From: Leptolyngbya sp. 'hensonii'
GTDB taxonomy: Bacteria; Cyanobacteriota; Cyanobacteriia; GCF-001939115
Direction: 5' to 3'
DNA length: 64,000 bases
Assembly (NCBI RefSeq): GCF_001939115.1
Contig: NZ_MQTZ01000047.1
Span: forward strand, 62,001-126,000
Below the pieces are notes generated by a model. It was not told the origin of the DNA and made no database searches. It saw nothing but the letters and a program-made list of their open reading frames with translations. This document shows positions 1 to 64,000 of the stretch, piece after piece (positions within the stretch are counted from its first letter, which is position 1; every line of letters starts with the position of its first letter). The position numbers were made by a program, and so were the translations under genes.

Positions 1-680
1 TGCGTCGATCGCGAGTCAGCACCCTCTTCCAGCTCCCACTGATTGAGGATTTTCGTATCATCTTCGAGCGCGATCCGGCGGCCCGAAACTGGCTGGAGGT
101 GCTGTGCTGCTACCCCGGTTTCCACGCCCTCATCAGCCATCGGCTGGCCCATTGGCTGCATCGACGGGGTGTCCCCTTCTTTCCCCGGCTCATCTCCCAC
201 CTGACCCGGTTTTTGACCGGGATAGAGATCCACCCAGGAGCGACGATCGGCAAAGGGGTTTTTATTGACCATGGCATGGGGGTGGTGATTGGTGAAACGG
301 CGATCGTGGGCGACTACACCCTGATTTACCAGGGGGTGACTTTAGGAGGCACTGGCAAAGAAACCGGTAAGCGCCATCCCACCATTGGCAGTCATGTGGT
401 AATTGGTGCCGGAGCGAAAATACTGGGCAATATTCTCATTGGCGATCGAGCCCGAGTGGGAGCCGGTTCCATCGTCCTGCGCTCCGTTCCCGCCGGTTGT
501 ACCGCCGTGGGAGTGCCGGGACGGATTATCTGCCGCACCGAAGATTGTCCCCTGGAAGAGGACAAATTACCGGATGCAGAAGCCATCGCGATGCGGGCTG
601 TCATCGATCGGATTGAGGAATTGGAACAGGAACTGCAGCGTTTGAAAGTTCGAATTGGGGCTCAATGTGCTCGTCCATGA
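1..680 (+). CDS. cysE: Serine O-acetyltransferase, nif-associated (NifP/CysE), 5' end at window edge
   Basis: Transfers acetyl from acetyl-CoA to serine, giving O-acetylserine for cysteine synthesis; the copy linked to nif genes is usually called nifP and is thought to boost cysteine supply for Fe-S clusters. The frame is open from base 3, and the residues before the GTG at 99 ([13 protein letters not shown]) are typical of the family's N-terminus, so translation begins at or before the window edge. Bases 1-2 are TG, so a start codon straddling the edge is possible. The C-terminal half shows the left-handed beta-helix hexapeptide pattern ([33 protein letters not shown]) and the acceptor-site DHGMG motif. 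Stop at 678-680. About 75 bases downstream comes a small ORF, then nifV in the same direction. The enzyme assignment is firm; the nifP role rests on neighbours. Confidence 0.92.
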
Positions 681-753
681 CGGAGATCGCTGATTTAGCA
701 AAAGTTACACCCATAGAACCCCCACTCCCACACACCCTTAAGAGGACAACACC

Positions 754-876
754 ATGGAAACTCTCTTGACTGCTCTCGTACTCTCAGTTGTGACAATAGC
801 ATTTCACAAAATTATGCTGGCCTGGATCAGCATGGATGTAGCAAAACCCCCCAGCGCACCCAGAGCAAAACTGTAG
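754..876 (+). CDS. Small 40-aa predicted membrane peptide between nifP and nifV
   Basis: A 40-codon frame starts at ATG 754 and stops at TAG 874-876. A good Shine-Dalgarno (AGAGGA, 741-746) lies 7 bases before the start. Residues 3-24 (TLLTALVLSVVTIAFHKIML) form one hydrophobic segment, followed by a short polar tail rich in Pro, Ala and Lys. It lies in the same direction as cysE/nifP and nifV, 73 bases after the first and 87 before the second start, so it is probably co-transcribed. I recognise no family. The RBS, the clean membrane segment and the tight placement argue that it is translated; its function is unknown. Confidence 0.55.
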   Translation: METLLTALVLSVVTIAFHKIMLAWISMDVAKPPSAPRAKL

Positions 877-894
877 CAACTTAGCTGCAACTTA
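876..894 (+). repeat. Direct repeat GCAACTTA x2 upstream of nifV
   Basis: GCAACTTA occurs at 876-883 and again at 887-894, a period of 11 bases (about one helical turn), about 70 bases before the nifV start. This spacing is common for tandem protein-binding half-sites. Binding by CnfR or another regulator is only a guess. Confidence 0.35.
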
Positions 895-963
895 ACCGTG
901 AATGTAGGATGAGGCCCCGTCCTCATTGTCAGGAGGCAGTAACCCAAAGGGAGAATGGACAGG

Positions 964-2094
964 ATGCAGCAGATTCAAATCAACGACACCACCTTGCGAG
1001 ATGGCGAACAGGCCGCTGGCGTAGCTTTCAATCTGGAAGAAAAAGTCGCGATCGCCGCGTTTCTGGATGCCATTGGCGTTCAGGAATTGGAAGTGGGTAT
1101 CCCGGCTATGGGTCGGGAAGAAGTTCGAGCCATTCGGGCGATCGGAGATCTGGGCCTGAAGGCACAGCTCCTGGGCTGGAATCGGGCCAATCTGGAGGAT
1201 ATTCGGGCCTCCATCAGTTGTGGATTGCACCGGGTGCACATCTCAATTCCAGTCTCAGAAATTCAGATCGCCGCCAAATTCCAGGGGCAGTGGCAGGTCA
1301 TGCTGGCCCGCCTGCGGGACACGATTCACTTTGCCGTGGATCAGGGCCTGTCTGTCTCCGTAGGGGGTGAAGACTCCTCCAGAGCCGATGACCTATTTTT
1401 ACTCGATGTGGCCTCCTATGCCGAAACCTGGGGTGCTTTCCGCTTCCGCTTTTGTGACACCGTAGGCATTCTCGACCCTCTGACTACCTTTGACAAAGTG
1501 CGTCGGTTGGTGCAGACCCTCTGTATTCCGGTGGAGATGCACACCCACAATGACCTGGGCATGGCGACAGCCAATGCACTGGCCGGTATTCGGGCCGGGG
1601 CTCGTTCTGTCAATACAACCGTGAATGGACTGGGGGAACGGGCTGGTAATGCGGCTCTGGAGGAGGTGGTGATGGCCCTGAAACGCATTTACGGCATTCA
1701 GTCTGGCATTGACACCAAACGCTTGCTGGAACTCTCTCGCCTGGTAGCCCGGGCCTCCAATTGTCCAGTCCCCCCCTGGAAAGCGGTGGTGGGGGAAAAC
1801 ACCTTTGCCCATGAGTCTGGGATTCATGCCCATGGTGTGATGCAAAATCCCACCACCTACGAACCCTTCGACCCGGCTGAGGTCGGTTGGGAACGGCGAC
1901 TGGTGATTGGCAAACATTCCGGTCGCCATCTGGTAATGACCGTGTTGCAACAGCATGGCATTATCTTGAGCCCGGAGGAAACCCAATCTGTGTTGCAGGC
2001 TGTGCGCGATCGGTCCACTCAGGTCAAGCGCAGTCTGACCACAGAGGAGTTGTTAAGTTTAGTCCCCCCCACGAGGTACTCCTATGCAAGTTGA
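964..2094 (+). CDS. nifV: Homocitrate synthase NifV
   Basis: Condenses acetyl-CoA with 2-oxoglutarate to homocitrate, the organic ligand of the nitrogenase FeMo-cofactor. The DRE-TIM metallolyase signature NDTTLRDGEQ is at the N-terminus, the metal-binding HTHNDLG motif is mid-protein, and the GERAGNA and HESGIHAHG motifs of the isopropylmalate/homocitrate synthase family follow. Two in-frame starts exist, ATG 955 and ATG 964. The ribosome-binding run AAAGGGAG (946-953) leaves one base before 955 but ten before 964, so 964 is preferred, giving 376 aa, the usual NifV length. The stop overlaps the start of nifZ by 11 bases, indicating one operon. Confidence 0.95.
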   Translation: MQQIQINDTTLRDGEQAAGVAFNLEEKVAIAAFLDAIGVQELEVGIPAMGREEVRAIRAIGDLGLKAQLLGWNRANLEDIRASISCGLHRVHISIPVSEIQIAAKFQGQWQVMLARLRDTIHFAVDQGLSVSVGGEDSSRADDLFLLDVASYAETWGAFRFRFCDTVGILDPLTTFDKVRRLVQTLCIPVEMHTHNDLGMATANALAGIRAGARSVNTTVNGLGERAGNAALEEVVMALKRIYGIQSGIDTKRLLELSRLVARASNCPVPPWKAVVGENTFAHESGIHAHGVMQNPTTYEPFDPAEVGWERRLVIGKHSGRHLVMTVLQQHGIILSPEETQSVLQAVRDRSTQVKRSLTTEELLSLVPPTRYSYAS

Positions 2095-2338
2095 TGAACT
2101 GGAAATGGATCTTCCCCCCTATTTCGATATCGGTGAAAAGGTTCGAACCCGCAAGTTGATTCGCAATGATGGCACCTTTCCGGGCCAGGATATTGGAGCC
2201 ACCCTCGTAAAAAAGGGGGAAACTGGCTACGTCATTAGCATTGGAACTTTTCTGCAAACATCTTACATCTACGCCGTCCATTTCCTGGAAACCGGTCGGA
2301 TTGTAGGTTGCCGCAGAAAAGAACTGGAAGAATGTTGA
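2084..2338 (+). CDS. nifZ: Nitrogen fixation protein NifZ
   Basis: An 84-aa protein that matches the NifZ family by its opening (FDIGEKVRTRKLIRNDGTFPG), with a central KKGETGYVISIGTFLQ and a C-terminal YAVHFLETGRIVGCR. NifZ assists P-cluster assembly in the MoFe protein in the proteobacterial systems where it has been studied. The start lies inside the last codons of nifV (11-base overlap), so translation is probably coupled. The order nifV-nifZ-nifT is a common cyanobacterial arrangement. Confidence 0.93.
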   Translation: MQVDELEMDLPPYFDIGEKVRTRKLIRNDGTFPGQDIGATLVKKGETGYVISIGTFLQTSYIYAVHFLETGRIVGCRRKELEEC

Positions 2339-2418
2339 GTGTTCTTCAGCCACTCTCACTAACTAGGTGATCAGCGTCAACCCTTTTGAATTTTGAATCC
2401 CCCCTAAGAGGTCAATCC

Positions 2419-2622
2419 ATGAAAGTCATGCTCCGTCGCAATAACGCTGGTCATCTCACTGTTTACGTTGCCAAAAAAGATCTGGAGGAGGAAGTTGTTC
2501 AACAAGCGGAATCTGGTGGAGAACGCATTCTCACCCTGGCCAATGGCTGGGAACTCGCGATCTCAGACCTGAGCGAACCTTTGAAATTGCCCCAAACCGT
2601 TGAAGCTCGTCGTCTGGCCTAA
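2419..2622 (+). CDS. nifT: Putative nitrogen fixation protein NifT
   Basis: A 67-aa protein beginning MKVMLRRNNAGHLTVYVAKKD, a recognisable NifT/FixU N-terminus, with a central GGERILTLANGWEL. Its biochemical role is unsettled in the literature; it is a conserved small member of nif clusters and not essential where tested. ATG 2419 is preferred over upstream in-frame TTG codons because AAGAGGT (2406-2412) sits 6 bases before it and because the family begins with this methionine. It lies 80 bases after nifZ on the same strand. Confidence 0.92.
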   Translation: MKVMLRRNNAGHLTVYVAKKDLEEEVVQQAESGGERILTLANGWELAISDLSEPLKLPQTVEARRLA

Positions 2623-2704
2623 ACCTAAAAGGTTCAGACAGGATTTATCGCATCTCTGCTCCCTAGCAGTTTGTCGCATTCGTGCAAATTTCATTTCTAT
2701 TGAC

Positions 2705-2720
2705 GTGCAATGAATTGCAC
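2705..2720. promoter_or_regulatory. Perfect inverted repeat GTGCAAT-GA-ATTGCAC upstream of fdxB
   Basis: Two 7-base arms separated by 2 bases, 80-95 bases before the fdxB start. The dyad has operator geometry. It is a candidate site for a dimeric regulator, possibly one responding to nitrogen or oxygen, but no match to a defined consensus is claimed. Confidence 0.4.
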
Positions 2721-2799
2721 CTTTGTTCATTCATCCCATAGGGGCGTGATAAATCATGCCTCTATGGTTTCATTTCCCTATCCATTATGGAGGTTCATG

Positions 2800-3096
2800 A
2801 TGACGACTCTGACTGGATTAACTTTTGGTCAAAAAACCTGGATTCCTCAATTCGTGACCGCGATTAATCAGGTTAAATGCATTGGCTGCGGTCGCTGTTT
2901 CAAAGCCTGTGGCCGGGATGTCCTCGAATTAAAAGCGCTGAACGAAGACGGTGAGTTTGTTGAGGATGAAGAAGAGGAAGAAATTGAACGCAAGGTGATG
3001 ACAATTGTTAATGCTGCTGTATGTATTGGTTGTCAGGCTTGCTCTAGAGTTTGCCCCAAGAATTGCTATACCCATGCCCCTCTGGCAGTGGTTTGA
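2800..3096 (+). CDS. fdxB: Nif-specific 2[4Fe-4S] ferredoxin (FdxB type)
   Basis: A 98-aa bacterial-type ferredoxin with two cluster motifs: [11 protein letters not shown] and [15 protein letters not shown]. Between them is a long acidic insert (EDEEEEEIE) typical of the nif-linked ferredoxin III/FdxB family, as is the opening [14 protein letters not shown]. It is a probable electron carrier for nitrogenase or for cofactor assembly. The GGAGG run (2789-2793) with 6-base spacing supports ATG 2800; ATG 2797 is the alternative. The frame extends upstream to 2710 but those residues look non-native. It sits 178 bases after nifT, with a dyad in the gap. Confidence 0.92.
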
Positions 3097-3546
3097 AGAT
3101 CATTTATTCCTTGTCATTGGCCAATCATGTTTATTTCGGCTGATTGACTTCGGAAATCTTTAGTCCTCCCGAAAATTTGATTCGGCGTGGGTTTTGGTTA
3201 TACTCAACCCACACCGAACCTGATCTCAATCCATCGGGTTACAGTCGGTTATTCATCTCATCGTTACTTCAGTATTGATTGCACCAGAATGGATCACAAT
3301 CACTTTTCCTTTCAATGCATTACGAGCACTAATCTGCATAAATCCTCTCAATTTTTATAGCCCATACTCTATCAATCCTATCGCAGGCAGTTGACTCAAG
3401 ACCTTCCAATGCAGACAATGATCGCGATCGAAATGATAGAAGAAAGCCTCAATTAATACCCGTCACTACCCCAGGCCAGCAAACCTGAGCCTACTTTTGC
3501 ATCCAAATTTACACAGAGTTTCCAGTAATTTTTACTTCCTAAGACT
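3097..3546. other. Intergenic region between convergent fdxB and TPR gene
   Basis: 450 bases without a credible gene. The only clear structure is an imperfect 13-bp inverted repeat (3181-3218), listed separately. The rest is AT-rich and looks unremarkable. Confidence 0.6.
3181..3218 (+). terminator. Imperfect 13-bp hairpin downstream of fdxB
   Basis: The arms TTCGGCGTGGGTT and AACCCACACCGAA pair with one mismatch around a 12-base loop, 85 bases after fdxB. No T-run follows, so it is at best a candidate terminator or mRNA 3' stabiliser for the nif transcript. The loop contains TATACT, which could equally be read as a -10 element. Confidence 0.35.
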
Positions 3547-4014
3547 TCACTCATCCTCATCCAGGGAAGGTGTCAAAATATTCAGAACAACTGCAGCGCC
3601 AAACTCCTTCCGATCATCAATCTCATTAACTTGAGTTGCAATTTCCTTAGCTTTTTCGACCTCACCTAAACGGGCTAAAATCAAGCCAGAGGCAGCATAG
3701 GCATTCAGATAAAGCCGGATCTGGGGATCTTCCTTTCGTTGCAGTAAGATAGGCTTCAGGTTTTCCCAGAGATCTGGCAAGTGTTCTACAGCTCGCACCT
3801 GTTCAATCACTTTCAGAGCAACCTGTAGCGCCGATCGATCTTGACGTTTATAAAAGAAATAACGATAGGCGGAAATCAGCACATCTGGATTATCCCCAGC
3901 AATAGCCAGAGCCTGATTCACATAAGCTTCTGAGGCAGCCGTATCCTCCCACTGCTCCGCCGCCAGAGTCAGCAGTCGTTTTACATCATCAGGCACAAGA
4001 TACCAGGAGGTCAT
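3547..4014 (-). CDS. TPR-like helical protein in the nif neighbourhood
   Basis: A 155-aa, wholly helical-looking soluble protein. Residues 10-60 and 100-140 have TPR-like spacing of small and aromatic residues (AYVNQALAIAGDNPDVLISAY; AASGLILARLGEVEKAKEIA), with an acidic tail ending DEDE. No signal peptide or catalytic motif is visible. It faces fdxB tail to tail and is transcribed away from cnfR. TPR proteins are protein-binding scaffolds; its position between fdxB and cnfR suggests a nif-related role, which is inference only. Confidence 0.72.
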   Translation of the reverse strand: MTSWYLVPDDVKRLLTLAAEQWEDTAASEAYVNQALAIAGDNPDVLISAYRYFFYKRQDRSALQVALKVIEQVRAVEHLPDLWENLKPILLQRKEDPQIRLYLNAYAASGLILARLGEVEKAKEIATQVNEIDDRKEFGAAVVLNILTPSLDEDE

Positions 4015-4584
4015 TTCAAACTATCCTCTCAAACGTAGATTTTTAGCGTTGGCATTGTTAGTGTAGTTGCGGCCAAAATGTTTTGCATCCCTACCCTCTC
4101 TTCCTGCTCCCTATCCCCTGCGGGGACACTTTGTGAACGACTCCACCCAGGGAGCAGGACTGTAACCTGGCAAAAGAGGTTGCATGAAGGTGCATTAGGG
4201 ACGTTTATACCTTGTCTCTAGCCGAAATTGTGGCATCCAGAAAGCATAAATTTAATCGCGCCCACCTAATTAACATCGGCCAATTGAGTATTAAGAAAAT
4301 CTTATAACTCTCATCAGAAATCACAATCTTTCCGGCAACCCTCCAATCTCCAAGCTGTTGAAGAAGTTTAGAGATCCTTACAACTGAAATCAAAAATTTA
4401 GGCCAGAAAATCGTAAGATTTAGGCAAAAAATTGTAAAAAAAATCACAGAATAAAGGGGCTGAAGTGCTTACTATGAGGAAATAATGACTAATATTAAAA
4501 AATTATATAATCGCTCGTTATGAACAGCTTCATGTCCTTTTTTAAGCAAAGCTACTAAGGCATGAAATCCTGCTTCTTTTTTCC
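4015..4584. other. Divergent intergenic region upstream of cnfR
   Basis: 570 bases between the divergent TPR gene and cnfR. The left part carries a nested inverted repeat (4103-4158). The right part (about 4430-4540) is very AT-rich and is the likely promoter region of cnfR. An 80-codon antisense frame at 4205-4447 is rejected as non-coding. Confidence 0.55.
4103..4158. repeat. Nested inverted repeat
   Basis: The outer arms CCTGCTCCCT (4103-4112) and AGGGAGCAGG (4149-4158) are perfectly complementary. Inside lies a second perfect hairpin, TCCCC-TGC-GGGGA (4114-4124 and adjacent). The two-tier fold is unlike a simple terminator and may be a small repeat element or a structured leader of the leftward TPR gene, whose start is at 4014. 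Confidence 0.45.
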
Positions 4585-6183
4585 ATGCCATATAGTATTA
4601 CAAACCTATGTATTCGCTGTGATAGCTGCTTACCCCAATGTCCAACTGGGGCAATTAAGCTCGAAGGCGAGGATTACTGGATTGATCCGCTTTTATGCAA
4701 CGATTGTGAAGGCTACTACTCGGAGCCACAATGCGTCACCAGTTGTCCAACAGGTTCGCCAGTTCCCTGGCAAGCCAAGAAAGGACGATGCAAAACCAAT
4801 ATTAGAACTGCCACCAGTCCCAGTTTGTTTCCCGATGGCAAGAGCCATCCCTTCGCTTCAGCGATCGTGGTTTGGGAAGCCTGCAACGTTCTGGCGCAGC
4901 GCCAATCCCTGCCCTGGAAAGCAGACGAAGCGGATCGCCTTTATTATCAGCGGCACATCCATCAAGGCCAGGGCTCGATCGGTTTTCAGATCACCCATAC
5001 TCTGGATCCCCTCCCCCCCACCCCCCTGAGCAAGGAAGTAGCTCTGGCTACCCTTTCCACCTTTGATGTGCGATCGGCCTGTCTGCACCTGATTTATGCA
5101 GCGCATGCAACGGTTCTAGAGCGGCCCTGGGAACAGGAATTTATCATCAATGACCAGCAGATCGAAGAATACCTGGGTCTGGAAAAACGCAAGGATTTAA
5201 GCAAACCAGCCCGCCTGGCCTTGATCAAAGACTTGGTGCAACAACCCTGCCAAATTCAGGTCAGTATTGACTGGCTGGCTCAGGGCAGGGTCGCTGGATT
5301 CTCTTTGCGAGAGAGTCGTCTCTGGCATCTCCTGGAAGTTCAGCATCACTTTCAGGAAGATGACCTGGGCTGTAAGCACCTGGTTGGGTTGACCTTTAAA
5401 CTCAGAGCGGGACAATGGACCCAATATTTCCTGAATCAGCAGGGGTATCGCGATCGAACCGCCTTCTACCAATATGGCAGCCTACCTAAGCTGCTTCTGA
5501 GTACGGTCATGAGCATCTGGCAACAGCATGAAGGTGCAGCCCGGATGATGCTCTGGTTATTGTTCAAAGCCAAGGTCGGTCGAGAACAACGATTAACCGT
5601 GCCCACGCTGATGCGGGTTGCCTACGGAGAAGAGCGCATTCTGCATGCCTCTACCCATCGAGAACACCGCAAACGGCTGTTACGAACCTTTGAAAGTGAT
5701 CTGGAAGTTCTCAACCACCATGGGTTGAAACCAGTCTTTGACCCAGTTACTTACGCTCCTGAGATCCAACCCCTCTGGGCCAGACTGTCAGAACTACCCG
5801 ATGATGCCGATGCTGCCCTGGAGTTTTGGGTGAATGATGGGAGTGGTAGCACGCGCCTAACTGACGCAGCCCCTCGGGGCAAATGGAACCGATTAATGCA
5901 CGCCCGCATCCTGTATTTTGAACTCCCTCCCCAATGGAGCCGCCAACCTGCAGCGACAAACCGGAAGAAGCAACGATCGTCCCAACGCCGCACTAAAGCC
6001 AAGCCACAACTGACTCTCTCCGCTGAGGATGTAGTCAAGGCCCGTAAGAACTTGCAGTGGAGTCAGCGACAATTGGCCGAAAAAACCGGCAAAAGCCAGA
6101 GCTGGATCCGCGATATCGAGAACAATCGCTTCCGAGCCAAATTGGAAGACCAGGTTTTATTACGGAAGGTTTTGGGAATCTAA
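4585..6183 (+). CDS. cnfR: Transcriptional activator of nif genes CnfR (PatB-like)
   Basis: A 532-aa regulator with an N-terminal bacterial ferredoxin domain and a C-terminal helix-turn-helix. Eight cysteines form two 4Fe-4S motifs (C9, C12, C15, C19 and C38, C41, C50, C54). The last 60 residues hold a HTH_3/Xre-type motif (WSQRQLAEKTGKSQSWIRDIE). This architecture defines CnfR of Leptolyngbya boryana and PatB of Anabaena, which activate nif genes under low oxygen, presumably by sensing oxygen through the clusters. A basic linker (RKKQRSSQRRTKAK) precedes the HTH. No strong Shine-Dalgarno precedes ATG 4585, but the cysteine motif begins 8 residues in, fixing the start closely. It probably controls the nif genes upstream. 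Confidence 0.93.
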   Translation: MPYSITNLCIRCDSCLPQCPTGAIKLEGEDYWIDPLLCNDCEGYYSEPQCVTSCPTGSPVPWQAKKGRCKTNIRTATSPSLFPDGKSHPFASAIVVWEACNVLAQRQSLPWKADEADRLYYQRHIHQGQGSIGFQITHTLDPLPPTPLSKEVALATLSTFDVRSACLHLIYAAHATVLERPWEQEFIINDQQIEEYLGLEKRKDLSKPARLALIKDLVQQPCQIQVSIDWLAQGRVAGFSLRESRLWHLLEVQHHFQEDDLGCKHLVGLTFKLRAGQWTQYFLNQQGYRDRTAFYQYGSLPKLLLSTVMSIWQQHEGAARMMLWLLFKAKVGREQRLTVPTLMRVAYGEERILHASTHREHRKRLLRTFESDLEVLNHHGLKPVFDPVTYAPEIQPLWARLSELPDDADAALEFWVNDGSGSTRLTDAAPRGKWNRLMHARILYFELPPQWSRQPAATNRKKQRSSQRRTKAKPQLTLSAEDVVKARKNLQWSQRQLAEKTGKSQSWIRDIENNRFRAKLEDQVLLRKVLGI

Positions 6184-6383
6184 CTTTGTCATTGGATCAA
6201 TTGGGTTCCCATGGCTAATAGCCCATGCCCCATCCTCACAAGTTCCTCAAATTCTTGTCCTATAACTAAAGTTCAGGACCTGAATAGCAATGGCAATGAG
6301 GAGGTAACAAAAATCCACACAAACCAATTCCAATACTTTTGAGTCGCAAGTCACTCAGACGCTTCCCCATCCAACCTAACCCT

Positions 6384-7184
6384 ATGTCTGATGTTGTTGG
6401 CTTTCCGTCGGTATATGGACCGGTCCAGTCATGGCGTTTCGGCAGATCCCTCGGCATTGACCCAATTGGCCCCTGTTCTACCTGCTCATTCAATTGTGTC
6501 TATTGCCAATTGGGAGAAATCGAACACCAACACGGCGATCGACAGATTTTCATCCCTACCGCTCAGATCCAATCCGATCTGGGGTCATTTCAACCCTGGG
6601 AGGTGGATATTATCACCCTGAGTGGCAGTGGAGAACCAACCCTAGCTCTGAATTTGGGGGAGATCATCGTGATGGCGAAAGCCATGACCTCCAGACCCGT
6701 CGGTGTCCTTACCAATGGCACCTTACTAGCCAATCTTCAGGTGCAAGCTGATCTAGCGATCGCAGACCAAGTGGCAGTCAAGATTGACGCCATCTCCGGC
6801 GATCAACTCCATCGGGTTAATCGACCCATTGCTGGGATGCACCTGGTCGATATCTGGACCGGCCTGCAGCAATTTCGATCACGATATCCAGGCATTCTGG
6901 CCATCCAGACCATGATCCTATCCCCCTGGAGCCATAGCGATCAGAGCACCTACATTCGGCTGATGCAGGAATTTGCCCCTGATGAGATTCAGCTCAATAC
7001 CCCCACCCGCCCCAAACCCATCACCCACCAACTGGCCGCAAGGGGAAATGACATTGCTGCCTTAAACTATCCGATACGGCGACTGAACCCGATCCGAACA
7101 GCCTTCTTACAGGAGTTCGGAGCCTGGATTTATGGAGCCACCGGTATTCCAGTCCGCTATCCCGCTACCGAAGGAGGAAACTGA
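6384..7184 (+). CDS. Radical SAM protein (COG0731-like)
   Basis: A radical S-adenosylmethionine enzyme of about 266 aa. The cluster-binding CxxxCxxC motif is CSFNCVYC, preceded by another cysteine pair (PCSTC); the SAM-binding GSGEPTL motif and a later LTNGTLL strand are typical of the fold. It resembles the Fe-S oxidoreductase group COG0731 (relatives of the radical-SAM half of wybutosine synthases), but the substrate cannot be told. ATG 6384 is preferred to the TTG at 6339, since homology-like sequence starts near SDVVGFPSVYGPVQSWR. Its stop overlaps the ATG of the next radical-SAM gene (TGATG), so the two are translationally coupled. It lies 200 bases after cnfR on the same strand. Confidence 0.8.
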   Translation: MSDVVGFPSVYGPVQSWRFGRSLGIDPIGPCSTCSFNCVYCQLGEIEHQHGDRQIFIPTAQIQSDLGSFQPWEVDIITLSGSGEPTLALNLGEIIVMAKAMTSRPVGVLTNGTLLANLQVQADLAIADQVAVKIDAISGDQLHRVNRPIAGMHLVDIWTGLQQFRSRYPGILAIQTMILSPWSHSDQSTYIRLMQEFAPDEIQLNTPTRPKPITHQLAARGNDIAALNYPIRRLNPIRTAFLQEFGAWIYGATGIPVRYPATEGGN

Positions 7185-7822
7185 TGGCTTACACGCATAT
7201 GAATCCCTACCTCAAACTCATGGAAATTCCCCCCGGCTATCTCAATATCATGGGATATGTCGATGAATCGGAAGTGAATGGTCCCGGTAGTCGGGCAGTC
7301 ATTTGGGTGCAGGGATGCCTGCGGGAATGCCCCAGTTGCTTCAACCCCGAATCCTGGTCTTTTGAGATTAACCAGCTCGTTTCAGTAGAAACCCTTGTCC
7401 AGCGCATTCTGGATAATCCCAAAAATCAGGGCGTCACCTTCTCCGGTGGTGAACCCTTCTGGCAAGCCCCTGCCCTAGCAAAATTAGCCCATCAGATCAA
7501 AGCTCACGGGTTGAACGTCCTATGCTTTACAGGCTTCACTCTGGAAAGATTGCAGTCTGACTACGCCCCAGCAGGAGCACAGGAACTGCTGCAACAACTC
7601 GATATCCTAATTGATGGTCCCTACATTAAATCCATGGCTGTCAACCGTGCCGATTCCCCCGTTTCTTCCAGCAATCAACGCATCCATGTATTCAATCCTA
7701 CCTTTGAGAACCAGATTACCTGGGCCAGCGACCAAATCGAGGTCCATGTGCTCAAAGACGGTAGCCGGATTGTCACAGGCTACTGGGGAGCCATGGAAAG
7801 CCTCACATCCCAGTGCGGCTAA
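7184..7822 (+). CDS. Radical SAM activating-enzyme-like protein (NrdG/4Fe-4S single cluster type)
   Basis: A 212-aa protein with the CxxxCxxC motif CLRECPSC, preceded by GPGSRAVIWVQG as in NrdG-type activases, and followed by the SAM-contacting GVTFSGGEPFWQ. Family members generate a glycyl radical on partner enzymes such as anaerobic ribonucleotide reductase, but many cyanobacterial members have no known partner, and no nrdD is in this window. A perfect ribosome site (AAGGAGG, 7171-7177) lies 6 bases before ATG 7184, which overlaps the upstream stop. Pairing with the preceding radical-SAM gene beside cnfR suggests function under low oxygen; that is inference. Confidence 0.8.
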   Translation: MAYTHMNPYLKLMEIPPGYLNIMGYVDESEVNGPGSRAVIWVQGCLRECPSCFNPESWSFEINQLVSVETLVQRILDNPKNQGVTFSGGEPFWQAPALAKLAHQIKAHGLNVLCFTGFTLERLQSDYAPAGAQELLQQLDILIDGPYIKSMAVNRADSPVSSSNQRIHVFNPTFENQITWASDQIEVHVLKDGSRIVTGYWGAMESLTSQCG

Positions 7823-7840
7823 CCCTCCACACCCTGTAAA

Positions 7841-7886
7841 GACGCGATAAATCGCGTCTCCAGACTCATGCCTCCAGACTCATGCC
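7841..7886. repeat. Hairpin GACGCGAT-AA-ATCGCGTC plus tandem 13-mer
   Basis: A perfect 8-bp inverted repeat (7841-7858) 19 bases after the preceding stop is followed at once by two tandem copies of CTCCAGACTCATGC-like sequence (about 7858-7886). Hairpins of the first type recur between genes in many cyanobacteria. It may act as a transcript end; there is no T-run. Confidence 0.45.
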
Positions 7887-7980
7887 ATCCCCCATCACGA
7901 CCCTGAGCCATCCCACCCGAATCGATCGCATCTGCCCAAGATCACCACTACAATAGTAGCCAGCTTATCGATCGAACCCT

Positions 7981-8241
7981 ATGGCCCGCTACAAACTCTA
8001 CACCATCAAGATGCAGATCAGCCGCCTCTTCGACCAAGGGCAGTCCTTCTTTGCGGTTGCGAAAGTTCAAGATTGGCTGCGGGAACGGGGGCATAATCCC
8101 GACGAGTACGACATCCTGTTCCACCAGGTTCCCGCACCACCAGGCTCCCCCTACGTCATGTTAGTAGAGACAGAACTGCGCCGTCGAGACGGGCAACCCG
8201 TAGACTCCTTCCTGCAGGAAGAGCTAAATCGGAGTGGCTGA
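7981..8241 (+). CDS. Conserved small hypothetical protein, 86 aa
   Basis: A compact, charged soluble protein (opening MARYKLYTIKMQISRLFDQG). It has an alternating helix-strand look, no membrane segment and no cysteines. Codon use matches its neighbours. It stands alone on the plus strand between a hairpin repeat and a convergent TPR gene. I do not recognise the family; the motif WLRERGHNPDEYDILFHQ is distinctive enough for a search. Confidence 0.65.
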   Translation: MARYKLYTIKMQISRLFDQGQSFFAVAKVQDWLRERGHNPDEYDILFHQVPAPPGSPYVMLVETELRRRDGQPVDSFLQEELNRSG

Positions 8242-8297
8242 TCATCCAGATTGCCTGCTGTCCGCCTTGACCGACAGATCCTTGCAGTCAGCCCCCC

Positions 8298-8915
8298 TCA
8301 CTGCAACTCATTGATCCGCTTAATAGCACTCTCATAACTCGCCGTATTGCCCTGTTGCTGATAGAGGGTAGCAGCCTTCTTAAAATCTGCCACAGCCCGC
8401 TGGTTATCTCCCATATCCCGATAGTCCAGGCCCCGGTTGTAATAGGCATCCGCATTTTGAGGATTGACCTTGAGCGCCTGGGTATAATCTGCGATCGCGC
8501 CCTGGCGATCGCCAGAGAGGGTACGGGCAACACCCCGATTGATATAGGCATAAGCCGGATCAACCGTCCCCCAATCCACATTGACACGAATCGCCTGGTT
8601 ATAGTCGCTGATGGCTCCCGGATAATCTCTGAGCCGGAGTTTGGCATTGCCGCGATTGTAATAGGCCAGAGAATACTTAGGCTTTAACTTCAGGGCCTGA
8701 TTCAGCAACTGGATCGCCCCCTGGTTATCCCCCTGTTTGACCCGCTGATTCGCCCGATCGATCAGATCGGGAGCACTGGTCTGGGCCACCCGCTGATCAC
8801 TCACGGGCATGGAGGGGGCAATCGGGACCGCAGCTCGCCCTGCAAAAGAACAGGTGAGTAGCGCCAGAAGACTAAGTCCTAGGGATAAGGGGATGAATCG
8901 CATGGCTACCATCAT
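8298..8915 (-). CDS. Exported tetratricopeptide-repeat protein
   Basis: A protein of about 205 aa with an N-terminal signal sequence (FIPLSLGLSLLALLTCSFAG, near residues 7-26). After a short linker come four TPR units: AIQLLNQALKLKPKYSLAYY, AISDYNQAIRVN, AIADYTQALKVNPQNADAYY and AVADFKKAATLY. The TPR core spans about residues 50-200, leaving no room for another domain, so it is a periplasmic or secreted protein-interaction module. ATG 8903 (MRFIPL) is an alternative start closer to a canonical signal peptide. It is transcribed in the same direction as the hydrolase gene, which ends 18 bases upstream, so the two probably form an operon. Confidence 0.8.
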   Translation of the reverse strand: MMVAMRFIPLSLGLSLLALLTCSFAGRAAVPIAPSMPVSDQRVAQTSAPDLIDRANQRVKQGDNQGAIQLLNQALKLKPKYSLAYYNRGNAKLRLRDYPGAISDYNQAIRVNVDWGTVDPAYAYINRGVARTLSGDRQGAIADYTQALKVNPQNADAYYNRGLDYRDMGDNQRAVADFKKAATLYQQQGNTASYESAIKRINELQ

Positions 8916-8933
8916 TGAGTCATTGTCCCTATC

Positions 8934-9812
8934 CTAATCCAGGTTGGCCAGCCAATCCAGGATCAGGGGGTTGACCACGTCCGGACGCTCGTCATGGGGA
9001 CAGTGGCCAGTTTGGGGAATAGGGACAATTTCAACCTGGGGGTTTTGACGATAGACCGCAGCCCCCTGAATGGGCGTCCAGGGATCCGCTTCACCCCAGA
9101 GCACCAACAGAGGATGTTGGACCAGGGGCAGAAGGTCCACTGGGGCAGGTCCTGCCGGAGCTGTCAGGATGGAGGCGAATACCTGCTGTGCCCCAGGATC
9201 ACAGGAGGGGGCATAGAGCAATTCCACCAGCTCATCCGTAATGGCCTCTGTATTGCGATAGACCTGGCGCAAAGTCTTCCGAATCCGAGACTTCTGGCGC
9301 ACCTGATCAAAAATCCAGGGACCAAAGAGGGGAGAACTGACCAGACGGGTAAAGACCCCCATCACCAATCGGAGCGGCAGATTCAGCTCATCTGGGCGAT
9401 GATTCAACCCCCCAGCCGGGTTCAACAACACTGCCCCCGCTGATAGTTCGGGATGCTGAGCCAGCAGCAGCAGACTCAGGAGCCCTCCGATCGAATTGCC
9501 CACAAAAACAGTTGGTCCCAGGGCCTGCTCGACACAGAAATCTCGCACCAGTTCTTGCCACAAATCCAGGCTGTAGACCACAGCAGGCTTATCAGAACTG
9601 CCAAACCCCAGCAGGTCGATCGCATAAACCCGGTATCCGCCTGCAGCCAGGACAGGGATATTATGTCGCCAGTGGCCGATCGATGCCCCAAAGCCATGGA
9701 GCAGCAATAGAGGCCGCCCAGTCCCCATGACGGTGTAGTGAATTTGATGCCCCTGCCAGGTCCAAGTTTGCGTTTCCAGGGGGATAGGGGAGACTAACTG
9801 TTCTAGAGTCAC
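8934..9812 (-). CDS. Alpha/beta hydrolase
   Basis: A 292-aa alpha/beta-hydrolase-fold enzyme. The oxyanion-hole motif LLLHGFGAS is near residues 36-44. The nucleophile elbow GNSIGG places the catalytic serine at residue 107, the acid is likely in WGEADPWTP, and the histidine is in GHCPHDERP near the C-terminus. The lid between residues 130 and 210 is helical. Proteins of this length are common in cyanobacteria and plastids; the substrate cannot be inferred. The downstream TPR gene is probably in the same operon. Confidence 0.85.
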   Translation of the reverse strand: MTLEQLVSPIPLETQTWTWQGHQIHYTVMGTGRPLLLLHGFGASIGHWRHNIPVLAAGGYRVYAIDLLGFGSSDKPAVVYSLDLWQELVRDFCVEQALGPTVFVGNSIGGLLSLLLLAQHPELSAGAVLLNPAGGLNHRPDELNLPLRLVMGVFTRLVSSPLFGPWIFDQVRQKSRIRKTLRQVYRNTEAITDELVELLYAPSCDPGAQQVFASILTAPAGPAPVDLLPLVQHPLLVLWGEADPWTPIQGAAVYRQNPQVEIVPIPQTGHCPHDERPDVVNPLILDWLANLD

Positions 9813-9982
9813 GGCTAATCATAAAGATTTATTACTTTTCCTATCATACGTGTTTTGACTGCAAAGCGTCCTGACAGGAAGTCTCAAACCAGAGTTCTAT
9901 CTTTAGGCAGGGACAATTTTTCCTGCTTTTGCTAGAGTCTCTAAGGAATTATTTACATCTCTGGTTCACCCTGGGTAAACAG

Positions 9983-11485
9983 ATGAAGTTTTGGCGTAAT
10001 CTATCGACCAGTCTTTTAGCGAGTAGCTTACTGATTTCTAATCTTCTCATCCAACCCACCCAGGCCCAAACCCAACTGGGGGCATACTGTCAATCCACGG
10101 TGGAGGCGATCGCTAAAAAGGATAATCTGCGTCGGGCTGCCTACGACGGGGATAAGGAGGCCATGAAACGCTACAAGGCGATCGTCGCCCAGCAGGCAGA
10201 GCAGTTAAAGAAATGTCGGAGCAAAAACTGGCCCCAAACCCAGGCCATCTGGATCAGGCTTTATCCCTGTGATATCAAACCGGGGGTGTTAGAGAGTGCC
10301 CTGGACCGGATTGTCGATCGGGGTTACAACCAGGTCAATGTCGAAGTCTTCTACAGTGGTCAGGTTCTCCTCCCCAGTTCAGCCAATCCCACCGCCTGGC
10401 CATCGGTGTTGCGGACTCCCGGCACTGAAAAAGTTGACCTGTTCGCCCAGGCACTCCAGAAAGGGCGGGAGCGGGGTCTGAAAGTTTATGCCTGGATGTT
10501 TACTCTGAACTTTGGCTACAGCTATACCTTCCGGCCCGATCGCCAGCAGGTGGTGGCCCGCAATGGTAAGGGGCAGGTCAGTCTGTCGATCGTGGGTAAC
10601 AATAGCCTCAACTTTGAGCTGACGGATGTCACACCAGAAGAGGCTTTCGTTGATCCTTACAGTCCCCAGGCCAAATACGACTACTACCAGATGGTACAGG
10701 CTGTGCTGCAGCGCCGTCCCGATGGCATTCTGTTCGATTACATCCGCTATCCGAGAGGAGCAGGCACCTCCTCCGTGGCCAGTAATGTTCTGGACCTCTG
10801 GATTTATGGGGAAGCCTCTCAGCAGGCTCTGTTCGATCGGGCTCAGAACTACAAAGGGCTGGAATTAATCCGTCGATTCCTGAGCAAAGGATACATTACA
10901 GCCGGGGATGTGGGAGATGCAGACCGACTCTATCCGAAGGAGGGGGAGCCCCTCTGGGAGGGTCGCAATCCTCCCAAGAATAAGGTCATGGCTCCGGCAG
11001 CCGATCGCCAACCGGCCCTGCAGCAAGAACTCTGGTATCTGACAGCAGCCCATGCGGTGCAGGGGGTGATCGACTTCCTGGCCATGGCCTCCCTGCCAGC
11101 CCAGAAACAGGGTATTCCAGCCGGAGCAGTCTTCTTCCCAGAGGCCAATCAGGTAATTGGGCAGGGATTTGATTCTCGACTGCAGGCCTGGGACCGCTTC
11201 CCGACCTCCCTGGAGTGGCATCCCATGGCCTATGGGGTCTGTGGTAACGTCGGTTGTATCCTCTCCCAGATCCAGCGAGTTCTGACCTTTTCCCCCTCCG
11301 GCACCCAGATTAAACCGGTACTGGCTGGAATTTGGGGACAATCCATCAGTAACCGCCCTTCCCTGGAAGTTCAAATGCAGGCCATCCGACAAACCACTCC
11401 CCAGCTCAATTCAATCAGTCATTTTGCCTATTCCTGGCAGGAACCAGCTTCCGATCGGGAGCGCAAGTTCTGTCAACCCAAGTAG
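9983..11485 (+). CDS. Secreted glycoside-hydrolase-like (GHL10) protein
   Basis: About 500 aa with an N-terminal signal peptide (KFWRNLSTSLLASSLLISNL, cleavage near AQA). The TIM-barrel-like core starts at about residue 95 and shows features of the family-10 glycosyl-hydrolase-like group: RIVDRGYNQVNVEVF, GLKVYAWMFTLNFG and DGILFDYIRYPR. Such proteins are secreted or cell-wall associated and may act on polysaccharide; activity is unproven for most. ATG 9983 is preferred over the TTG at 9929 because the signal peptide begins there. The downstream methyltransferase starts only 7 bases after the stop. Confidence 0.8.
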   Translation: MKFWRNLSTSLLASSLLISNLLIQPTQAQTQLGAYCQSTVEAIAKKDNLRRAAYDGDKEAMKRYKAIVAQQAEQLKKCRSKNWPQTQAIWIRLYPCDIKPGVLESALDRIVDRGYNQVNVEVFYSGQVLLPSSANPTAWPSVLRTPGTEKVDLFAQALQKGRERGLKVYAWMFTLNFGYSYTFRPDRQQVVARNGKGQVSLSIVGNNSLNFELTDVTPEEAFVDPYSPQAKYDYYQMVQAVLQRRPDGILFDYIRYPRGAGTSSVASNVLDLWIYGEASQQALFDRAQNYKGLELIRRFLSKGYITAGDVGDADRLYPKEGEPLWEGRNPPKNKVMAPAADRQPALQQELWYLTAAHAVQGVIDFLAMASLPAQKQGIPAGAVFFPEANQVIGQGFDSRLQAWDRFPTSLEWHPMAYGVCGNVGCILSQIQRVLTFSPSGTQIKPVLAGIWGQSISNRPSLEVQMQAIRQTTPQLNSISHFAYSWQEPASDRERKFCQPK

Positions 11486-11492
11486 TTGACCT

Positions 11493-12440
11493 ATGCCAGT
11501 TCCCGAGCATAAATTCCGAGCCCCGCGCAACCGGACAATCACCCTCTCCCCAGAAGAGCAAAGACTCTACCATCAGGGCCTACTCAAGCTGACGGAACCC
11601 CTGCCCCCAGAGGCATTAGAGAATTGCACTATTCATCAGGACAGCCTGGCCATTCTCGACTGGCTCCCATGGGCCTGGGTTGATCTGCTGTTCATCGACC
11701 CGCCCTACAATCTGACTAAAACCTTCAGCAGTACGGTCTTCAAAGAACGATCGGTGAGGGAGTACGCCGATTGGCTGGAATCCTGGTTGCCTCGCCTGCT
11801 AAAAACCCTGAAGCCCACCGGCTCGGTTTATATCTGTGGGGATTGGCGATCGTCAGCGGCGATCCATCTGGTCGCCGAAAAATATCTGACCGTGCGCAAC
11901 TGCATTACCTGGGAACGGGAGAAAGGCAGGGGAGCTAAATCCAACTGGAAAAACTGTTCGGAAACCATCTGGTTTTGCACCGCCTCTGATCAGTACACCT
12001 TTAATGTCGATGCAGTTAAGCTGAAACGTCGTGTCATTGCCCCCTATACAGATCCCAAGGGCAATCCCAAGGACTGGCAACGAACCGAACATGGCAACTA
12101 CCGTCTGACCCATCCCTCCAACCTGTGGACCGATTTAACCGTGCCCTTCTGGTCGATGCCAGAAAACACGGATCACCCAACGCAGAAACCGGAGAAGCTG
12201 CTAGCCAAAATCATCCTGGCCAGTTCCAATCCTGGTGATCTGGTGTTAGACCCATTTCTGGGTTCTGGCACAACCTCCGTGGTAGCCCGCAAATTGCAAC
12301 GGCGCTATGTGGGCATTGAACAGGACCAGACCTACTGTTGTCTGGCCGAAAAGCGACTGGCCCTGGCAGCCCAAAACCCAGCAATCCAGGGCTATGCCAT
12401 GGGCGTTTTCTGGGAGCGCAATTCATCTCAGCATGACTGA
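11493..12440 (+). CDS. Orphan beta-class DNA methyltransferase (N4-C or N6-A)
   Basis: A 315-aa amino-methyltransferase. The catalytic motif IV, DPPYNL, is at residues 69-74 and the SAM-binding motif I, FLGSGTTS, at about 255-262; this order defines the beta class. The target-recognition region lies between them. No restriction endonuclease is adjacent, so it is probably solitary, like the conserved cyanobacterial solitary methyltransferases. DPPY-type enzymes can methylate adenine N6 or cytosine N4, and the sequence alone does not decide the target. It starts 7 bases after the GHL10-like gene, so transcription may be shared. Confidence 0.85.
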   Translation: MPVPEHKFRAPRNRTITLSPEEQRLYHQGLLKLTEPLPPEALENCTIHQDSLAILDWLPWAWVDLLFIDPPYNLTKTFSSTVFKERSVREYADWLESWLPRLLKTLKPTGSVYICGDWRSSAAIHLVAEKYLTVRNCITWEREKGRGAKSNWKNCSETIWFCTASDQYTFNVDAVKLKRRVIAPYTDPKGNPKDWQRTEHGNYRLTHPSNLWTDLTVPFWSMPENTDHPTQKPEKLLAKIILASSNPGDLVLDPFLGSGTTSVVARKLQRRYVGIEQDQTYCCLAEKRLALAAQNPAIQGYAMGVFWERNSSQHD

Positions 12441-12550
12441 GCTGGTCACAGCCCCTCCGATCGCAATCCCGATATGTGCCAATTATTACAAAAATCCTGT
12501 AATCATTAGTGGTTCAATCCTGAAGTTACAGCAGTAACCGGAGATTATCG

Positions 12551-13762
12551 ATGGATCGTCAGCACCCGCCTTTAATTCTGCCTCGACGGCAGATTCTCCG
12601 AGGGTTATTAGGGACAACTGCCTTTGGCGTAACCTCACGCCTGTGGACAGGTTGTACACCCTCTTCTGAAACAGGTTCACCCAATAGCTCTACCACTTCT
12701 CCCTCAACAACCGCCTCAAGCAGTCCCAAAACATTAGCCCTGGGATTTATCTATGTAGGGTCCAAGGATGACTACGGTTACAATCAGGCCCATGCGGAAG
12801 GCAAAACAGGCCTCTCGAAACTTCCAGATGTGAAAACCCTGGAAGAAGCATCAGTTCCTGAAACCACCGCAGTCCAGGAAACCATGCGGAACATGATCAG
12901 CCAGGACGGGGCTACAGCGTTGTTCCCAACATCCTTCGGCTATTTCGACCCCCACATCCTGATTTTGGCCAAAGAGTTTCCAGAAGTGCAGTTCTTCCAT
13001 TGCGGTGGACTCTATCAAGAGGGGAAGACTCCAAGCAATGTCGGCAGCTACTTTGGTTACATTGATGAAGCCCAATATATTGCCGGGATTGTTGCTGCCC
13101 ATACCTCCAAGAGCGGTAAGTTAGGCTTCATTGCCGCCAAGCCCATTGCCCAGGTGTTACGGAACATCAACAGCTATACCCTGGGTGCCCGCAGCATCAA
13201 TCCCAAGGTCAGCACCAATGTCATCTTCACGGGGGATTGGTCTCAGCCCGTGAAAGAAGCAGAAGCCGCCAACAGTCTCGCTGACCAGGGCGTGGATGTC
13301 CTCACCTGCCATGTGGATAGTCCCAAGATCATCATGGAAACTGCAGAAAAACGGGGCATCTTCTGCACGGGCTATCATGCTAATCAGGCCAATCTTGCTC
13401 CTAAAGGCTATTTGACTGGTGCAGAATGGGATTGGGCCAATATCTACACCCAGTACGCCAAGGACCTCCTGGCAGGTAAAACCCTGATGAATAATGGGAT
13501 CGCCCATCTGGTTCGAGGTGGGCTCAAGGAAGGGTTTTGCAAGCTTTCGCCCTATGGAGCGGCAGTGACCGCCGCCGCCAAGACGGATGCCGATGCAGCC
13601 CAAGCCAAGTTTATGAATGGCAGTATGGTGATCTATAAAGGAGAGCTCAAGGATAATAGCGGCAAGGTCGTGATTCCGGCTGGGAAAGAGCTGACCCAGC
13701 AGGATATCGAACTGGAAAAGATGAACTGGCTGGTAGAGGGGGTCATCGGCAGCTTAAGTTAA
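12551..13762 (+). CDS. BMP-family (PnrA/Med-like) substrate-binding lipoprotein
   Basis: A 403-aa basic-membrane-protein-family receptor, the substrate-binding subunit of ABC importers for nucleosides or related purines. The N-terminus carries a twin-arginine-like RRQILRG followed by a hydrophobic stretch and a lipobox ending LWTGC, so it is an anchored lipoprotein with possible Tat export. A Ser/Thr-rich linker precedes the mature domain (LGFIYVGSKDDYGYNQAHAEG). Family hallmarks include GSYFGYIDEAQYIAGIVAA and a GKLGFIAA strand. GGAG at 12540-12543 supports ATG 12551. No ATPase or permease gene is adjacent, which is unusual for the family. Confidence 0.88.
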   Translation: MDRQHPPLILPRRQILRGLLGTTAFGVTSRLWTGCTPSSETGSPNSSTTSPSTTASSSPKTLALGFIYVGSKDDYGYNQAHAEGKTGLSKLPDVKTLEEASVPETTAVQETMRNMISQDGATALFPTSFGYFDPHILILAKEFPEVQFFHCGGLYQEGKTPSNVGSYFGYIDEAQYIAGIVAAHTSKSGKLGFIAAKPIAQVLRNINSYTLGARSINPKVSTNVIFTGDWSQPVKEAEAANSLADQGVDVLTCHVDSPKIIMETAEKRGIFCTGYHANQANLAPKGYLTGAEWDWANIYTQYAKDLLAGKTLMNNGIAHLVRGGLKEGFCKLSPYGAAVTAAAKTDADAAQAKFMNGSMVIYKGELKDNSGKVVIPAGKELTQQDIELEKMNWLVEGVIGSLS

Positions 13763-13830
13763 GTTCACTTACGGAGTGCAGAGGCATCCTGGTGATCTGT
13801 TAGCTTCAGCCTTTTTCGCGGAGGAGGTTG

Positions 13831-13851
13831 GGAGGACGTGCGCCGTCCTCC
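13831..13851 (+). terminator. Perfect 8-bp hairpin after the BMP gene
   Basis: GGAGGACG and CGTCCTCC are complementary around a 5-base loop, 69 bases after the stop. There is no U-tract, so termination is only a candidate function. Confidence 0.35.
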
Positions 13852-14029
13852 GATCGCACTAGCAGGTTGAGAGAACCGCGTCAGATCCAGCACCAGCGGG
13901 GGATTTTGCCGAACTTCCCTAACACTTCACCCAGCCGACGACGTTCGGAAGGCTCCTGAGTTTTGTCGGCCAATCAGGGGGACGACACAGCCTCTGCCCC
14001 CAAGATCTGAAGCACAATAACCATAGTAT

Positions 14030-14057
14030 TTGCAGATTGTGAAAATACTGTTACAAT
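14030..14057 (+). promoter_or_regulatory. Sigma70-type promoter for the 55-aa gene
   Basis: TTGCAG (14030-14035) and TACAAT (14052-14057) are separated by 16 bases and lie 35 bases before ATG 14093. The surrounding sequence is AT-rich compared with flanks. This is a reasonable but untested promoter. Confidence 0.45.
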
Positions 14058-14092
14058 AATTTTCATAAAGATAACAATTCCCCTATAACCTA

Positions 14093-14260
14093 ATGCGTTA
14101 TTCCACCTACTCCCGTCTTAGAGCTGAGCAAGCATCTGCTAAAGTGGCTGTCTATGCTGAGGTGGCCCCCTCTCCTGAGCAGCACTTACGAAAGCAGCAG
14201 GTTACGATCGGCCTCCTAGCGATCGGGCTGAGTGCCTGGATTGCTTCCCTGGTAGGGTAA
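14093..14260 (+). CDS. Small 55-aa single-pass membrane protein, Psb34-like
   Basis: ATG 14093 opens a 55-codon frame ending at TAA 14258-14260. The soluble N-terminus (MRYSTYSRLRAEQ, then KVAVYAEVAP) precedes a basic hinge (HLRKQQ) and one C-terminal transmembrane helix (VTIGLLAIGLSAWIASLVG). The layout, including MRYxT at the start and a VYxE motif before the helix, resembles Psb34 (ssl1498 family), a photosystem II assembly peptide related to high-light-inducible proteins. I rank that as a suggestion. It has its own promoter (14030-14057) and terminator (14335-14366), so it forms a one-gene transcription unit. Confidence 0.65.
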   Translation: MRYSTYSRLRAEQASAKVAVYAEVAPSPEQHLRKQQVTIGLLAIGLSAWIASLVG

Positions 14261-14334
14261 TTGCTCCCAACCCTTGTTTGAAAAGCTGTTCTATCAAAAT
14301 CGAGTTTCAAGTCTGACTATCATGCCTGATCGAT

Positions 14335-14366
14335 AAGCCTGGCCATCTGTGGGGTCGGGCTTTTTT
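14335..14366 (+). terminator. Rho-independent terminator
   Basis: The stem AAGCCTGGCC (14335-14344) pairs with GGTCGGGCTT (14353-14362) using two G-U pairs around an 8-base loop and ends in TTTTTT. It lies 75 bases after the 55-aa gene and before the ArsC-like gene. Confidence 0.75.
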
Positions 14367-14394
14367 CTTAAACTATTGAGCTTTGTGATTAGTG

Positions 14395-14751
14395 ATGTCC
14401 ATTCAAGTTTACGGAATTCCCAACTGCGGCACCTGTAAAAAAGCATTCACCTGGTTGGAGCAACACGGGGTCGCATACGAGTTCATCAATACGAAAGAAA
14501 CGCCCCCCACCCAAGCCCTGATTCAGGCTTGGGTAGAAGTTCTGGGTTCCAAACCAATGCGAAATACCTCCGGCCAATCCTATCGGGCTTTGGGCAGTGA
14601 GAGAGATAACTGGACCGACGCCCAATGGGTGGATGCATTCACCCAAGACGCCATGCTGTTGAAACGGCCCCTGTTTGTGAAAGATGGCACGGCAGTACTG
14701 GTCGGTTTCCGAGACAAGGATGAGGTGATTCGCCAGAAATTAGGTCTGTGA
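14395..14751 (+). CDS. ArsC/Spx-family thioredoxin-fold protein
   Basis: A 118-aa protein of the arsenate reductase/Spx/YffB family. The active-site motif is YGIPNCGTCKKA, with a CxxC pair at its core. KRPLFVKDG carries the cis-proline region, and the C-terminus ends in a short helix. Length and motif fit the YffB/Spx-like branch; whether it reduces arsenate, binds RNA polymerase or does something else is not decided by the sequence. GTG 14392 and ATG 14395 are alternative starts. It stands alone between a terminator and a MITE-like element. Confidence 0.8.
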   Translation: MSIQVYGIPNCGTCKKAFTWLEQHGVAYEFINTKETPPTQALIQAWVEVLGSKPMRNTSGQSYRALGSERDNWTDAQWVDAFTQDAMLLKRPLFVKDGTAVLVGFRDKDEVIRQKLGL

Positions 14752-14794
14752 AAGCCTTTCTAGCAGGTACAACCGCGACTATCTAAACAAAGTC

Positions 14795-14951
14795 GGCTTT
14801 GCTGAATGCAAATATGAATTACCCTCATCCCCAACCCTTCTCCCGCAGGAGAAGGGAGCTAAAACTCTTGTTCCCTCTCCTTTGGGAGAGGGCTAGGGTG
14901 AGGGCTGCATAAGGTTCAAGCACGAAAATCATACTTCTATTCAGCAACGCC
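14795..14951 (+). mobile_element. MITE-like element copy 1 (157 bp)
   Basis: A non-coding element with terminal inverted repeats of about 24 bases starting GGCTTTGCTGAAT (left) and GGCGTTGCTGAAT (right, reverse strand). It is flanked by a perfect 8-bp target duplication ACAAAGTC (14787-14794 and 14952-14959). Two internal hairpins exist: CCCTTCTCC-CGCA-GGAGAAGGG and CCCTCTCC-TTTG-GGAGAGGG. It has no ORF. The ends recall those of IS903-group elements (GGCTTTGTTGAAT), but that group makes 9-bp duplications, so the parent family is open. Confidence 0.85.
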
Positions 14952-15025
14952 ACAAAGTCCTTGTCAGCGGACTTGTCGGTTTGGGTAACCAGCTCCAGCC
15001 GCTTTTGTGCGGATAGCCGCGCCTT

Positions 15026-15043
15026 TAGTCACCAGGGTGACTA
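15026..15043 (-). terminator. Perfect hairpin TAGTCACC-AG-GGTGACTA at the end of the usp gene
   Basis: An 8-bp stem with a 2-base spacer immediately beyond the stop codon of the leftward stress-protein gene. No clear T-run follows on the minus strand, so it is a candidate terminator or 3' stabiliser. Confidence 0.4.
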
Positions 15044-15047
15044 GAGT

Positions 15048-15599
15048 TCAACTCCAGATCGACTTGAGGGGCCATCCAGCCGGGGGTTGATAGGATTTAT
15101 GTTCAGCCTTATTCAGCACTTTTGGGCAATTGACCGTCAGCACAGTACAGGGTGCATGATGCAGAACATAATTACTCACACTCCCCAAAATCATTTCCTG
15201 TAGTCCTGCATGCCCCCGCCGACCAAGCACGATCAAGTCAGCTTTCCAGAGCTTTGCAAATTCACAGATTGTATGCCCCGGTTGCCCAGACTGCTGGGTA
15301 AATTCAGTGGCCACTCCAGCCGCAGTTGCTTCATCTGTCAACGATCGCAGTAAGTTCAGCCCCTTCTCCTCATAAGCTTTCCACTGGTCTTCGTAAATCT
15401 TCCAAACTTTATTGTCCAGACTGGCATAGTATTCCATGCCCACCATTAACGGCACTTGAGGGCAGCCTTCCTCATCTGCCGTCAACACATGAAACACCAT
15501 CAACTGACTGTTGAGGGCTTTAGCCATTGTCAGCGCTGCGTCAAAAACTTGCTGATTTGATTGAGATTGATCAACAGCCACCAGGATTTTTTCAAACAT
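15048..15599 (-). CDS. Universal stress protein (UspA family)
   Basis: A 183-aa UspA-fold protein. The opening MFEKILVAVDQSQSNQQVF and the nucleotide-binding motif GRRGHAGLQEMILGSVSNYV (the G-2x-G-9x-GS pattern) indicate an ATP-binding member. An insert (residues 60-85, KVWKIYEDQWKAYEEKG) is common in cyanobacterial forms. ATG 15599 is preferred to the GTG at 15611 because GGTGGTGAAAG then serves as ribosome site. Such proteins respond to stress; no partner gene is adjacent. Confidence 0.88.
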   Translation of the reverse strand: MFEKILVAVDQSQSNQQVFDAALTMAKALNSQLMVFHVLTADEEGCPQVPLMVGMEYYASLDNKVWKIYEDQWKAYEEKGLNLLRSLTDEATAAGVATEFTQQSGQPGHTICEFAKLWKADLIVLGRRGHAGLQEMILGSVSNYVLHHAPCTVLTVNCPKVLNKAEHKSYQPPAGWPLKSIWS

Positions 15600-16102
15600 A
15601 GCTTTCACCACCGTTTGACTCAGATGATTAACTTTTTAATCCACCACGATCGCCTTCAAAGCTGCATCAGCCCCATCCAACGACTCCAATTCTACTCACC
15701 ACCCTTAGCCTACTGGCAGCTCTGACTTACTCGACTGTTCTGCCAGAAGGCCAATTAATTGCTTCGCTTGAATGAAATGAACGAGCTATTCGAAAACCCG
15801 AAGAAGTTTGGTATTTTTCCCAACGCAGGACCGTTGCATCCGGCTCTCCTGAATTTACAGGAGCGGATTTCAAGGAGATCATTGAGGCGTCACAGCAAAC
15901 TGAGAACTCACTAACATCGCGTATCCCGTACTTTGATAATATTTGGCTTTGTGAGAAATTTAGTAGTTACGTAGTAAAAGTCAAAGTTTCAAGACTAAAT
16001 ACTTAACTTACAGTCACACTCCTATAGCCGTAGCCATCTCGAATGTAGGCTAAGAGGCAGTCTCTTTCCAAGCAGAGGCTTAACCTCCTCCTCTTTCGTA
16101 CC
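15600..16102. other. Intergenic region with a start-less open frame
   Basis: About 500 bases. A 76-codon frame without a start codon runs from 15776 to TAA 16004-16006 on the plus strand and is listed separately. The rest is AT-rich. No promoter stands out. Confidence 0.5.
15776..16006 (+). pseudogene. Possible gene remnant (start-less 76-codon frame)
   Basis: The translation (for example RKPEEVWYFSQRRTVASG, SPEFTGADFKEIIEASQ, IPYFDNIWLCEKFSSYVV) has a protein-like composition, but there is no ATG, GTG or TTG near its start and a TGA stands directly before it. It could be the tail of a decayed gene. I recognise no family, and chance openness at this length cannot be excluded. Confidence 0.25.
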
Positions 16103-18796
16103 TCATAAGGAACTGCCATGGCTACGACCACTCCGCCTGATCGGTAATTCAATCAGGAACTCTGCCCCTGCCCCCAGCGCAGAATTACAGGTCAATTTCC
16201 CCCCATGTTTATCTACAACTACCTGATAGCTGATGGATAACCCTAAGCCAGTCCCTTTCCCAACTGGCTTAGTCGTAAAAAAGGGCTCAAATAGGCGTTG
16301 CCTGACCTGCTCAGTCATCCCTGGACCATTATCTGCAATTCGGATCTGTAACCAAAGATCCTCAACCAACCTGGTTTCAATGGTAATCGTACAGGGATTT
16401 TCGCAAATCTCTTGCGGCGATCGGTGATGATTAAATTCTTCCAGTGAATCAATAGCGTTGGAGAGAATATTCATAAAAACCTGATTGAGTTGTCCGGCAT
16501 AACACTCAATTAAAGGCAATTGAGCATATTGCTTCACCAAATGGATACCGGGATGGCCAGATGTCTCTTTGAGACGATTTTGTAAAATCATCAAGGTGCT
16601 ATCAATGCCTTCGTGAATATCCACAGGCTTGACATCTGCCTCATCCATGCGGGAGAAATTGCGCAGTGCCAGAACAATTTTCTGAATTCGATCGGCCCCC
16701 ACTTTCATGGAATTCAGAAGTTTTGGTAAGTCTTGCTGGAGAAAATCAATATCGATCGCACTTGCTTCCGATTGAATCTCAGCAACCGGATCAGGGTAGT
16801 ACTGTTGATAAAGTTTCAGCAGACTCAGCAGGTCATGCACATATTCCCCAGCATGGCTCAGATTGCCATAGATAAAATTAACCGGATTATTAATTTCATG
16901 GGCCACCCCTGCAACCAGTTGCCCCAGGCTAGACATTTTCTCAGTTTGCACCAGTTGCGCCTGAGTGTGTTGCAGTTCCCGCAGGGTCTGCTCCAACTCC
17001 TGCGCTTTTTCCCGCAACTGAGCTTCAGATTCCCTCAAGACAGCCTCTGCTTGTTTACGATCGGTGATGTCCATCAGCACCCCGTCCCAAACAATCTCCC
17101 CATTGTCTTGTTTTTCCGGACGTGAGGCAGCCTGCAACCATTTCACCTGCCCCGAAGGGGTCACCACCCGATGTTCCAACAACCAGGGTTGTAAGGTGCG
17201 GGCCGATCGGGCAATAGAGGTCTCTAGCTTCTCCCGATCATCTGGATGCACCATACCCAGAATAACCGCAGCATCCTGTTGAATCACCTCAGGGTCCACC
17301 TCATACAGGTCACGGCAGAAAGCACTGACATAGGGAAAATAGGTTTCCCCTTCTGCCGTCAGGCGAAACTGATAGATCATCCCCGGTACATTCGCCACCA
17401 ATCGCTGAAACCGCGCTTCACTCTGCCGCAGAGCGTCTTCCATCTGCTGCCGCTCAGCAATTTCATCCTGCAGGCGTAGATTGGTCTGCTGGAGTTCGGC
17501 TGTGCGCGCCTGCACCTGTTGCTCCAGACTACAGTTAAGCTGATGAACTTGTTTCTGAAGCTGGTACTGGCCGATCGCCAGGGCAAAGTGGCTGATTAAG
17601 GTCTGCACCAGATCCAAATCAGCTTCCGTCCAATTGGAGGCCTGCCCGGTCTTATATTCTCGCCACGCAGCGAAAGATTTACGGGGCATTCTTTGCCGTT
17701 CATCTGGATCAAATTGTCCAGCCCACAATCTTTCCAGCTCAAATTCATGGCGAAACAAGGTCAGACATCCCAGAACCTGACGCCCATACTTCAGGGGCAC
17801 AATCAAAATACTCCGGATAGACGTCGTTTTAAAGAAAGGCGCTAAAGAACGACAGCGATAATCCTGATAGAGATCCGGAATAATCCACAGATTGGCACGG
17901 GAGGTCTGCCGCTCTTCGCCATAGTGCATGGCCACATGCCAGATCTCATGTTCTTCCAGCGGTGCGTCCATTTCATCCGAGATGGGCGGTTGAGCCCCAC
18001 AGGTAAACAACTCATTGGCATGGGGGGAATAGTTCGAAAGCAGATACAACCTTCCCCCAGCCCCATCTATCGCCGCCACCGCGCTTTCCAGAGCAGCCTG
18101 GAACGATGTAGTCGAAGCCAGGTGCAACAGGGTGGCAATCTGGTTGGTAATACTCTCCCGTCTAGCCTGTTGCTGCACCTGCTCCAGCAGCAACGCCTGG
18201 TTAATGGCCACCTCCAACTGGTCCACCACTATCTGCAGAAAGGCCAGATCGGCATCCGAAGTCATCCTGGGTTCAGAATGGTGGGCAACCAACAAGCCCC
18301 AGAGTTTTTGATCTTGAATAATGGGCACGACAATCGAAGACTCAACTCCCATGGCCCGCATATACTCAACATGACAGGGGTCAACCGGGCGGTAGCGCAT
18401 ATCTCCGGCTGCTTCTGCGCCGTCCTCAACCGTGGCCGCATCGGCCACACTCCAGCCCATCTGTTCCGCCGATAAATTGATAATCGATCGCTGTCGGACC
18501 TTGAGAAACAACTGCCGAGCATGATGGGGAATATCATCAGCCGGGAAGTGTAATCCCAACAAAGAAGGCAGCCGCTGCCGATGAATAGCTTCCGCAATCA
18601 CAACCCCATGCTCATCGGGATGGAACTGATAAATCATGACCCGATCAATTTGCAGGAAGGCGCGAATCTCAGTAACAGCCGCTTCTAGAATCTCCTGTAG
18701 CTGAAGCGATCGACGAATCCGTGTAATCATCCGATGAAATAAGCTTTCTTGCTCAGACCAGGGTACCGAATTCCTTGCTTCAGGAGAAAATTTCAT
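16103..18796 (-). CDS. Knotless (Cph2-like) phytochrome histidine kinase
   Basis: An 897-aa red/far-red-type photoreceptor kinase. The first GAF domain (about 17-200) has the phytochrome signature FPADDIPHHAR (DIP at 88-90) and the bilin-binding pair Cys141-His142 (PCHVEYMRAMGV). The second domain (about 215-415) is PHY-like: it carries the tongue motif PRKSF at 371-375 and a nearby WAG. No N-terminal PAS precedes the GAF, which defines the knotless class. A coiled coil (420-455), a PAS domain (460-580), a HisKA with His633 (VAHEINNPVN) and a HATPase ending near 890 follow. No receiver domain is attached, so it must signal to a separate regulator. It is divergent from the IS1 element and kinase remnant. 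Confidence 0.88.
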   Translation of the reverse strand: MKFSPEARNSVPWSEQESLFHRMITRIRRSLQLQEILEAAVTEIRAFLQIDRVMIYQFHPDEHGVVIAEAIHRQRLPSLLGLHFPADDIPHHARQLFLKVRQRSIINLSAEQMGWSVADAATVEDGAEAAGDMRYRPVDPCHVEYMRAMGVESSIVVPIIQDQKLWGLLVAHHSEPRMTSDADLAFLQIVVDQLEVAINQALLLEQVQQQARRESITNQIATLLHLASTTSFQAALESAVAAIDGAGGRLYLLSNYSPHANELFTCGAQPPISDEMDAPLEEHEIWHVAMHYGEERQTSRANLWIIPDLYQDYRCRSLAPFFKTTSIRSILIVPLKYGRQVLGCLTLFRHEFELERLWAGQFDPDERQRMPRKSFAAWREYKTGQASNWTEADLDLVQTLISHFALAIGQYQLQKQVHQLNCSLEQQVQARTAELQQTNLRLQDEIAERQQMEDALRQSEARFQRLVANVPGMIYQFRLTAEGETYFPYVSAFCRDLYEVDPEVIQQDAAVILGMVHPDDREKLETSIARSARTLQPWLLEHRVVTPSGQVKWLQAASRPEKQDNGEIVWDGVLMDITDRKQAEAVLRESEAQLREKAQELEQTLRELQHTQAQLVQTEKMSSLGQLVAGVAHEINNPVNFIYGNLSHAGEYVHDLLSLLKLYQQYYPDPVAEIQSEASAIDIDFLQQDLPKLLNSMKVGADRIQKIVLALRNFSRMDEADVKPVDIHEGIDSTLMILQNRLKETSGHPGIHLVKQYAQLPLIECYAGQLNQVFMNILSNAIDSLEEFNHHRSPQEICENPCTITIETRLVEDLWLQIRIADNGPGMTEQVRQRLFEPFFTTKPVGKGTGLGLSISYQVVVDKHGGKLTCNSALGAGAEFLIELPIRRSGRSHGSSL

Positions 18797-19065
18797 CTTA
18801 ACTCATGAATAACCTCAAAACTTAGTATTCCCAAACATTCAGTTTTTTAACCTTTAAGATAAGATTTGTAAGAAATATGTGAAATATTTCTTTACGGCGT
18901 TTCGTCATCCAGCCGCCTTCGAGGGAACTCAGCCTCAAAGTCAGAAGGCATGCATTCCTTCACTTCGACCCGTAAGATATCCTATCGGAGAAGACAAACC
19001 GGTGCTCCCACTCGATCAAAATTACAGCTAAATCCAAGCAGCTTGCCTCAAAACAAGGCCTGAGG
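18797..19065. other. Spacer between phytochrome gene and IS1
   Basis: The first 110 bases are AT-rich and are probably the promoter of the leftward phytochrome gene. The remaining 150 bases show no coding similarity to the kinase remnant on the far side of the IS element. Confidence 0.5.
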
Positions 19066-19079
19066 GGTAGTGCGTCAAA
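19066..19079 (+). repeat. IS1 left terminal inverted repeat
   Basis: GGTAGTGCGTCAAA matches the right end in 12 of 14 positions and opens with the GGT typical of IS1-family ends. Confidence 0.8.
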
Positions 19080-19129
19080 CTGATGTGGGTCTGGTAGAGT
19101 AAGGAATCAACGATTCACCTACTCAAGCT

Positions 19130-19959
19130 ATGGAATGTAAGCTCTGCGGTCATTCTAAGACTCACAAGCATGGCAAGATGCCGAATGGGCATCAACGCTA
19201 CTTTTGCCTGGGGTGCCAACAAACCTTCTCAGAGAGTTTTGACACCCTCTACTACTACCGTCACGTCAGTCCAGAGCAAATTCAACAAGTCCTGCAAGCT
19301 CACAGTGAGGGCACCAGTTTACGAGGGATTAGTCGGATTAGCGGGTTAGCTTATAACACGGTAGTGAGTATTATTCGACGAGCGAGTAGCAAAGCTCAAC
19401 TCATCCACAATCAGGAGGTGGCTCAAGTTGAAACCGAGGAGGTGAGTGCTGATGAGATGTGGTCCTTTGTGCAAAAAAACAGAAGCAATGTCTGCCCCTA
19501 GAATTAGACTTGGGAGACTGTTGGGTGGGGTTGAGTTTAGCCAATAGCAGTGGGCTGATCTTGGCGGCCCGTGTGGGAAAGCATACGGATGAGTTGATTG
19601 AAGAACTGATGGTCACAACGGAAGGAAAAACGGAGTGCAAACAGTGGAATAGCGATGATTGGGGAGGGTATGAACGAGTCCTTCCACCAGAAATTCATCA
19701 TCACATTGGTAAGGATAAAACCCAACGATTAGAGAGAACCAATGGTATTATCCGGCAACAAACAGGACGGTGGCATCGACGGCAAAACAAGTTTGGCAAG
19801 GTGTGGGAGCAAACGAAGGTGACTACACGATTGGTTGTCAGTTATTTCAATTGGATTTGGCGGCATAGCCGATTCAAAACAACTGCGGCTCAACGAGCAA
19901 ACTTGGCAGCAGAGCCTTGGACTTGGCAAGACTTCGCAACTTATCCAACAATTATTTGA
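19130..19959 (+). CDS. IS1-family transposase InsAB' (made by -1 frameshift)
   Basis: The first frame (19130-19501, 123 aa, InsA-like) has an N-terminal zinc finger (CKLCG and CLGC pairs) and a HTH (LRGISRISGLAYNTVVSIIRR). The second frame (read from about 19475 to 19959) supplies the catalytic domain, with acidic residues in SADEMW, LGDCWVG and TQRLERTNG forming the expected DDE set. The join is a -1 shift at A AAA AAC (19474-19480), giving a fusion of about 275 aa that reads FVQKKQKQCLPLELD across the site. The first frame alone would make an InsA-like regulator ending NVCP. Both halves are intact. Confidence 0.9.
19474..19480 (+). promoter_or_regulatory. Programmed -1 ribosomal frameshift heptamer
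   Basis: A AAA AAC is in the correct phase relative to the first transposase frame and fits the X XXY YYZ rule. The shift moves translation into the catalytic frame of the IS1 transposase. Confidence 0.8.
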
Positions 19960-19968
19960 TGCACAACC
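19955..19968 (-). repeat. IS1 right terminal inverted repeat
   Basis: On the minus strand this reads GGTTGTGCATCAAA. It includes the stop codon of the transposase, so the coding region reaches the very end of the element. Confidence 0.8.
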
Positions 19969-20709
19969 TTCAGTACCTCTGTACTGTTTTCGGTTGAGGA
20001 TACGGGCATTGGTATTGCGGCTACCGACCTGCCGAAGCTATTTCAGCCCTTTGTGCAAGTGGATAGTAGCTTAAGTCGTCAGTATGGGGGAACAGGGCTG
20101 GGGCTGGCACTCGTCCGGCAGATTGCGGAACTCCATGGTGGCAATGCAACAGTGCAGAGTGAGTTAGGTCAGGGCAGTTGTTTTACGGTGCGGATTCCAG
20201 AGCCCTTTTGCCCCATCACCTGCACCATGGCCCGGATATTTACGGCTACCCCACCCACCGATGTCCCATCAGAGCAAATTCCCATCAATGGTGCTCCTGT
20301 CATGGCCCCAGAGGTTTCCCCCACCCTGGAAAAGCCAGCCCTATCTCCGTTGATTCTCCTGGCAGAAGACAATGAAGCTAATGTGGAAACCCTCGTCAGC
20401 TACCTGGAAACCCAGAATTATCGCCTGATTCGGGCCAGTGATGGCCAGGAAGCGATCGACCTGACCCGAACTCACCACCCAAACCTGATCTTGATGGACA
20501 TTCAGATGCCAGGAGTGGATGGACTAACTGCCATCCGCCAGCTTCGCGCCCACCCAGATTTTGCCCAGATCCCGATCATTGCCCTGACAGCTCTGGTCAT
20601 GACCGGCGATCAGGAAAAGTGCTTGGCCGCAGGGGCCAGTGAGTATTTGGCCAAGCCCGTTTCACTCAAACAGCTAAAGGTGATGATCCATCAACTGTTG
20701 CAACGATAA
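19969..20709 (+). pseudogene. Hybrid histidine kinase 3' remnant cut by IS1
   Basis: The frame is open directly from the IS1 end. It starts in the second half of a HATPase domain (SVEDTGIGIA, then GGTGLGLALVRQIAELHGG) and continues through a linker into a complete receiver domain (LILLAEDNEANVE, phosphoacceptor in LILMDIQMPG, final lysine in YLAKPVS). The N-box, DHp domain and all sensor modules are missing, so it cannot be a kinase. The closest relative in the window is the C-terminus of the 1246-aa kinase at 23354-27094. A start at GTG 20053 could still yield a partial HATPase-REC protein of 218 aa. No matching 5' part lies left of IS1. Confidence 0.85.
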
Positions 20710-20718
20710 ATACTTTTT

Positions 20719-20863
20719 GGCTTTGCTGAATGCAAATATGAATTACCCTCATCCCCAACCCTTCTCCCGCAGGAGAAGGGAGCTAAAACTCTTGTTCCCT
20801 CTCCTTTGGGAGAGGGCTGCATAAGGCTCAAGCACGAAAATCATACTTCTATTCAGCAACGCC
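20719..20863 (+). mobile_element. MITE-like element copy 2 (145 bp)
   Basis: Same element as at 14795, with the same ends, flanked by a perfect 8-bp duplication TACTTTTT (20711-20718 and 20864-20871). It lacks 12 bases present in the other copies, a deletion between short GAGGGCT direct repeats. It inserted 10 bases after the stop of the kinase remnant. Confidence 0.85.
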
Positions 20864-20966
20864 TACTTTTTTAGGCATGGGGACTCCCTGATGCGGTGGG
20901 GAATAATAGGGGCATAGAGTTCTGCAGGCTTGATTACAGGTTCCGGGGTAGCCCAATCTCAAACCG

Positions 20967-21299
20967 ATGACAATGACATGGAAACCTACGATCGTTCGCA
21001 ACCCTTTGATGGTCCCGCCTGACAGATCCGTGCGAGCAACGATCGCCCAGATGGGGCGGCTCGATCGTTTGACACCGTACCAGAGCAGTCCACCCTGTCA
21101 AGTTCCTTTCGAGAAAATTGCAGCCACCCTCCCTGGGATTATCTATACTGTCATCCAACACACGAATGGAACCACAGAAGACATCTCTGGTTCCATGGAA
21201 TTTACCTATACTAGTCCGATCGTAACGGAGATTTTAGTCTGTCAGGAAAATCCTGGAAATACATGGGGTAAATTCTCGATTTCGAGTCTTTACCATTAG
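20967..21299 (+). pseudogene. N-terminal fragment of a CBS/PAS sensor protein
   Basis: The 110-codon frame begins with the first strand and helix of a CBS domain (IVRNPLMVPPDRSVRATIAQM), jumps without the rest of that domain to the start of a PAS domain (FEKIAATLPGIIYTVIQHT, later MEFTYTSPIVTEIL), and stops soon after. Cyanobacterial sensor kinases often begin with CBS domains followed by PAS, so this looks like an internally deleted 5' fragment of such a gene. It could be the lost front of the kinase cut by IS1, now downstream of its tail, but that is speculative. It may still be translated as a stub. Confidence 0.5.
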
Positions 21300-21343
21300 G
21301 AGACAACGGTTCATGTTGAATTGCCTGTAACAGGATAGTAGTT

Positions 21344-23080
21344 ATGACGATGCCTTCTGTTCTAGTGATTGACGACGAGCCCGATAACCTGGATGTGATT
21401 GAGGCCCTCCTGTTTGGTTTTGGTTATGAGTTGCACTACGCTCCCAATGGCCAGTCGGCCATCGCATCTCTGGACCTGTTTCAACCGGATGTCATTTTAC
21501 TGGATGTGATGATGCCCGGAATGAATGGGATTGAAGTCTGTCGCCGCATTAAAGCTATGCCCAAGTGGGAGTCCGTGCCCATCATCATGGTGACTGCCCT
21601 GAGCAGCAAAGAAGACCTGGCCAGATGTTTAAGTGCCGGGGCCGATGACTTTATTAGTAAACCAGTCAATAGTTTGGAACTCCGATCAAGAGTGCGATCG
21701 ATGTTACGCATCCATCAGCAATATCAGCAACTGGAAACCTTCAACGCTACTCTGGAAGAAACGGTGCAGCAACGAACAGCCCAGTTGCACACCATGATTT
21801 TTCAGGATGCGCTCACCCAGTTGCCCAGCCGCACTTTCCTGTTGCAAAAGTTAGCTGAGGTTTTGCAATCTGGGGCCTCCTCTTTCGCTGTCGTTTATCT
21901 GGACTGTGATCAGTTCAAGTTAGTCAACAGTTCTCTGGGCCATGGGGTCGGCAATCAATTGCTGCTGGCGATCACAGAACGGTTACAGGATCATCTCCGT
22001 CCCGGTGACGTGTTAGCGCGGATGGGTGAGGATGAGTTTTGCTTTTTACTCCATCAGATTGCTGACAAGAATGCCTTAGAGGCTTTCATCCAGACCATTC
22101 TTCAAAGCTTTCACACCTCGTTTGTGGTTGCAAATTGTGAAATCTTTATGACGGCCTGTATGGGTATTGCCCTGGGTAATTCTGGGTATCAACAGCCAGA
22201 AGAGCCTTTGCAAGATGCGGATACCGCCATGTACAGAGCCAAACTTCGTGGTAAGGGCTGCTATCAAATCTTCGATCGCCAGATGTCTCTGGCCATGCTG
22301 AACCGTCTGACCCTGGAGAATGATTTGCAGCGGGCGTTGGAACAACAAGAGTTTGTCGTCTACTACCAACCCATTATCAATCTGCAAACCGAAAAAATTT
22401 CTGGGTTTGAAGCCCTGATCCGCTGGCGGCATCCCGTGCGGGGCATGGTGTCTCCTGGTGAATTTATCCCCTGTATGGAAGAAACGGGGCTGATTGTGCC
22501 CGTTGGCCTGGTTGTGCTGAAACAAGCCTGTCAACAACTACTTGTCTGGCATCAGCAGGGTTGGACTGATCTGACCATGAGTGTGAATCTTTCGGCGCGC
22601 CAATTTGCTTGCCCGACGCTCCTAGCGGATATCGATCGCGTGCTCGCAGAAACGGCCATCAATCCTGCTCGCTTGAAACTGGAAATTACTGAAAGTGCGA
22701 TTATGGACAATGCTCAGACTGCAATCGCCCTGACGGAACAGTTGCGATCGCGCCAAATTCAAATCAGCATTGATGATTTCGGGACAGGATATTCTTCCCT
22801 CGGTTATCTACATCGGTTTCCGGTAGATGCGCTGAAGATCGATCGCTCGTTTGTCAATCAGATTCAGGCAGGAAACTGTGACTATCAGGTTGTCAACACA
22901 ATTATTGCTCTGAGCCAGCAACTTAAACTTGCCGTAATTGCTGAAGGGATTGAAACCCCTGAACAACTGCAATGGCTACAACAATTGAGCTGTGAATTTG
23001 GGCAGGGTTATTTATTTTCTAAACCCCTTGCAGGAGATGACATTGAGCAACTTTATCTCCAAGAATTCTTCTCAAATTAG
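21344..23080 (+). CDS. Response regulator with degenerate GGDEF and EAL domains
   Basis: A 578-aa REC-GGDEF-EAL protein of cyclic-di-GMP turnover. The receiver (1-120) has its phosphoacceptor in VILLDVMMPG. The GGDEF domain (about 150-315) carries MGEDEF where GGDEF is expected, so diguanylate cyclase activity is doubtful. The EAL domain (about 325-575) is well kept: GFEALIRW, a conserved NLSARQF, EITES, DDFGTGYSSL, KIDRSFV and EGIE. It is thus more likely a phosphodiesterase controlled by phosphorylation of REC. It follows the CBS/PAS fragment and is separated from the next kinase by 270 bases. Confidence 0.9.
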   Translation: MTMPSVLVIDDEPDNLDVIEALLFGFGYELHYAPNGQSAIASLDLFQPDVILLDVMMPGMNGIEVCRRIKAMPKWESVPIIMVTALSSKEDLARCLSAGADDFISKPVNSLELRSRVRSMLRIHQQYQQLETFNATLEETVQQRTAQLHTMIFQDALTQLPSRTFLLQKLAEVLQSGASSFAVVYLDCDQFKLVNSSLGHGVGNQLLLAITERLQDHLRPGDVLARMGEDEFCFLLHQIADKNALEAFIQTILQSFHTSFVVANCEIFMTACMGIALGNSGYQQPEEPLQDADTAMYRAKLRGKGCYQIFDRQMSLAMLNRLTLENDLQRALEQQEFVVYYQPIINLQTEKISGFEALIRWRHPVRGMVSPGEFIPCMEETGLIVPVGLVVLKQACQQLLVWHQQGWTDLTMSVNLSARQFACPTLLADIDRVLAETAINPARLKLEITESAIMDNAQTAIALTEQLRSRQIQISIDDFGTGYSSLGYLHRFPVDALKIDRSFVNQIQAGNCDYQVVNTIIALSQQLKLAVIAEGIETPEQLQWLQQLSCEFGQGYLFSKPLAGDDIEQLYLQEFFSN

Positions 23081-23353
23081 GAACAAGATAGAACAACCTT
23101 ATTTTCCAAAAGAATGCCATAACAATCTCTTTATAGATCACTCTAACAGTCACAACTGGATGCCTGGAGAATGTGATTTTAAGGGTATAAACTTTCACTA
23201 CGTAATGCTGTCCAGGCTCCTTCAGTCGAGGATAATGTAGGGAACTCAAGTTTTATTCCCTGGCTTAAAGTTTTTTCATGTTTTCTTAATCATCGTTGAT
23301 TCAGCGCCATCCTCTAGAAGTCTCCTACCCTGTCAGAAGAAACGGGCTGTTTT

Positions 23354-26300
23354 ATGGATAACCAGGTTTTGCCTACTCTTTTACTGATTGATGATTGTGC
23401 TGAAGATCGGCTGACCTACCACCGTTTTCTGGAGCAGGGCAGTTTCTCTGCTTACCGTATTGTCGAATGTGAAACCGCTGCGGAAGCGATTCGTTCGTGT
23501 CAGCAAAGCATTCCTGATGTGGTGTTGCTGGATCTAAATCTGCCTGATGGCCATGGCTTGGAGGTGCTGCAAGAAATCAGAAGTCATCTGCCAGCTACCC
23601 GCATGGCCATCATCATTCTGACCGGGCAGGAAGATGTAAGTACCGCCATCCGAGCTATGAAAGCAGGGGCACAGGACTACCTGACTAAGGACCGGCTCAC
23701 GGCGGGTGCCCTGCAGCGGGCCATTGAGGAGGCTGTGAGTCAGCTCGATCGGAACAGGCCCTGCGTCCAGGCTCAGGACTGCCCTCGCCAGATTACCTAT
23801 GAGCAGTTCCAGAGCGAACTAGCCCAACGAGAACAGGCTGAACTGGCCCTGCACCAGAGTGAGCGCACCCTCAAGCTCTTTGTGAAGTATGCGCCTGCTG
23901 GTATTGCCATGCTCGATCGCAACCTGTGCTACGTGATGGCCAGCCAGCGCTGGATCGAGGATTATCAGCTTGGTTCCATCCTATCCGTGGTGGGGAGATC
24001 GCACTACGATATCTTTCCGGAGATTCCAGAACGCTGGCAGCAAATTCATCAGCGCTGTCTGGCCGGGGCGATCGAACGCTGTGAAGAGGATTTGTTTGAG
24101 CGGGCCGATGGCACTCAGCAATGGATTCGCTGGGAAGTTCGGCCCTGGTACACCATTACCCAGGAGATTGGGGGCATCATCATTTTCTCGGAAGATATCA
24201 CCGATCGCAAACGGGCAGAAATAGCCCTACGAGACAGTGAAGAACGGCTGCGATTGACTCTGACTGCAGCCAAACAGGGACTCTATGATGTCAATATCGC
24301 CACTGGGGAAGTCATCGTCAACCCTGCCTATGCCCTGATGCTGGGGTACGATCCGGCAACGTTTCAGGAAACGGCTGACCGATGGGTCAAGCGGCTGCAT
24401 CCTGACGATCGAGAACAGGCGGCTGACCTCTATCGCGCCTATGTGGCTGGAGAAATTCCAGAGTACCGATCGGAATTTCGCTTACAGACTCAAACTGGAG
24501 ATTGGAAATGGGTACTGTCCCTGGGCAAGATCGTGGACTGGGATGCAGAGGGCAAGCCATTACGCATGCTGGGGACCCATACCGATATTACCAATCGCAA
24601 GCAGGTGGAGGTTGCCTCTCAACAGGCTTACCAGACCCTGGAAACCCTGGTCGCTGAACGCACTGCCGAGTTATCCCAACTGAATCACCGCCTGTCCCAA
24701 CTGGCTGCGATCGTGGAATCCTCCAACGATGCCATTATCAGCAAAACCCTGGAGGGAATCATTACCAGTTGGAACCCTGGTGCTGAAAAGCTGTTTGGCT
24801 ATACGGCTGCAGAAGCGGTGGGCCAATCGATCATGATGTTGATTCCTGCCAATCTGCAGGCGGAAGAAAGTCATATTCTGGAGCAACTCCATCAAGGCCG
24901 CGAGATCGGACAATATGAAACTGTGCGCCAGCGTAAAGATGGCCAGCAAATTGAGGTTGCCCTCTCCATTTTTCCGATTAAAGATGCAGAGGGCAACATC
25001 ACGGGTGCGGCCAAAATTGCCCATGATATTAGCGAACGGAAACGCACTGAAGTGGCCCTGGCCCAATATGCCCGTGAAGTTGAGGATCTCTATAACAATG
25101 CCCCCTGCGGCTATCACTCCCTCGCCCCGGAGGGGCGATTCATCCGGGTGAACGAGACCGAACTGAAGTGGTTAGGCTATAGCCGAGAAGAAATGATCGG
25201 CAAACCCCTCATCGATTTTTTTACGCCAGCCAGCCGTTCCGCTTCCTTCCAGGACTATCCAGCCTTCCAGAAGCAGGGCTGGGTCAAAAATCTGGCCTAT
25301 GAGATGGTCTGTAAAGATGGCACCATTTTGCCAGTGCTGATCAGTGCCACTGCGGTCATGGATGCAGAGGGTAAGCATTTATATAATCGAGCCACACTCC
25401 TGGATATCCGGGATCTCAAGCAAACCGAAGCCCAGCTCCGCAGCCTCTCCGATCGTCTGGTCCTGGCCCTTCAGGCTGGGGCGATCGGGTCCTGGGAATT
25501 GACTCCAGATGGCCAGGGTCACTGGGATGCCCGCATGTATGAACTCTATGGTCTGCCACCAGCCGAACAGCCTCCAGAACTTCAGGACTGGCTGAATCTG
25601 ATTCATCCTGACGATCGGGCTGAAGTTGAGGCAGTCCATGAAGCTGCAATTCAAACTAACCAGGACATCGATATCGAGTTCCGAGTGATTCATCCCGACG
25701 GCAGCATCCACTTTATTAAAGCCTGTGTGTTGCTGCAGCACAATGAGCAGGGTCTGCTCTCCCGCATGATTGGCATCAACTACGACATCACCGATCGTAA
25801 ACAGGCAGAAGCCCAACTCCAACAAACCAATGAGCAATTAGCGCTTAACAATCTGGAACTGGCACGGGCTACCCGCCTCAAAGACGAATTTCTGGCTAAC
25901 ATGAGTCATGAACTCCGAACTCCCCTCAACGCCGTTTTGGGTATGTCGGAAGGGCTGCAGGATGGGATTTTTGGGTCCATAAATGAGCGGCAGGCTCAGG
26001 CGATCAGCATCATTGAGAGTAGCGGCAGACATTTGCTGGCCCTGATTAACGACATCCTCGACCTGGCAAAAATTGAATCGGGCAAACTGGAACTGGAATC
26101 CAGTGACGTTTTCATCCCTAACCTCTGTGACATGAGTCTGACCTTTGTGCGCCAGATGGCGGCCCAGAAAAAAATTCAGCTCAAAAGCTGCGTCCCTGCA
26201 GGTATTGGCTCCATTCAGGGCGACGATCTTCGCCTGCGCCAGGTACTGATCAACCTACTCAGCAACGCCATCAAGTTTACGCCCGACGGAGGGGCGGTCA

Positions 26301-27094
26301 CCCTGGAGGTGGCAAGAGCCTGTAGCCCTGGCCAAGACTATGGAGCTGTTCTCTCTCCCCTTTCCTCCAGCAAGCCTTGCATCGGCTCCTCCTACCTTTA
26401 CTTTTCGATTACCGATACAGGCATTGGCATTGCCCCAGCAGATCTGGAAAAGCTCTCTCAGCCTTTTGTGCAGGTGGATAGCAGCCTCAGCCGACGATAT
26501 AGCGGCACCGGCTTGGGGCTATCGCTGGTGCGTCGGATCGCAGAGTTGCATGGTGGGGACGTTCGGGTTCGCAGCCAGTTAGGGCAGGGGAGTTGTTTCA
26601 CCGTTCGCATCCCCGATCGCGTCTATCTCCATGAACCGGAGATGCTGCAGGTCCCTTCACCTACTGAGCCATCCGCTGAAATCCTCCCCAATGCATCAAC
26701 TCCGGAGAGGCCAGCCTCCTCCCAACTCATTCTGCTGGCAGAAGACAACGAAGCCAATGTGGAAACCATTGCCAGTTACCTCGAAAGCTGGAATTACCCC
26801 CTCATTCTGGCCAGCAACGGGCAGGCGGCGATCGACCTGACCCAAAAGCACCACCCGGACCTGATCCTGATGGACATTCAAATGCCTGGAGTCGATGGGT
26901 TAGAAGCCATCCGCCAGATCCGACAAAATCCAGAGTTTGCCAAAGTGCCCATCATTGCACTGACGGCCTTAGCCATGGCTGGCGATCGGGAAAAAACTCT
27001 GGCTGCAGGCGCAACCGAGTATCTGGCCAAGCCAGTCTCCTTCAAGCAGTTAGAAAGCCTGATTCATCACCTGCTGGCGGAGCGACCGATATAA
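23354..27094 (+). CDS. Multi-PAS hybrid histidine kinase (REC-PAS x5-HisKA-HATPase-REC)
   Basis: A 1246-aa cytoplasmic sensor kinase without membrane segments. The N-terminal receiver has Asp60 (VVLLDLNLPDG). Five PAS/PAC units follow (about 165-290, 295-425, 450-575, 580-700 and 705-830), several ending in the DITDRK or DISERK linker. The DHp domain has His852 (MSHELRTPLNAV), the HATPase has TDTGIGIA and GTGLGLSLV, and the C-terminal receiver has Asp1174 (LILMDIQMPG). Multiple PAS domains suggest small-ligand, redox or light sensing. Its C-terminus is a paralogue of the remnant at 19969-20709. It is convergent with the kinase at 27167. Confidence 0.92.
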   Translation: MDNQVLPTLLLIDDCAEDRLTYHRFLEQGSFSAYRIVECETAAEAIRSCQQSIPDVVLLDLNLPDGHGLEVLQEIRSHLPATRMAIIILTGQEDVSTAIRAMKAGAQDYLTKDRLTAGALQRAIEEAVSQLDRNRPCVQAQDCPRQITYEQFQSELAQREQAELALHQSERTLKLFVKYAPAGIAMLDRNLCYVMASQRWIEDYQLGSILSVVGRSHYDIFPEIPERWQQIHQRCLAGAIERCEEDLFERADGTQQWIRWEVRPWYTITQEIGGIIIFSEDITDRKRAEIALRDSEERLRLTLTAAKQGLYDVNIATGEVIVNPAYALMLGYDPATFQETADRWVKRLHPDDREQAADLYRAYVAGEIPEYRSEFRLQTQTGDWKWVLSLGKIVDWDAEGKPLRMLGTHTDITNRKQVEVASQQAYQTLETLVAERTAELSQLNHRLSQLAAIVESSNDAIISKTLEGIITSWNPGAEKLFGYTAAEAVGQSIMMLIPANLQAEESHILEQLHQGREIGQYETVRQRKDGQQIEVALSIFPIKDAEGNITGAAKIAHDISERKRTEVALAQYAREVEDLYNNAPCGYHSLAPEGRFIRVNETELKWLGYSREEMIGKPLIDFFTPASRSASFQDYPAFQKQGWVKNLAYEMVCKDGTILPVLISATAVMDAEGKHLYNRATLLDIRDLKQTEAQLRSLSDRLVLALQAGAIGSWELTPDGQGHWDARMYELYGLPPAEQPPELQDWLNLIHPDDRAEVEAVHEAAIQTNQDIDIEFRVIHPDGSIHFIKACVLLQHNEQGLLSRMIGINYDITDRKQAEAQLQQTNEQLALNNLELARATRLKDEFLANMSHELRTPLNAVLGMSEGLQDGIFGSINERQAQAISIIESSGRHLLALINDILDLAKIESGKLELESSDVFIPNLCDMSLTFVRQMAAQKKIQLKSCVPAGIGSIQGDDLRLRQVLINLLSNAIKFTPDGGAVTLEVARACSPGQDYGAVLSPLSSSKPCIGSSYLYFSITDTGIGIAPADLEKLSQPFVQVDSSLSRRYSGTGLGLSLVRRIAELHGGDVRVRSQLGQGSCFTVRIPDRVYLHEPEMLQVPSPTEPSAEILPNASTPERPASSQLILLAEDNEANVETIASYLESWNYPLILASNGQAAIDLTQKHHPDLILMDIQMPGVDGLEAIRQIRQNPEFAKVPIIALTALAMAGDREKTLAAGATEYLAKPVSFKQLESLIHHLLAERPI

Positions 27095-27166
27095 AACCAA
27101 ACACCCGTAGGGATTGCATTGTTCCCCACAGTAGTTCAACTGCTTGAAGACTTTGGACCTCTGGTC

Positions 27167-30103
27167 TTAAGCCTTGAGCACATCCTGGAACTGTGATTTC
27201 ACCCGATCGTATTCTGCTTCCAACTCCGCCACCTGAGCTTCAATGCCCTCTAGCTTCCCTTGCGCTACCCCATCCTCCAGGGTTTGACAAAGGACTGATA
27301 ATCCATGCGCCTTCAAAGACGCACTACTGGATTTGAGCGAATGGGCCGCCCGTTGTAAAGATTTTGGATCTAGCGTGGCGATTGCCCGGTGCATCAATTG
27401 CACCAATTCATCCCCCACTTCAACAAAAGTCTTCACCAGTTCAGCCAGAAAAGCCTGTTGCACCTCTGGCTCACTTCCGGCTAACTGTTCCACAAACTCC
27501 ATCAGAGCAGGTCGATCGACTGCCGGTTCAGGGTCTGGGAGGGCCAGCCTGGCAGATTGAAGATGACACTGACAGAGAACTTGGGCCAGTTCTTTCGCCT
27601 GAACAGGCTTGCTGATATAACTGTCCATTCCAGCCTGCAAACATTGCTCCCGATCGCCCTGCATCGCATTGGCCGTCATGGCAATAATCTGAGGCTTGCT
27701 CCAGTCAGGCGGTGGCTCTTGGCCTGCCCCCGTCCACATCAACTGAATCTGTCGGGCTGCCTCCAGCCCATCCATTTCTGGCATCTGCACATCCATCAAA
27801 ATCACATCGTAGGGCTGTAGCCTCAGCATCTGCAACACTTCCAGCCCATTGGCAGCCATGTCGGCCCGATATCCCATGCGCTGCAACAGATGCAACGCCA
27901 CTTTTTGATTCACGATGTTATCTTCTGCCAGCAAGATACGTAAGGGACATCTGGCTGAGACCTCTGGATCAATCAGCGCTGGAACTGCAGGGACAGCGCT
28001 TGCCCGATCGCCCTGCTGGGTTAAAACCTGAGAGAGGATCTCACAAAGCTGGGACTGCTTCACAGGTTTATTCAGGTAGGCTGCGAGGTGAATCCCTGGC
28101 ACCTGCGATCGAGATTGAGCCAGGGAGGTGAGCATGATCACAGGCAATTGGCGATGGACCGGATGCTGAGCGATTGCCAGCGCCAGATTAATCCCATCCA
28201 TTTCTGGCATTTGCATATCTAGGATGGCCAGATCAAACCTGGGCGATCGGTCCAGAACCTGTAACGCTGCCTTGCCCGAATCAGCCGTTTCTACAACCAT
28301 ACCCCAGGATTCCACCTGCAACTTCAAAATATTCAAATTCGTGCCATTGTCATCCACAATCAACAGCCGTTTCCCCTGCAAGGGCACCATGTAGGGATTG
28401 ACCACCGGTCGCTGCAGCGTCGCTTCCCCCTGAATCGTAAAGAAGAAAGTCGATCCCTGACCGGGTTGACTGTTCACCCAGATCCAACCCCCCATCATCT
28501 CTGTTAAGCGCTGGCTGATCACCAGTCCCAGGCCGGTGCCCCCGTATTTGCGTGTTGTGGAGGCATCCACCTGACTGAAGGGCTGGAACAATCGATCGAG
28601 ACGATCGGCTGGAATCCCCAGTCCTGTATCTTTTACTGCAAACTGAATCTCATATAAAGATGGGGTTCCTGCGCGATTGATTGGCTGTGCTGTGAGGGAG
28701 ATCAGCACTTCTCCCCGCTCCGTAAATTTAATCCCATTGCTAATCAAATTAACCAGAACCTGCCGGAGTCGGGTCACATCCCCTAGCAAATACTCAGGTA
28801 CAGATTGGTCAATGAGATATAACAGTTCAATTCCCTTTTCTGCTGCTTTAGCGGCGAGCAGGTCCAGTGCTCCTTCAACACAATCTCTCAGGCTAAAGGG
28901 CTGCTCCTCTAGCTCCAATTTACCAGCTTCAATCTTAGAGAAATCTAGAATGTCATTAATTACTGTGAGCAAAGCGTCTCCAGCGTTCCGGGTAGTTTCA
29001 ACAAAATCCCGTTGTTGAGGCGTTAGCGGGGTATCCAGCAGCAACCCAGTCATGCCAATAATGGCATTCATCGGGGTCCGAATTTCATGGCTCATGACAG
29101 CCAGAAACTCACTCTTTGTTCGGTCCGCCTGCTCCGCCAGCTTTTTAGCTGATTCTAACGTTTGATTGAGCAAGACCGCCTGTTGCATTTGCTCCTGCAA
29201 GCGCATTTCAGCCTGCTTCCGCTTAGTGATATCCTGGTAGGTGCCCAGCAGAGCTACAATCTGATTCTGCTCATTTTTCAGCGGCACAATCACCGTCTCG
29301 CAAATGCCCTGGCTCTTATCCTTGCGCTTAAACTGCACTTCCCCAGACCAGTGTCCTTGATAAATCACCCTATTGACTACTTGCGGCAGGGTAATGCTGT
29401 TCTGAGCTGCTTTAATTTGATTGATACTTTTACCCAGAATTTCGGCTTTGGTCCAACCAAACATCCGTTCCGCAGCGGGATTCCAATCGACGATCGTGCC
29501 ATCTAAATGGGTCAATACCAGCCCATCATGGCTATATTCAAAAACTAGAACCTGCCGTTGTAGGGCAATCTCAGTCTGTTTCTGATACTGACACAACTGT
29601 TCCAACCGCTTCAGGTGGTGCCGCAATTCCAACTGGGAAACCACCTGATGGGCCAGGGTAATCAGAGTCTGTTGCTGCAGCGCATTCAGGGTTCTGGGAA
29701 CCTGGTCAATCACACACAACGTCCCAATTGCATGGTTTTCTGGCGTAATCAGGGGAGCCCCAGCATAGAATCGAATTTTTGGGTCAGCCGTGACAAGGGG
29801 ATTATCCTTGAATCGCCCATCCTGATGGGTATCCGTGACCACAAAGAGGTCCCGCTGCAAAATCGCATGGGGGCAAAAGGCAACATCTCGGCTGGTTTCT
29901 GTGGTGTCCAGTCCCACTTTAGATTTAAACCATTGCCGATGGGTATCGATCAGACTAATCAGGGCAATCGGAACCTCACAGATGAGGGAGGCTAATTGCG
30001 TCAGTTCGTCGAAACCAGCCTCTTCAGGGGTGTCTAGAATCGAATACTTCTGCAAAGCCTGCAGTCGTTCGTCTTCATCGTCTGGGAAAGGGGCCACTAA
30101 CAT
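27167..30103 (-). CDS. Hybrid histidine kinase with complete phosphorelay (GAF-PAS-HisKA-HATPase-REC-REC-HPt)
   Basis: A 978-aa kinase. The N-terminal GAF (about 10-165) has the [15 protein letters not shown] opening of a common cyanobacterial GAF class. A PAS follows (about 180-300), then a coiled coil, DHp with His339 ([12 protein letters not shown]), HATPase, two receivers with Asp629 and Asp771, and an HPt domain with His921 (AAHSLKSSS). All steps of a His-Asp-His relay are therefore in one chain, as in BarA/ArcB-type sensors. No membrane segment is present. It is divergent from the kinase at 30417. Confidence 0.93.
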
Positions 30104-30416
30104 TTCAGAGGTCTCCAGTGGAACTGGCTATGGAACGATCGACAATCCCTCAGTTTGCTCACCTCTGTGAAAGGCTAGAGATGAACCTTATGAAATATAA
30201 ACAAACTGTTGCGCCAATATAAACTAAATGTTAGGTCTGCCCCACTGGCCGTGAGATCATTCCAGCTTCTGGGTATATATAAGGGTGCAGCACAGAGTGC
30301 GACTTATAGATGTACCCATAAATACATTCAGCCTCCTTGCTTGCAAATATAGCCTGTAACGCCTGGACATACATAAGGCATTCGGCACAATTCCAAATTC
30401 AGTGGGTCTTAAGTTC
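30104..30416. other. Divergent promoter region between two kinase genes
   Basis: About 310 bases between head-to-head hybrid kinases. It is AT-rich with a GTATATATAAGG stretch near 30275-30290. It presumably holds promoters for both genes; no operator is evident. Confidence 0.4.
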
Positions 30417-33347
30417 ATGAGCGCTGCCACCCCCAATTACGAAACTGCCAGATTAGAGGCCCTGTATCAGTATCAGATCCTGGATACCAGTGCAGAATCA
30501 GCCTTTGACGATTTAACAGAGCTGGCAGCTCAAATCTGCCATACGCCGATCGCCCTGGTTAGTCTGGTGGATGTCGATCGTCAGTGGTTCAAGTCCAAGG
30601 TTGGGATCGAAGCCTCGGAAATTCCCAGGGAAAAAGCTTTTTGTGCCCAGGCAATTCTACAAGCGGAGCCCCTGATCGTTGAAGATGCGCTGGCAGACGA
30701 TCGGTTCGCCCAGAATATCCTGGTTACCGGTGATCTCCAGATCCGGTTCTATGCTGGCATCCCCCTAATCACATCCCAAGGATTTCGCCTGGGGACGTTC
30801 TGTGTTCTCGATCACAGCCCTCGACAACTCAACCCCCAGCAGATCAAGGCCCTTCAATCCCTGAGTCGGCAGGTGATGAGTCAGTTGGAGTTGCGCCGTA
30901 GTCTAATCGAACAGCAATGGGTTAAGGAATATAACAGCTACATTGTCAGCGCCGCTCCTACCCTTATCTGTGGCATTGCCACCGATGGCACCACTAACTC
31001 CATTAATCAGGCAGTAACACAAGTTACGGGATACAGTGCCCAGGAATTGATTGGCCAAAATTGGTGGCAGATTTTCTACCCCGGTGAAGAATATCAGCAG
31101 GTGGAGCAACTATTCCAAGACTTTGAAATGGGCCAGGTGATTGATTATGAAATGACGCTGACCACCCGGACTGGACAGAAGCGTGTCATTTCCTGGAATT
31201 CAGTCAACCGCTGGGATGAAAAGGGAGCGTTGATTGAGGTCTTTGGTATCGGAGTCGATGTCACCGCTCGCAAACGGGCTGAGGAGGCCCTGCGACAACA
31301 GGCCCGCCGGGAGTTGCTGGTGGCTGAAATGACCCGCCGCATCCGGCAATCCCTCGACCTGGACGAAATTCTCAACACCACGGTGACCGAGGTGCGACAA
31401 TTTCTACAAACCGATCGGGTTCTCATTTTCCGATTCGAACTGGATTGGAGTGGGGTGGTGGTGGTTGAATCAGTTGATGGGATCTGGCCCGCCATTTTAG
31501 GGGCCAGAATTGATGATACTTTCTTCAAAGACGCCCAGCGCCGCAAAACCTATGAACAGGGCCGCATTCTGGCGGTAGAGAATATTGACAATTCTGGGCT
31601 GTCTGCCTGTCACATTGGTTTACTGCAGCAGTTTCAGGTCCAGGCTAATCTGGTCGTGCCAATTTTGCGAGAGGAGAAATTGTGGGGCCTGCTGGTGGCC
31701 CATCACTGTTCCACCTCCCGGGAGTGGCAACAACTGGAGATCAACCTGCTGCGACAACTGGCAGCCCAGGTAGAAATCGCTACCCAACAATCCCAGCTCT
31801 ATCAACAGGCCCAACTGGAACTGGCTGAGCGCAAATGGGCTGAGCAAAAAATCCGGGAACAGGCGGCTCTGCTGGATGTCACGACAGATGCAATTCTGGT
31901 GCGGGATCTCAATCATCGGGTTTTGTTTTGGAATAAGGGCGCAGAACGCCTCTACGGATGGACCCAGGCAGAAGCCCTCAACCGCTGTGCTAACGAATTA
32001 CTGTATTTGGAAGTACCAGAGATCGCCACGATCGTCTATCAGACGGTACTTAGCCAGGGAGAATGGCAGGGTGAGCTCCAACACATCACGAAGAAGGAAC
32101 AAGAGATTGTGGTGGAAAGCCGCTGGACCCTGGTGCGGGATCTGGCGGGCCAGCCCAAATCGATTTTGATGGTGAATACGGACATTACCGAGAAAAAACT
32201 CCTGGAACGGCAGTTTTTGCGATCGCAACGGTTGGAAAGCATCGGCACCCTGGCCGGTGGGATTGCCCATGATTTGAATAATGTGCTGGCTCCTATTCTC
32301 ATGTCGGTACAGCTCCTAAAGATGCAAACCACCAGCGATCAGGGTCGTCAGTGGTTGGAGGTTTTGGAAGGGAGTGCCAAGCGGGGCAGTGAGCTGATCA
32401 AACAGGTCCTTTCCTTTGCCCGCGGCCTGGATGGAGAACATGGCGTTTTGCAAATTCGGCACCTGATTTCGGAAATCAGAAAAATTGTGGAGGAAACCTT
32501 TCCCCGCTCCATTCAAATTTGCCTGAACGTGGCTCCCAATCTACGCGCCGTCTGTGGAGATGCAACCCATCTCCACCAGGTACTGATGAACCTCTGCGTC
32601 AACGCTCGAGATGCCATGCCCGAGGGGGGAAAGCTGAGCATTACCGCCGAAAATCTGATTCTGGGTGAACAGGATGCCCGTCTCCACATGGATGCTAAAG
32701 CTGGAGCCTACGTGGTAGTAACCGTGAGCGATACCGGTACTGGCATCCCCGCTGAGTTGTTGGACCGAATTTTCGAGCCGTTCTTTACCACGAAAGAATT
32801 AGGCAAAGGCACCGGGTTGGGGCTCTCGACCGCGATCGGAATTATTAAAAGCCACAAAGGATTTATCGCAGTCTCCAGTCACCCCGGCAAAGGAACTGAT
32901 TTCAAAGTGTTTCTACCGGCTGTCGAAGCAACCTCGGAATGGATTGCGGAAACCCAGGATTTACCTCGCGGACGGGGCGAGCTAATCCTCATCGTGGATG
33001 ATGAAGCCGCCATTCGAGAGATTGCCGGTAATTCTCTCAAGGCTTTCAACTACCGGGTACTAACGGCCAATGACGGAATTGAAGCGATCGCCCGCTATGC
33101 CGAACATCGAGAGAAAATTCATTTGGTGCTGGTAGACATGATGATGCCGCTGATGGATGGGGCCACGACCATTCGGGCCTTAAAGAAGCTGTATCCCCAG
33201 GTTAAAATCATTGCCTCCAGTGGGCTAGTTGCAGGGTCGCAACTCCCGGAAACCGGGACTTCTGGGACAGAGGGTTTTCTTGCCAAACCCTACACCACCC
33301 AGGAGTTGCTTCAGGCCATTTACAATGTTCTAAAAGTAGGATCTTGA
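30417..33347 (+). CDS. Hybrid histidine kinase with a cyanobacteriochrome-type GAF domain
   Basis: About 976 aa. Order: GAF of the YQYQILDT class (20-165), PAS (175-285), a second GAF (300-465), PAS (480-595), DHp with a histidine in GGIAHDLNNVLAP, HATPase, and a C-terminal receiver (LVLVDMMMPLMDG). The second GAF has the bilin-binding pair Cys398-His399 (SACHIGLLQQFQV, then NLVVPI and LWGLLVAHHC), as in canonical cyanobacteriochromes. The place of the DxCF cysteine reads DDTFF, so a second chromophore cysteine is absent, as in red/green-type domains. ATG 30417 begins a typical N-terminus; TTG-type codons upstream are less likely. A MITE copy lies just downstream. Confidence 0.9.
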   Translation: MSAATPNYETARLEALYQYQILDTSAESAFDDLTELAAQICHTPIALVSLVDVDRQWFKSKVGIEASEIPREKAFCAQAILQAEPLIVEDALADDRFAQNILVTGDLQIRFYAGIPLITSQGFRLGTFCVLDHSPRQLNPQQIKALQSLSRQVMSQLELRRSLIEQQWVKEYNSYIVSAAPTLICGIATDGTTNSINQAVTQVTGYSAQELIGQNWWQIFYPGEEYQQVEQLFQDFEMGQVIDYEMTLTTRTGQKRVISWNSVNRWDEKGALIEVFGIGVDVTARKRAEEALRQQARRELLVAEMTRRIRQSLDLDEILNTTVTEVRQFLQTDRVLIFRFELDWSGVVVVESVDGIWPAILGARIDDTFFKDAQRRKTYEQGRILAVENIDNSGLSACHIGLLQQFQVQANLVVPILREEKLWGLLVAHHCSTSREWQQLEINLLRQLAAQVEIATQQSQLYQQAQLELAERKWAEQKIREQAALLDVTTDAILVRDLNHRVLFWNKGAERLYGWTQAEALNRCANELLYLEVPEIATIVYQTVLSQGEWQGELQHITKKEQEIVVESRWTLVRDLAGQPKSILMVNTDITEKKLLERQFLRSQRLESIGTLAGGIAHDLNNVLAPILMSVQLLKMQTTSDQGRQWLEVLEGSAKRGSELIKQVLSFARGLDGEHGVLQIRHLISEIRKIVEETFPRSIQICLNVAPNLRAVCGDATHLHQVLMNLCVNARDAMPEGGKLSITAENLILGEQDARLHMDAKAGAYVVVTVSDTGTGIPAELLDRIFEPFFTTKELGKGTGLGLSTAIGIIKSHKGFIAVSSHPGKGTDFKVFLPAVEATSEWIAETQDLPRGRGELILIVDDEAAIREIAGNSLKAFNYRVLTANDGIEAIARYAEHREKIHLVLVDMMMPLMDGATTIRALKKLYPQVKIIASSGLVAGSQLPETGTSGTEGFLAKPYTTQELLQAIYNVLKVGS

Positions 33348-33379
33348 GCATCACGGTGGGGCCAAGAGTTGGACTTTTC

Positions 33380-33536
33380 GGCGTTGCTGAATAGAAGGAT
33401 GATTTTCGTGCTTGAGCCTTATGTAGCCCTCTCCCTAGCCCTCTCCCAAAGGAGAGGGAACAAGAGTTTTAGCTCCCTTCTCCTGCGGGAGAAGGGTTGG
33501 GGATGAGGGTAATTCATATTTGCATTCAGCAAAGCC
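33380..33536 (-). mobile_element. MITE-like element copy 3 (157 bp, inverted)
   Basis: Same element as at 14795 in the opposite orientation, differing by about four substitutions. The perfect 8-bp duplication GACTTTTC flanks it (33372-33379 and 33537-33544). It lies between the cyanobacteriochrome-kinase gene and the anti-sigma gene and could form the 3' structure of both transcripts. Confidence 0.85.
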
Positions 33537-33554
33537 GACTTTTCAACCATGCTT

Positions 33555-33971
33555 TCAATAGGATTTGACGATCAGTAAACAATTCCGATCGTCACTAGTG
33601 CGCCTGTAGCTGATCTGATCGGCGATTTTTTGCATGATTCTCAATCCCCGCCCGCGAGACCCCTCATTCTCTTCCAGTTCAGGCATTTCACGCAATTTTT
33701 CCTCCAGATTGAAGGGTACTCCGCAATCCCAGATCCGAATTTCAATCCTTTGAGGAAACCGGATGGCTTCAATCAGAATCGGTGTTTCTGGAGGGAGGGA
33801 TTTGTGCGCATACTCCACAGCATTATCAAACCCCTCTTTTAGGACAGTCTGGCATTGCCACCAAATCACCTTATTGGAAATAGGAGGCTGATTCAGCTCT
33901 TCAAACCAGGAAAGGACTTGAGCTGAAGCTGCAGGATCCGTATTCACTTGTAGATTGATTTTCTTCAACAC
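33555..33971 (-). CDS. Anti-sigma regulatory factor (RsbW/SpoIIAB-like kinase)
   Basis: A 138-aa GHKL ATPase of the serine-kinase anti-sigma class. The N-box is ECFDN-like (LKEGFDNAVEYAHKS), the G1 box is IRIWDCGVPFN and the G2 region is GSRGRGLRIMQKIAD. Such proteins bind a sigma factor or another target and phosphorylate an anti-anti-sigma partner. The gene is divergent from an RsbU-like phosphatase gene at 34473. No STAS-domain antagonist or sigma factor is encoded nearby. Confidence 0.88.
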   Translation of the reverse strand: MLKKINLQVNTDPAASAQVLSWFEELNQPPISNKVIWWQCQTVLKEGFDNAVEYAHKSLPPETPILIEAIRFPQRIEIRIWDCGVPFNLEEKLREMPELEENEGSRGRGLRIMQKIADQISYRRTSDDRNCLLIVKSY

Positions 33972-34472
33972 CTGATTTGTCCGCAGATTAATACCCTAAT
34001 ATGATGGTCTTCGATTGGCTCACTCTCTTAAGGCAGTTTTCAGCCTAATGAACCCAGGAGGACAGGGTTATCCTGACATGGGAACTCCTGATTTCTCTGA
34101 TTCCTGGGCCCACGAAATTAACTGTCATTGTGCTGAGTCTATTGTTTGATCTTGCCCAGTTGAAGGCAATTTCACCTCAACCCAATCTTTCCTTATTAGA
34201 GCATCCCGTCTTCCAGAGCCCTCCTTATCATCCTCGCAGTGATAGCAAGATCCTTACGGTTGGTCAGCGGATTGATCTGAATAGAACCTGCTTACGTACT
34301 CTTCCAGACCAAATCCATCGTAATTTGCACACATCCTGATCTAAAATTTTAAGTGTTTTCACTGTTGAAGCCCGAAGGCTGCCTGCGTGTTTCGACGATT
34401 TGGGGATTGGCATCGTTTAAGTGTTCTTGCGGATCAACTTTGGGCCTCAGTTCGTTCATTTAAAGCCCTGCT
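33972..34472. other. Divergent intergenic region between RsbW-like and RsbU-like genes
   Basis: About 500 bases. A 69-codon plus-strand frame (34130-34339) has unconvincing composition and no ribosome site. No strong repeat or promoter stands out. The length is large for a divergent pair and may hold regulatory sites for both. Confidence 0.45.
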
Positions 34473-35663
34473 ATGTTTCAGATTTTGATTATTGATGATA
34501 ACTCTGTCAATCAGCTTCTCTTAGCAAGAACGTTGAAAAAACAGGGCTATCAAGTCACCACCGCTAATGACGGAGAAGAAGGGCTTGCTCTGGCATTTGC
34601 ACTACATCCGGCCCTGATTATTTGTGATTGGATAATGCCCAAAGTCGATGGGCTGGAGGTCTGTCGGCGAATCAAGGCCGATCCAACCCTGTCCACCACA
34701 TTCTTTATCTTGCTTACCTCCAGGGGCGATGTCGAAGATCGGGTACAAGGATTGGATACCGGGGCCGATGATTTCTTAACAAAGCCCTTTGAAATGAATG
34801 AGCTGAAGGCACGGGTGAGAGCTGGTCTCCGCATTTACCAGCTCACCCAGGATTTGAAATCTAAAAATCAAAACCTGGCTAAGCTCACTCGCAATTTGCA
34901 ACGCCAGCAGAAGATCCTTGAGGAGGAACTCTCAGAGGCGGCTGCTTATGTGCAGTCCCTTCTGCCCGCACCGATCAAAGGAGCCCTCACCATTAACACT
35001 CGCTTTATCCCCTCGCGGCAACTGGGCGGAGACTGTTTTGATTATTTCTGGCTGGACCCCGATTTTCTCGTGATCTACCTGATCGATGTGTCAGGTCACG
35101 GGCTGGGGGCAGCCTTGCCTTCCGTGGCTGTTTTGAATCTTCTCCGATCGCAAGCCCTGGAAAGTGTTAACTTCTACCAACCCAATCAGGTGTTGCAAGC
35201 CTTAAATGAAAACTTTCAGATGGATAATCAAAACGCCAAGTACTTGACCATTTGGTATGGGGTCTATAATCGTACCGATCGGCAACTGATCTATGCCAAT
35301 GCTGGGCATCCCCCTGCTGTTCTCATTTCTACAGCTCCCGATCGGGCGCTCCAGGTAAGGTCATTGCGAGATTCCAGCATGCCGATCGGCATACTACCTG
35401 ACACGCGCTATGACAATTATTACTGTGATATAGGGCCAGACAGTGTCCTGTATGTATTTAGTGATGGGGTTTATGAATTTCTCCAGCCGGATGACACCAT
35501 TTTCGGTCTACCAGACTTTCTGGATCTCCTGGTCCATTGCAGTCAGAGGGTCCAGGAAAACGGGGACCTCATCCTGCAACAGATTCTGGAACAGATTCAG
35601 TACCTGAATGGGGGGAGTGTCTTTGAAGATGACTTTTCCTTGATACAGGTTAACTTTGGATAA
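34473..35663 (+). CDS. Response regulator with PP2C/SpoIIE phosphatase domain (RsbU-like)
   Basis: A 396-aa REC-PP2C protein. The receiver (1-120) has its phosphoacceptor in LIICDWIMPKVDG. A coiled coil (125-160) leads to a SpoIIE-type phosphatase domain with metal-binding acids in LGGDCFDYF, DVSGHGLGA and FSDGVYE, and a conserved AGHPPA. It would dephosphorylate a phosphorylated STAS antagonist, completing a partner switch with the anti-sigma kinase encoded divergently. Phosphorylation of REC by a neighbouring kinase is the probable input. The next kinase gene begins 42 bases downstream, so the two are likely in one operon. Confidence 0.92.
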   Translation: MFQILIIDDNSVNQLLLARTLKKQGYQVTTANDGEEGLALAFALHPALIICDWIMPKVDGLEVCRRIKADPTLSTTFFILLTSRGDVEDRVQGLDTGADDFLTKPFEMNELKARVRAGLRIYQLTQDLKSKNQNLAKLTRNLQRQQKILEEELSEAAAYVQSLLPAPIKGALTINTRFIPSRQLGGDCFDYFWLDPDFLVIYLIDVSGHGLGAALPSVAVLNLLRSQALESVNFYQPNQVLQALNENFQMDNQNAKYLTIWYGVYNRTDRQLIYANAGHPPAVLISTAPDRALQVRSLRDSSMPIGILPDTRYDNYYCDIGPDSVLYVFSDGVYEFLQPDDTIFGLPDFLDLLVHCSQRVQENGDLILQQILEQIQYLNGGSVFEDDFSLIQVNFG

Positions 35664-35705
35664 GGGATACGTAACCAAACTCTTTCTCCTCAACAGCAGC
35701 CCTCT

Positions 35706-38700
35706 ATGGATACTCCCCGCTGGCAACGCGGCCAGTTTCTCCGCAGAACGGTAACCTCTGTCAGCAGGCCGCCTTACAGAAAGCATCGTGCTTGTCTCAG
35801 CTTGAGACAATATCAGCTTCATCGCCATCGCCAGCAGATTGCATTGATTGAGCTGGCCAAAAATCACGCTTTCTACCAGGGGGATCTGACCAGTGCTTTA
35901 CAGACGCTCACCCGCACTGCCGCTCACACCTTGGCCGTGGAGCGAGTCAGCGTCTGGTTTTATGATGAGTGCCATACCCAGATTTGTCTACATACATTAT
36001 ACGAGCACCAGAGGGAAGAGTTTTCCTCGGGTGTGACCCTGCAGGCCGATCGCTACCCAACCTACTTTCAGGCCCTGGAAAAAGATGACATCCTGGCCGT
36101 TCATGAAACCCAGGCCGATTTGCGCACCCAGGCTTTGCAGGAAACCTGGCTGCTCCCCTATCGCATTACTTCTCTTCTCGATGCACCCATCCGATCGGGA
36201 GGGGTGACCGTGGGGGTTCTCTGTCACGAACATACGGGGCCAGCCCGTCACTGGACCCTGGAGGAGCAGAATTTTGCTCGCCATCTGGCTCAGATGGTCT
36301 CTCTGGCGCTGGAAGCCCGCGATCGTCAACAGGCGGAGGAAGCCCTGCGCCGGAGCGAGGAACGCTGGCAACTGGCGCTGCAGGCTAATCACCAGGGGAT
36401 TTGGGATTGGGACATCCTTGAGGGTCGGACTTTCTATTCCGATCGCTGGAAAGAAATGCTGGGATACAATGCCAACGAAATTGGCCAGACCCAGGAGGAT
36501 TGGTATAGCCGCATACATCCGGAAGACTATGATCTGGTCATGGCCACCCTCTGGGCCTATCTGGATCGGAAAATTCCCGACTACATCACAGAATACCGAT
36601 TACGCTGTAAAGACGGTTCCTACAAATGGATTCAGGCTCAGGGACAGGCCATCTGGGATGGGGCCAACCGCCCGATTCGCATGGTTGGGTCCCATACCGA
36701 TGCTACCGCTCGCAAACAACAGGAAGAAGCACTCCACCTGATCGTGGCCGGAACAGCGGCCAAAACAGCGGATGATTTCTTTCGCTCCTGCGTTCGCTAC
36801 TTGGCTGCAGTCTTGCAGGTACGGTATGCCCTGGTGACCACGATCGTGGATCAGCATTCTACTCGCGTCCGCACCCTGGCTTTCTGGAAAGGAGACAACT
36901 GGGCCTCCAAGGTGGAGTATGAGCTGAAAAATACCCCCTGCGAGATTGTTTTTTCTGGCCATCCCTACTTTTACCCCAATGATGTACAGGAAAGGTTTCC
37001 TGCTGATCTGAAACTGGCGGAGTTGGATGTAGTCAGCTACCTGGGTATTCCCCTGGCTGATCAGTCAGGCCGAATTTTGGGACATCTGGCAGTCCTGGAC
37101 TCTAAACCGATGACCCGGGACATCGATCGGGAACTGATTCTGCGGATTTTTGCAGCCCGGGCTGCTGTTGAATTGGAACGGAAGTTGGCGGAAGCAGCCC
37201 TGCAAAATAGTGAGGCGGAGTATCGAGCCCTGGTTCAGGCGGCAAATTGTATTATTCTCCGCTGGGATACAGCAGGCCAAATTATCTTTATGAACGACTA
37301 TGGGTTGGATTTCTTTGGCTTTGAACAAAGTCAATTGCTTGGTCACAATATCATTGGTACGATCGTGCCAGAAACAGAGCTTTCTGGCCGTAGCCTAACT
37401 GAGCTGATGCGGGATATCTGCCGCAACCCAGAACAACATCTGATTAACGAGAATGAAAATATTCGTCGAGATGGGAAGCGGGTCTGGATTGCCTGGGCCA
37501 ATAAGCCGATCGTGAATCCAGAGGGCATCGCAACAGAAATTCTGTCGATTGGAACAGATATCTCGGAACGAAAACAGGCTGAACAGGCTCTGGAACAAGC
37601 TAAACAGGAAGCGGAGGCAGCCAACCGGGTCAAGAGCGAATTTCTGGCGAATATGAGTCATGAACTTCGGACTCCTCTCAACGCCATCCTTGGCTTTGCC
37701 CAACTCATGACCCGAGATCCAACCTTGAATGGGACTCAACACTCTTACCTAAGCATCATCAACAATAGCGGTGAACATCTGCTGGCCCTGATCAATGATG
37801 TGCTGGATATGGCCAAAATTGAAGCCGGTCAGATCCATCTCCATGAAACCAGCTTCAACCTGCATCACTTGCTGGATCCGCTGGCAGATCTATTTCGCTT
37901 GAAATCTGAAGCCAAAGGCATTCAATTTATCTTCTATCTCGCCCCTGCCGTTCCCCCACAAATCGCCGTTGATGAGGGCAAATTGCGCCAGATCTTGATC
38001 AATCTGCTGAGTAACGCCATCAAGTTTACCCAGCAGGGACGGGTAACCTTGCGCGTTTCCCTGGAGAATAGTCATTTGCCATCGGGCCTGCAGCATTCAT
38101 CATTGGGCCCTGGCCCTGATCTCAAGTCAGAACTTGGAACAGGTGACACAGAACAAATGACCCTCTCGTTTGAAGTGGAAGACACTGGCCCTGGTATTGA
38201 TCCTGAAGAATTGGAGACAATTTTCGCACCATTTGTGCAAACGGGAATTGGCCGGACCCTGCAAGGAGGCACCGGATTGGGACTGTCAATCAGTCGGCGA
38301 TTCGCCCAACTGATGCAGGGGAATATCACAGTGAGTAGCTGCCTGGGTCAGGGTTCCTGCTTCTGCCTGAAACTGCCCGTTCGACCGGAACCCACGATCT
38401 CGACCATCCAAACACCTCGGCCACGGGTGATTGGCTTGGCTCCCAATCAACCCACATATCGCATCCTGGTGGTAGAAGATCGCTGGGAAAGTCGCCATCT
38501 TCTAGTTAGATTGCTGGAGACTCTTGGATTTGAGCTGCGAGAGGCACAAAATGGGCTGGAAGCTATCACCCTTTGGGAAGAATGGCAACCCCATCTAATC
38601 TGGATGGATATGCAAATGCCCGTGATGGATGGATATGAAGCCACCCGGCATATTAAAACCCAACTGCGGGGACAGGCTACGGTGGTCATTGCTCTCACGG

Positions 38701-39137
38701 CCAGTGCCCTAGAGGAAGAAAAAACGATCGTGCTATCTGCAGGTTGTGACGACTTTGTGCGCAAACCATTTCAGGAGAGCATTATTTTGCAAAAGATAGC
38801 GGATTATCTAGGAGTGCGTTATTTATATGAGGAGGAGAGTCAACACTCTCTTGAATTTGGTGACACAACATCAGCGGCTGTTTTTAATCCTCTCGAAGAT
38901 AGAATTAAGCCTGATTCTTCCTGGATCAGCGCTTTGCGATCGATGCCTAATTCGTGGATTACACAACTCCATGAGGCAGCAACCCTAGCTGACAATGAGT
39001 TAATTCTGCAATTAATTGAGGCAATTCCTGAATCCTGTCAGGCCCTGGCTCAAGATCTGACTGCATTGGCTAATTATTTTCGCTGTGACAAAATTATGGA
39101 TTTAACGGCTTCGGCACTGGCAGAAACCAGCAATTAG
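35706..39137 (+). CDS. Hybrid histidine kinase (GAF-PAS-GAF-PAS-HisKA-HATPase-REC)
   Basis: A 1143-aa soluble sensor. A GAF at about 55-205 is followed by PAS (220-345), a second GAF (350-500), PAS (500-625), DHp with His652 (MSHELRTPLNAI), HATPase (VEDTGPGIDPEEL, GGTGLGLSISRR) and a receiver with Asp968 (LIWMDMQMPVMDG). A 75-residue helical tail after the receiver (SWISALRSMPNSWITQL) is HPt-like in length but shows no relay histidine. Neither GAF has a bilin-type Cys-His. The first 45 residues are basic and may not be native; a later start is possible. The regulator at 39156 follows after 18 bases and is the likely partner. Confidence 0.9.
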   Translation: MDTPRWQRGQFLRRTVTSVSRPPYRKHRACLSLRQYQLHRHRQQIALIELAKNHAFYQGDLTSALQTLTRTAAHTLAVERVSVWFYDECHTQICLHTLYEHQREEFSSGVTLQADRYPTYFQALEKDDILAVHETQADLRTQALQETWLLPYRITSLLDAPIRSGGVTVGVLCHEHTGPARHWTLEEQNFARHLAQMVSLALEARDRQQAEEALRRSEERWQLALQANHQGIWDWDILEGRTFYSDRWKEMLGYNANEIGQTQEDWYSRIHPEDYDLVMATLWAYLDRKIPDYITEYRLRCKDGSYKWIQAQGQAIWDGANRPIRMVGSHTDATARKQQEEALHLIVAGTAAKTADDFFRSCVRYLAAVLQVRYALVTTIVDQHSTRVRTLAFWKGDNWASKVEYELKNTPCEIVFSGHPYFYPNDVQERFPADLKLAELDVVSYLGIPLADQSGRILGHLAVLDSKPMTRDIDRELILRIFAARAAVELERKLAEAALQNSEAEYRALVQAANCIILRWDTAGQIIFMNDYGLDFFGFEQSQLLGHNIIGTIVPETELSGRSLTELMRDICRNPEQHLINENENIRRDGKRVWIAWANKPIVNPEGIATEILSIGTDISERKQAEQALEQAKQEAEAANRVKSEFLANMSHELRTPLNAILGFAQLMTRDPTLNGTQHSYLSIINNSGEHLLALINDVLDMAKIEAGQIHLHETSFNLHHLLDPLADLFRLKSEAKGIQFIFYLAPAVPPQIAVDEGKLRQILINLLSNAIKFTQQGRVTLRVSLENSHLPSGLQHSSLGPGPDLKSELGTGDTEQMTLSFEVEDTGPGIDPEELETIFAPFVQTGIGRTLQGGTGLGLSISRRFAQLMQGNITVSSCLGQGSCFCLKLPVRPEPTISTIQTPRPRVIGLAPNQPTYRILVVEDRWESRHLLVRLLETLGFELREAQNGLEAITLWEEWQPHLIWMDMQMPVMDGYEATRHIKTQLRGQATVVIALTASALEEEKTIVLSAGCDDFVRKPFQESIILQKIADYLGVRYLYEEESQHSLEFGDTTSAAVFNPLEDRIKPDSSWISALRSMPNSWITQLHEAATLADNELILQLIEAIPESCQALAQDLTALANYFRCDKIMDLTASALAETSN

Positions 39138-39155
39138 CGCAATTTCAACCTGACG

Positions 39156-40988
39156 ATGAGTCTCAACATCTCCGATCGATATAAGGGAAGCATCTTAATC
39201 GTTGATGACACCCTGGAAAATTTAAAGTTCTTATCGACCCTTCTGGCAGAACAGGGGTATAAAGTCCGGAGTGTGGTTAATGGGCAAATGGCCCTAACGG
39301 TAGCTCGGGCCGCCCAACCCGATCTAGTCTTACTGGATATTAAAATGCCCGATATGGATGGCTATGAGGTCTGCCAACGGCTCAAGGCAGAAAGCCAGAC
39401 CCAGGAAATTCCGGTCATTTTTCTCAGTGCCCTGGATGAAGTGCCTGATAAGTTGAAAGCCTTTAAGGTGGGTGGCGTCGATTATATTACCAAACCATTT
39501 CAGTTGGAAGAAGTCCTAGCCAGGGTTGAGAACCAATTAAGCCTGTTGGCAGCCAGGGCAGAGATTCGGCAATTGAATGCTGAGTTAGAACTGCGGGTGA
39601 TTCAACGAACAGCTCAGTTGGAACGCGAAATTGCAGAGCGGCAACGGATCCAGGAACAGTTACTGCACATGGCTCTGCATGATTCTCTGACTGGCCTGCC
39701 CAATCGGGTCATGTTCATGAAACGGCTGCAGGAAGTGCTCAATCGGGCCAGACAACATCCCGATCATCTTTTTGCCGTATTATTTCTGGATTGCGATCGG
39801 TTCAAAATCGTCAATGACTCCCTGGGACATCTAGTGGGCGATCAACTTCTGATTGCTGTGGCTCGTCGGCTGGAGTCTTGCCTGCGTCCGGGCAATACCC
39901 TGGCCCGCTTGGGTGGGGATGAATTTACGGTTTTGCTGGGAGAAATCGAGCATCTGGATGATGCAACGCACCTGGCAGACCGACTGCAACGGGAACTGGT
40001 GATGCCTTTTCAACTGGATCGGGACGAAATTTTTATTGGAGCTAGCATTGGCATTGTGCTGGGCACCAAGAGTTATGATCAACCAGAGCATGTTCTGAGA
40101 GATGCAGATACAGCCATGTACCAGGCCAAAGCTATGGGCAAAGGCCGCTATCAGGTTTTTGATACAGGCATGCACTATCAGGCTCTGGAATTGTTGCAAC
40201 TGGAAACTGACTTGAGACGGGCCGTGAAACGGCAGGAATTTCAGGTTCACTATCAGCCGATCGTCTCTCTGAAAACCGGTCGCTTGGTCGGGTTTGAAGC
40301 CCTGACCCGATGGATTCACCCGACCCGGGGTCTGATTCCCCCCTGTCAGTTCATCCCTTTGGCTGAGGATGCTGGATTAGTTACTGCGATCGATTTGTGG
40401 ATGATCCGGCAGGCCTGTCACCAACTTAATACCTGGCAACGACAGTTTCCCTCAGACAGGCCCCTCTCCATCAGTGTCAACCTGTCAGTAAAGCATTTTG
40501 ACAAACCCAATTTAGTAGAGCAAATTGATCAAATTCTGCATCAAACAGGTATGGAAGGCCGATTCCTCACCCTGGAGATCACCGAAAGCGCAATTTTGGA
40601 TAATCCTGAGACTGCAGGTGTGATTCTGCAGCAACTCAAGCAGCGGCAGATTCGCCTGGCCCTGGATGATTTTGGCACGGGCTACTCTTCCATGAGTTAT
40701 CTCCATCAGTTTCCGATCGATAGTGTTAAAGTTGACCGTTCCTTTATCAGTGGTACCGGTCAGTTTCTGGAAAATCCGGCGATCGTGACGGCGATTTTCA
40801 CCCTGGCCCAATCCCTCGAAGTGGGGGCGATCGCAGAAGGCATTGAAACCGTACAACAGTTGAGCCAGCTTCGAGATCTGGGCTACGAGTACGGTCAGGG
40901 ATATTACTTCTCCTCTCCAGTAGAGGCTGAAGCGGCCACCCTGTTAATGGTGGCACCTCCCTCCTGGTTATCCCCCTCCAATGCTTGA
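39156..40988 (+). CDS. Response regulator with GGDEF and EAL domains
   Basis: A 610-aa REC-GGDEF-EAL protein. The receiver has its phosphoacceptor in LVLLDIKMPDMDG, and a coiled coil (145-175) follows. The GGDEF domain (about 180-340) has an intact LGGDEF. The EAL domain (about 355-605) has GFEALTRW, EITES, DDFGTGYSSM, KVDRSFI and EGIE. Both halves of cyclic-di-GMP turnover look catalytically competent, in contrast with the paralogue at 21344. The gene follows the hybrid kinase by 18 bases, so phosphotransfer within one operon is likely. A hairpin lies 28 bases after the stop. Confidence 0.92.
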   Translation: MSLNISDRYKGSILIVDDTLENLKFLSTLLAEQGYKVRSVVNGQMALTVARAAQPDLVLLDIKMPDMDGYEVCQRLKAESQTQEIPVIFLSALDEVPDKLKAFKVGGVDYITKPFQLEEVLARVENQLSLLAARAEIRQLNAELELRVIQRTAQLEREIAERQRIQEQLLHMALHDSLTGLPNRVMFMKRLQEVLNRARQHPDHLFAVLFLDCDRFKIVNDSLGHLVGDQLLIAVARRLESCLRPGNTLARLGGDEFTVLLGEIEHLDDATHLADRLQRELVMPFQLDRDEIFIGASIGIVLGTKSYDQPEHVLRDADTAMYQAKAMGKGRYQVFDTGMHYQALELLQLETDLRRAVKRQEFQVHYQPIVSLKTGRLVGFEALTRWIHPTRGLIPPCQFIPLAEDAGLVTAIDLWMIRQACHQLNTWQRQFPSDRPLSISVNLSVKHFDKPNLVEQIDQILHQTGMEGRFLTLEITESAILDNPETAGVILQQLKQRQIRLALDDFGTGYSSMSYLHQFPIDSVKVDRSFISGTGQFLENPAIVTAIFTLAQSLEVGAIAEGIETVQQLSQLRDLGYEYGQGYYFSSPVEAEAATLLMVAPPSWLSPSNA

Positions 40989-41015
40989 AGCCAATTTTAT
41001 GGGTTCAAGTAGGGA

Positions 41016-41034
41016 GGGATGCACCCTGCATCCC
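41016..41034 (+). terminator. Perfect hairpin GGGATGCA-CCC-TGCATCCC
   Basis: An 8-bp stem with a 3-base loop 28 bases after the GGDEF-EAL gene. No T-run follows, but compact hairpins without U-tracts are common at cyanobacterial transcript ends. Confidence 0.45.
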
Positions 41035-41193
41035 CATAGTGATCCTTAATTTAATTGCGCTTAGCTTAGGAGTTGTTGGCAAGTCATCATAGGGAATACT
41101 ATATTGAGCAAACGCATCTGCACCTGCTTTCAGGGCAGTACACTAGCCATGGAAGTTTCGGACATCCGTCGTGAAAGCTAAGGATAACCCAGC

Positions 41194-41577
41194 ATGACCA
41201 GCATGACTCTTAAGGACCTTCAGCCTGCTGACAATAAGGACGTGGGCGTTTACATGCCCTACTATCAGGGTAATAAGCGGCAAATGCTCCCTCTCGCAAT
41301 TAGCCTCTATCAAAAAGGGGTATTGGAAGGGGAACGAAAAATTGAAGGGGGGGATGGTATCCCTTTCATCGTGACCTGGAATGTCTCCAAACTGCCTGCT
41401 GATCTGACCCGATGCCGGATGCAGTTTGATGGAGATGCCGATCTCAGCTATGAAATGATGGTAACCAACTTTGAGTTTGTCGATTACCTGATTGATGTTG
41501 TAGTCAATTTTCGCCGGTCCCGGTTTATTGATTTTTCCCAGGCTTTCTATCGCAAGCTTCTGCGAATTGACGACTGA
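41194..41577 (+). CDS. Conserved cyanobacterial protein of unknown function, 127 aa
   Basis: A soluble protein with no membrane segment. Distinctive stretches are VGVYMPYYQGNKRQMLPLA and FEFVDYLIDVVVNFRRSRF, with an acidic C-terminus (RKLLRIDD). AAGGA at 41180-41184 supports ATG 41194; ATG 41203 is the alternative. It lies 172 bases before the BioD-like/DRTGG gene on the same strand and may be co-transcribed. The family looks cyanobacteria-specific, but I cannot assign a role. Confidence 0.7.
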   Translation: MTSMTLKDLQPADNKDVGVYMPYYQGNKRQMLPLAISLYQKGVLEGERKIEGGDGIPFIVTWNVSKLPADLTRCRMQFDGDADLSYEMMVTNFEFVDYLIDVVVNFRRSRFIDFSQAFYRKLLRIDD

Positions 41578-41749
41578 GGACTTTTTAACAAACTCCCAAC
41601 CCCTGAAGGATAAGCCAGCAATTCTGGTAACCCTGCTGATGGGAATACCACCCTTTCCCATCCTCTCTCTAATCCCCGCTCCAGATTTCAGTCGTCAACC
41701 GTTAATTCGGTAAGATTAAGGGGGGTAATCGTTTGTTCAGGAGTTGGTT

Positions 41750-42841
41750 GTGCCGAAGTCCACAAAATATTTGTTGATTGGATCGACTGAACCTTATTGT
41801 GGTAAGTCGGCAACAGTTCTGGGACTGGCTCACCAGCTCAGACAAAAAGGGCTAGATATTGGGTACGGCAAACCGATCGGAACCTATTTAAGTGAAACTC
41901 AGTCAGAGCCCCTGGATGAAGATGTACGCTTCTTTATCGAAACTCTAGAATTAGCAGAGGATCGGGTGGCCCCGACCCTTCTGGCGTTAAGCGAACAGAC
42001 GATCCGAAAACGGCTGCAAGGTCTCGACCAGACAGATTACCAGGCTTCCTTAGCTCAATACCTGGAACGTCAAACCAGCGACTTGATGCTGCTGGAAGGT
42101 CCGGGTAGTCTGGCTGAAGGTAGTCTGTTCGACCTATCTCTGGATCAGGTCGCCCGTGTGGTGGATGCAATGGTTTTGCTGGTCGCCCGATACAGTACGC
42201 CGGACATGATCGACGCCCTGCTAGCCGCCAAAAAGCTTTTGGGAAATCGCCTTCTGGGAGCCCTGATTAATGACATCCCAGAAGATCAACTGTCAGAGGT
42301 TCAGGATGTGGTCAAACCTTTTCTGGAACGGCAGGGTATTGCCATTTTGGGGATGCTTCCCCGGAATGACCTCCTGCGGAGCGTCAGCGTTCGAGAGCTG
42401 GCCCATCAACTGCAGGCCAAAGTTCTCTGTCGCTCCGATCGCCTTGACCTGATGGTTGAGAGCCTGACGATCGGAGCCATGAATGTCAGTTCGGCTCTGA
42501 AGTATTTCCAGCAAGGCAATAACATGGCTGTGGTCACTGGCGGCGATCGGACTGACATTCAACTGGCAGCCCTGGAAACCTCCACCCAGTGCATGATTCT
42601 TACGGGTTCCATGATGCCCAATCCCACGGTACTCAGTCGAGCGGAGGATTTGGAAATTCCAATTCTCTCGGTTGACCTGGATACATTGACTACCGTGGAA
42701 ATTATCGATCGGGCATTTGGCCAGGTTCGCCTCCATGAACCTGTCAAAGTGCAATGCGTGCGTCAATTGATGAGCGAACACTTTGATCTGGATCAGATGA
42801 TTGCTCAAATGGGCTTGCAACCAGCCATATCCCTGCCCTAA
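41750..42841 (+). CDS. BioD-like/DRTGG-domain protein (phosphotransacetylase N-terminal type)
   Basis: About 363 aa. The N-terminal half is a dethiobiotin-synthetase-like P-loop NTPase ([17 protein letters not shown], then [10 protein letters not shown]). The C-terminal part (about 215-325) is a DRTGG domain ([16 protein letters not shown]). This is the N-terminal architecture of bacterial phosphate acetyltransferases, here without the catalytic Pta domain, so a regulatory or nucleotide-sensing role is likelier than acetyl transfer. GTG 41750 is preferred to TTG 41744 because AGGAG (41739-41743) then has 6-base spacing and the protein starts [11 protein letters not shown]. Confidence 0.85.
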
Positions 42842-43473
42842 GCCTGCTTCAGGATGATGGGTCTCAGCCTTAAGAACAGGTTGCTAACGCGAACTGAACA
42901 AGTCCATAGCTGTCGCCTGTTGCCTTAGGGCAGGGGCTGTGGGGGCTGACTCAGGAAAAAGCAGGTCTGGAGCTGAATCTCTACTTGGGAGATTCAGCTC
43001 CCAATATCCCATGGCCTATGGAATCAATGGTGCAACGCAGCAATCGCTGTCATACCCCCTGACCCCAACCCCCATTCAGACAGGATTTAAGCAACCAAAC
43101 CATATTGTCGCCTCCATTACATTTATAAATTAAGACTTTTTTAATGTTTTATGAAACCCTGATGAAATCTGCCTGTTGGCAACTTTATACCTTATTCAAG
43201 GGAATACATCACAAAACTTAAATTCATGGCGGTTTTTTGTCAGAAATGAGTCTGGAAAGCTTTTTCCCTAAAGGATTTCAGAGACTTGTCCCCTGATTCA
43301 GTTCAAACCAAAGCAGAGATTAAACTTAATAGTTATATGGGTAAATCCTGCTACCTCAATAGGTAGTAAACCGCTTGTTTTCCTGATTTAGGTCTCCTAT
43401 TGTTAAATGGAGCATTAAAACAGCGAATTAATTAAAAGTTTTCTCCTGTCTTTCACATTACTTAAAGCCTTTT
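42842..43473. other. Long intergenic region with a strong hairpin
   Basis: About 630 bases. A perfect 13-bp stem lies at 42969-43001. From 43130 on the sequence is strongly AT-rich and probably contains the promoter of the zinc-ribbon gene. No further gene is credible; a 64-codon frame at 42939 overlaps the hairpin and is rejected. Confidence 0.5.
42969..43001. terminator. Perfect 13-bp hairpin
   Basis: GGAGCTGAATCTC and GAGATTCAGCTCC flank a 7-base loop (TACTTGG), 128 bases after the BioD-like gene. No T-run follows. It is the longest perfect stem noticed in the window and may end transcription or be a small repeat. Confidence 0.45.
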
Positions 43474-43653
43474 ATGAAAAAATGTCCTTGTTGTTCTCAG
43501 GTTCTCCTCCGCCATATCCGACAGAATGGCCCTTACTGGTTCTGTACCCACTGCCGCCAGGAAATGCCTGATCTGATCTCCATTCGTTCCCTGATGATGG
43601 AAGCAAAGCTCTCAACCAAGCATCCCGCGTTGCTCAACTTACTGGGCAGTTGA
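43474..43653 (+). CDS. Small zinc-ribbon protein, 59 aa
   Basis: ATG 43474 opens a 59-codon frame ending at TGA 43651-43653. Two cysteine pairs (KKCPCC at 3-7 and FCTHC at 23-27) around a short hairpin form a zinc ribbon, with an aromatic YWF before the second pair. The remaining 30 residues are a helix (DLISIRSLMMEAKL). Its size and the pattern suggest a nucleic-acid or protein adaptor. It lies 80 bases before the DnaJ-domain gene on the same strand. No exact family is recognised. Confidence 0.65.
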   Translation: MKKCPCCSQVLLRHIRQNGPYWFCTHCRQEMPDLISIRSLMMEAKLSTKHPALLNLLGS

Positions 43654-43734
43654 TCCGCTTGTTGAACTTGCCTGCTCCGACTCACCAGATGGATGTCTCT
43701 ATGCAGACCGTCCGGTGGCGATACAATAAGATTC

Positions 43735-44484
43735 ATGGCAAGTTCCAGTCCCCACCCCAACACCCCTCGCCCAGATCACGCCTACAGCGCTAACCACTAC
43801 GACACGTTAGAGGTTCAGCAGACAGCAACCCAGGCTGATATCAAGCGGTCCTATCGACTTCTGGTCAGGAAGTTTCATCCTGATACCAGTTCGGAAGTCG
43901 ATAGCCATGACCGGCTGACTCAAATCAATGCAGCCTATGAAGTGTTAAGTGATCCCTGTCGGCGGCAGTCCTACGATCGTCAACTTCATTTCAATTCCGC
44001 CCATCAGCGGTTCCCGTTTCCCCAGGAACACCGCCCCAAAACGGGCTCCTCTCAGGCCCATTATCGTACCCATCGGCGGGCCGGTCAGCAGGCTGATGAG
44101 CATTTACAGCAGTGGTTAAACCAGGTTTATACCCCCGTTAGTCGTTGTCTGTCCCAGATTCTTAATCCTCTGCACACTCAGATTAACCATTTAGCCGCCG
44201 ACCCCTTTGATGATCAGCTCATGGAAGACTTTCAGGCTTATCTGGAAACCTGTCAAGATTATCTCCAGCAAGCCCAGAATTGTTTCCGTTCCATGCCCAA
44301 TCCATCTACCGTTGCGGGGGTGGCCGCCCATCTCTACTATTGCTTGAACCAGATTGGAGATGGAATCGAAGAACTCAATCTGTTTACCCTGAATTATGAT
44401 GATCATCATTTACATACAGGGCAGGAGCTCTTCCGCATTGCGGCTGGGCTCCGTCGGGAAGCTCAGGCAGCCCTGAAAATATGA
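43735..44484 (+). CDS. J-domain (DnaJ-like) co-chaperone
   Basis: A 249-aa protein. Residues 20-85 form a J domain (YDTLEVQQTATQADIKRSY, then the HPD motif in KFHPDTS, then AAYEVLSDPCRRQSYD). A low-complexity linker follows, and the C-terminal 150 residues are helical and of unknown type (DDQLMEDFQAYLETCQDYL). It has no zinc-finger or classical C-terminal DnaJ domains, so it is a specialised partner of Hsp70. ATG 43735 lies directly before the J domain. The stop overlaps the photolyase start by 4 bases (ATGA), so translation is coupled. Confidence 0.88.
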   Translation: MASSSPHPNTPRPDHAYSANHYDTLEVQQTATQADIKRSYRLLVRKFHPDTSSEVDSHDRLTQINAAYEVLSDPCRRQSYDRQLHFNSAHQRFPFPQEHRPKTGSSQAHYRTHRRAGQQADEHLQQWLNQVYTPVSRCLSQILNPLHTQINHLAADPFDDQLMEDFQAYLETCQDYLQQAQNCFRSMPNPSTVAGVAAHLYYCLNQIGDGIEELNLFTLNYDDHHLHTGQELFRIAAGLRREAQAALKI

Positions 44485-46136
44485 TGAATCGCACGATTGT
44501 CTGGTTTCGCCGTGACTTGCGCATCAGTGACCACGCTCCACTCTATCGGGCCGCTCGTCGGGGGGCTGTGATTCCCGTTTTTGTCTTCGATCGGGCTTTG
44601 CTCTATCATCCAGAAACTGGAGTGGCCCGGGTTGCCTTTCTGTTGGAGGCCCTGAAGTCCCTGGATCAGGATTTGCGATCTCGGGGGGGGCGTCTGATTT
44701 TGCGCTTTGGCGATCCCGTGACAGTTCTACCCTGTTTGATTCAGGAAACAGAGGCTGAAGGCATTTACGCTTACACGGACTGTGAGCGCATCTATGGCCG
44801 GGTACGGGATGCCCATCTGAATCAGACCCTGACCCAACAACACTTGAAAATCCGCTGGTTCGAACCCTGTGCCAGCACATCTGAGCTAATCCCCTATCCG
44901 GCCTATCGGGATTGGTGGTTCGCCGAAATGGCCACAGAACGGGTGCCCGCCCCAGAGCGGGTAGAGGTGCCAGAGGAGGTGGTCAGCAACCCTCTGCCCA
45001 CTGTGACCGAGTTGGGATTGATCCCGGATGGGAAACCCATTCCCCCGGCCAGTACAGCATTTGCCTATCAGTTACTGCAGGAGTTTTTCGACCACAAAGC
45101 CGATCGCTACTACTGGCAATTGTCCTATCCCAGTGCCATGGCCACGACTGGCCTCAGTCCCCATCTCAAATTCGGCCTGATCTCCACCCGAGAATGCATC
45201 CACCAAATTCGGCAATTGCAACAGCACAATCCCAGCGAGAGAGTCCAGCGCAGTGCTGAACAACTGACCTCCCGTTTGCGCTGGGGAAACGGGTTTACCC
45301 AGCGATTTCGTTATTTGCCTCAGTTAGAGTTACGCTCTCTCTACAGTATTTTTGACCAAGAGGGCTGGGACTTCAATGAAACCTGGTATCAAGCCTGGCA
45401 GGAGGGTCAAACCGGGTTTCCCATCATTGATGCAGCAGCCCGATGTTTACAGGCAACGGGGGGCTGGCTGGAGTTGAATTTCCGCTCCCGAGCCATCTAT
45501 GCCAGTTTTCTCACTAATCTACTGGGGATGGACTGGCGCTATGGGGCTCTGCACTTTATGCGTCATTTGATTGATGGAGATTGTCCGATCGACCACTATC
45601 AATGGGCCATGCAGGCTGGTGTTACCCACTGTGCCAATAAAAAATGGACTCGCATCTACAATCCCCAGCAAGTGGCGATCGATCGCTGTGATCCAGAGGG
45701 TCATTTTATTCAGCGTTGGGTCCCAGAACTGGCCCACCTCCCACCGTCAACCCTGGGCCATCCCCCTGTCGTTAAAGGCTATCCAGCCCCAATTCTGAAT
45801 TACAAACAGGCCCGTCAGCAACGGGTGCGAAAACTGGAACGACAACGGGGGCTATTTCTAGATCAGGAGAATATTGTGCCCTACCTGGCTCAACTCCCAG
45901 AGGATTATCTTCCTTTTGGGGCCGATCGCGTTACCTGTACTGTTGACTGGGCTGTCACAAAAGCCCCTCAACTGTTTCCAGTTCCCCTGGATCTGAACTC
46001 CCTGGATCTGGAGCAGGCGAAGGCTCTTCGCAGTTGGTTTGTGACCCAGGTAGAGATCAAACCAGCCAGAGAACACCGACGCAAAGCCTCCTCTAAGTCT
46101 CGATCAACATCATTCCAGTTAAGTTTATTGAGTTAA
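44481..46136 (+). CDS. Photolyase/cryptochrome-family flavoprotein
   Basis: A 551-aa protein with an N-terminal antenna domain (TIVWFRRDLRISDHAPLY) and a C-terminal FAD-binding helical domain (about 215-500; TGFPIIDAAARCLQATG, MDWRYGALHFMRHLIDGD, RWVPEL). It probably repairs UV photoproducts with blue light. The FAD region departs from the common class: GWLELNFRSRAIYASFL stands where GWMHNRVRM is usual, and QWAMQAGVTHC where QWAAGTG is usual. A 60-residue extension beyond the FAD domain ends in a basic RKASSKSRS. This suggests a separate subclass, not a standard CPD photolyase. It is coupled to the J-domain gene upstream. Confidence 0.88.
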   Translation: MMNRTIVWFRRDLRISDHAPLYRAARRGAVIPVFVFDRALLYHPETGVARVAFLLEALKSLDQDLRSRGGRLILRFGDPVTVLPCLIQETEAEGIYAYTDCERIYGRVRDAHLNQTLTQQHLKIRWFEPCASTSELIPYPAYRDWWFAEMATERVPAPERVEVPEEVVSNPLPTVTELGLIPDGKPIPPASTAFAYQLLQEFFDHKADRYYWQLSYPSAMATTGLSPHLKFGLISTRECIHQIRQLQQHNPSERVQRSAEQLTSRLRWGNGFTQRFRYLPQLELRSLYSIFDQEGWDFNETWYQAWQEGQTGFPIIDAAARCLQATGGWLELNFRSRAIYASFLTNLLGMDWRYGALHFMRHLIDGDCPIDHYQWAMQAGVTHCANKKWTRIYNPQQVAIDRCDPEGHFIQRWVPELAHLPPSTLGHPPVVKGYPAPILNYKQARQQRVRKLERQRGLFLDQENIVPYLAQLPEDYLPFGADRVTCTVDWAVTKAPQLFPVPLDLNSLDLEQAKALRSWFVTQVEIKPAREHRRKASSKSRSTSFQLSLLS

Positions 46137-46373
46137 GGCAACAGAATCTCGAATCATCCCCCTGTACCCCCGATCTCAGCAAATATACTCAATAAAATAC
46201 CTCGAATCTGTGCAAAATCTTACACAGAAATACGGTGGTGAAACTTCTCTGAATATACCGATGATCTGCTAATGGCAGTAGAGATTCTGTGAGCCAGATT
46301 GAACAGATATTATTGCTTCCCTGCACCCCTGAGCGACGCTAAATTTCTCTGGAGATGAGTACCTGAAACTCCC

Positions 46374-47990
46374 ATGAACCTGGATCCGAACCTTACCCAA
46401 CAGGGGAATATACTGATTGTCGATGATACCCCAGCAAATTTACAGCTCCTGTCCACAACCTTATCCGAAAGAGGATATGGGGTTCGATCTGCGCTAAGTG
46501 GTGCCCTGGCTCTAAAGTCTGTGGGGCTGAAGCCGCCGGATCTGGTCTTGTTGGATATCAGAATGCCTGAAATGGATGGCTATGAGGTCTGTCGCCGGTT
46601 GAAGGCAGATGAGAGGACTCGGGATCTGCCCGTCATTTTTCTGAGTGCTATTCATGAGACTTTCGATAAGGTTAAGGCTTTCGCCGTGGGTGGGGTAGAC
46701 TACATCACCAAACCGATCGACATTGAAGAACTGATTGCCCGCATTGAGAATCAGTTGAATATCTGTCGCCTGCAACAGCAACTGGCTGCACAGAATATCC
46801 AATTGCAGCAGGAAATCCAGGAACGGCGTCAGGCTGAAGCCAATTTGATCCAGAGTGAGGCCAATTATCGGACCCTGGCCTGCAACATTCCCAACTGCGC
46901 TGTGTTCCTCTTTGACCCAGACCTGCGCATTCTGGTCGCCGAGGGCGTAGAGCTGTCTGCGATCGGCCTGGCTCAGGAAGACCTGGAAGGCCGAACCTTG
47001 CCGGAACTCGTGGATCGACAGGCCTGCCTCCTGCTACAACCCTACTGCCTGCAGGCTCTGGCTGCAGAAGCGACCTCCACCGAATTGCCCTATCAGGAGC
47101 AGTTTTATCTGTTACAGACCACGCCTGTTTTTGATACCCGGGAACAGGTATGCGGTTGCACAGCCCTGCTCCAAAATGTCACAGCGCGTAAACGGGCTGA
47201 GCAGGAAATCTTAAAAACCTTAAAGCGGGAACAGGAGTTGGGAGAACTAAAATCTCGCTTTGTTTCTCAGGTGTCCCATGAATTTCGTACGCCTCTGACT
47301 ACAATTCAATCTGCAGCAGAGCTATTAGAACATTACAACTGGTCTATAGAAGCCAAGCAAGAGCGCTTTCAGCAAATTAAAACTGCGGTACATCATATGA
47401 CCCAACTGCTGGAAGATGTCCTGCTCATCGGTAAGGTAGAATCTGGTAACTTATGCCTGAAGCTAGAACGGTTTGATTTGAGTCAGCTCTGTCAGGCAGT
47501 GGTGGCAGAGTTATCCTCTACTTTGGGCATCGCCCACCATTTGAGCTTCACTAGAGAAGGTGAGCCAGTCCAGGGTGAATGGGATCGTAAGCTACTGCAG
47601 CAAGTGTTAATCAATCTTCTTGCCAATGCCATCAAATATTCCGCAGAGGGAAGTGAGGTGATCTTAAAATTGGACTTTTCGGACTCTGCGCGGGTCAGGC
47701 TGCAAGTGATCGATCGAGGCATTGGTATTCCAGCAGAAGATCAGGCAAATCTGTTTAAAATGTTCTATCGAGCTAGAAATGTAGGGTTTATTCAGGGAAC
47801 AGGGTTAGGGCTTGCCATTGTCAAAAACTGCATTGAATTACATCAAGGTGAGATCACAATTGCAAGTGAAATGAATCAGGGAACCGTCGTCACAGTCTGG
47901 CTACCGCTTAAACCTGAGGTTGCGACATCTCTGCAATGGGACAAAATGGCTATTACAACTCCGGCTTCCAGAAAGGTGGTTATGGGATGA
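46374..47990 (+). CDS. Receiver-histidine kinase fusion (REC-PAS-HisKA-HATPase)
   Basis: A 538-aa protein. The N-terminal receiver has its phosphoacceptor in LVLLDIRMPEMDG. A coiled coil (130-160) and a PAS-like domain (165-280) follow. The DHp domain has His302 (QVSHEFRTPLTTI), and the HATPase ends near 520 (VIDRGIGIP, GTGLGLAIVKN). The receiver probably accepts phosphate from another kinase and controls this one. The last codons overlap the start of the next regulator gene (ATGA at 47987-47990), so the two are coupled. A close paralogue lies at 48884. Confidence 0.92.
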   Translation: MNLDPNLTQQGNILIVDDTPANLQLLSTTLSERGYGVRSALSGALALKSVGLKPPDLVLLDIRMPEMDGYEVCRRLKADERTRDLPVIFLSAIHETFDKVKAFAVGGVDYITKPIDIEELIARIENQLNICRLQQQLAAQNIQLQQEIQERRQAEANLIQSEANYRTLACNIPNCAVFLFDPDLRILVAEGVELSAIGLAQEDLEGRTLPELVDRQACLLLQPYCLQALAAEATSTELPYQEQFYLLQTTPVFDTREQVCGCTALLQNVTARKRAEQEILKTLKREQELGELKSRFVSQVSHEFRTPLTTIQSAAELLEHYNWSIEAKQERFQQIKTAVHHMTQLLEDVLLIGKVESGNLCLKLERFDLSQLCQAVVAELSSTLGIAHHLSFTREGEPVQGEWDRKLLQQVLINLLANAIKYSAEGSEVILKLDFSDSARVRLQVIDRGIGIPAEDQANLFKMFYRARNVGFIQGTGLGLAIVKNCIELHQGEITIASEMNQGTVVTVWLPLKPEVATSLQWDKMAITTPASRKVVMG

Positions 47991-48757
47991 GGACTGGGAA
48001 TTCAACTACAAGTTTGAGCTGCAATCAGATGAAGAAAATTCTGGTAATTGAAGATGAGTGGCCTGTCCGTACCAACATTATAGATTTGCTGCAACTGGAA
48101 GGGTTTGAAGTGATCAGTGCCAGCCACGGACAGGCAGGCATTCAACTGGCTCAGGAACAGCTTCCCGACCTGATCATCTGTGATGTCATGATGCCCAAGA
48201 TGGATGGCTTTGAAGTACTCAAGACCCTCAGCCAGAATCCTTCTACCGCTGCCATCCCTCTAGTTTTTTTGACTGCCAAGGCGGAACGGAAAGATTTTCG
48301 CCAGGGAATGGAATTAGGAGCCTATGACTATCTGACCAAGCCCTTCACCAGGGCTGAGTTATTGGGGGCGGTACAGGCCCAACTAAAACGGCAGGAAGTC
48401 ATTACACGCTTATATGCTGCAGAATGTGAGCAAACTGAAATGCTGGCTAATCAAGTTCGGGATTTACAGCAATTCAATGACGCTCAAGACTTGCTCCTGA
48501 ACAATTTGATTCAAGAACTAAGGGAGCCTTTATCTAATATCAATATGGCGATGACCATGTTGCGGCAGGCGACATCTGAGGAACAGCGCGATCGCTATCT
48601 AAAGGTGTTGCAGGAGGAGTTTGTTCGAGAGATCACACTGTTAAACCAGGTTTCCGAATTGCAAAAATTTTTAACGCCGGAAAACACCAAGCTCCTGCGC
48701 CAGTTTAATCTGCTCCAGAGTGGGTTAGGACATAAATCTTCAGATCACAAACCTTGA
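47987..48757 (+). CDS. Response regulator with a histidine-less DHp-like domain
   Basis: A 256-aa protein. The receiver (about 15-135) has its phosphoacceptor in LIICDVMMPKMDG and ends with YLTKPF. The C-terminal part (about 160-225) looks like a kinase dimerisation domain (LLNNLIQELREPLSNINMAM), but the position of the catalytic histidine in HELRTPL is glutamine (Q176). There is no HATPase. It may dimerise with, or compete with, the true DHp domains of the flanking kinases. ATG 47987 overlaps the upstream stop and has AAAGGTGG before it; ATG 48029 is the alternative start, directly at the receiver. Confidence 0.88.
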   Translation: MRTGNSTTSLSCNQMKKILVIEDEWPVRTNIIDLLQLEGFEVISASHGQAGIQLAQEQLPDLIICDVMMPKMDGFEVLKTLSQNPSTAAIPLVFLTAKAERKDFRQGMELGAYDYLTKPFTRAELLGAVQAQLKRQEVITRLYAAECEQTEMLANQVRDLQQFNDAQDLLLNNLIQELREPLSNINMAMTMLRQATSEEQRDRYLKVLQEEFVREITLLNQVSELQKFLTPENTKLLRQFNLLQSGLGHKSSDHKP

Positions 48758-48883
48758 TGCCAAGAACCCATCATCTGCATAAGCTCAACGAAAAAGATTA
48801 TGCTGAAGGTCAGCAGTAATGCAACAATATCTCCATCACTTAGGTGACTATGAGGATTTATTATTTATTGCTCTGCTGCAACC

Positions 48884-50338
48884 ATGTCTCTTTCCCCGGC
48901 AACTACTGACTACTTACACCGGCTCCTGATCCAAAATCTGGACCATTTTAAGTCTGCAGACTTGCCAAACATTTCTTGCCAGACTAGTCTGCCGCTCGAT
49001 CTGCCGACCCTGCTCCAGACCATCGCCTCAGAGGACAAGCAGGCTCTGGCTCTCAATCTAGAAGAACTGGCCTTCTCCCATCAGCAACTGGCCACTTTAG
49101 AGCCAGAAAACCAGTATCAACTGGCTGCAATAGAACAACAAATCTTCCAATTACTGGGGTTCCACAAGCCTCAACTTCGAGAACCGGTGATTCTGGTCAT
49201 TGATGATAACCCAGAAAATCTGTACCTGTTGAAGCGAACCCTGACTCAGGGTGGATATGATGTCCAAGTTGCTACCAATGGAGCGATCGCCCTCTCCTGC
49301 CTGCATCACATCATGCCAGATCTGATTCTCCTGGACATCATGATGCCCGACATGAATGGGTATGAGGTTTGTCAACGATTGAAGGCAGATCCCTCCTTTC
49401 AGGACATTCCCATCATTTTCATCACCGTCATGGACGAAATGGCCGATCGCATGAAAGCTTTTAGCAGTGGGGGGGTTGACTATATCACCAAGCCTTTCTC
49501 AATTCAGGAAGTCCTGGCCAGGGTGACCACCCAGATCAAAACCCGTAACCTGCAAAAGGAATTGCAGACCCGGAATGAGCAACTGCAACAGGAAATTCGT
49601 GCCCGCAAACGGGCAGAGGAAGAGGCTCTAAGGGCTCTGGCCAAGGAAAAAGAATTGAGTGAGTTGAAGTCTCGTTTCATTTCCATGGCTTCCCATGAAC
49701 TACGCACTCCTCTGACAACTATTCAATCCACCGTAGAACTGTTAGAGCACTACCAATGGACGGAAGTTGAACGGCTACAACGATTAGAGCAAATTCGAGA
49801 GGCCGTCCAGCATATGAATCATCTGTTGGAAGATGTGCTTCTGATCGGTAAAGCAGCCGTAGATAAAGTTCAACCCAAACCAGAATGGCTAGATGTGGTC
49901 CAGTTCTGTCAGGATCTGCTCGCAGGCATTCAACTCACGATCGGCAAATATCACCACATCCGCTTTTCCAGCCAGGCAGATGGGCTGTCAGTCTGGCTAG
50001 ACCCCAAGCTATTGCGTCAGATCCTTTACAATTTGCTGTCCAATGCCATTAAATACTCTGCTGAAGCAAGCAGAGTGGACGTTATTCTGACCCAATGGGA
50101 TCAACAACTGCTTTTGCAGGTTCGGGATGAGGGGATTGGGATTCCCCCAGAGGACCAGGAACGGCTGTTTGAAGCTTTCCACCGAGCAACTAACGTAGAG
50201 GCCATTTCAGGTACAGGGTTAGGACTGACGATCGTCAAACAATGTGTAGACCTTCAATCAGGGCAGATTACCCTGGAAAGCACTGTTGGTCATGGAACCC
50301 TGTTCACTGTTATCCTGCCCCTGCAGAAGGCTCCCTAA
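48884..50338 (+). CDS. Receiver-histidine kinase fusion (REC-HisKA-HATPase)
   Basis: A 484-aa protein. Residues 1-95 are a helical N-terminal domain of unknown type (LHRLLIQNLDHFKSADLPN). The receiver (about 103-225) has its phosphoacceptor in LILLDIMMPDMNG. A coiled coil leads into DHp with His271 (MASHELRTPLTTI), then HATPase (VRDEGIGIP, GTGLGLTIVKQ). The kinase half resembles that of the fusion at 46374 closely, which suggests duplication around the coupled regulator. It is convergent with the BaeS-like kinase, whose stop is 7 bases away. Confidence 0.9.
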   Translation: MSLSPATTDYLHRLLIQNLDHFKSADLPNISCQTSLPLDLPTLLQTIASEDKQALALNLEELAFSHQQLATLEPENQYQLAAIEQQIFQLLGFHKPQLREPVILVIDDNPENLYLLKRTLTQGGYDVQVATNGAIALSCLHHIMPDLILLDIMMPDMNGYEVCQRLKADPSFQDIPIIFITVMDEMADRMKAFSSGGVDYITKPFSIQEVLARVTTQIKTRNLQKELQTRNEQLQQEIRARKRAEEEALRALAKEKELSELKSRFISMASHELRTPLTTIQSTVELLEHYQWTEVERLQRLEQIREAVQHMNHLLEDVLLIGKAAVDKVQPKPEWLDVVQFCQDLLAGIQLTIGKYHHIRFSSQADGLSVWLDPKLLRQILYNLLSNAIKYSAEASRVDVILTQWDQQLLLQVRDEGIGIPPEDQERLFEAFHRATNVEAISGTGLGLTIVKQCVDLQSGQITLESTVGHGTLFTVILPLQKAP

Positions 50339-50344
50339 ACCCTG

Positions 50345-51436
50345 TTACGCCAAGGGCAGGGAAAACCTGAAGGTGCTTCCCTGATTCAACTTGCTCTCAA
50401 CCTGGATTTCCCCACCCTGTAGCTCCACCAGCCGACTAGTGATCGCCAGACCAATGCCTGTGCCTCCTGAGTCACGGGAGCGCGAGCGATCGGATCGCCA
50501 GAAGCGCTCAAAGATGTGGGGCAGCTCCTCTGGGGAAATTCCCAACCCCGTATCGGCGATCGCAATCCAGATCCACGATGGCTCACTCCAGGCTGACACC
50601 GTTACCGACCCCTCAGCGGTATAGCGCAGCCCATTGCCAATCAGGTTAACCAGAATTTGCTCAACCCGTTCTGGATCTGCGAGGGCCTGTGGTAAATCAG
50701 ATGGACAGTCTAGACGCAGTTCAGGCCCATTGTCTAAAATTTGATCAGAGAACTTTGCAATCATAGAGGCCAGCAGGGGAGGCAGATCGATCGGCTGTAG
50801 ATTAATCGGTAAATAGCCCGCCTCAGCTTTAGACAACTCCTGCATATCATCCACCAGACGTTTCAGGCGAGTCGTTTCCCTGGCCAGTCGCTGGTAAATA
50901 TCTGAGGAGGGATCGATCGTGCCATCGGCCAGTCCCTCCAGGTACCCTTGCAAAACGGTTAGGGGCGTGCGCAGCTCATGGGTCAAGTCACCAATCAGTT
51001 CTCGCCGTCGCTGCTCAACCCCTTCCAGGTTGACCGCCATATGATTGAAGCTATTGGCGAGGCGGGCCAGTTCCGGAATCTCGCTCTCTGGCAATCGGGC
51101 CTGCAGATTGCCCGTAGAAAATTCCCTGGTAACCCGTTCCATCTGAAGCAGAGGGCGAACGATCCAGCGGGCCGTCAAATAGCTCAGACCGCTGGCCGTG
51201 CCACCACCAATCAGAACAGACCACCAGGCTCCCTGAGTCCAGGCATACTCAAAACCTTCAACTAGCTGATAGCGAACCACGCTGAGATTAATCCCTCGAC
51301 CTTCCATCTGTCGCAGGTGCAGCAGAAACAGACGGGGAGAGTAAAGTTTGCCAACCATGACCAGGGTACTCAACCCCACAATCATGACAATCAGGTGGGA
51401 GAGCAGAAGTCGCGATCTCAGGCCAAGTTTGCTCAC
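50345..51436 (-). CDS. Membrane sensor histidine kinase (BaeS-like, HAMP)
   Basis: A 363-aa kinase with two membrane segments (about 10-26 and 70-90) enclosing a short periplasmic loop of some 45 residues. HAMP (about 90-140), DHp with His153 (DLTHELRTPLTVLQGY) and HATPase (IADTGLGI, GGTGIGLAITSR) follow. The small loop suggests sensing within the membrane or of envelope stress. It is the second gene of a two-gene operon with the OmpR-type regulator, 19 bases after that gene's stop. Confidence 0.9.
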   Translation of the reverse strand: MSKLGLRSRLLLSHLIVMIVGLSTLVMVGKLYSPRLFLLHLRQMEGRGINLSVVRYQLVEGFEYAWTQGAWWSVLIGGGTASGLSYLTARWIVRPLLQMERVTREFSTGNLQARLPESEIPELARLANSFNHMAVNLEGVEQRRRELIGDLTHELRTPLTVLQGYLEGLADGTIDPSSDIYQRLARETTRLKRLVDDMQELSKAEAGYLPINLQPIDLPPLLASMIAKFSDQILDNGPELRLDCPSDLPQALADPERVEQILVNLIGNGLRYTAEGSVTVSAWSEPSWIWIAIADTGLGISPEELPHIFERFWRSDRSRSRDSGGTGIGLAITSRLVELQGGEIQVESKLNQGSTFRFSLPLA

Positions 51437-51455
51437 AGCACTACATTAATTAGCA

Positions 51456-52163
51456 CTACACTAATAGGTCTTCAAATTTATAACCCACCCCAATCACAGT
51501 CTTAATAAAGGTTGGACTGGCCGGATCCGGTTCAATCTTCTTCCGTAATCGGGCAATATGGGTATCCACTACCCGCTCATCCCCAAAAAAGTCACTGCCC
51601 CAGAGCTTGTCAATCAATTGGGTGCGATTCCACACTCGGCCAGGATAACTCATGAATGTAGACAGGAGCTGAAACTCCAGAGTTGTCAGGTCCAGGGGCT
51701 CCAGTTGGCCAGCGGGCGAGATCCGGTTCGCAAGATGTTGATCCAGATCCACCAGGAAATGCTGCGTCCGTTGGGTCTGGCTCTGGCCACCACCTCGCAA
51801 GGTGCGCCGCAACAAGGCGCGTACCCGTGCCACCAACTCCTTGGGGCTGAAGGGCTTGACCATGTAGTCATCTGCCCCTGTAGACAGACCAATGATGCGA
51901 TCGATCTCCTCCCCTTTAGCTGTAAGCATCAGGATATAGGGGTCTTTGGAACTGGGTTGTTGGCGAATGCGGGCGCAGACTTCCAGACCGTCTAGACCAG
52001 GAATCATCAGGTCCAGGATAATGAGATCAGGCTGCAATTCCTGCACCTTTTGCAATGCAGATAAACCATCTCGCCCGTGATGGCAGGTAAATCCTTCTTT
52101 CTCTAGATACAACCGGATGAGTTCAGCAATTTCAACCTCATCCTCGATGATCAGAATGTTCAT
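51456..52163 (-). CDS. OmpR/PhoB-family response regulator
   Basis: About 235 aa with a receiver (phosphoacceptor in LIILDLMIPGLDG, switch lysine in YMVKPF) and a C-terminal winged helix (LTTLEFQLLSTFMSYPGRVW, then VDTHIARLRKKI). It binds DNA and probably controls envelope genes together with the downstream BaeS-like kinase. ATG 52163 begins the receiver directly (MNILIIEDE); ATG 52214 would add 17 residues of uncertain worth. The terminator of the lyase gene lies just upstream, so this operon has its own promoter. Confidence 0.9.
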   Translation of the reverse strand: MNILIIEDEVEIAELIRLYLEKEGFTCHHGRDGLSALQKVQELQPDLIILDLMIPGLDGLEVCARIRQQPSSKDPYILMLTAKGEEIDRIIGLSTGADDYMVKPFSPKELVARVRALLRRTLRGGGQSQTQRTQHFLVDLDQHLANRISPAGQLEPLDLTTLEFQLLSTFMSYPGRVWNRTQLIDKLWGSDFFGDERVVDTHIARLRKKIEPDPASPTFIKTVIGVGYKFEDLLV

Positions 52164-52234
52164 CGGTAGTGCAGAAAACGGTTCTCCTACCAATTCTAGA
52201 GGCGAATGTTTCATGGATATAAGGTGGGTGTGTC

Positions 52235-52281
52235 AGTCACAAAAAGGTCCTACCGCGTCTGACTCAAACCCGGTAGGACCT
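52235..52281 (-). terminator. Rho-independent terminator of the aspA-like gene
   Basis: On the minus strand an 11-bp perfect stem (AGGTCCTACCG, 15-base loop, CGGTAGGACCT) is followed by TTTTT. It lies 177 bases after the lyase stop at 52458 and before the start of the OmpR-type regulator gene. Confidence 0.75.
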
Positions 52282-52457
52282 GGATCCCAAAAAGCTACTT
52301 GAGTTAGTGATATCAAGTCTGTTCTACAAATCTGTGTTGTGAGTATGTCAGGGTTGTGACGTTGAACCCTGGGATGGGTTGGTCATCCTCAAAACCGACC
52401 AGTCTATCAGAAACACCCGGTTTCAAAATGAATATCGTTCCTGAATTGTATGCCCCT

Positions 52458-53879
52458 CTAATCTTCCCCACCATCGGTACGGGGCATCTGGCTCATTTGT
52501 CCCAGGTCCAACACTTCTGCCAGAGCCGCCTCTGTCATCAGCCCTTGCTCCAGCACGATCGCCCGCAGGGATTTGCCCGTCGCCAGAGATTCCTTGGCGA
52601 TCGCTGCCGCATTCAAATACCCGATGTGGGGGTTGAGGGCTGTCACTAGGGCCAGACTCCCCTCGGCATAGGCTAGACACCGATCTCGGTTGGCCATGAT
52701 TCCCTGAATGCACCGCTCTGTTAGAGCCGTCAGCGTATTACCCAGAATCTCAATGCTGTGGATCAGGTTGTAGGCAATCAGGGGCATCATCACGTTCAGC
52801 TCCAGTTGACCTGCTTGGGCGGCCAGAGCGATCGCCATGTCATACCCCATTACCTGGAAGCACACCATGGAGGTCATCTCTGCCATGACTGGATTGTATT
52901 TGCCAGGCATGATCGAGGAGCCGGGTTGGACCGGGGGCAACTGGATCTCCTTCAAGCCCGTCTTGGGGCCAGAATCCAGTAAGCGCAGGTCATGGGAAAT
53001 CTTGACACAGTCCTGGGCCAGGTTCCGCAGAGCCCCTGAGACGCTGACAAAGGGAGCCATGCTCTGCATCGCAGCCATTAGATGGGGGGCGGGTCGCAGG
53101 GGGTGGTCGATCAGCGATCCCAGAACCTGGGCTACCCGATCGCAGTACTGGGGATGGGTGTTCAGGCCCGTGCCAGCAGCACTGCCCCCCAGCCCCAGCA
53201 AAGTCAGATCCCCACTGGCTGTCTCAATTCGGATCAGGTGCTCGGCCAGAATCTGAGCCCAGGCCCGAAAGGTTTCCCCCATGCGCACAGGTACCGCATC
53301 CTGCAGATGGGTGCGCCCAGAGCGAATAATGTCCTGGAACTCTTCAGCTTTAGTATCAAGGGCAGCGATCGCCCCCGACAGGCCGGGATAGAGAGTATGT
53401 TCCAGGGCCAGCAGACCACCCACTCGAATCGCTGTTGGGATGACATCATTGGTGGATTGGCCATAATTGACATGGTCATTCGGGTTCACTCGCTGATAAT
53501 TACCCTTCACATCTCCCAGAATTTCCAGAGCCCGGTTTGCCAGCACCTCATTCACGTTCATGTGGTGGGAAGTCCCCGCCCCCGCCTGGTACACATCCAC
53601 CACGAACTGATCCCGCAGGCTACCGTTGAGGATTTCATCCGCTGCCTGGACGATCGCCGGTCCGATCTCTGGGGGAATACAGCCCAGTTCTGTATTGACG
53701 ATCGCCGTAGCCTTCTTGATTAACACACAGGCATCAATATAGGTAGGCAGAGGGCGCAGTCCACTGATTCGGAAATTCTCTGTCGCCCGCAAGGTTTGAA
53801 TCCCAAAATATATTTCTTCGGGAATTTTTCGTTCCCCCATTGAATCTTGCTCTAGACGGACAGCATGGTTCTCAGGCAT
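52458..53879 (-). CDS. aspA: Aspartate ammonia-lyase (aspartase/fumarase family)
   Basis: A 473-aa lyase that would remove ammonia from aspartate to give fumarate. The signature loop is GSSIMPGKYNPV, with the catalytic serine region; GAGTSHHMNVNEVLANRALE and NYGQSTNDVIPTA are the other conserved blocks. The TSxxMNxNEV block favours aspartase over fumarase. The usual valine in GKVNP is tyrosine here, and HH replaces the common VN after TS, so specificity should be treated as probable. It reads leftward into a terminator at 52235-52281 and is divergent from the TPR gene at 54049. Confidence 0.85.
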   Translation of the reverse strand: MPENHAVRLEQDSMGERKIPEEIYFGIQTLRATENFRISGLRPLPTYIDACVLIKKATAIVNTELGCIPPEIGPAIVQAADEILNGSLRDQFVVDVYQAGAGTSHHMNVNEVLANRALEILGDVKGNYQRVNPNDHVNYGQSTNDVIPTAIRVGGLLALEHTLYPGLSGAIAALDTKAEEFQDIIRSGRTHLQDAVPVRMGETFRAWAQILAEHLIRIETASGDLTLLGLGGSAAGTGLNTHPQYCDRVAQVLGSLIDHPLRPAPHLMAAMQSMAPFVSVSGALRNLAQDCVKISHDLRLLDSGPKTGLKEIQLPPVQPGSSIMPGKYNPVMAEMTSMVCFQVMGYDMAIALAAQAGQLELNVMMPLIAYNLIHSIEILGNTLTALTERCIQGIMANRDRCLAYAEGSLALVTALNPHIGYLNAAAIAKESLATGKSLRAIVLEQGLMTEAALAEVLDLGQMSQMPRTDGGED

Positions 53880-54048
53880 ATGCGCACAATCCTCAATTCA
53901 GTAATTTTGGGGTTATTTGTCGATTCCCTCCCAAGAGGGGTGGCCCTCAGGGCTGGGGTGGGTAACCCTAAGGACCAATCATGACCCTTCCCAAGTTTTT
54001 CACCTTTAACCCCTATTCTTTTTAGCATCTACCTCTTCTCTGAATCCT

Positions 54049-54798
54049 ATGCCAGCTCAAGACTTTTCAGGTGCTGTGTTAGTTCAAGATCCCTTCAGAT
54101 GGTATCAGCATGGTAGCCAGCTCTCAGATCAGGGGGAGTATAAGGCTGCGATCGCCAGCTTTGATCGGGCCATTTCCCTGGATCCAAAGTCAACGCTGGC
54201 CTGGCATGGCCGAGGGTTAGCCCTGGGGCGCATGGGGCAATTCGAGGAAGCCATCATCAATATTGGTCGGGCACTCCGTCTGAATCCTAAAGACCATAAA
54301 GCCTGGTATAACCAGGGTAAAGCCCAGCTCCAGTTAAAGCGCTACCGGGATGCCATTACCAGCTTTGGCCGAGTCGTTGAAATGCAACCGAGAAATCATC
54401 GGGCCTGGTACTATCTGGGCAGAGCCCTCGCCCAGGTAGGGCAAAATCAGCAGGCACTGGTGAGTTTGAATCAGGCCCTTTGTATTCATCCCCTCTACCA
54501 TGCGGCCATCACCCAGTACGGACTGATTCTGGCCAAAATGGGCCGCTATGAGGACGCGATCGATAGCTTCAACATGCTCCTGAAGCTAAAACCAGACAAT
54601 GCCGGAGCCTGGTACAGCAAGGCCCGATGTTATGCGCTGCAAGAGGATGTTGAAATGGCAATCAGTTGCCTACAACACCTTCTGAGAATCAGCCCCAACC
54701 TCTACCTGACCATGGCTCAGATTGACTCTAACTTTAATAACATTCGGGAAACAGAACGCTTCCAGTGCTGGATGGAAGATATGAAGCAGATGTTTTAG
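54049..54798 (+). CDS. Tetratricopeptide-repeat protein
   Basis: A 249-aa protein made almost wholly of TPR units from residue 20 to 215, with 34-residue periodicity (AIASFDRAISLDPKSTLAWH, AIINIGRALRLNPKDHKAWY, AITSFGRVVEMQPRNHRAWY and more). There is no signal peptide. The C-terminus (TMAQIDSNFNNIRETERFQ) matches the tail style of the next TPR gene. It is a likely scaffold; the partner is unknown. The second TPR gene follows after 140 bases. Confidence 0.85.
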   Translation: MPAQDFSGAVLVQDPFRWYQHGSQLSDQGEYKAAIASFDRAISLDPKSTLAWHGRGLALGRMGQFEEAIINIGRALRLNPKDHKAWYNQGKAQLQLKRYRDAITSFGRVVEMQPRNHRAWYYLGRALAQVGQNQQALVSLNQALCIHPLYHAAITQYGLILAKMGRYEDAIDSFNMLLKLKPDNAGAWYSKARCYALQEDVEMAISCLQHLLRISPNLYLTMAQIDSNFNNIRETERFQCWMEDMKQMF

Positions 54799-54937
54799 GA
54801 TAGAGATCGGTGTCTGTTCCCATGGGAAAGGTGAACTCACTCTATAAATTCCCAGCCAGACAATGTTAAAATTCGCTTCACCCTACACTGAGAGACACTT
54901 ATACTCAAGTCAGGTGTAATGCGTCGTTGAATCGTCT

Positions 54938-55807
54938 ATGAGCCAAGATCAAGGTTCTCACCCTTGGCTAAGTCAGCATGGCAACACGCTGTTTAGCCTG
55001 GGGCGTTATGAAAGTGCCATTAGTCGATACGATAAAATCCTGGAGGAACGTCCAGGCTCCTACCGGGCTTGGAGCTTCCGGGGTTTTGCGCTGGAGCACT
55101 TAGGCCGTCATGCGGAGGCTCTGGATAGTTTTGACCAGGCTATTTATCTCAAGCCCAAGATTCCCCTGGCCTGGCATGGTAAAGGCATGGTGCTGGCCAA
55201 ACTGCACCGCTATGAGGAAGCCATTGCCAGTTTTGACCGGGCCTTGAAATATAAACCGGACGATCCCAAGGTCTGGTACAACCGGGGCAGTGCGCTGATT
55301 CGCCTGCGCCGCTTCCGGGAAGCCATCAGCAGTTTTGATCAATGTGTAGAACATAAGCCAGACAATTACCGAGCCTGGTATAACCGGGGAACAGCCCTGG
55401 CCAACCTGGGACGCCATCAGGAAGCCTTCGCTAGCTTTGATACTGCCATCACGGTCAAACCCAAATGTGCCTACGCCTGGCATTATCGAGGCATCATCCT
55501 GACCCGCCTCAATCGCTACGAGGAAGCGATCGATAGTTTCGAGAAATGTCTTCTGATTAAACCCAATGACCCCAGCGTCTGGTATAACCGCGCCCGCTGT
55601 GCAGCTTTTCTGAAGGATACGGAACAGGTGATTATCTGTCTACAACGGGCGATCGGCCTCAGCCCCCACCCCTACCAGGATAAGGCTCGTTTGGATCGCG
55701 ATTTTGTGGCTGTATACGAAGATCCCCGATTTCAGGCTCTGGTGCAAAAATCAGAGCTGCAACTTCCACCCCTGGAATATCCAGACCACCGAGAGGGAAA
55801 ACCATGA
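54938..55807 (+). CDS. Tetratricopeptide-repeat protein
   Basis: A 289-aa TPR protein with about seven units from residue 10 to 250 (AISRYDKILEERPGSYRAWS, ALDSFDQAIYLKPKIPLAWH, AIASFDRALKYKPDDPKVWY and others). The architecture and tail (KARLDRDFVAVYEDPRFQALV) show that it is a paralogue of the gene just upstream. No signal peptide is present. The stop overlaps the start of the ABC-2-type membrane gene by 4 bases (ATGA), so the two proteins are made together and may interact. Confidence 0.87.
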   Translation: MSQDQGSHPWLSQHGNTLFSLGRYESAISRYDKILEERPGSYRAWSFRGFALEHLGRHAEALDSFDQAIYLKPKIPLAWHGKGMVLAKLHRYEEAIASFDRALKYKPDDPKVWYNRGSALIRLRRFREAISSFDQCVEHKPDNYRAWYNRGTALANLGRHQEAFASFDTAITVKPKCAYAWHYRGIILTRLNRYEEAIDSFEKCLLIKPNDPSVWYNRARCAAFLKDTEQVIICLQRAIGLSPHPYQDKARLDRDFVAVYEDPRFQALVQKSELQLPPLEYPDHREGKP

Positions 55808-56577
55808 ATCCAGTCAGAATCCTGACCATCGCCAGTCACGTCTTTAGAGAAGTGATTCGCGATCGGGTCCTTTATCTGGTGGCATTTTATGGATTTCTCC
55901 TGGTTGTAGCTATACGCCTGTTACCCGAGGTTTCTGCTGGTGCCGAAAACAAAATCTTGCTGGATCTGGGCCTTGGGGTTATTGGCCTTCTTGGCTTGAT
56001 TGTGTCTATCTTCGTTGGGACCAGTTTAATCAGTAAGGAAATTGAGAAGCGGACCGTTTATATCCTGCTAGCCAAACCCATCACCCAGATTGAGTTAATT
56101 GTTGGTAAGCATTTGGGCCTGTCGGCAGTCCTGGCAGTCCTACTTGGCCTGATGACGGCGATTTACATGGGAATCCTGAGTTGGAGCCAGATTCCCTACC
56201 CAATGGGCAGTATTCTGATCACCGTACTTTACAACCTGCTTGAGTTATCTTTGCTCGCAGCTGTAGCTCTGGTCTTCAGTGTCTTCACTGGGCCGCTCCT
56301 GGCTACCCTGATCAGTTTTGCTGTTTACCTGATTGGTCACTTCAGCCGCGATCTGGTCGCTCTGGGAAATCTGTCGGATAAAGCCGAGATTCAGCGTCTG
56401 ACCCGAAGTATCTATCTCCTTTTGCCTGACCTGTCCCGGTTAGATTTCAAAAATGAGGCCGTTTACGGTATTTTACCCGACCCTTCCACAATGGCTATGA
56501 ATGCAGGCTATGCCCTGCTCTATGTAGTGCTGTTGTTGTCTGTTGCGACGCTAATTTTTTCTTACCGAGAGTTTTGA
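55804..56577 (+). CDS. ABC-2 type membrane protein (transporter permease)
   Basis: A 257-aa integral membrane protein with about six hydrophobic segments. The amphipathic start (MNPVRILTIASHVFREVIRD) and the motif LISKEIEKRTVYILLAKPI are typical of ABC-2 permease subunits that work in export or in membrane processes such as gliding or sporulation. No ATPase gene lies next to it, so it would need one encoded elsewhere. It overlaps the TPR gene by 4 bases and is followed 19 bases later by larE. Confidence 0.85.
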   Translation: MNPVRILTIASHVFREVIRDRVLYLVAFYGFLLVVAIRLLPEVSAGAENKILLDLGLGVIGLLGLIVSIFVGTSLISKEIEKRTVYILLAKPITQIELIVGKHLGLSAVLAVLLGLMTAIYMGILSWSQIPYPMGSILITVLYNLLELSLLAAVALVFSVFTGPLLATLISFAVYLIGHFSRDLVALGNLSDKAEIQRLTRSIYLLLPDLSRLDFKNEAVYGILPDPSTMAMNAGYALLYVVLLLSVATLIFSYREF

Positions 56578-56596
56578 AATCCCAGGGGTCTACCAA

Positions 56597-57406
56597 ATGC
56601 TGTCTGAAAAATATACCTACCTCAAAACCCTATTTGCCGAAATGGACCGGGCCCTGATTGCCTATTCTGGGGGAATTGACAGCACCCTGGTCGCCAAGCT
56701 GGCCTGGGATGTGCTGGGCGATCGGGCCCTGGCGATCACAGCTAATTCTCCCTCCCTGCTACCGGAAGATCTGGAAGATGCCTGTATCCAAGCTGCTGAA
56801 ATCGGCATCGCCCACGAAGTGATCGAAACCCACGAGATGGCAAATCCCAACTACAGGGCTAACCCGGTCAACCGCTGCTACTTTTGTAAGAGCGAATTAC
56901 ACGACACCCTGCAACCCCTGGCCCTGCAGCGGGGGTATCCCTATGTGGTAGACGGGGTGAATGCCGACGATCTGCAGGATTATCGTCCTGGTATTCAGGC
57001 CGCAAAGGAACGAGGCGTCAGATCGCCTCTGGCCGAGGCTGGGCTTTCTAAGGCAGAAGTGCGGGAGCTAGCTCGCCAGCTCGATCTTCCCTGGTGGGAT
57101 AAACCAGCCCAACCCTGTCTCAGTTCTCGCTTTCCCTACGGGGAAGAAATCACGGTGGCCAAACTTCAGCGGGTGGGTCGATCGGAATATCACCTCCGTA
57201 AACTCGGCTGGCGCAATCTGCGGGTGCGATCGGAGGGAGACACCGCCCGCATTGAACTCCCTCCGGAACAGATTAAGGAATTTGTCCTGACCACGGACCT
57301 GACTACCCTGGTTAGGACCTTCCAATCCTACGGGTTTCTCTACGTGACGCTGGACCTGGAGGGCTACCGTAGTGGCAAACTGAACCAGGTGTTACAACGC
57401 ACCTGA
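56597..57406 (+). CDS. larE: ATP-dependent sacrificial sulfur transferase LarE
   Basis: A 269-aa PP-loop enzyme. The ATP-binding motif is AYSGGIDSTLV, NRCYFCKSELH is a family block, and the sulfur-donor cysteine is Cys174 in PAQPCLSSRFPYG. In Lactobacillus, LarE sulfurates the precursor of the nickel-pincer cofactor of lactate racemase, sacrificing this cysteine. There is no larB, larC or larA in this window, so the target here is uncertain. The single cysteine argues for the sacrificial type over the three-cysteine Fe-S type. It is convergent with the Ser/Thr kinase gene. Confidence 0.88.
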   Translation: MLSEKYTYLKTLFAEMDRALIAYSGGIDSTLVAKLAWDVLGDRALAITANSPSLLPEDLEDACIQAAEIGIAHEVIETHEMANPNYRANPVNRCYFCKSELHDTLQPLALQRGYPYVVDGVNADDLQDYRPGIQAAKERGVRSPLAEAGLSKAEVRELARQLDLPWWDKPAQPCLSSRFPYGEEITVAKLQRVGRSEYHLRKLGWRNLRVRSEGDTARIELPPEQIKEFVLTTDLTTLVRTFQSYGFLYVTLDLEGYRSGKLNQVLQRT

Positions 57407-57419
57407 ACAACCCTATGGC

Positions 57420-58634
57420 TTATCGCGGATCGCACTTGTTCGATCGCAAAATTCTGATTTTCTGCTTGGCCCGCCAGTCTCGGATGGCCTCTGCTGTCCG
57501 CTCGATTGGGGTCAAGTAATGCTGGCCCGGCTGTGAATCCTGACTCTGTTTAGCATCAGAAGCAGGGGGTTGAGTCGTCAGACAGGGAGAGAGATTGTCC
57601 AGATAGGGTTCCAGATTCAGAGCCCGAATAATTTCACCCACAGACTGATAACGTTCAGCCAGAGAGATTTTTAACATCTTGGTCAGCACTTTGGCAAAGT
57701 GATCACTGACCTTGACCAGACTTTTCCAGCGTGTTTCTCCGGTTAAAGAATCATAGTCATATTGCAAAGGGGTCTGCCCTGTGAGCAGGTAAAGACAGGT
57801 CAACCCGATCGCATAAATGTCGCTAGCAAAGACCGATCGCATCGCCAGTTGCTCAGGCGGTGCAAAACCGATGGTGCCAACAAAATGGGTGGTAGGCGCT
57901 TTGGCATTCGTGCCTTCAGTATCACTCAACTGCTCCTTGATCGCCCCAAAATCGATTAAAACCAGCCTGCCATCATCATGACAGCGAATAATATTTTGGG
58001 GTTTGATATCCCGATGAATCACTTGATTCTGGTGCACATAGCGGACCAGGGGCAGCAATTCCTTCAAGAACTGTTTCACTTCAGCCTCTGACCAAGGCCC
58101 CGTGCGCTTGAGTTCATCCGCCAGATTCGCTCCCCGGATATATTCCTGAACTAGAAAAAATTGCCCTTTCGCTTCAAAATAATCCAGAAGTTGGGGAATC
58201 TGGGCATGGCTTCCTAATCGAGCCAGGATTTCCGCTTCCTTCTTGAAGCGCTGACAGGCATTCTTTAAGATGGCTGGATTATCGATTTTAGGTGAGAGTT
58301 TTTTAATCACACAGAGGGGATGACCGGGCAAAGAAATATCCTTAGCCAGATAAGTAATACCAAAGCCCCCTCTACCCAGGGAACGCAAGACCTTGTAGCG
58401 GCCTCGAAACACTCGTCTGGTTCGGCGGGAGTGACCAGACCGGGTCAGTTCTCCGGTGCAGGAAGATTGGTCATCGGCGGCTTGAGTTGAGCTTTCAAAT
58501 GCAGAATTAATCGAAACCGGTTCAGCGATCGCTTCTGACGGCGATCTGGCAAACTGATCCCAGTCATTTAAAAAAGGTACTTGCGGATTCTCAGCCATCC
58601 TGCTATCCCGATTTGTGAGCGGAGTCGGTACCAT
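57420..58634 (-). CDS. Serine/threonine protein kinase (Hanks type)
   Basis: A 404-aa eukaryotic-like kinase. The N-terminal 70 residues are a Ser-rich linker ending in a basic run (RRTRRVFRGRY). The kinase domain (about 78-350) has the glycine loop LGRGGFGITYLA, the lysine in VIKKLSP, the catalytic loop HRDIKPQN, DFGAI (DFG) and APPEQ (APE). It has no transmembrane segment and no sensor repeats, only a short C-terminal tail. It therefore acts in the cytoplasm. ATG 58634 is used; ATG 58598 is an alternative. It is divergent from the PEP-synthase-like gene. Confidence 0.9.
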   Translation of the reverse strand: MVPTPLTNRDSRMAENPQVPFLNDWDQFARSPSEAIAEPVSINSAFESSTQAADDQSSCTGELTRSGHSRRTRRVFRGRYKVLRSLGRGGFGITYLAKDISLPGHPLCVIKKLSPKIDNPAILKNACQRFKKEAEILARLGSHAQIPQLLDYFEAKGQFFLVQEYIRGANLADELKRTGPWSEAEVKQFLKELLPLVRYVHQNQVIHRDIKPQNIIRCHDDGRLVLIDFGAIKEQLSDTEGTNAKAPTTHFVGTIGFAPPEQLAMRSVFASDIYAIGLTCLYLLTGQTPLQYDYDSLTGETRWKSLVKVSDHFAKVLTKMLKISLAERYQSVGEIIRALNLEPYLDNLSPCLTTQPPASDAKQSQDSQPGQHYLTPIERTAEAIRDWRAKQKIRILRSNKCDPR

Positions 58635-58764
58635 ATCAATACCCTAATCGGGGTCTTAATTCCTATCCTGTACACAAACTTAGCGTGGTGGCAGAAATCC
58701 AGATGTGATCTTGAGCAGATATCGAATCTTTCCTTCTCTTCCCGCATCTCTCGAAGAAGCACTA

Positions 58765-58786
58765 TAGAATCTAAAACAAGATTCTA
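58765..58786. promoter_or_regulatory. Inverted repeat TAGAATCT-N6-AGATTCTA
   Basis: Two perfect 8-base arms around AAAACA, 33 bases before the GTG start of the PEP-synthase-like gene and 131 bases from the divergent kinase start. Its geometry fits an operator for a dimeric regulator serving one or both genes. Confidence 0.45.
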
Positions 58787-58818
58787 AAACGTATCCTTGT
58801 GGTTGCTTCAGTCTATTA

Positions 58819-61179
58819 GTGAGCGAACTTTACTGGTTGCATCAAATTCAACCCTCGGATCGGAGGCTGGTTGGAGATCGAGCCTTCTATCTGAGTCAGT
58901 TAATTCAAAGTGGGTATCCTGCGGTATCTGGTTTTGTCATCTCGGCTCAGCTACTACGAGATTTCCTGGGCTCGATCGATTGGCTGGAGCCTCTTTTCGC
59001 TGATCTAGCCAATTCGTCTCTCCATCTGAACTTAACCGATCCCCACCAGCTCAGAACGATCGCCCGCCACATCCGGCAAGGCATAACAACAGCCGACTTG
59101 CGGGCAAGCTGGCTCAACAATCTGGAGAGTTACTTCCAATCCTGGCAGGCTCCTGCCCTGCGTCTAAGCCCCTCTCTTTACATTCAGGATGCCTCTATGG
59201 GGCTTGATCTCCAGTTTGCTGGCCTCCTAGATGCCCATGTTTCTTGGACTGATCTGGATTCTGTGGTTGCTGGTGTGAAACAGGTTTGGTCCCAATTTTT
59301 CAGGGCCAAAAGCCTCCTCTGCTATCAGCACTACAAGGTGCAACTGCACCAACTCCACCTGGCTATCCTGGTCCAACCCGTCTGGCCCACGATCTCGTCA
59401 GGCATCCTCAAAACAGATGGCCGTATTCTGGAGATTCAGTCTGTTTGGGGAGCAGGACTATCCCTGACCCTGGGAGAAGTCACCCCTGATATTTATCGAC
59501 TGTCTTTAGAGAGTGGGAAAGTGGAAAGCTTTCAGCCTGGCAGCCGCAACTATGCCTATGACTTAAGGGTTGAGGGCTCAACGTCACAGCCTTCTGCTAA
59601 GAGGCAAGACTGCCTGCACTCCTATGTTCCAGAAATAGATCCAGTCAGCCCCCTCCCACCAGACTTTCTCCAGGAACTAATCCAGGTGGCTCGTCAAGTC
59701 ATTGCTGATTTTCACCGGGCTTTTGCCCTGGAGTGGGAGATCTTAGCCCCCACTCCAACTGGCTCCAGTCTGCACCTTACCCGGTTTAACCTGGGCAAAG
59801 CGGGAGATTTTTCCCCTGCTCCATCCCAACAGCCCATCCAGGCCGACCTGACACCGGTCAACCCATCTCTACAACCTCCTCTGCTCAAAGGTTTTGCCGT
59901 TTCAGCAGGTCAGGTTCAAGCTCAAGCCTATGTCACTGATGTCGATCGACCGCCTGAGTCCATTCCCATTGGGGCCATCCTGGTCATCCCCGTGATCACA
60001 CCAGATTGGTTGCCAGTTCTGAAGCAATCAGTTGGGCTGATTGCAGAGCAAGGTGGGGCTACATCTCACGGGGCGATCGTTGCCCGAGAACTGGGCATCC
60101 CCGCGATCGTTGGTGCGATTGGAGCCACCCATCGGATTCAGACAGGCGACAGCATTCTGCTGGATGGCAATCAGGGACTGGTATACGACGCCGATATGCC
60201 AGGGACGCCGGAGTTGTCCCTGCAACCCATCATCGCCACAACTACTTCATCTTTCCCAATGAACCTACCGGCGATCGCCACCCAACTCATGGTCAACCTG
60301 AGTCAGATGGACCGAGCCCAGGAGATCGGTTCCCTGCGAGTCGATGGGATCGGCCTGTTGCGATCGGAACTGATGCTAGTTGATGTGCTAGCAGGACAAC
60401 ATCCCCTGACCTGGGTCAAACAGAACCGCCAGGCAGAACTCATGGACTGGATCACCCGACAGCTTGAACAAGCCAGCCATTTTTTTGCCCCCCGACCTAT
60501 CTTCTATCGAACGCTGGACCTGCGATCCCATGAATTTCGCTCTCTCAGAGGTGGAGAATCTCCAACTCTGGAAACAAATCCCATGTTAGGCATGCGAGGA
60601 ACTTTTGCCTATTTGCGAGACCCCACCCTGTTTGATCTGGAATTGGCTGTTCTGAAGCGAGTTTATGAATTGGGTTGTACCAATGTTCGCCTGCTATTGC
60701 CTTTTGTGCGCACTGTGGAAGAATTTGTCTTCTGCAAACAGCGAATCGAGCAAGCCGGATTACTTTACTACAGCCAGTTTCAAATCTGGATTATGGCAGA
60801 AGTTCCCTCAATCCTATTCTTGCTGCCAGACCTAGTCCAGGCAGGAGTTCAAGGGATTTCCATTGGCACCAATGACCTGACCCAGCTCCTTCTGGGGGTC
60901 GATCGGGATCAGGAACAGATGGCTGTTGCTTTTGACAGCAACCACCCAGCAGTGCGGCGAGCGATCGAGCAGTTCATTCAAATTGCCACCCAATTAAAAA
61001 TTCCCTGCTCCATTTGTGGACAGGCCCCAGCACAATATCCAGACCTGATTGAGGATCTGATCCGCTGGGGCATTACGTCCATTTCCGTGGAACCCCAGGC
61101 CGTAGAACAGACCTACTGGGCGATCGCGCGCGCTGAGCGGCGGCTATTGTTGGAAGCCATGCAAGTCCAGGGGCGTTAA
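58819..61179 (+). CDS. Divergent PEP synthase-like protein (PPDK/PpsA family)
   Basis: A 786-aa relative of phosphoenolpyruvate synthase. The central swivelling domain keeps its phospho-histidine (His417 in GGATSHGAIVARELG), and the PEP/pyruvate-binding barrel keeps SIGTNDLTQLLLGVDRD and a cysteine in SICGQAP. The N-terminal ATP-grasp domain is degenerate: where family members have an arginine-rich VRSSATAEDL block there is YIQDASMGLD, so ATP use is doubtful. Length matches PpsA. GTG 58819 is the only plausible start and has no clear ribosome site. It overlaps the 3' end of the convergent exonuclease gene by 4 bases. Confidence 0.8.
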   Translation: MSELYWLHQIQPSDRRLVGDRAFYLSQLIQSGYPAVSGFVISAQLLRDFLGSIDWLEPLFADLANSSLHLNLTDPHQLRTIARHIRQGITTADLRASWLNNLESYFQSWQAPALRLSPSLYIQDASMGLDLQFAGLLDAHVSWTDLDSVVAGVKQVWSQFFRAKSLLCYQHYKVQLHQLHLAILVQPVWPTISSGILKTDGRILEIQSVWGAGLSLTLGEVTPDIYRLSLESGKVESFQPGSRNYAYDLRVEGSTSQPSAKRQDCLHSYVPEIDPVSPLPPDFLQELIQVARQVIADFHRAFALEWEILAPTPTGSSLHLTRFNLGKAGDFSPAPSQQPIQADLTPVNPSLQPPLLKGFAVSAGQVQAQAYVTDVDRPPESIPIGAILVIPVITPDWLPVLKQSVGLIAEQGGATSHGAIVARELGIPAIVGAIGATHRIQTGDSILLDGNQGLVYDADMPGTPELSLQPIIATTTSSFPMNLPAIATQLMVNLSQMDRAQEIGSLRVDGIGLLRSELMLVDVLAGQHPLTWVKQNRQAELMDWITRQLEQASHFFAPRPIFYRTLDLRSHEFRSLRGGESPTLETNPMLGMRGTFAYLRDPTLFDLELAVLKRVYELGCTNVRLLLPFVRTVEEFVFCKQRIEQAGLLYYSQFQIWIMAEVPSILFLLPDLVQAGVQGISIGTNDLTQLLLGVDRDQEQMAVAFDSNHPAVRRAIEQFIQIATQLKIPCSICGQAPAQYPDLIEDLIRWGITSISVEPQAVEQTYWAIARAERRLLLEAMQVQGR

Positions 61180-62168
61180 CCACCCCCTTCCCCCTCAAAC
61201 AAGGTTTCCAGGGGCTGGGCATTCAGTCCATCCGTTTCCGACAGATAGCGGGCAAGAGTTTCCGTCTGGCCATGGGTTACGTGAACTGTCCTGGCCCCTG
61301 TCTGGCGGACTGTATTCACCAGGCCCGCCCAATCGGCATGATCTGAGAGGACAAACCCCTGGTCCTGGCCCCGTTGCCGTCGGGCTCCTCGCACTGCCAT
61401 CCAGCCAGAAGCAAAGGCAGTTTGGGGTTGAGTCAGTCCTTTGATCCAGGGAGACCGGTTAGCATTGGGAGGAGCCAGAATCAGGTCCCCCTGAAACGAA
61501 TGGCTGCAGGGCATCTCTGTCACCGGAATTGTCTTCACCATCGATACCCCAGCCTGACGATAGCTTTCGTTCATAACATCAATGGCCCCATGGACGTAGA
61601 CTGGCCGATCGGTCAACTGGGTCAACTCACTCAGAATTCGCTGGGCTTTACCAAAGGCATAACAGAGGAGCAGTGAAGGCCGTTCCGGATCACTTTGCCA
61701 CCAGTCATAAATCTTGCGACAGGTCGTAGCTCCTGATTCCCATCTATATATTGGCAAACCAAAGGTTGCTTCTGTAATGAAGGTGTCGCAGGGCACAACC
61801 TCAAAGGGGGCACAGGTAGGATCGGCGCAGCGCTTGTAATCTCCAGAGATCACCCAGACCTCCTCGCCGCACTCCACGCGAATCTGGGCCGAGCCGAGGA
61901 CGTGGCCAGCCGGATGAAAGGAAACCCAGGTGCGGCCCAATTTAATCTTCTCCCCGTATGCAACCCCCTGCAGCGAGATGCGCTCCCCCAGACGTTTCCG
62001 CAAGATACCGGCAGAAACTTGAGTGGCCATGTATTGCCGGGAACCGGGACGGGCATGGTCAGAATGGGCATGGGTAATTAGAGCCAGGTTGACCGATCTC
62101 CAGGGATCGATAAAAAAGCCCCCCTGTTGGCAGTAAAGTCCTTCCGGGCGGATTGCGATAAGGGTCAT
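61176..62168 (-). CDS. Ligase-associated-type DNA exonuclease (metallo-beta-lactamase fold)
   Basis: A 330-aa MBL/beta-CASP nuclease-like protein. The metal-binding motif is THAHSDHARPG, followed by HPAGHVLGSAQI, ISGDYKR and a final LSDHADW. The pattern fits the ligase-associated exonucleases that pair with an ATP-dependent DNA ligase and a helicase in repair operons. Neither partner is adjacent here. It is convergent with the PEP-synthase-like gene and divergent from ndhA. Confidence 0.82.
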   Translation of the reverse strand: MTLIAIRPEGLYCQQGGFFIDPWRSVNLALITHAHSDHARPGSRQYMATQVSAGILRKRLGERISLQGVAYGEKIKLGRTWVSFHPAGHVLGSAQIRVECGEEVWVISGDYKRCADPTCAPFEVVPCDTFITEATFGLPIYRWESGATTCRKIYDWWQSDPERPSLLLCYAFGKAQRILSELTQLTDRPVYVHGAIDVMNESYRQAGVSMVKTIPVTEMPCSHSFQGDLILAPPNANRSPWIKGLTQPQTAFASGWMAVRGARRQRGQDQGFVLSDHADWAGLVNTVRQTGARTVHVTHGQTETLARYLSETDGLNAQPLETLFEGEGGG

Positions 62169-62440
62169 TGGTTATTACATATCCGGCAAGCAGTGCAAAC
62201 TCCTGAGCACTCAATTCTCCACTCTGAGATAGGTAAACCCCCAACTCCGCCTAAATACAAATGATCACTGTGACGATAAGCCTGTTCAATCCAGAACATA
62301 GGTAGAATCTCTCATGCTGCTGAACTGCTAGAGCTTTCCGGGGCTATACTAAGCAGGGGAGTAATCAACCAGTGCAATGGCTGTGTTCGTCAGCGATGGC
62401 TGACATTACTCCAGGCTAACCCGATTTGTTCAAGAGGCGC

Positions 62441-63559
62441 ATGAACTCCGGTATCGATCTACAAGGAAGCTTTATTCAGGCCCTGACAGAGTTGGGCCTT
62501 CCGGCAGGAGCGGCGAAGCTGGTCTGGATGCCGCTACCCATGGTATTGATGCTCGGTGCAGCAACGGTTTGGGCGCTGGTTGCCACCTGGCTGGAGCGAA
62601 AAATCTCAGCAGCGGCTCAACAGCGTGTCGGTCCAGAATATATGGGGCCTTTCGGATTACTGGTTCCAGTTGCCGATGTGCTCAAACTTCTGTTTAAAGA
62701 AGACGTTGTCCCCCTAAAGGCAGATGTCTGGCTTTATACTTTGGGACCCATGCTCGTTTTTGTCCCCATCTTTATTTCTTATCTGATTGTGCCTTTTGGT
62801 CAGAACCTGATCATCAGTGACATTGGGATTGGCATTTTCCTGTGGATTGCCCTCTCCAGCATTGCCCCGATCGGTCTGTTGATGGCAGGTTATGCCTCCA
62901 ACAACAAATACTCTTTGCTGGGAGGCTTGCGGGCTGCGGCTCAATCCATCAGCTACGAGATCCCGTTGGCCCTGTCTGTACTAGCGGTGATCATGATGTC
63001 TAACTCCCTGAGCACGATCGACATTGTGCAACAGCAGTCTGGCTATGGCATTTTGGGTTGGAACGTCTGGCGACAACCCGTTGGGTTTGCCATCTTCTGG
63101 ATTGCCGCTCTGGCTGAATGTGAGCGGATTCCCTTTGACTTGCCAGAGGCTGAGGAAGAGCTAGTGGCGGGTTACCAAACGGAGTATGCCGCTATTAAAT
63201 TTATGCTGTTTTACGCCGGTTCTTACGTCAACCTGGTGCTCTCTGCTCTGATGGTATCTGTGCTGTACCTGGGAGGCTGGGAGTTTCCGATTCCCGTTGG
63301 CATGATTGCTGGTTGGCTGGGGATCAGTGAGACAACTCCCTGGCTCCAGGTCATTACGGCGACCTTGGGAGTTGTCATGACTCTGGTCAAAGCCTACGCC
63401 CTGCTCTTCGTGACGATCTTGCTTCGGTGGACTGTTCCCCGCGTCCGGATCGACCAGTTGCTGGATCTGGGTTGGAAGTTTCTCCTACCCGTTTCCCTGG
63501 TCAATTTACTCCTAACCGCTGGTTTGAAACTGGCTTTTCCCTTCGCCTTTGGTGGCTAG
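62441..63559 (+). CDS. ndhA: NAD(P)H-quinone oxidoreductase subunit 1 (NdhA)
   Basis: A 372-aa, eight-helix subunit of the NDH-1 complex in the thylakoid membrane, near the quinone site. Conserved blocks: [32 protein letters not shown] and [19 protein letters not shown]. It takes part in respiration and cyclic electron flow around photosystem I. ATG 62441 is preferred over TTG 62426 because AAGAGGC precedes it and because cyanobacterial NdhA has this length. The gene is followed by ndhI, the usual order in the ndhAIGE operon. Confidence 0.96.
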
Positions 63560-63581
63560 CAGGGTTCTGTCTTAATCCTTC

Positions 63582-63613
63582 TTCTGCACTGAAAAACTCA
63601 GCACTGAAAAACC
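63582..63613 (+). repeat. Short tandem repeat GCACTGAAAAAC x2
   Basis: Two copies of GCACTGAAAAAC with a 3-base linker lie directly before the ndhI start. The repeat sits where a ribosome-binding site would be expected and no classical one is visible. Confidence 0.4.
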
Positions 63614-63614
63614 T

Positions 63615-64000
63615 ATGTTGAAGTTCCTCAAGCAAGTCGGTGACTATACAAAGGGGGCTGTTCAATCTGCCCGTTACATTGGCCAGGGGTTGTCGGTCAC
63701 CTTTGACCACATGCGTCGCCGTCCCATCACCGTCCAGTATCCCTACGAGAAACTTATTCCTTCAGAACGCTTCCGGGGCCGAATTCATTTTGAGTTTGAT
63801 AAGTGTATTGCCTGCGAAGTCTGTGTTAGGGTCTGTCCGATTAATCTGCCAGTTGTAGATTGGCAGTTTAGCAAAGAGACCAAGAAAAAGCAGCTGAAAC
63901 ACTACAGTATTGACTTTGGGGTCTGTATTTTCTGCGGTAATTGCGTGGAATACTGCCCTACCAACTGTCTGTCTATGACCGAAGAATATGAGCTTTCGAC
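63615..64000 (+). CDS. ndhI: NAD(P)H-quinone oxidoreductase subunit I (NdhI), cut by window end
   Basis: The frame from ATG 63615 runs past the window end with about 128 residues visible. It contains both 4Fe-4S motifs of the 23-kDa-type subunit: [12 protein letters not shown] and [12 protein letters not shown]. The opening [20 protein letters not shown] is typical of cyanobacterial NdhI. It links the peripheral arm of NDH-1 to the membrane arm next to NdhA. ndhG and ndhE are expected further right. Confidence 0.95.

Follow-up and report, generated by a model that had tools for sequence, protein, structure and literature searches.

We lean towards reading the response regulator encoded at 47987–48757 as descended from a REC-controlled histidine kinase and now kinase-dead, so that it would work as a REC-driven homodimeric switch with its helical bundle as a docking output. 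The gene lies in a stretch of 64,000 nucleotides from Leptolyngbya sp. 'hensonii' that was analysed as a whole (the window); the source genome assembly comprises 5.94 Mb in 77 contigs. The features of the locus are as follows.

46374–47990, + strand: upstream kinase, REC-PAS-HisKA-HATPase, motif SHEFRTPLT (Pfam).
47987–48757, + strand: response regulator gene, consisting of REC, signalling helix, His-less DHp and conserved tail, with no ATPase domain.
48029–48379, + strand: REC domain (Pfam, 2.7e-29), with the phospho-Asp52 codon at 48182–48184 and the Lys104 codon at 48338–48340.
48350–48484, + strand: long signalling helix from REC alpha5 to the bundle, with 58 residues from Lys104 to Gln162 (AlphaFold2).
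48485–48667, + strand: degenerate HisKA/DHp helical hairpin (Pfam, HMM, alignment, AlphaFold2).
48668–48718, + strand: conserved family tail FLTPENTKLLRQFNLLQ, where an ATPase domain would otherwise follow (alignments).
48884–50338, + strand: downstream kinase, REC-HisKA-HATPase, motif SHELRTPLT, 126 bases 3' of the regulator gene (Pfam).

The open reading frame 47987–48757 was confirmed, with its stop at 48757. Its ATG overlaps the stop codon of the upstream kinase gene by 4 bases (ATGA) and is preceded by AGGTGG 7 bases 5'; an alternative start, ATG 48029, is the position at which the homologues begin in the alignment. Both neighbouring kinases carry REC domains as well as intact HisKA and HATPase matches (Pfam). 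The overlap and these matches bear out the earlier note, in which the gene was placed between two REC-kinases and coupled to the first. The upstream kinase is the likely phosphodonor of the regulator REC domain; the other kinase lies downstream. No Pfam family matched the first 99 residues of that downstream kinase (48884–49180), at its N terminus.

The regulator matches Response_reg at 2.7e-29 (Pfam), and D52, T82 and K104 are present and conserved. HisKA (PF00512) was matched at 1.6e-4 (22.1 bits) by the whole protein and at 1.2e-5 (25.7 bits) by the C-terminal part alone, both below the curated cut-off of 26.9. An HMM built from 91 His-bearing DHp domains of ATPase-bearing proteins scored the C-terminal part at 48.3 bits. 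Among 2000 shuffles the highest score was 12.0, so that the match is not due to chance. The residue aligned with the His of HELRTP is Gln (Q176 counted from 47987, Q162 from 48029; codon CAA, 48512–48514). No HATPase match was found in the protein using Pfam, and the chain ends 28 residues past the hairpin. Alignment, HMM and Pfam thus agree with the earlier note in describing a DHp domain that has lost its phospho-His and is followed by no ATPase domain. With neither a phospho-His nor a CA/HATPase_c domain, the protein falls outside the HisKA kinases and the hybrid response regulators.

AlphaFold2 predicted the full protein (mean pLDDT 83.9) as a REC domain followed by helices 108–180 and 184–214 and a short helix 217–225. 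The same hairpin was obtained from the C-terminal part alone (pLDDT 84.6), in line with the helical hairpin on which the earlier assignment depended. The continuous helix 108–180 joins REC to DHp as in hybrid response regulators. When the full model was searched with Foldseek, LvrB (PDB entry 8vc9) was among the matches, over 215–218 columns; HK853 ranked first for the C-terminal model, at an E-value of only 0.22, and the E-values for the hairpin alone were not significant. All 50 matches listed by VIA-align for the full model cover mainly the REC part. A comparison of profile A1 with solved structures returned protein A chains and kinases intermixed, with weak E-values.

Homologues were sought in 39 related genomes, one named-genome collection and 386 genomes of the phylum. 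The named-genome collection contributed 27 loci. The titles of 25 name cyanobacteria or cyanobacterial genera; the remaining two, L104 and L105, are weak. In total, 63 distinct cyanobacterial proteins with REC and a DHp-like C-terminal domain and no ATPase domain were collected (short forms). At least 35 of the 386 phylum genomes, in 16 family handles, encode one. Among the matches listed from these 386 genomes, proteins long enough to bear an ATPase domain mostly align with the profile no further than about position 76–90. One Oscillatoria locus (L085) holds two short forms, at 1341–2054 and 4566–5285, 2.5 kb apart.

The residue at the His site is Q in 31 short forms, E in 17, I in five, D in two and V in two; G, S, T, R and H occur once each, and one sequence has a gap. 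His is therefore absent from 62 of the 63. After reduction to 45 representatives of less than 80% identity, Q or E was found in 36 of the 44 that have a residue at this position. Parsimony on the tree gave 21 changes at the site, which ranks 63rd of 89 positions (59 sequences; L091 was dropped as frameshifted, L146 as partial, and L063 and L064 for their foreign REC). Whether Gln is conserved among homologues, as the earlier note had proposed checking, thus has a divided answer: Q or E occupies the site in 48 of 63 short forms, but the position is among the more changeable ones. Gln was rejected as a conserved functional residue, since I, V, G, S, T, R and D also occur. Because the residues vary, with so many changes, the trait common to the family is loss of His and not possession of Gln.

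The sole His-bearing short form (L139, 3739–4563; HELRQPLSN, codon CAC) also has no ATPase domain. It lies within the clade, adjoining the window protein and L059 on the tree, and this position fits a one-base return from Gln. It is the one member that would suit a phosphorelay element borrowing a catalytic domain in trans; with His missing from all the others, such a role for the family is scarcely credible. The gene of L139 adjoins a REC-GGDEF-EAL gene. In another short form (L065, 3325–4209) the phospho-Asp of REC is lost too and replaced by His, with insertions, giving a pseudo-receiver joined to a pseudo-DHp.

The residues that follow the His site bear on a different proposal, namely that the His-less bundle, tethered to REC, keeps an E/DxxN phosphatase element and drains phosphate from receiver domains, as a phosphatase or phosphate sink. 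After the His site, 54 of 63 short forms have an acid (D or E), and the residue at +4 is N in 28 of 63. In HisKA kinases, phosphatase activity is reported to require Thr/Asn, the acid being required for kinase activity alone (PMC3510030). That role of Thr/Asn lends the proposal some support (PMC3510030), but the +4 residue is Glu in the window protein, D in 12 others and R in nine, and the phosphatase Asn is less widely conserved than the kinase-specific acid. We regard such an activity as unlikely.

Constraint is evident elsewhere in the short forms. The phospho-Asp site of REC is D in 59 of 63 and the Lys is kept in 61 of 63. In the alignments, a tail with the consensus LLTPENxxLLRQFNLL takes the place of the ATPase domain, and its L215, P217, E218, N219 and L223 rank with the better conserved positions. 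For the DHp part, dN/dS was 0.00–0.18 in 16 of 18 close pairs and undefined in two; this holds also for lineages in which I, V or G/S occupies the His site. These substitution patterns indicate that the DHp bundle is under purifying selection, and a pseudogene was rejected on the strength of values of at most 0.18. Loss of both the His and the ATPase domain, together with the free variation of the His site, could also be expected of a decaying REC-kinase remnant that does nothing beyond a single-domain receiver. Such decay is very improbable in view of the dN/dS values, the conserved tail and the spread over 16 family handles. As many cyanobacteria keep it, the family probably represents a real type of regulator, as yet uncharacterised, rather than a broken gene. 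A frame break does occur in the REC part of one locus (L091, 4480–5264, Nostoc sp. LEGE 06077), from mutation or assembly error.

In 36 of 45 representatives the REC Lys and the His site are 51, 58 or 65 residues apart, which is the expectation if the phase of a coiled coil is kept. When helix-length changes are counted on the tree, only four of 11 amount to exactly seven residues, so the seven-residue quantization partly reflects shared descent. In REC-kinase relatives the same distance is 40, 47, 54, 68 or 75 (20 of 34), 42 (10 of 34) or 65, 72 or 86 (four of 34). Rec-controlled kinases are likewise reported to favour multiples of seven (PMC13269768). The hydrophobic-phase signal along the helix was too weak for a heptad register to be assigned.

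The origin of the family points to REC-DHp-CA hybrid response regulators of the LvrB type, since ATPase-bearing relatives adjoin the short forms in the REC+DHp tree; ancestry and family are well supported by these comparisons. The short forms cluster in this tree except for L034, of the L063/L064 type, which has REC of another kind. The 34 REC-DHp-ATPase proteins in the tree carry His in 30 cases, E in two, D in one and Q in one. A paralogue in the source genome (L024, 2179–3312) is REC-DHp-HATPase with Asp at the His site, and it follows a kinase gene. Its ATPase G1 box is degenerate (SNEAD), and it belongs to a second cluster (L024, 2179–8783) that encodes REC-PAS-kinase, REC-GGDEF-EAL, a CBS/PAS-type kinase and REC-DHp-HATPase. 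Three further ATPase-bearing REC-DHp proteins (L070, 1814–2971; L073, 3492–4610; L074, 4044–5162) have Q or E for His and are additional pseudo-kinases.

The DHp of the regulator is nearest to the subfamily STVSHELRTPIxNMKMAI, found in ordinary kinases of the source genome, and not to the DHp domains of the neighbouring kinases. In this parent kinase subfamily (L021, 858–2606; L022, 825–2591; L023, 1178–3625) the His is kept and N.A/G takes the position of the expected G1 box DxGxG; the ATP site may thus be unusual.

LvrB of Leptospira resembles the regulator in that REC is joined to DHp by a coiled-coil helix and in that its gene adjoins that of a kinase which phosphorylates its REC, as the regulator gene also adjoins a kinase gene; it differs in being an active kinase with His161 and a CA domain (PMC5863495, PMC13269768). 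Both are missing from the regulator, which has a conserved tail of its own. In LvrB, phosphorylation of REC is described as changing the REC dimer, forming the alphaS coiled coil and freeing the CA domains (PMC13269768). Since the present family lacks CA domains that could be freed, bundle and tail are most simply read as an output that acts by docking. In the switch that we favour, the neighbouring kinase would phosphorylate the REC Asp, the REC dimer would rearrange, and the coiled-coil helix would relay the change to the four-helix bundle of a homodimer; that the bundle is homodimeric is assumed from the DHp fold. Bundle and tail, unable to carry phosphate, might then act as a switched docking surface. 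Its clients would most likely be partner receiver domains, as DivL binds DivK~P, or a locally encoded effector, for instance the REC-GGDEF-EAL proteins whose genes stand beside some family members (Pfam-confirmed in three loci, L024, L139 and L158). No REC-GGDEF-EAL gene was found beside 47987–48757 within the window. It is possible, if doubtful, that the family forms a cyanobacterial response-regulator class in which the dead DHp bundle and tail serve as a phosphorylation-gated, phosphate-free hub capturing receivers or other clients.

The neighbouring kinases were also examined across the family. An ATPase-bearing kinase gene lies directly upstream in 33 of 63 short forms, at gaps of −55 to 287. 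In the sequence seen, the other 30 have a contig end (four), an opposite-strand neighbour (16) or another same-strand neighbour (10). A HisKA-type hairpin was measured in 27 of the 33 upstream kinases, with a length of 38 (12) or 40 residues (15); four have a HisKA_2 motif (L063, L093 and L142 by Pfam, L064 by motif only) and two were unmeasured by pattern. At the same 33 loci the regulator hairpin has 37 residues in 23, 34 in two and 38 in one, with seven unmeasured. The short forms paired with HisKA_2-type kinases in L063 (4097–5107) and L064 (4375–5385) have 336 residues and another REC type; their extra C-terminal part resembles a helix-turn-helix, with a weak MarR match (E 0.11).

These neighbours bear on the suggestion of the earlier note that the pseudo-DHp and the DHp of a neighbouring kinase form mixed dimers, altering kinase or phosphatase activity. 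The overlap of the regulator and kinase genes is in its favour, as is the precedent of a pseudokinase acting with a paralogous kinase, ChrS–HrrS (PMC9491836). A mirror-tree comparison of regulator and kinase DHp domains gave a weak signal (partial r 0.205, p 0.063) for 19 of the 33 pairs, these being representatives of less than 80% identity with all four domains found. Against it, some partner kinases belong to HisKA_2, partner hairpins of 38 or 40 residues face a near-constant 37 in the regulator, the regulator DHp is nearest to a different DHp subfamily, and for nearly half of the short forms the sequence seen shows no kinase gene immediately upstream. The differing hairpins tell against a mixed bundle conserved through the family and favour the ordinary arrangement, with REC phosphorylated by the kinase. 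The evidence does not support mixed dimers in a general role, and we consider them improbable, although they might form in this one organism.

Rec-controlled kinases and pseudo-histidine kinases are already known. DivL of Caulobacter retains an ATPase domain, carries Tyr where the His would be and is not known to have a REC domain. The regulator shares with this type the replaced phospho-His but not the retained CA domain. DivL is alike in having a kinase core without kinase activity that serves binding and not catalysis, and unlike in having PAS sensors (PMC4211667). The ChrS pseudokinase of evolved C. glutamicum is likewise a kinase-dead DHp protein working through a partner, and its heterodimers with the paralogue HrrS were shown by two-hybrid analysis; it arose by a laboratory frameshift in the CA domain, in contrast to the long-kept natural family described here (PMC9491836). 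CdgK/CdgS of Anabaena was considered and set aside, the literature showing a different system. No description of a His-less, CA-less REC-DHp family was found in the open-access literature searched, and papers on thermophilic cyanobacteria and domain surveys gave no lead. Slr1759/Slr1760 is a possible relative; no domain information on this pair was found in the same literature.

Two-component pseudokinases are known mostly as single cases, and here a family has been retained throughout cyanobacteria. Relatives with the same REC-DHp architecture that still bear the ATPase domain persist beside it, a few of them also His-less. The family draws attention to proteins whose annotation may be simply that of response regulators. 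At about 240 residues, the protein suits study of signal transmission from REC to bundle, and the family allows one to ask what a DHp bundle does once catalysis has been removed.
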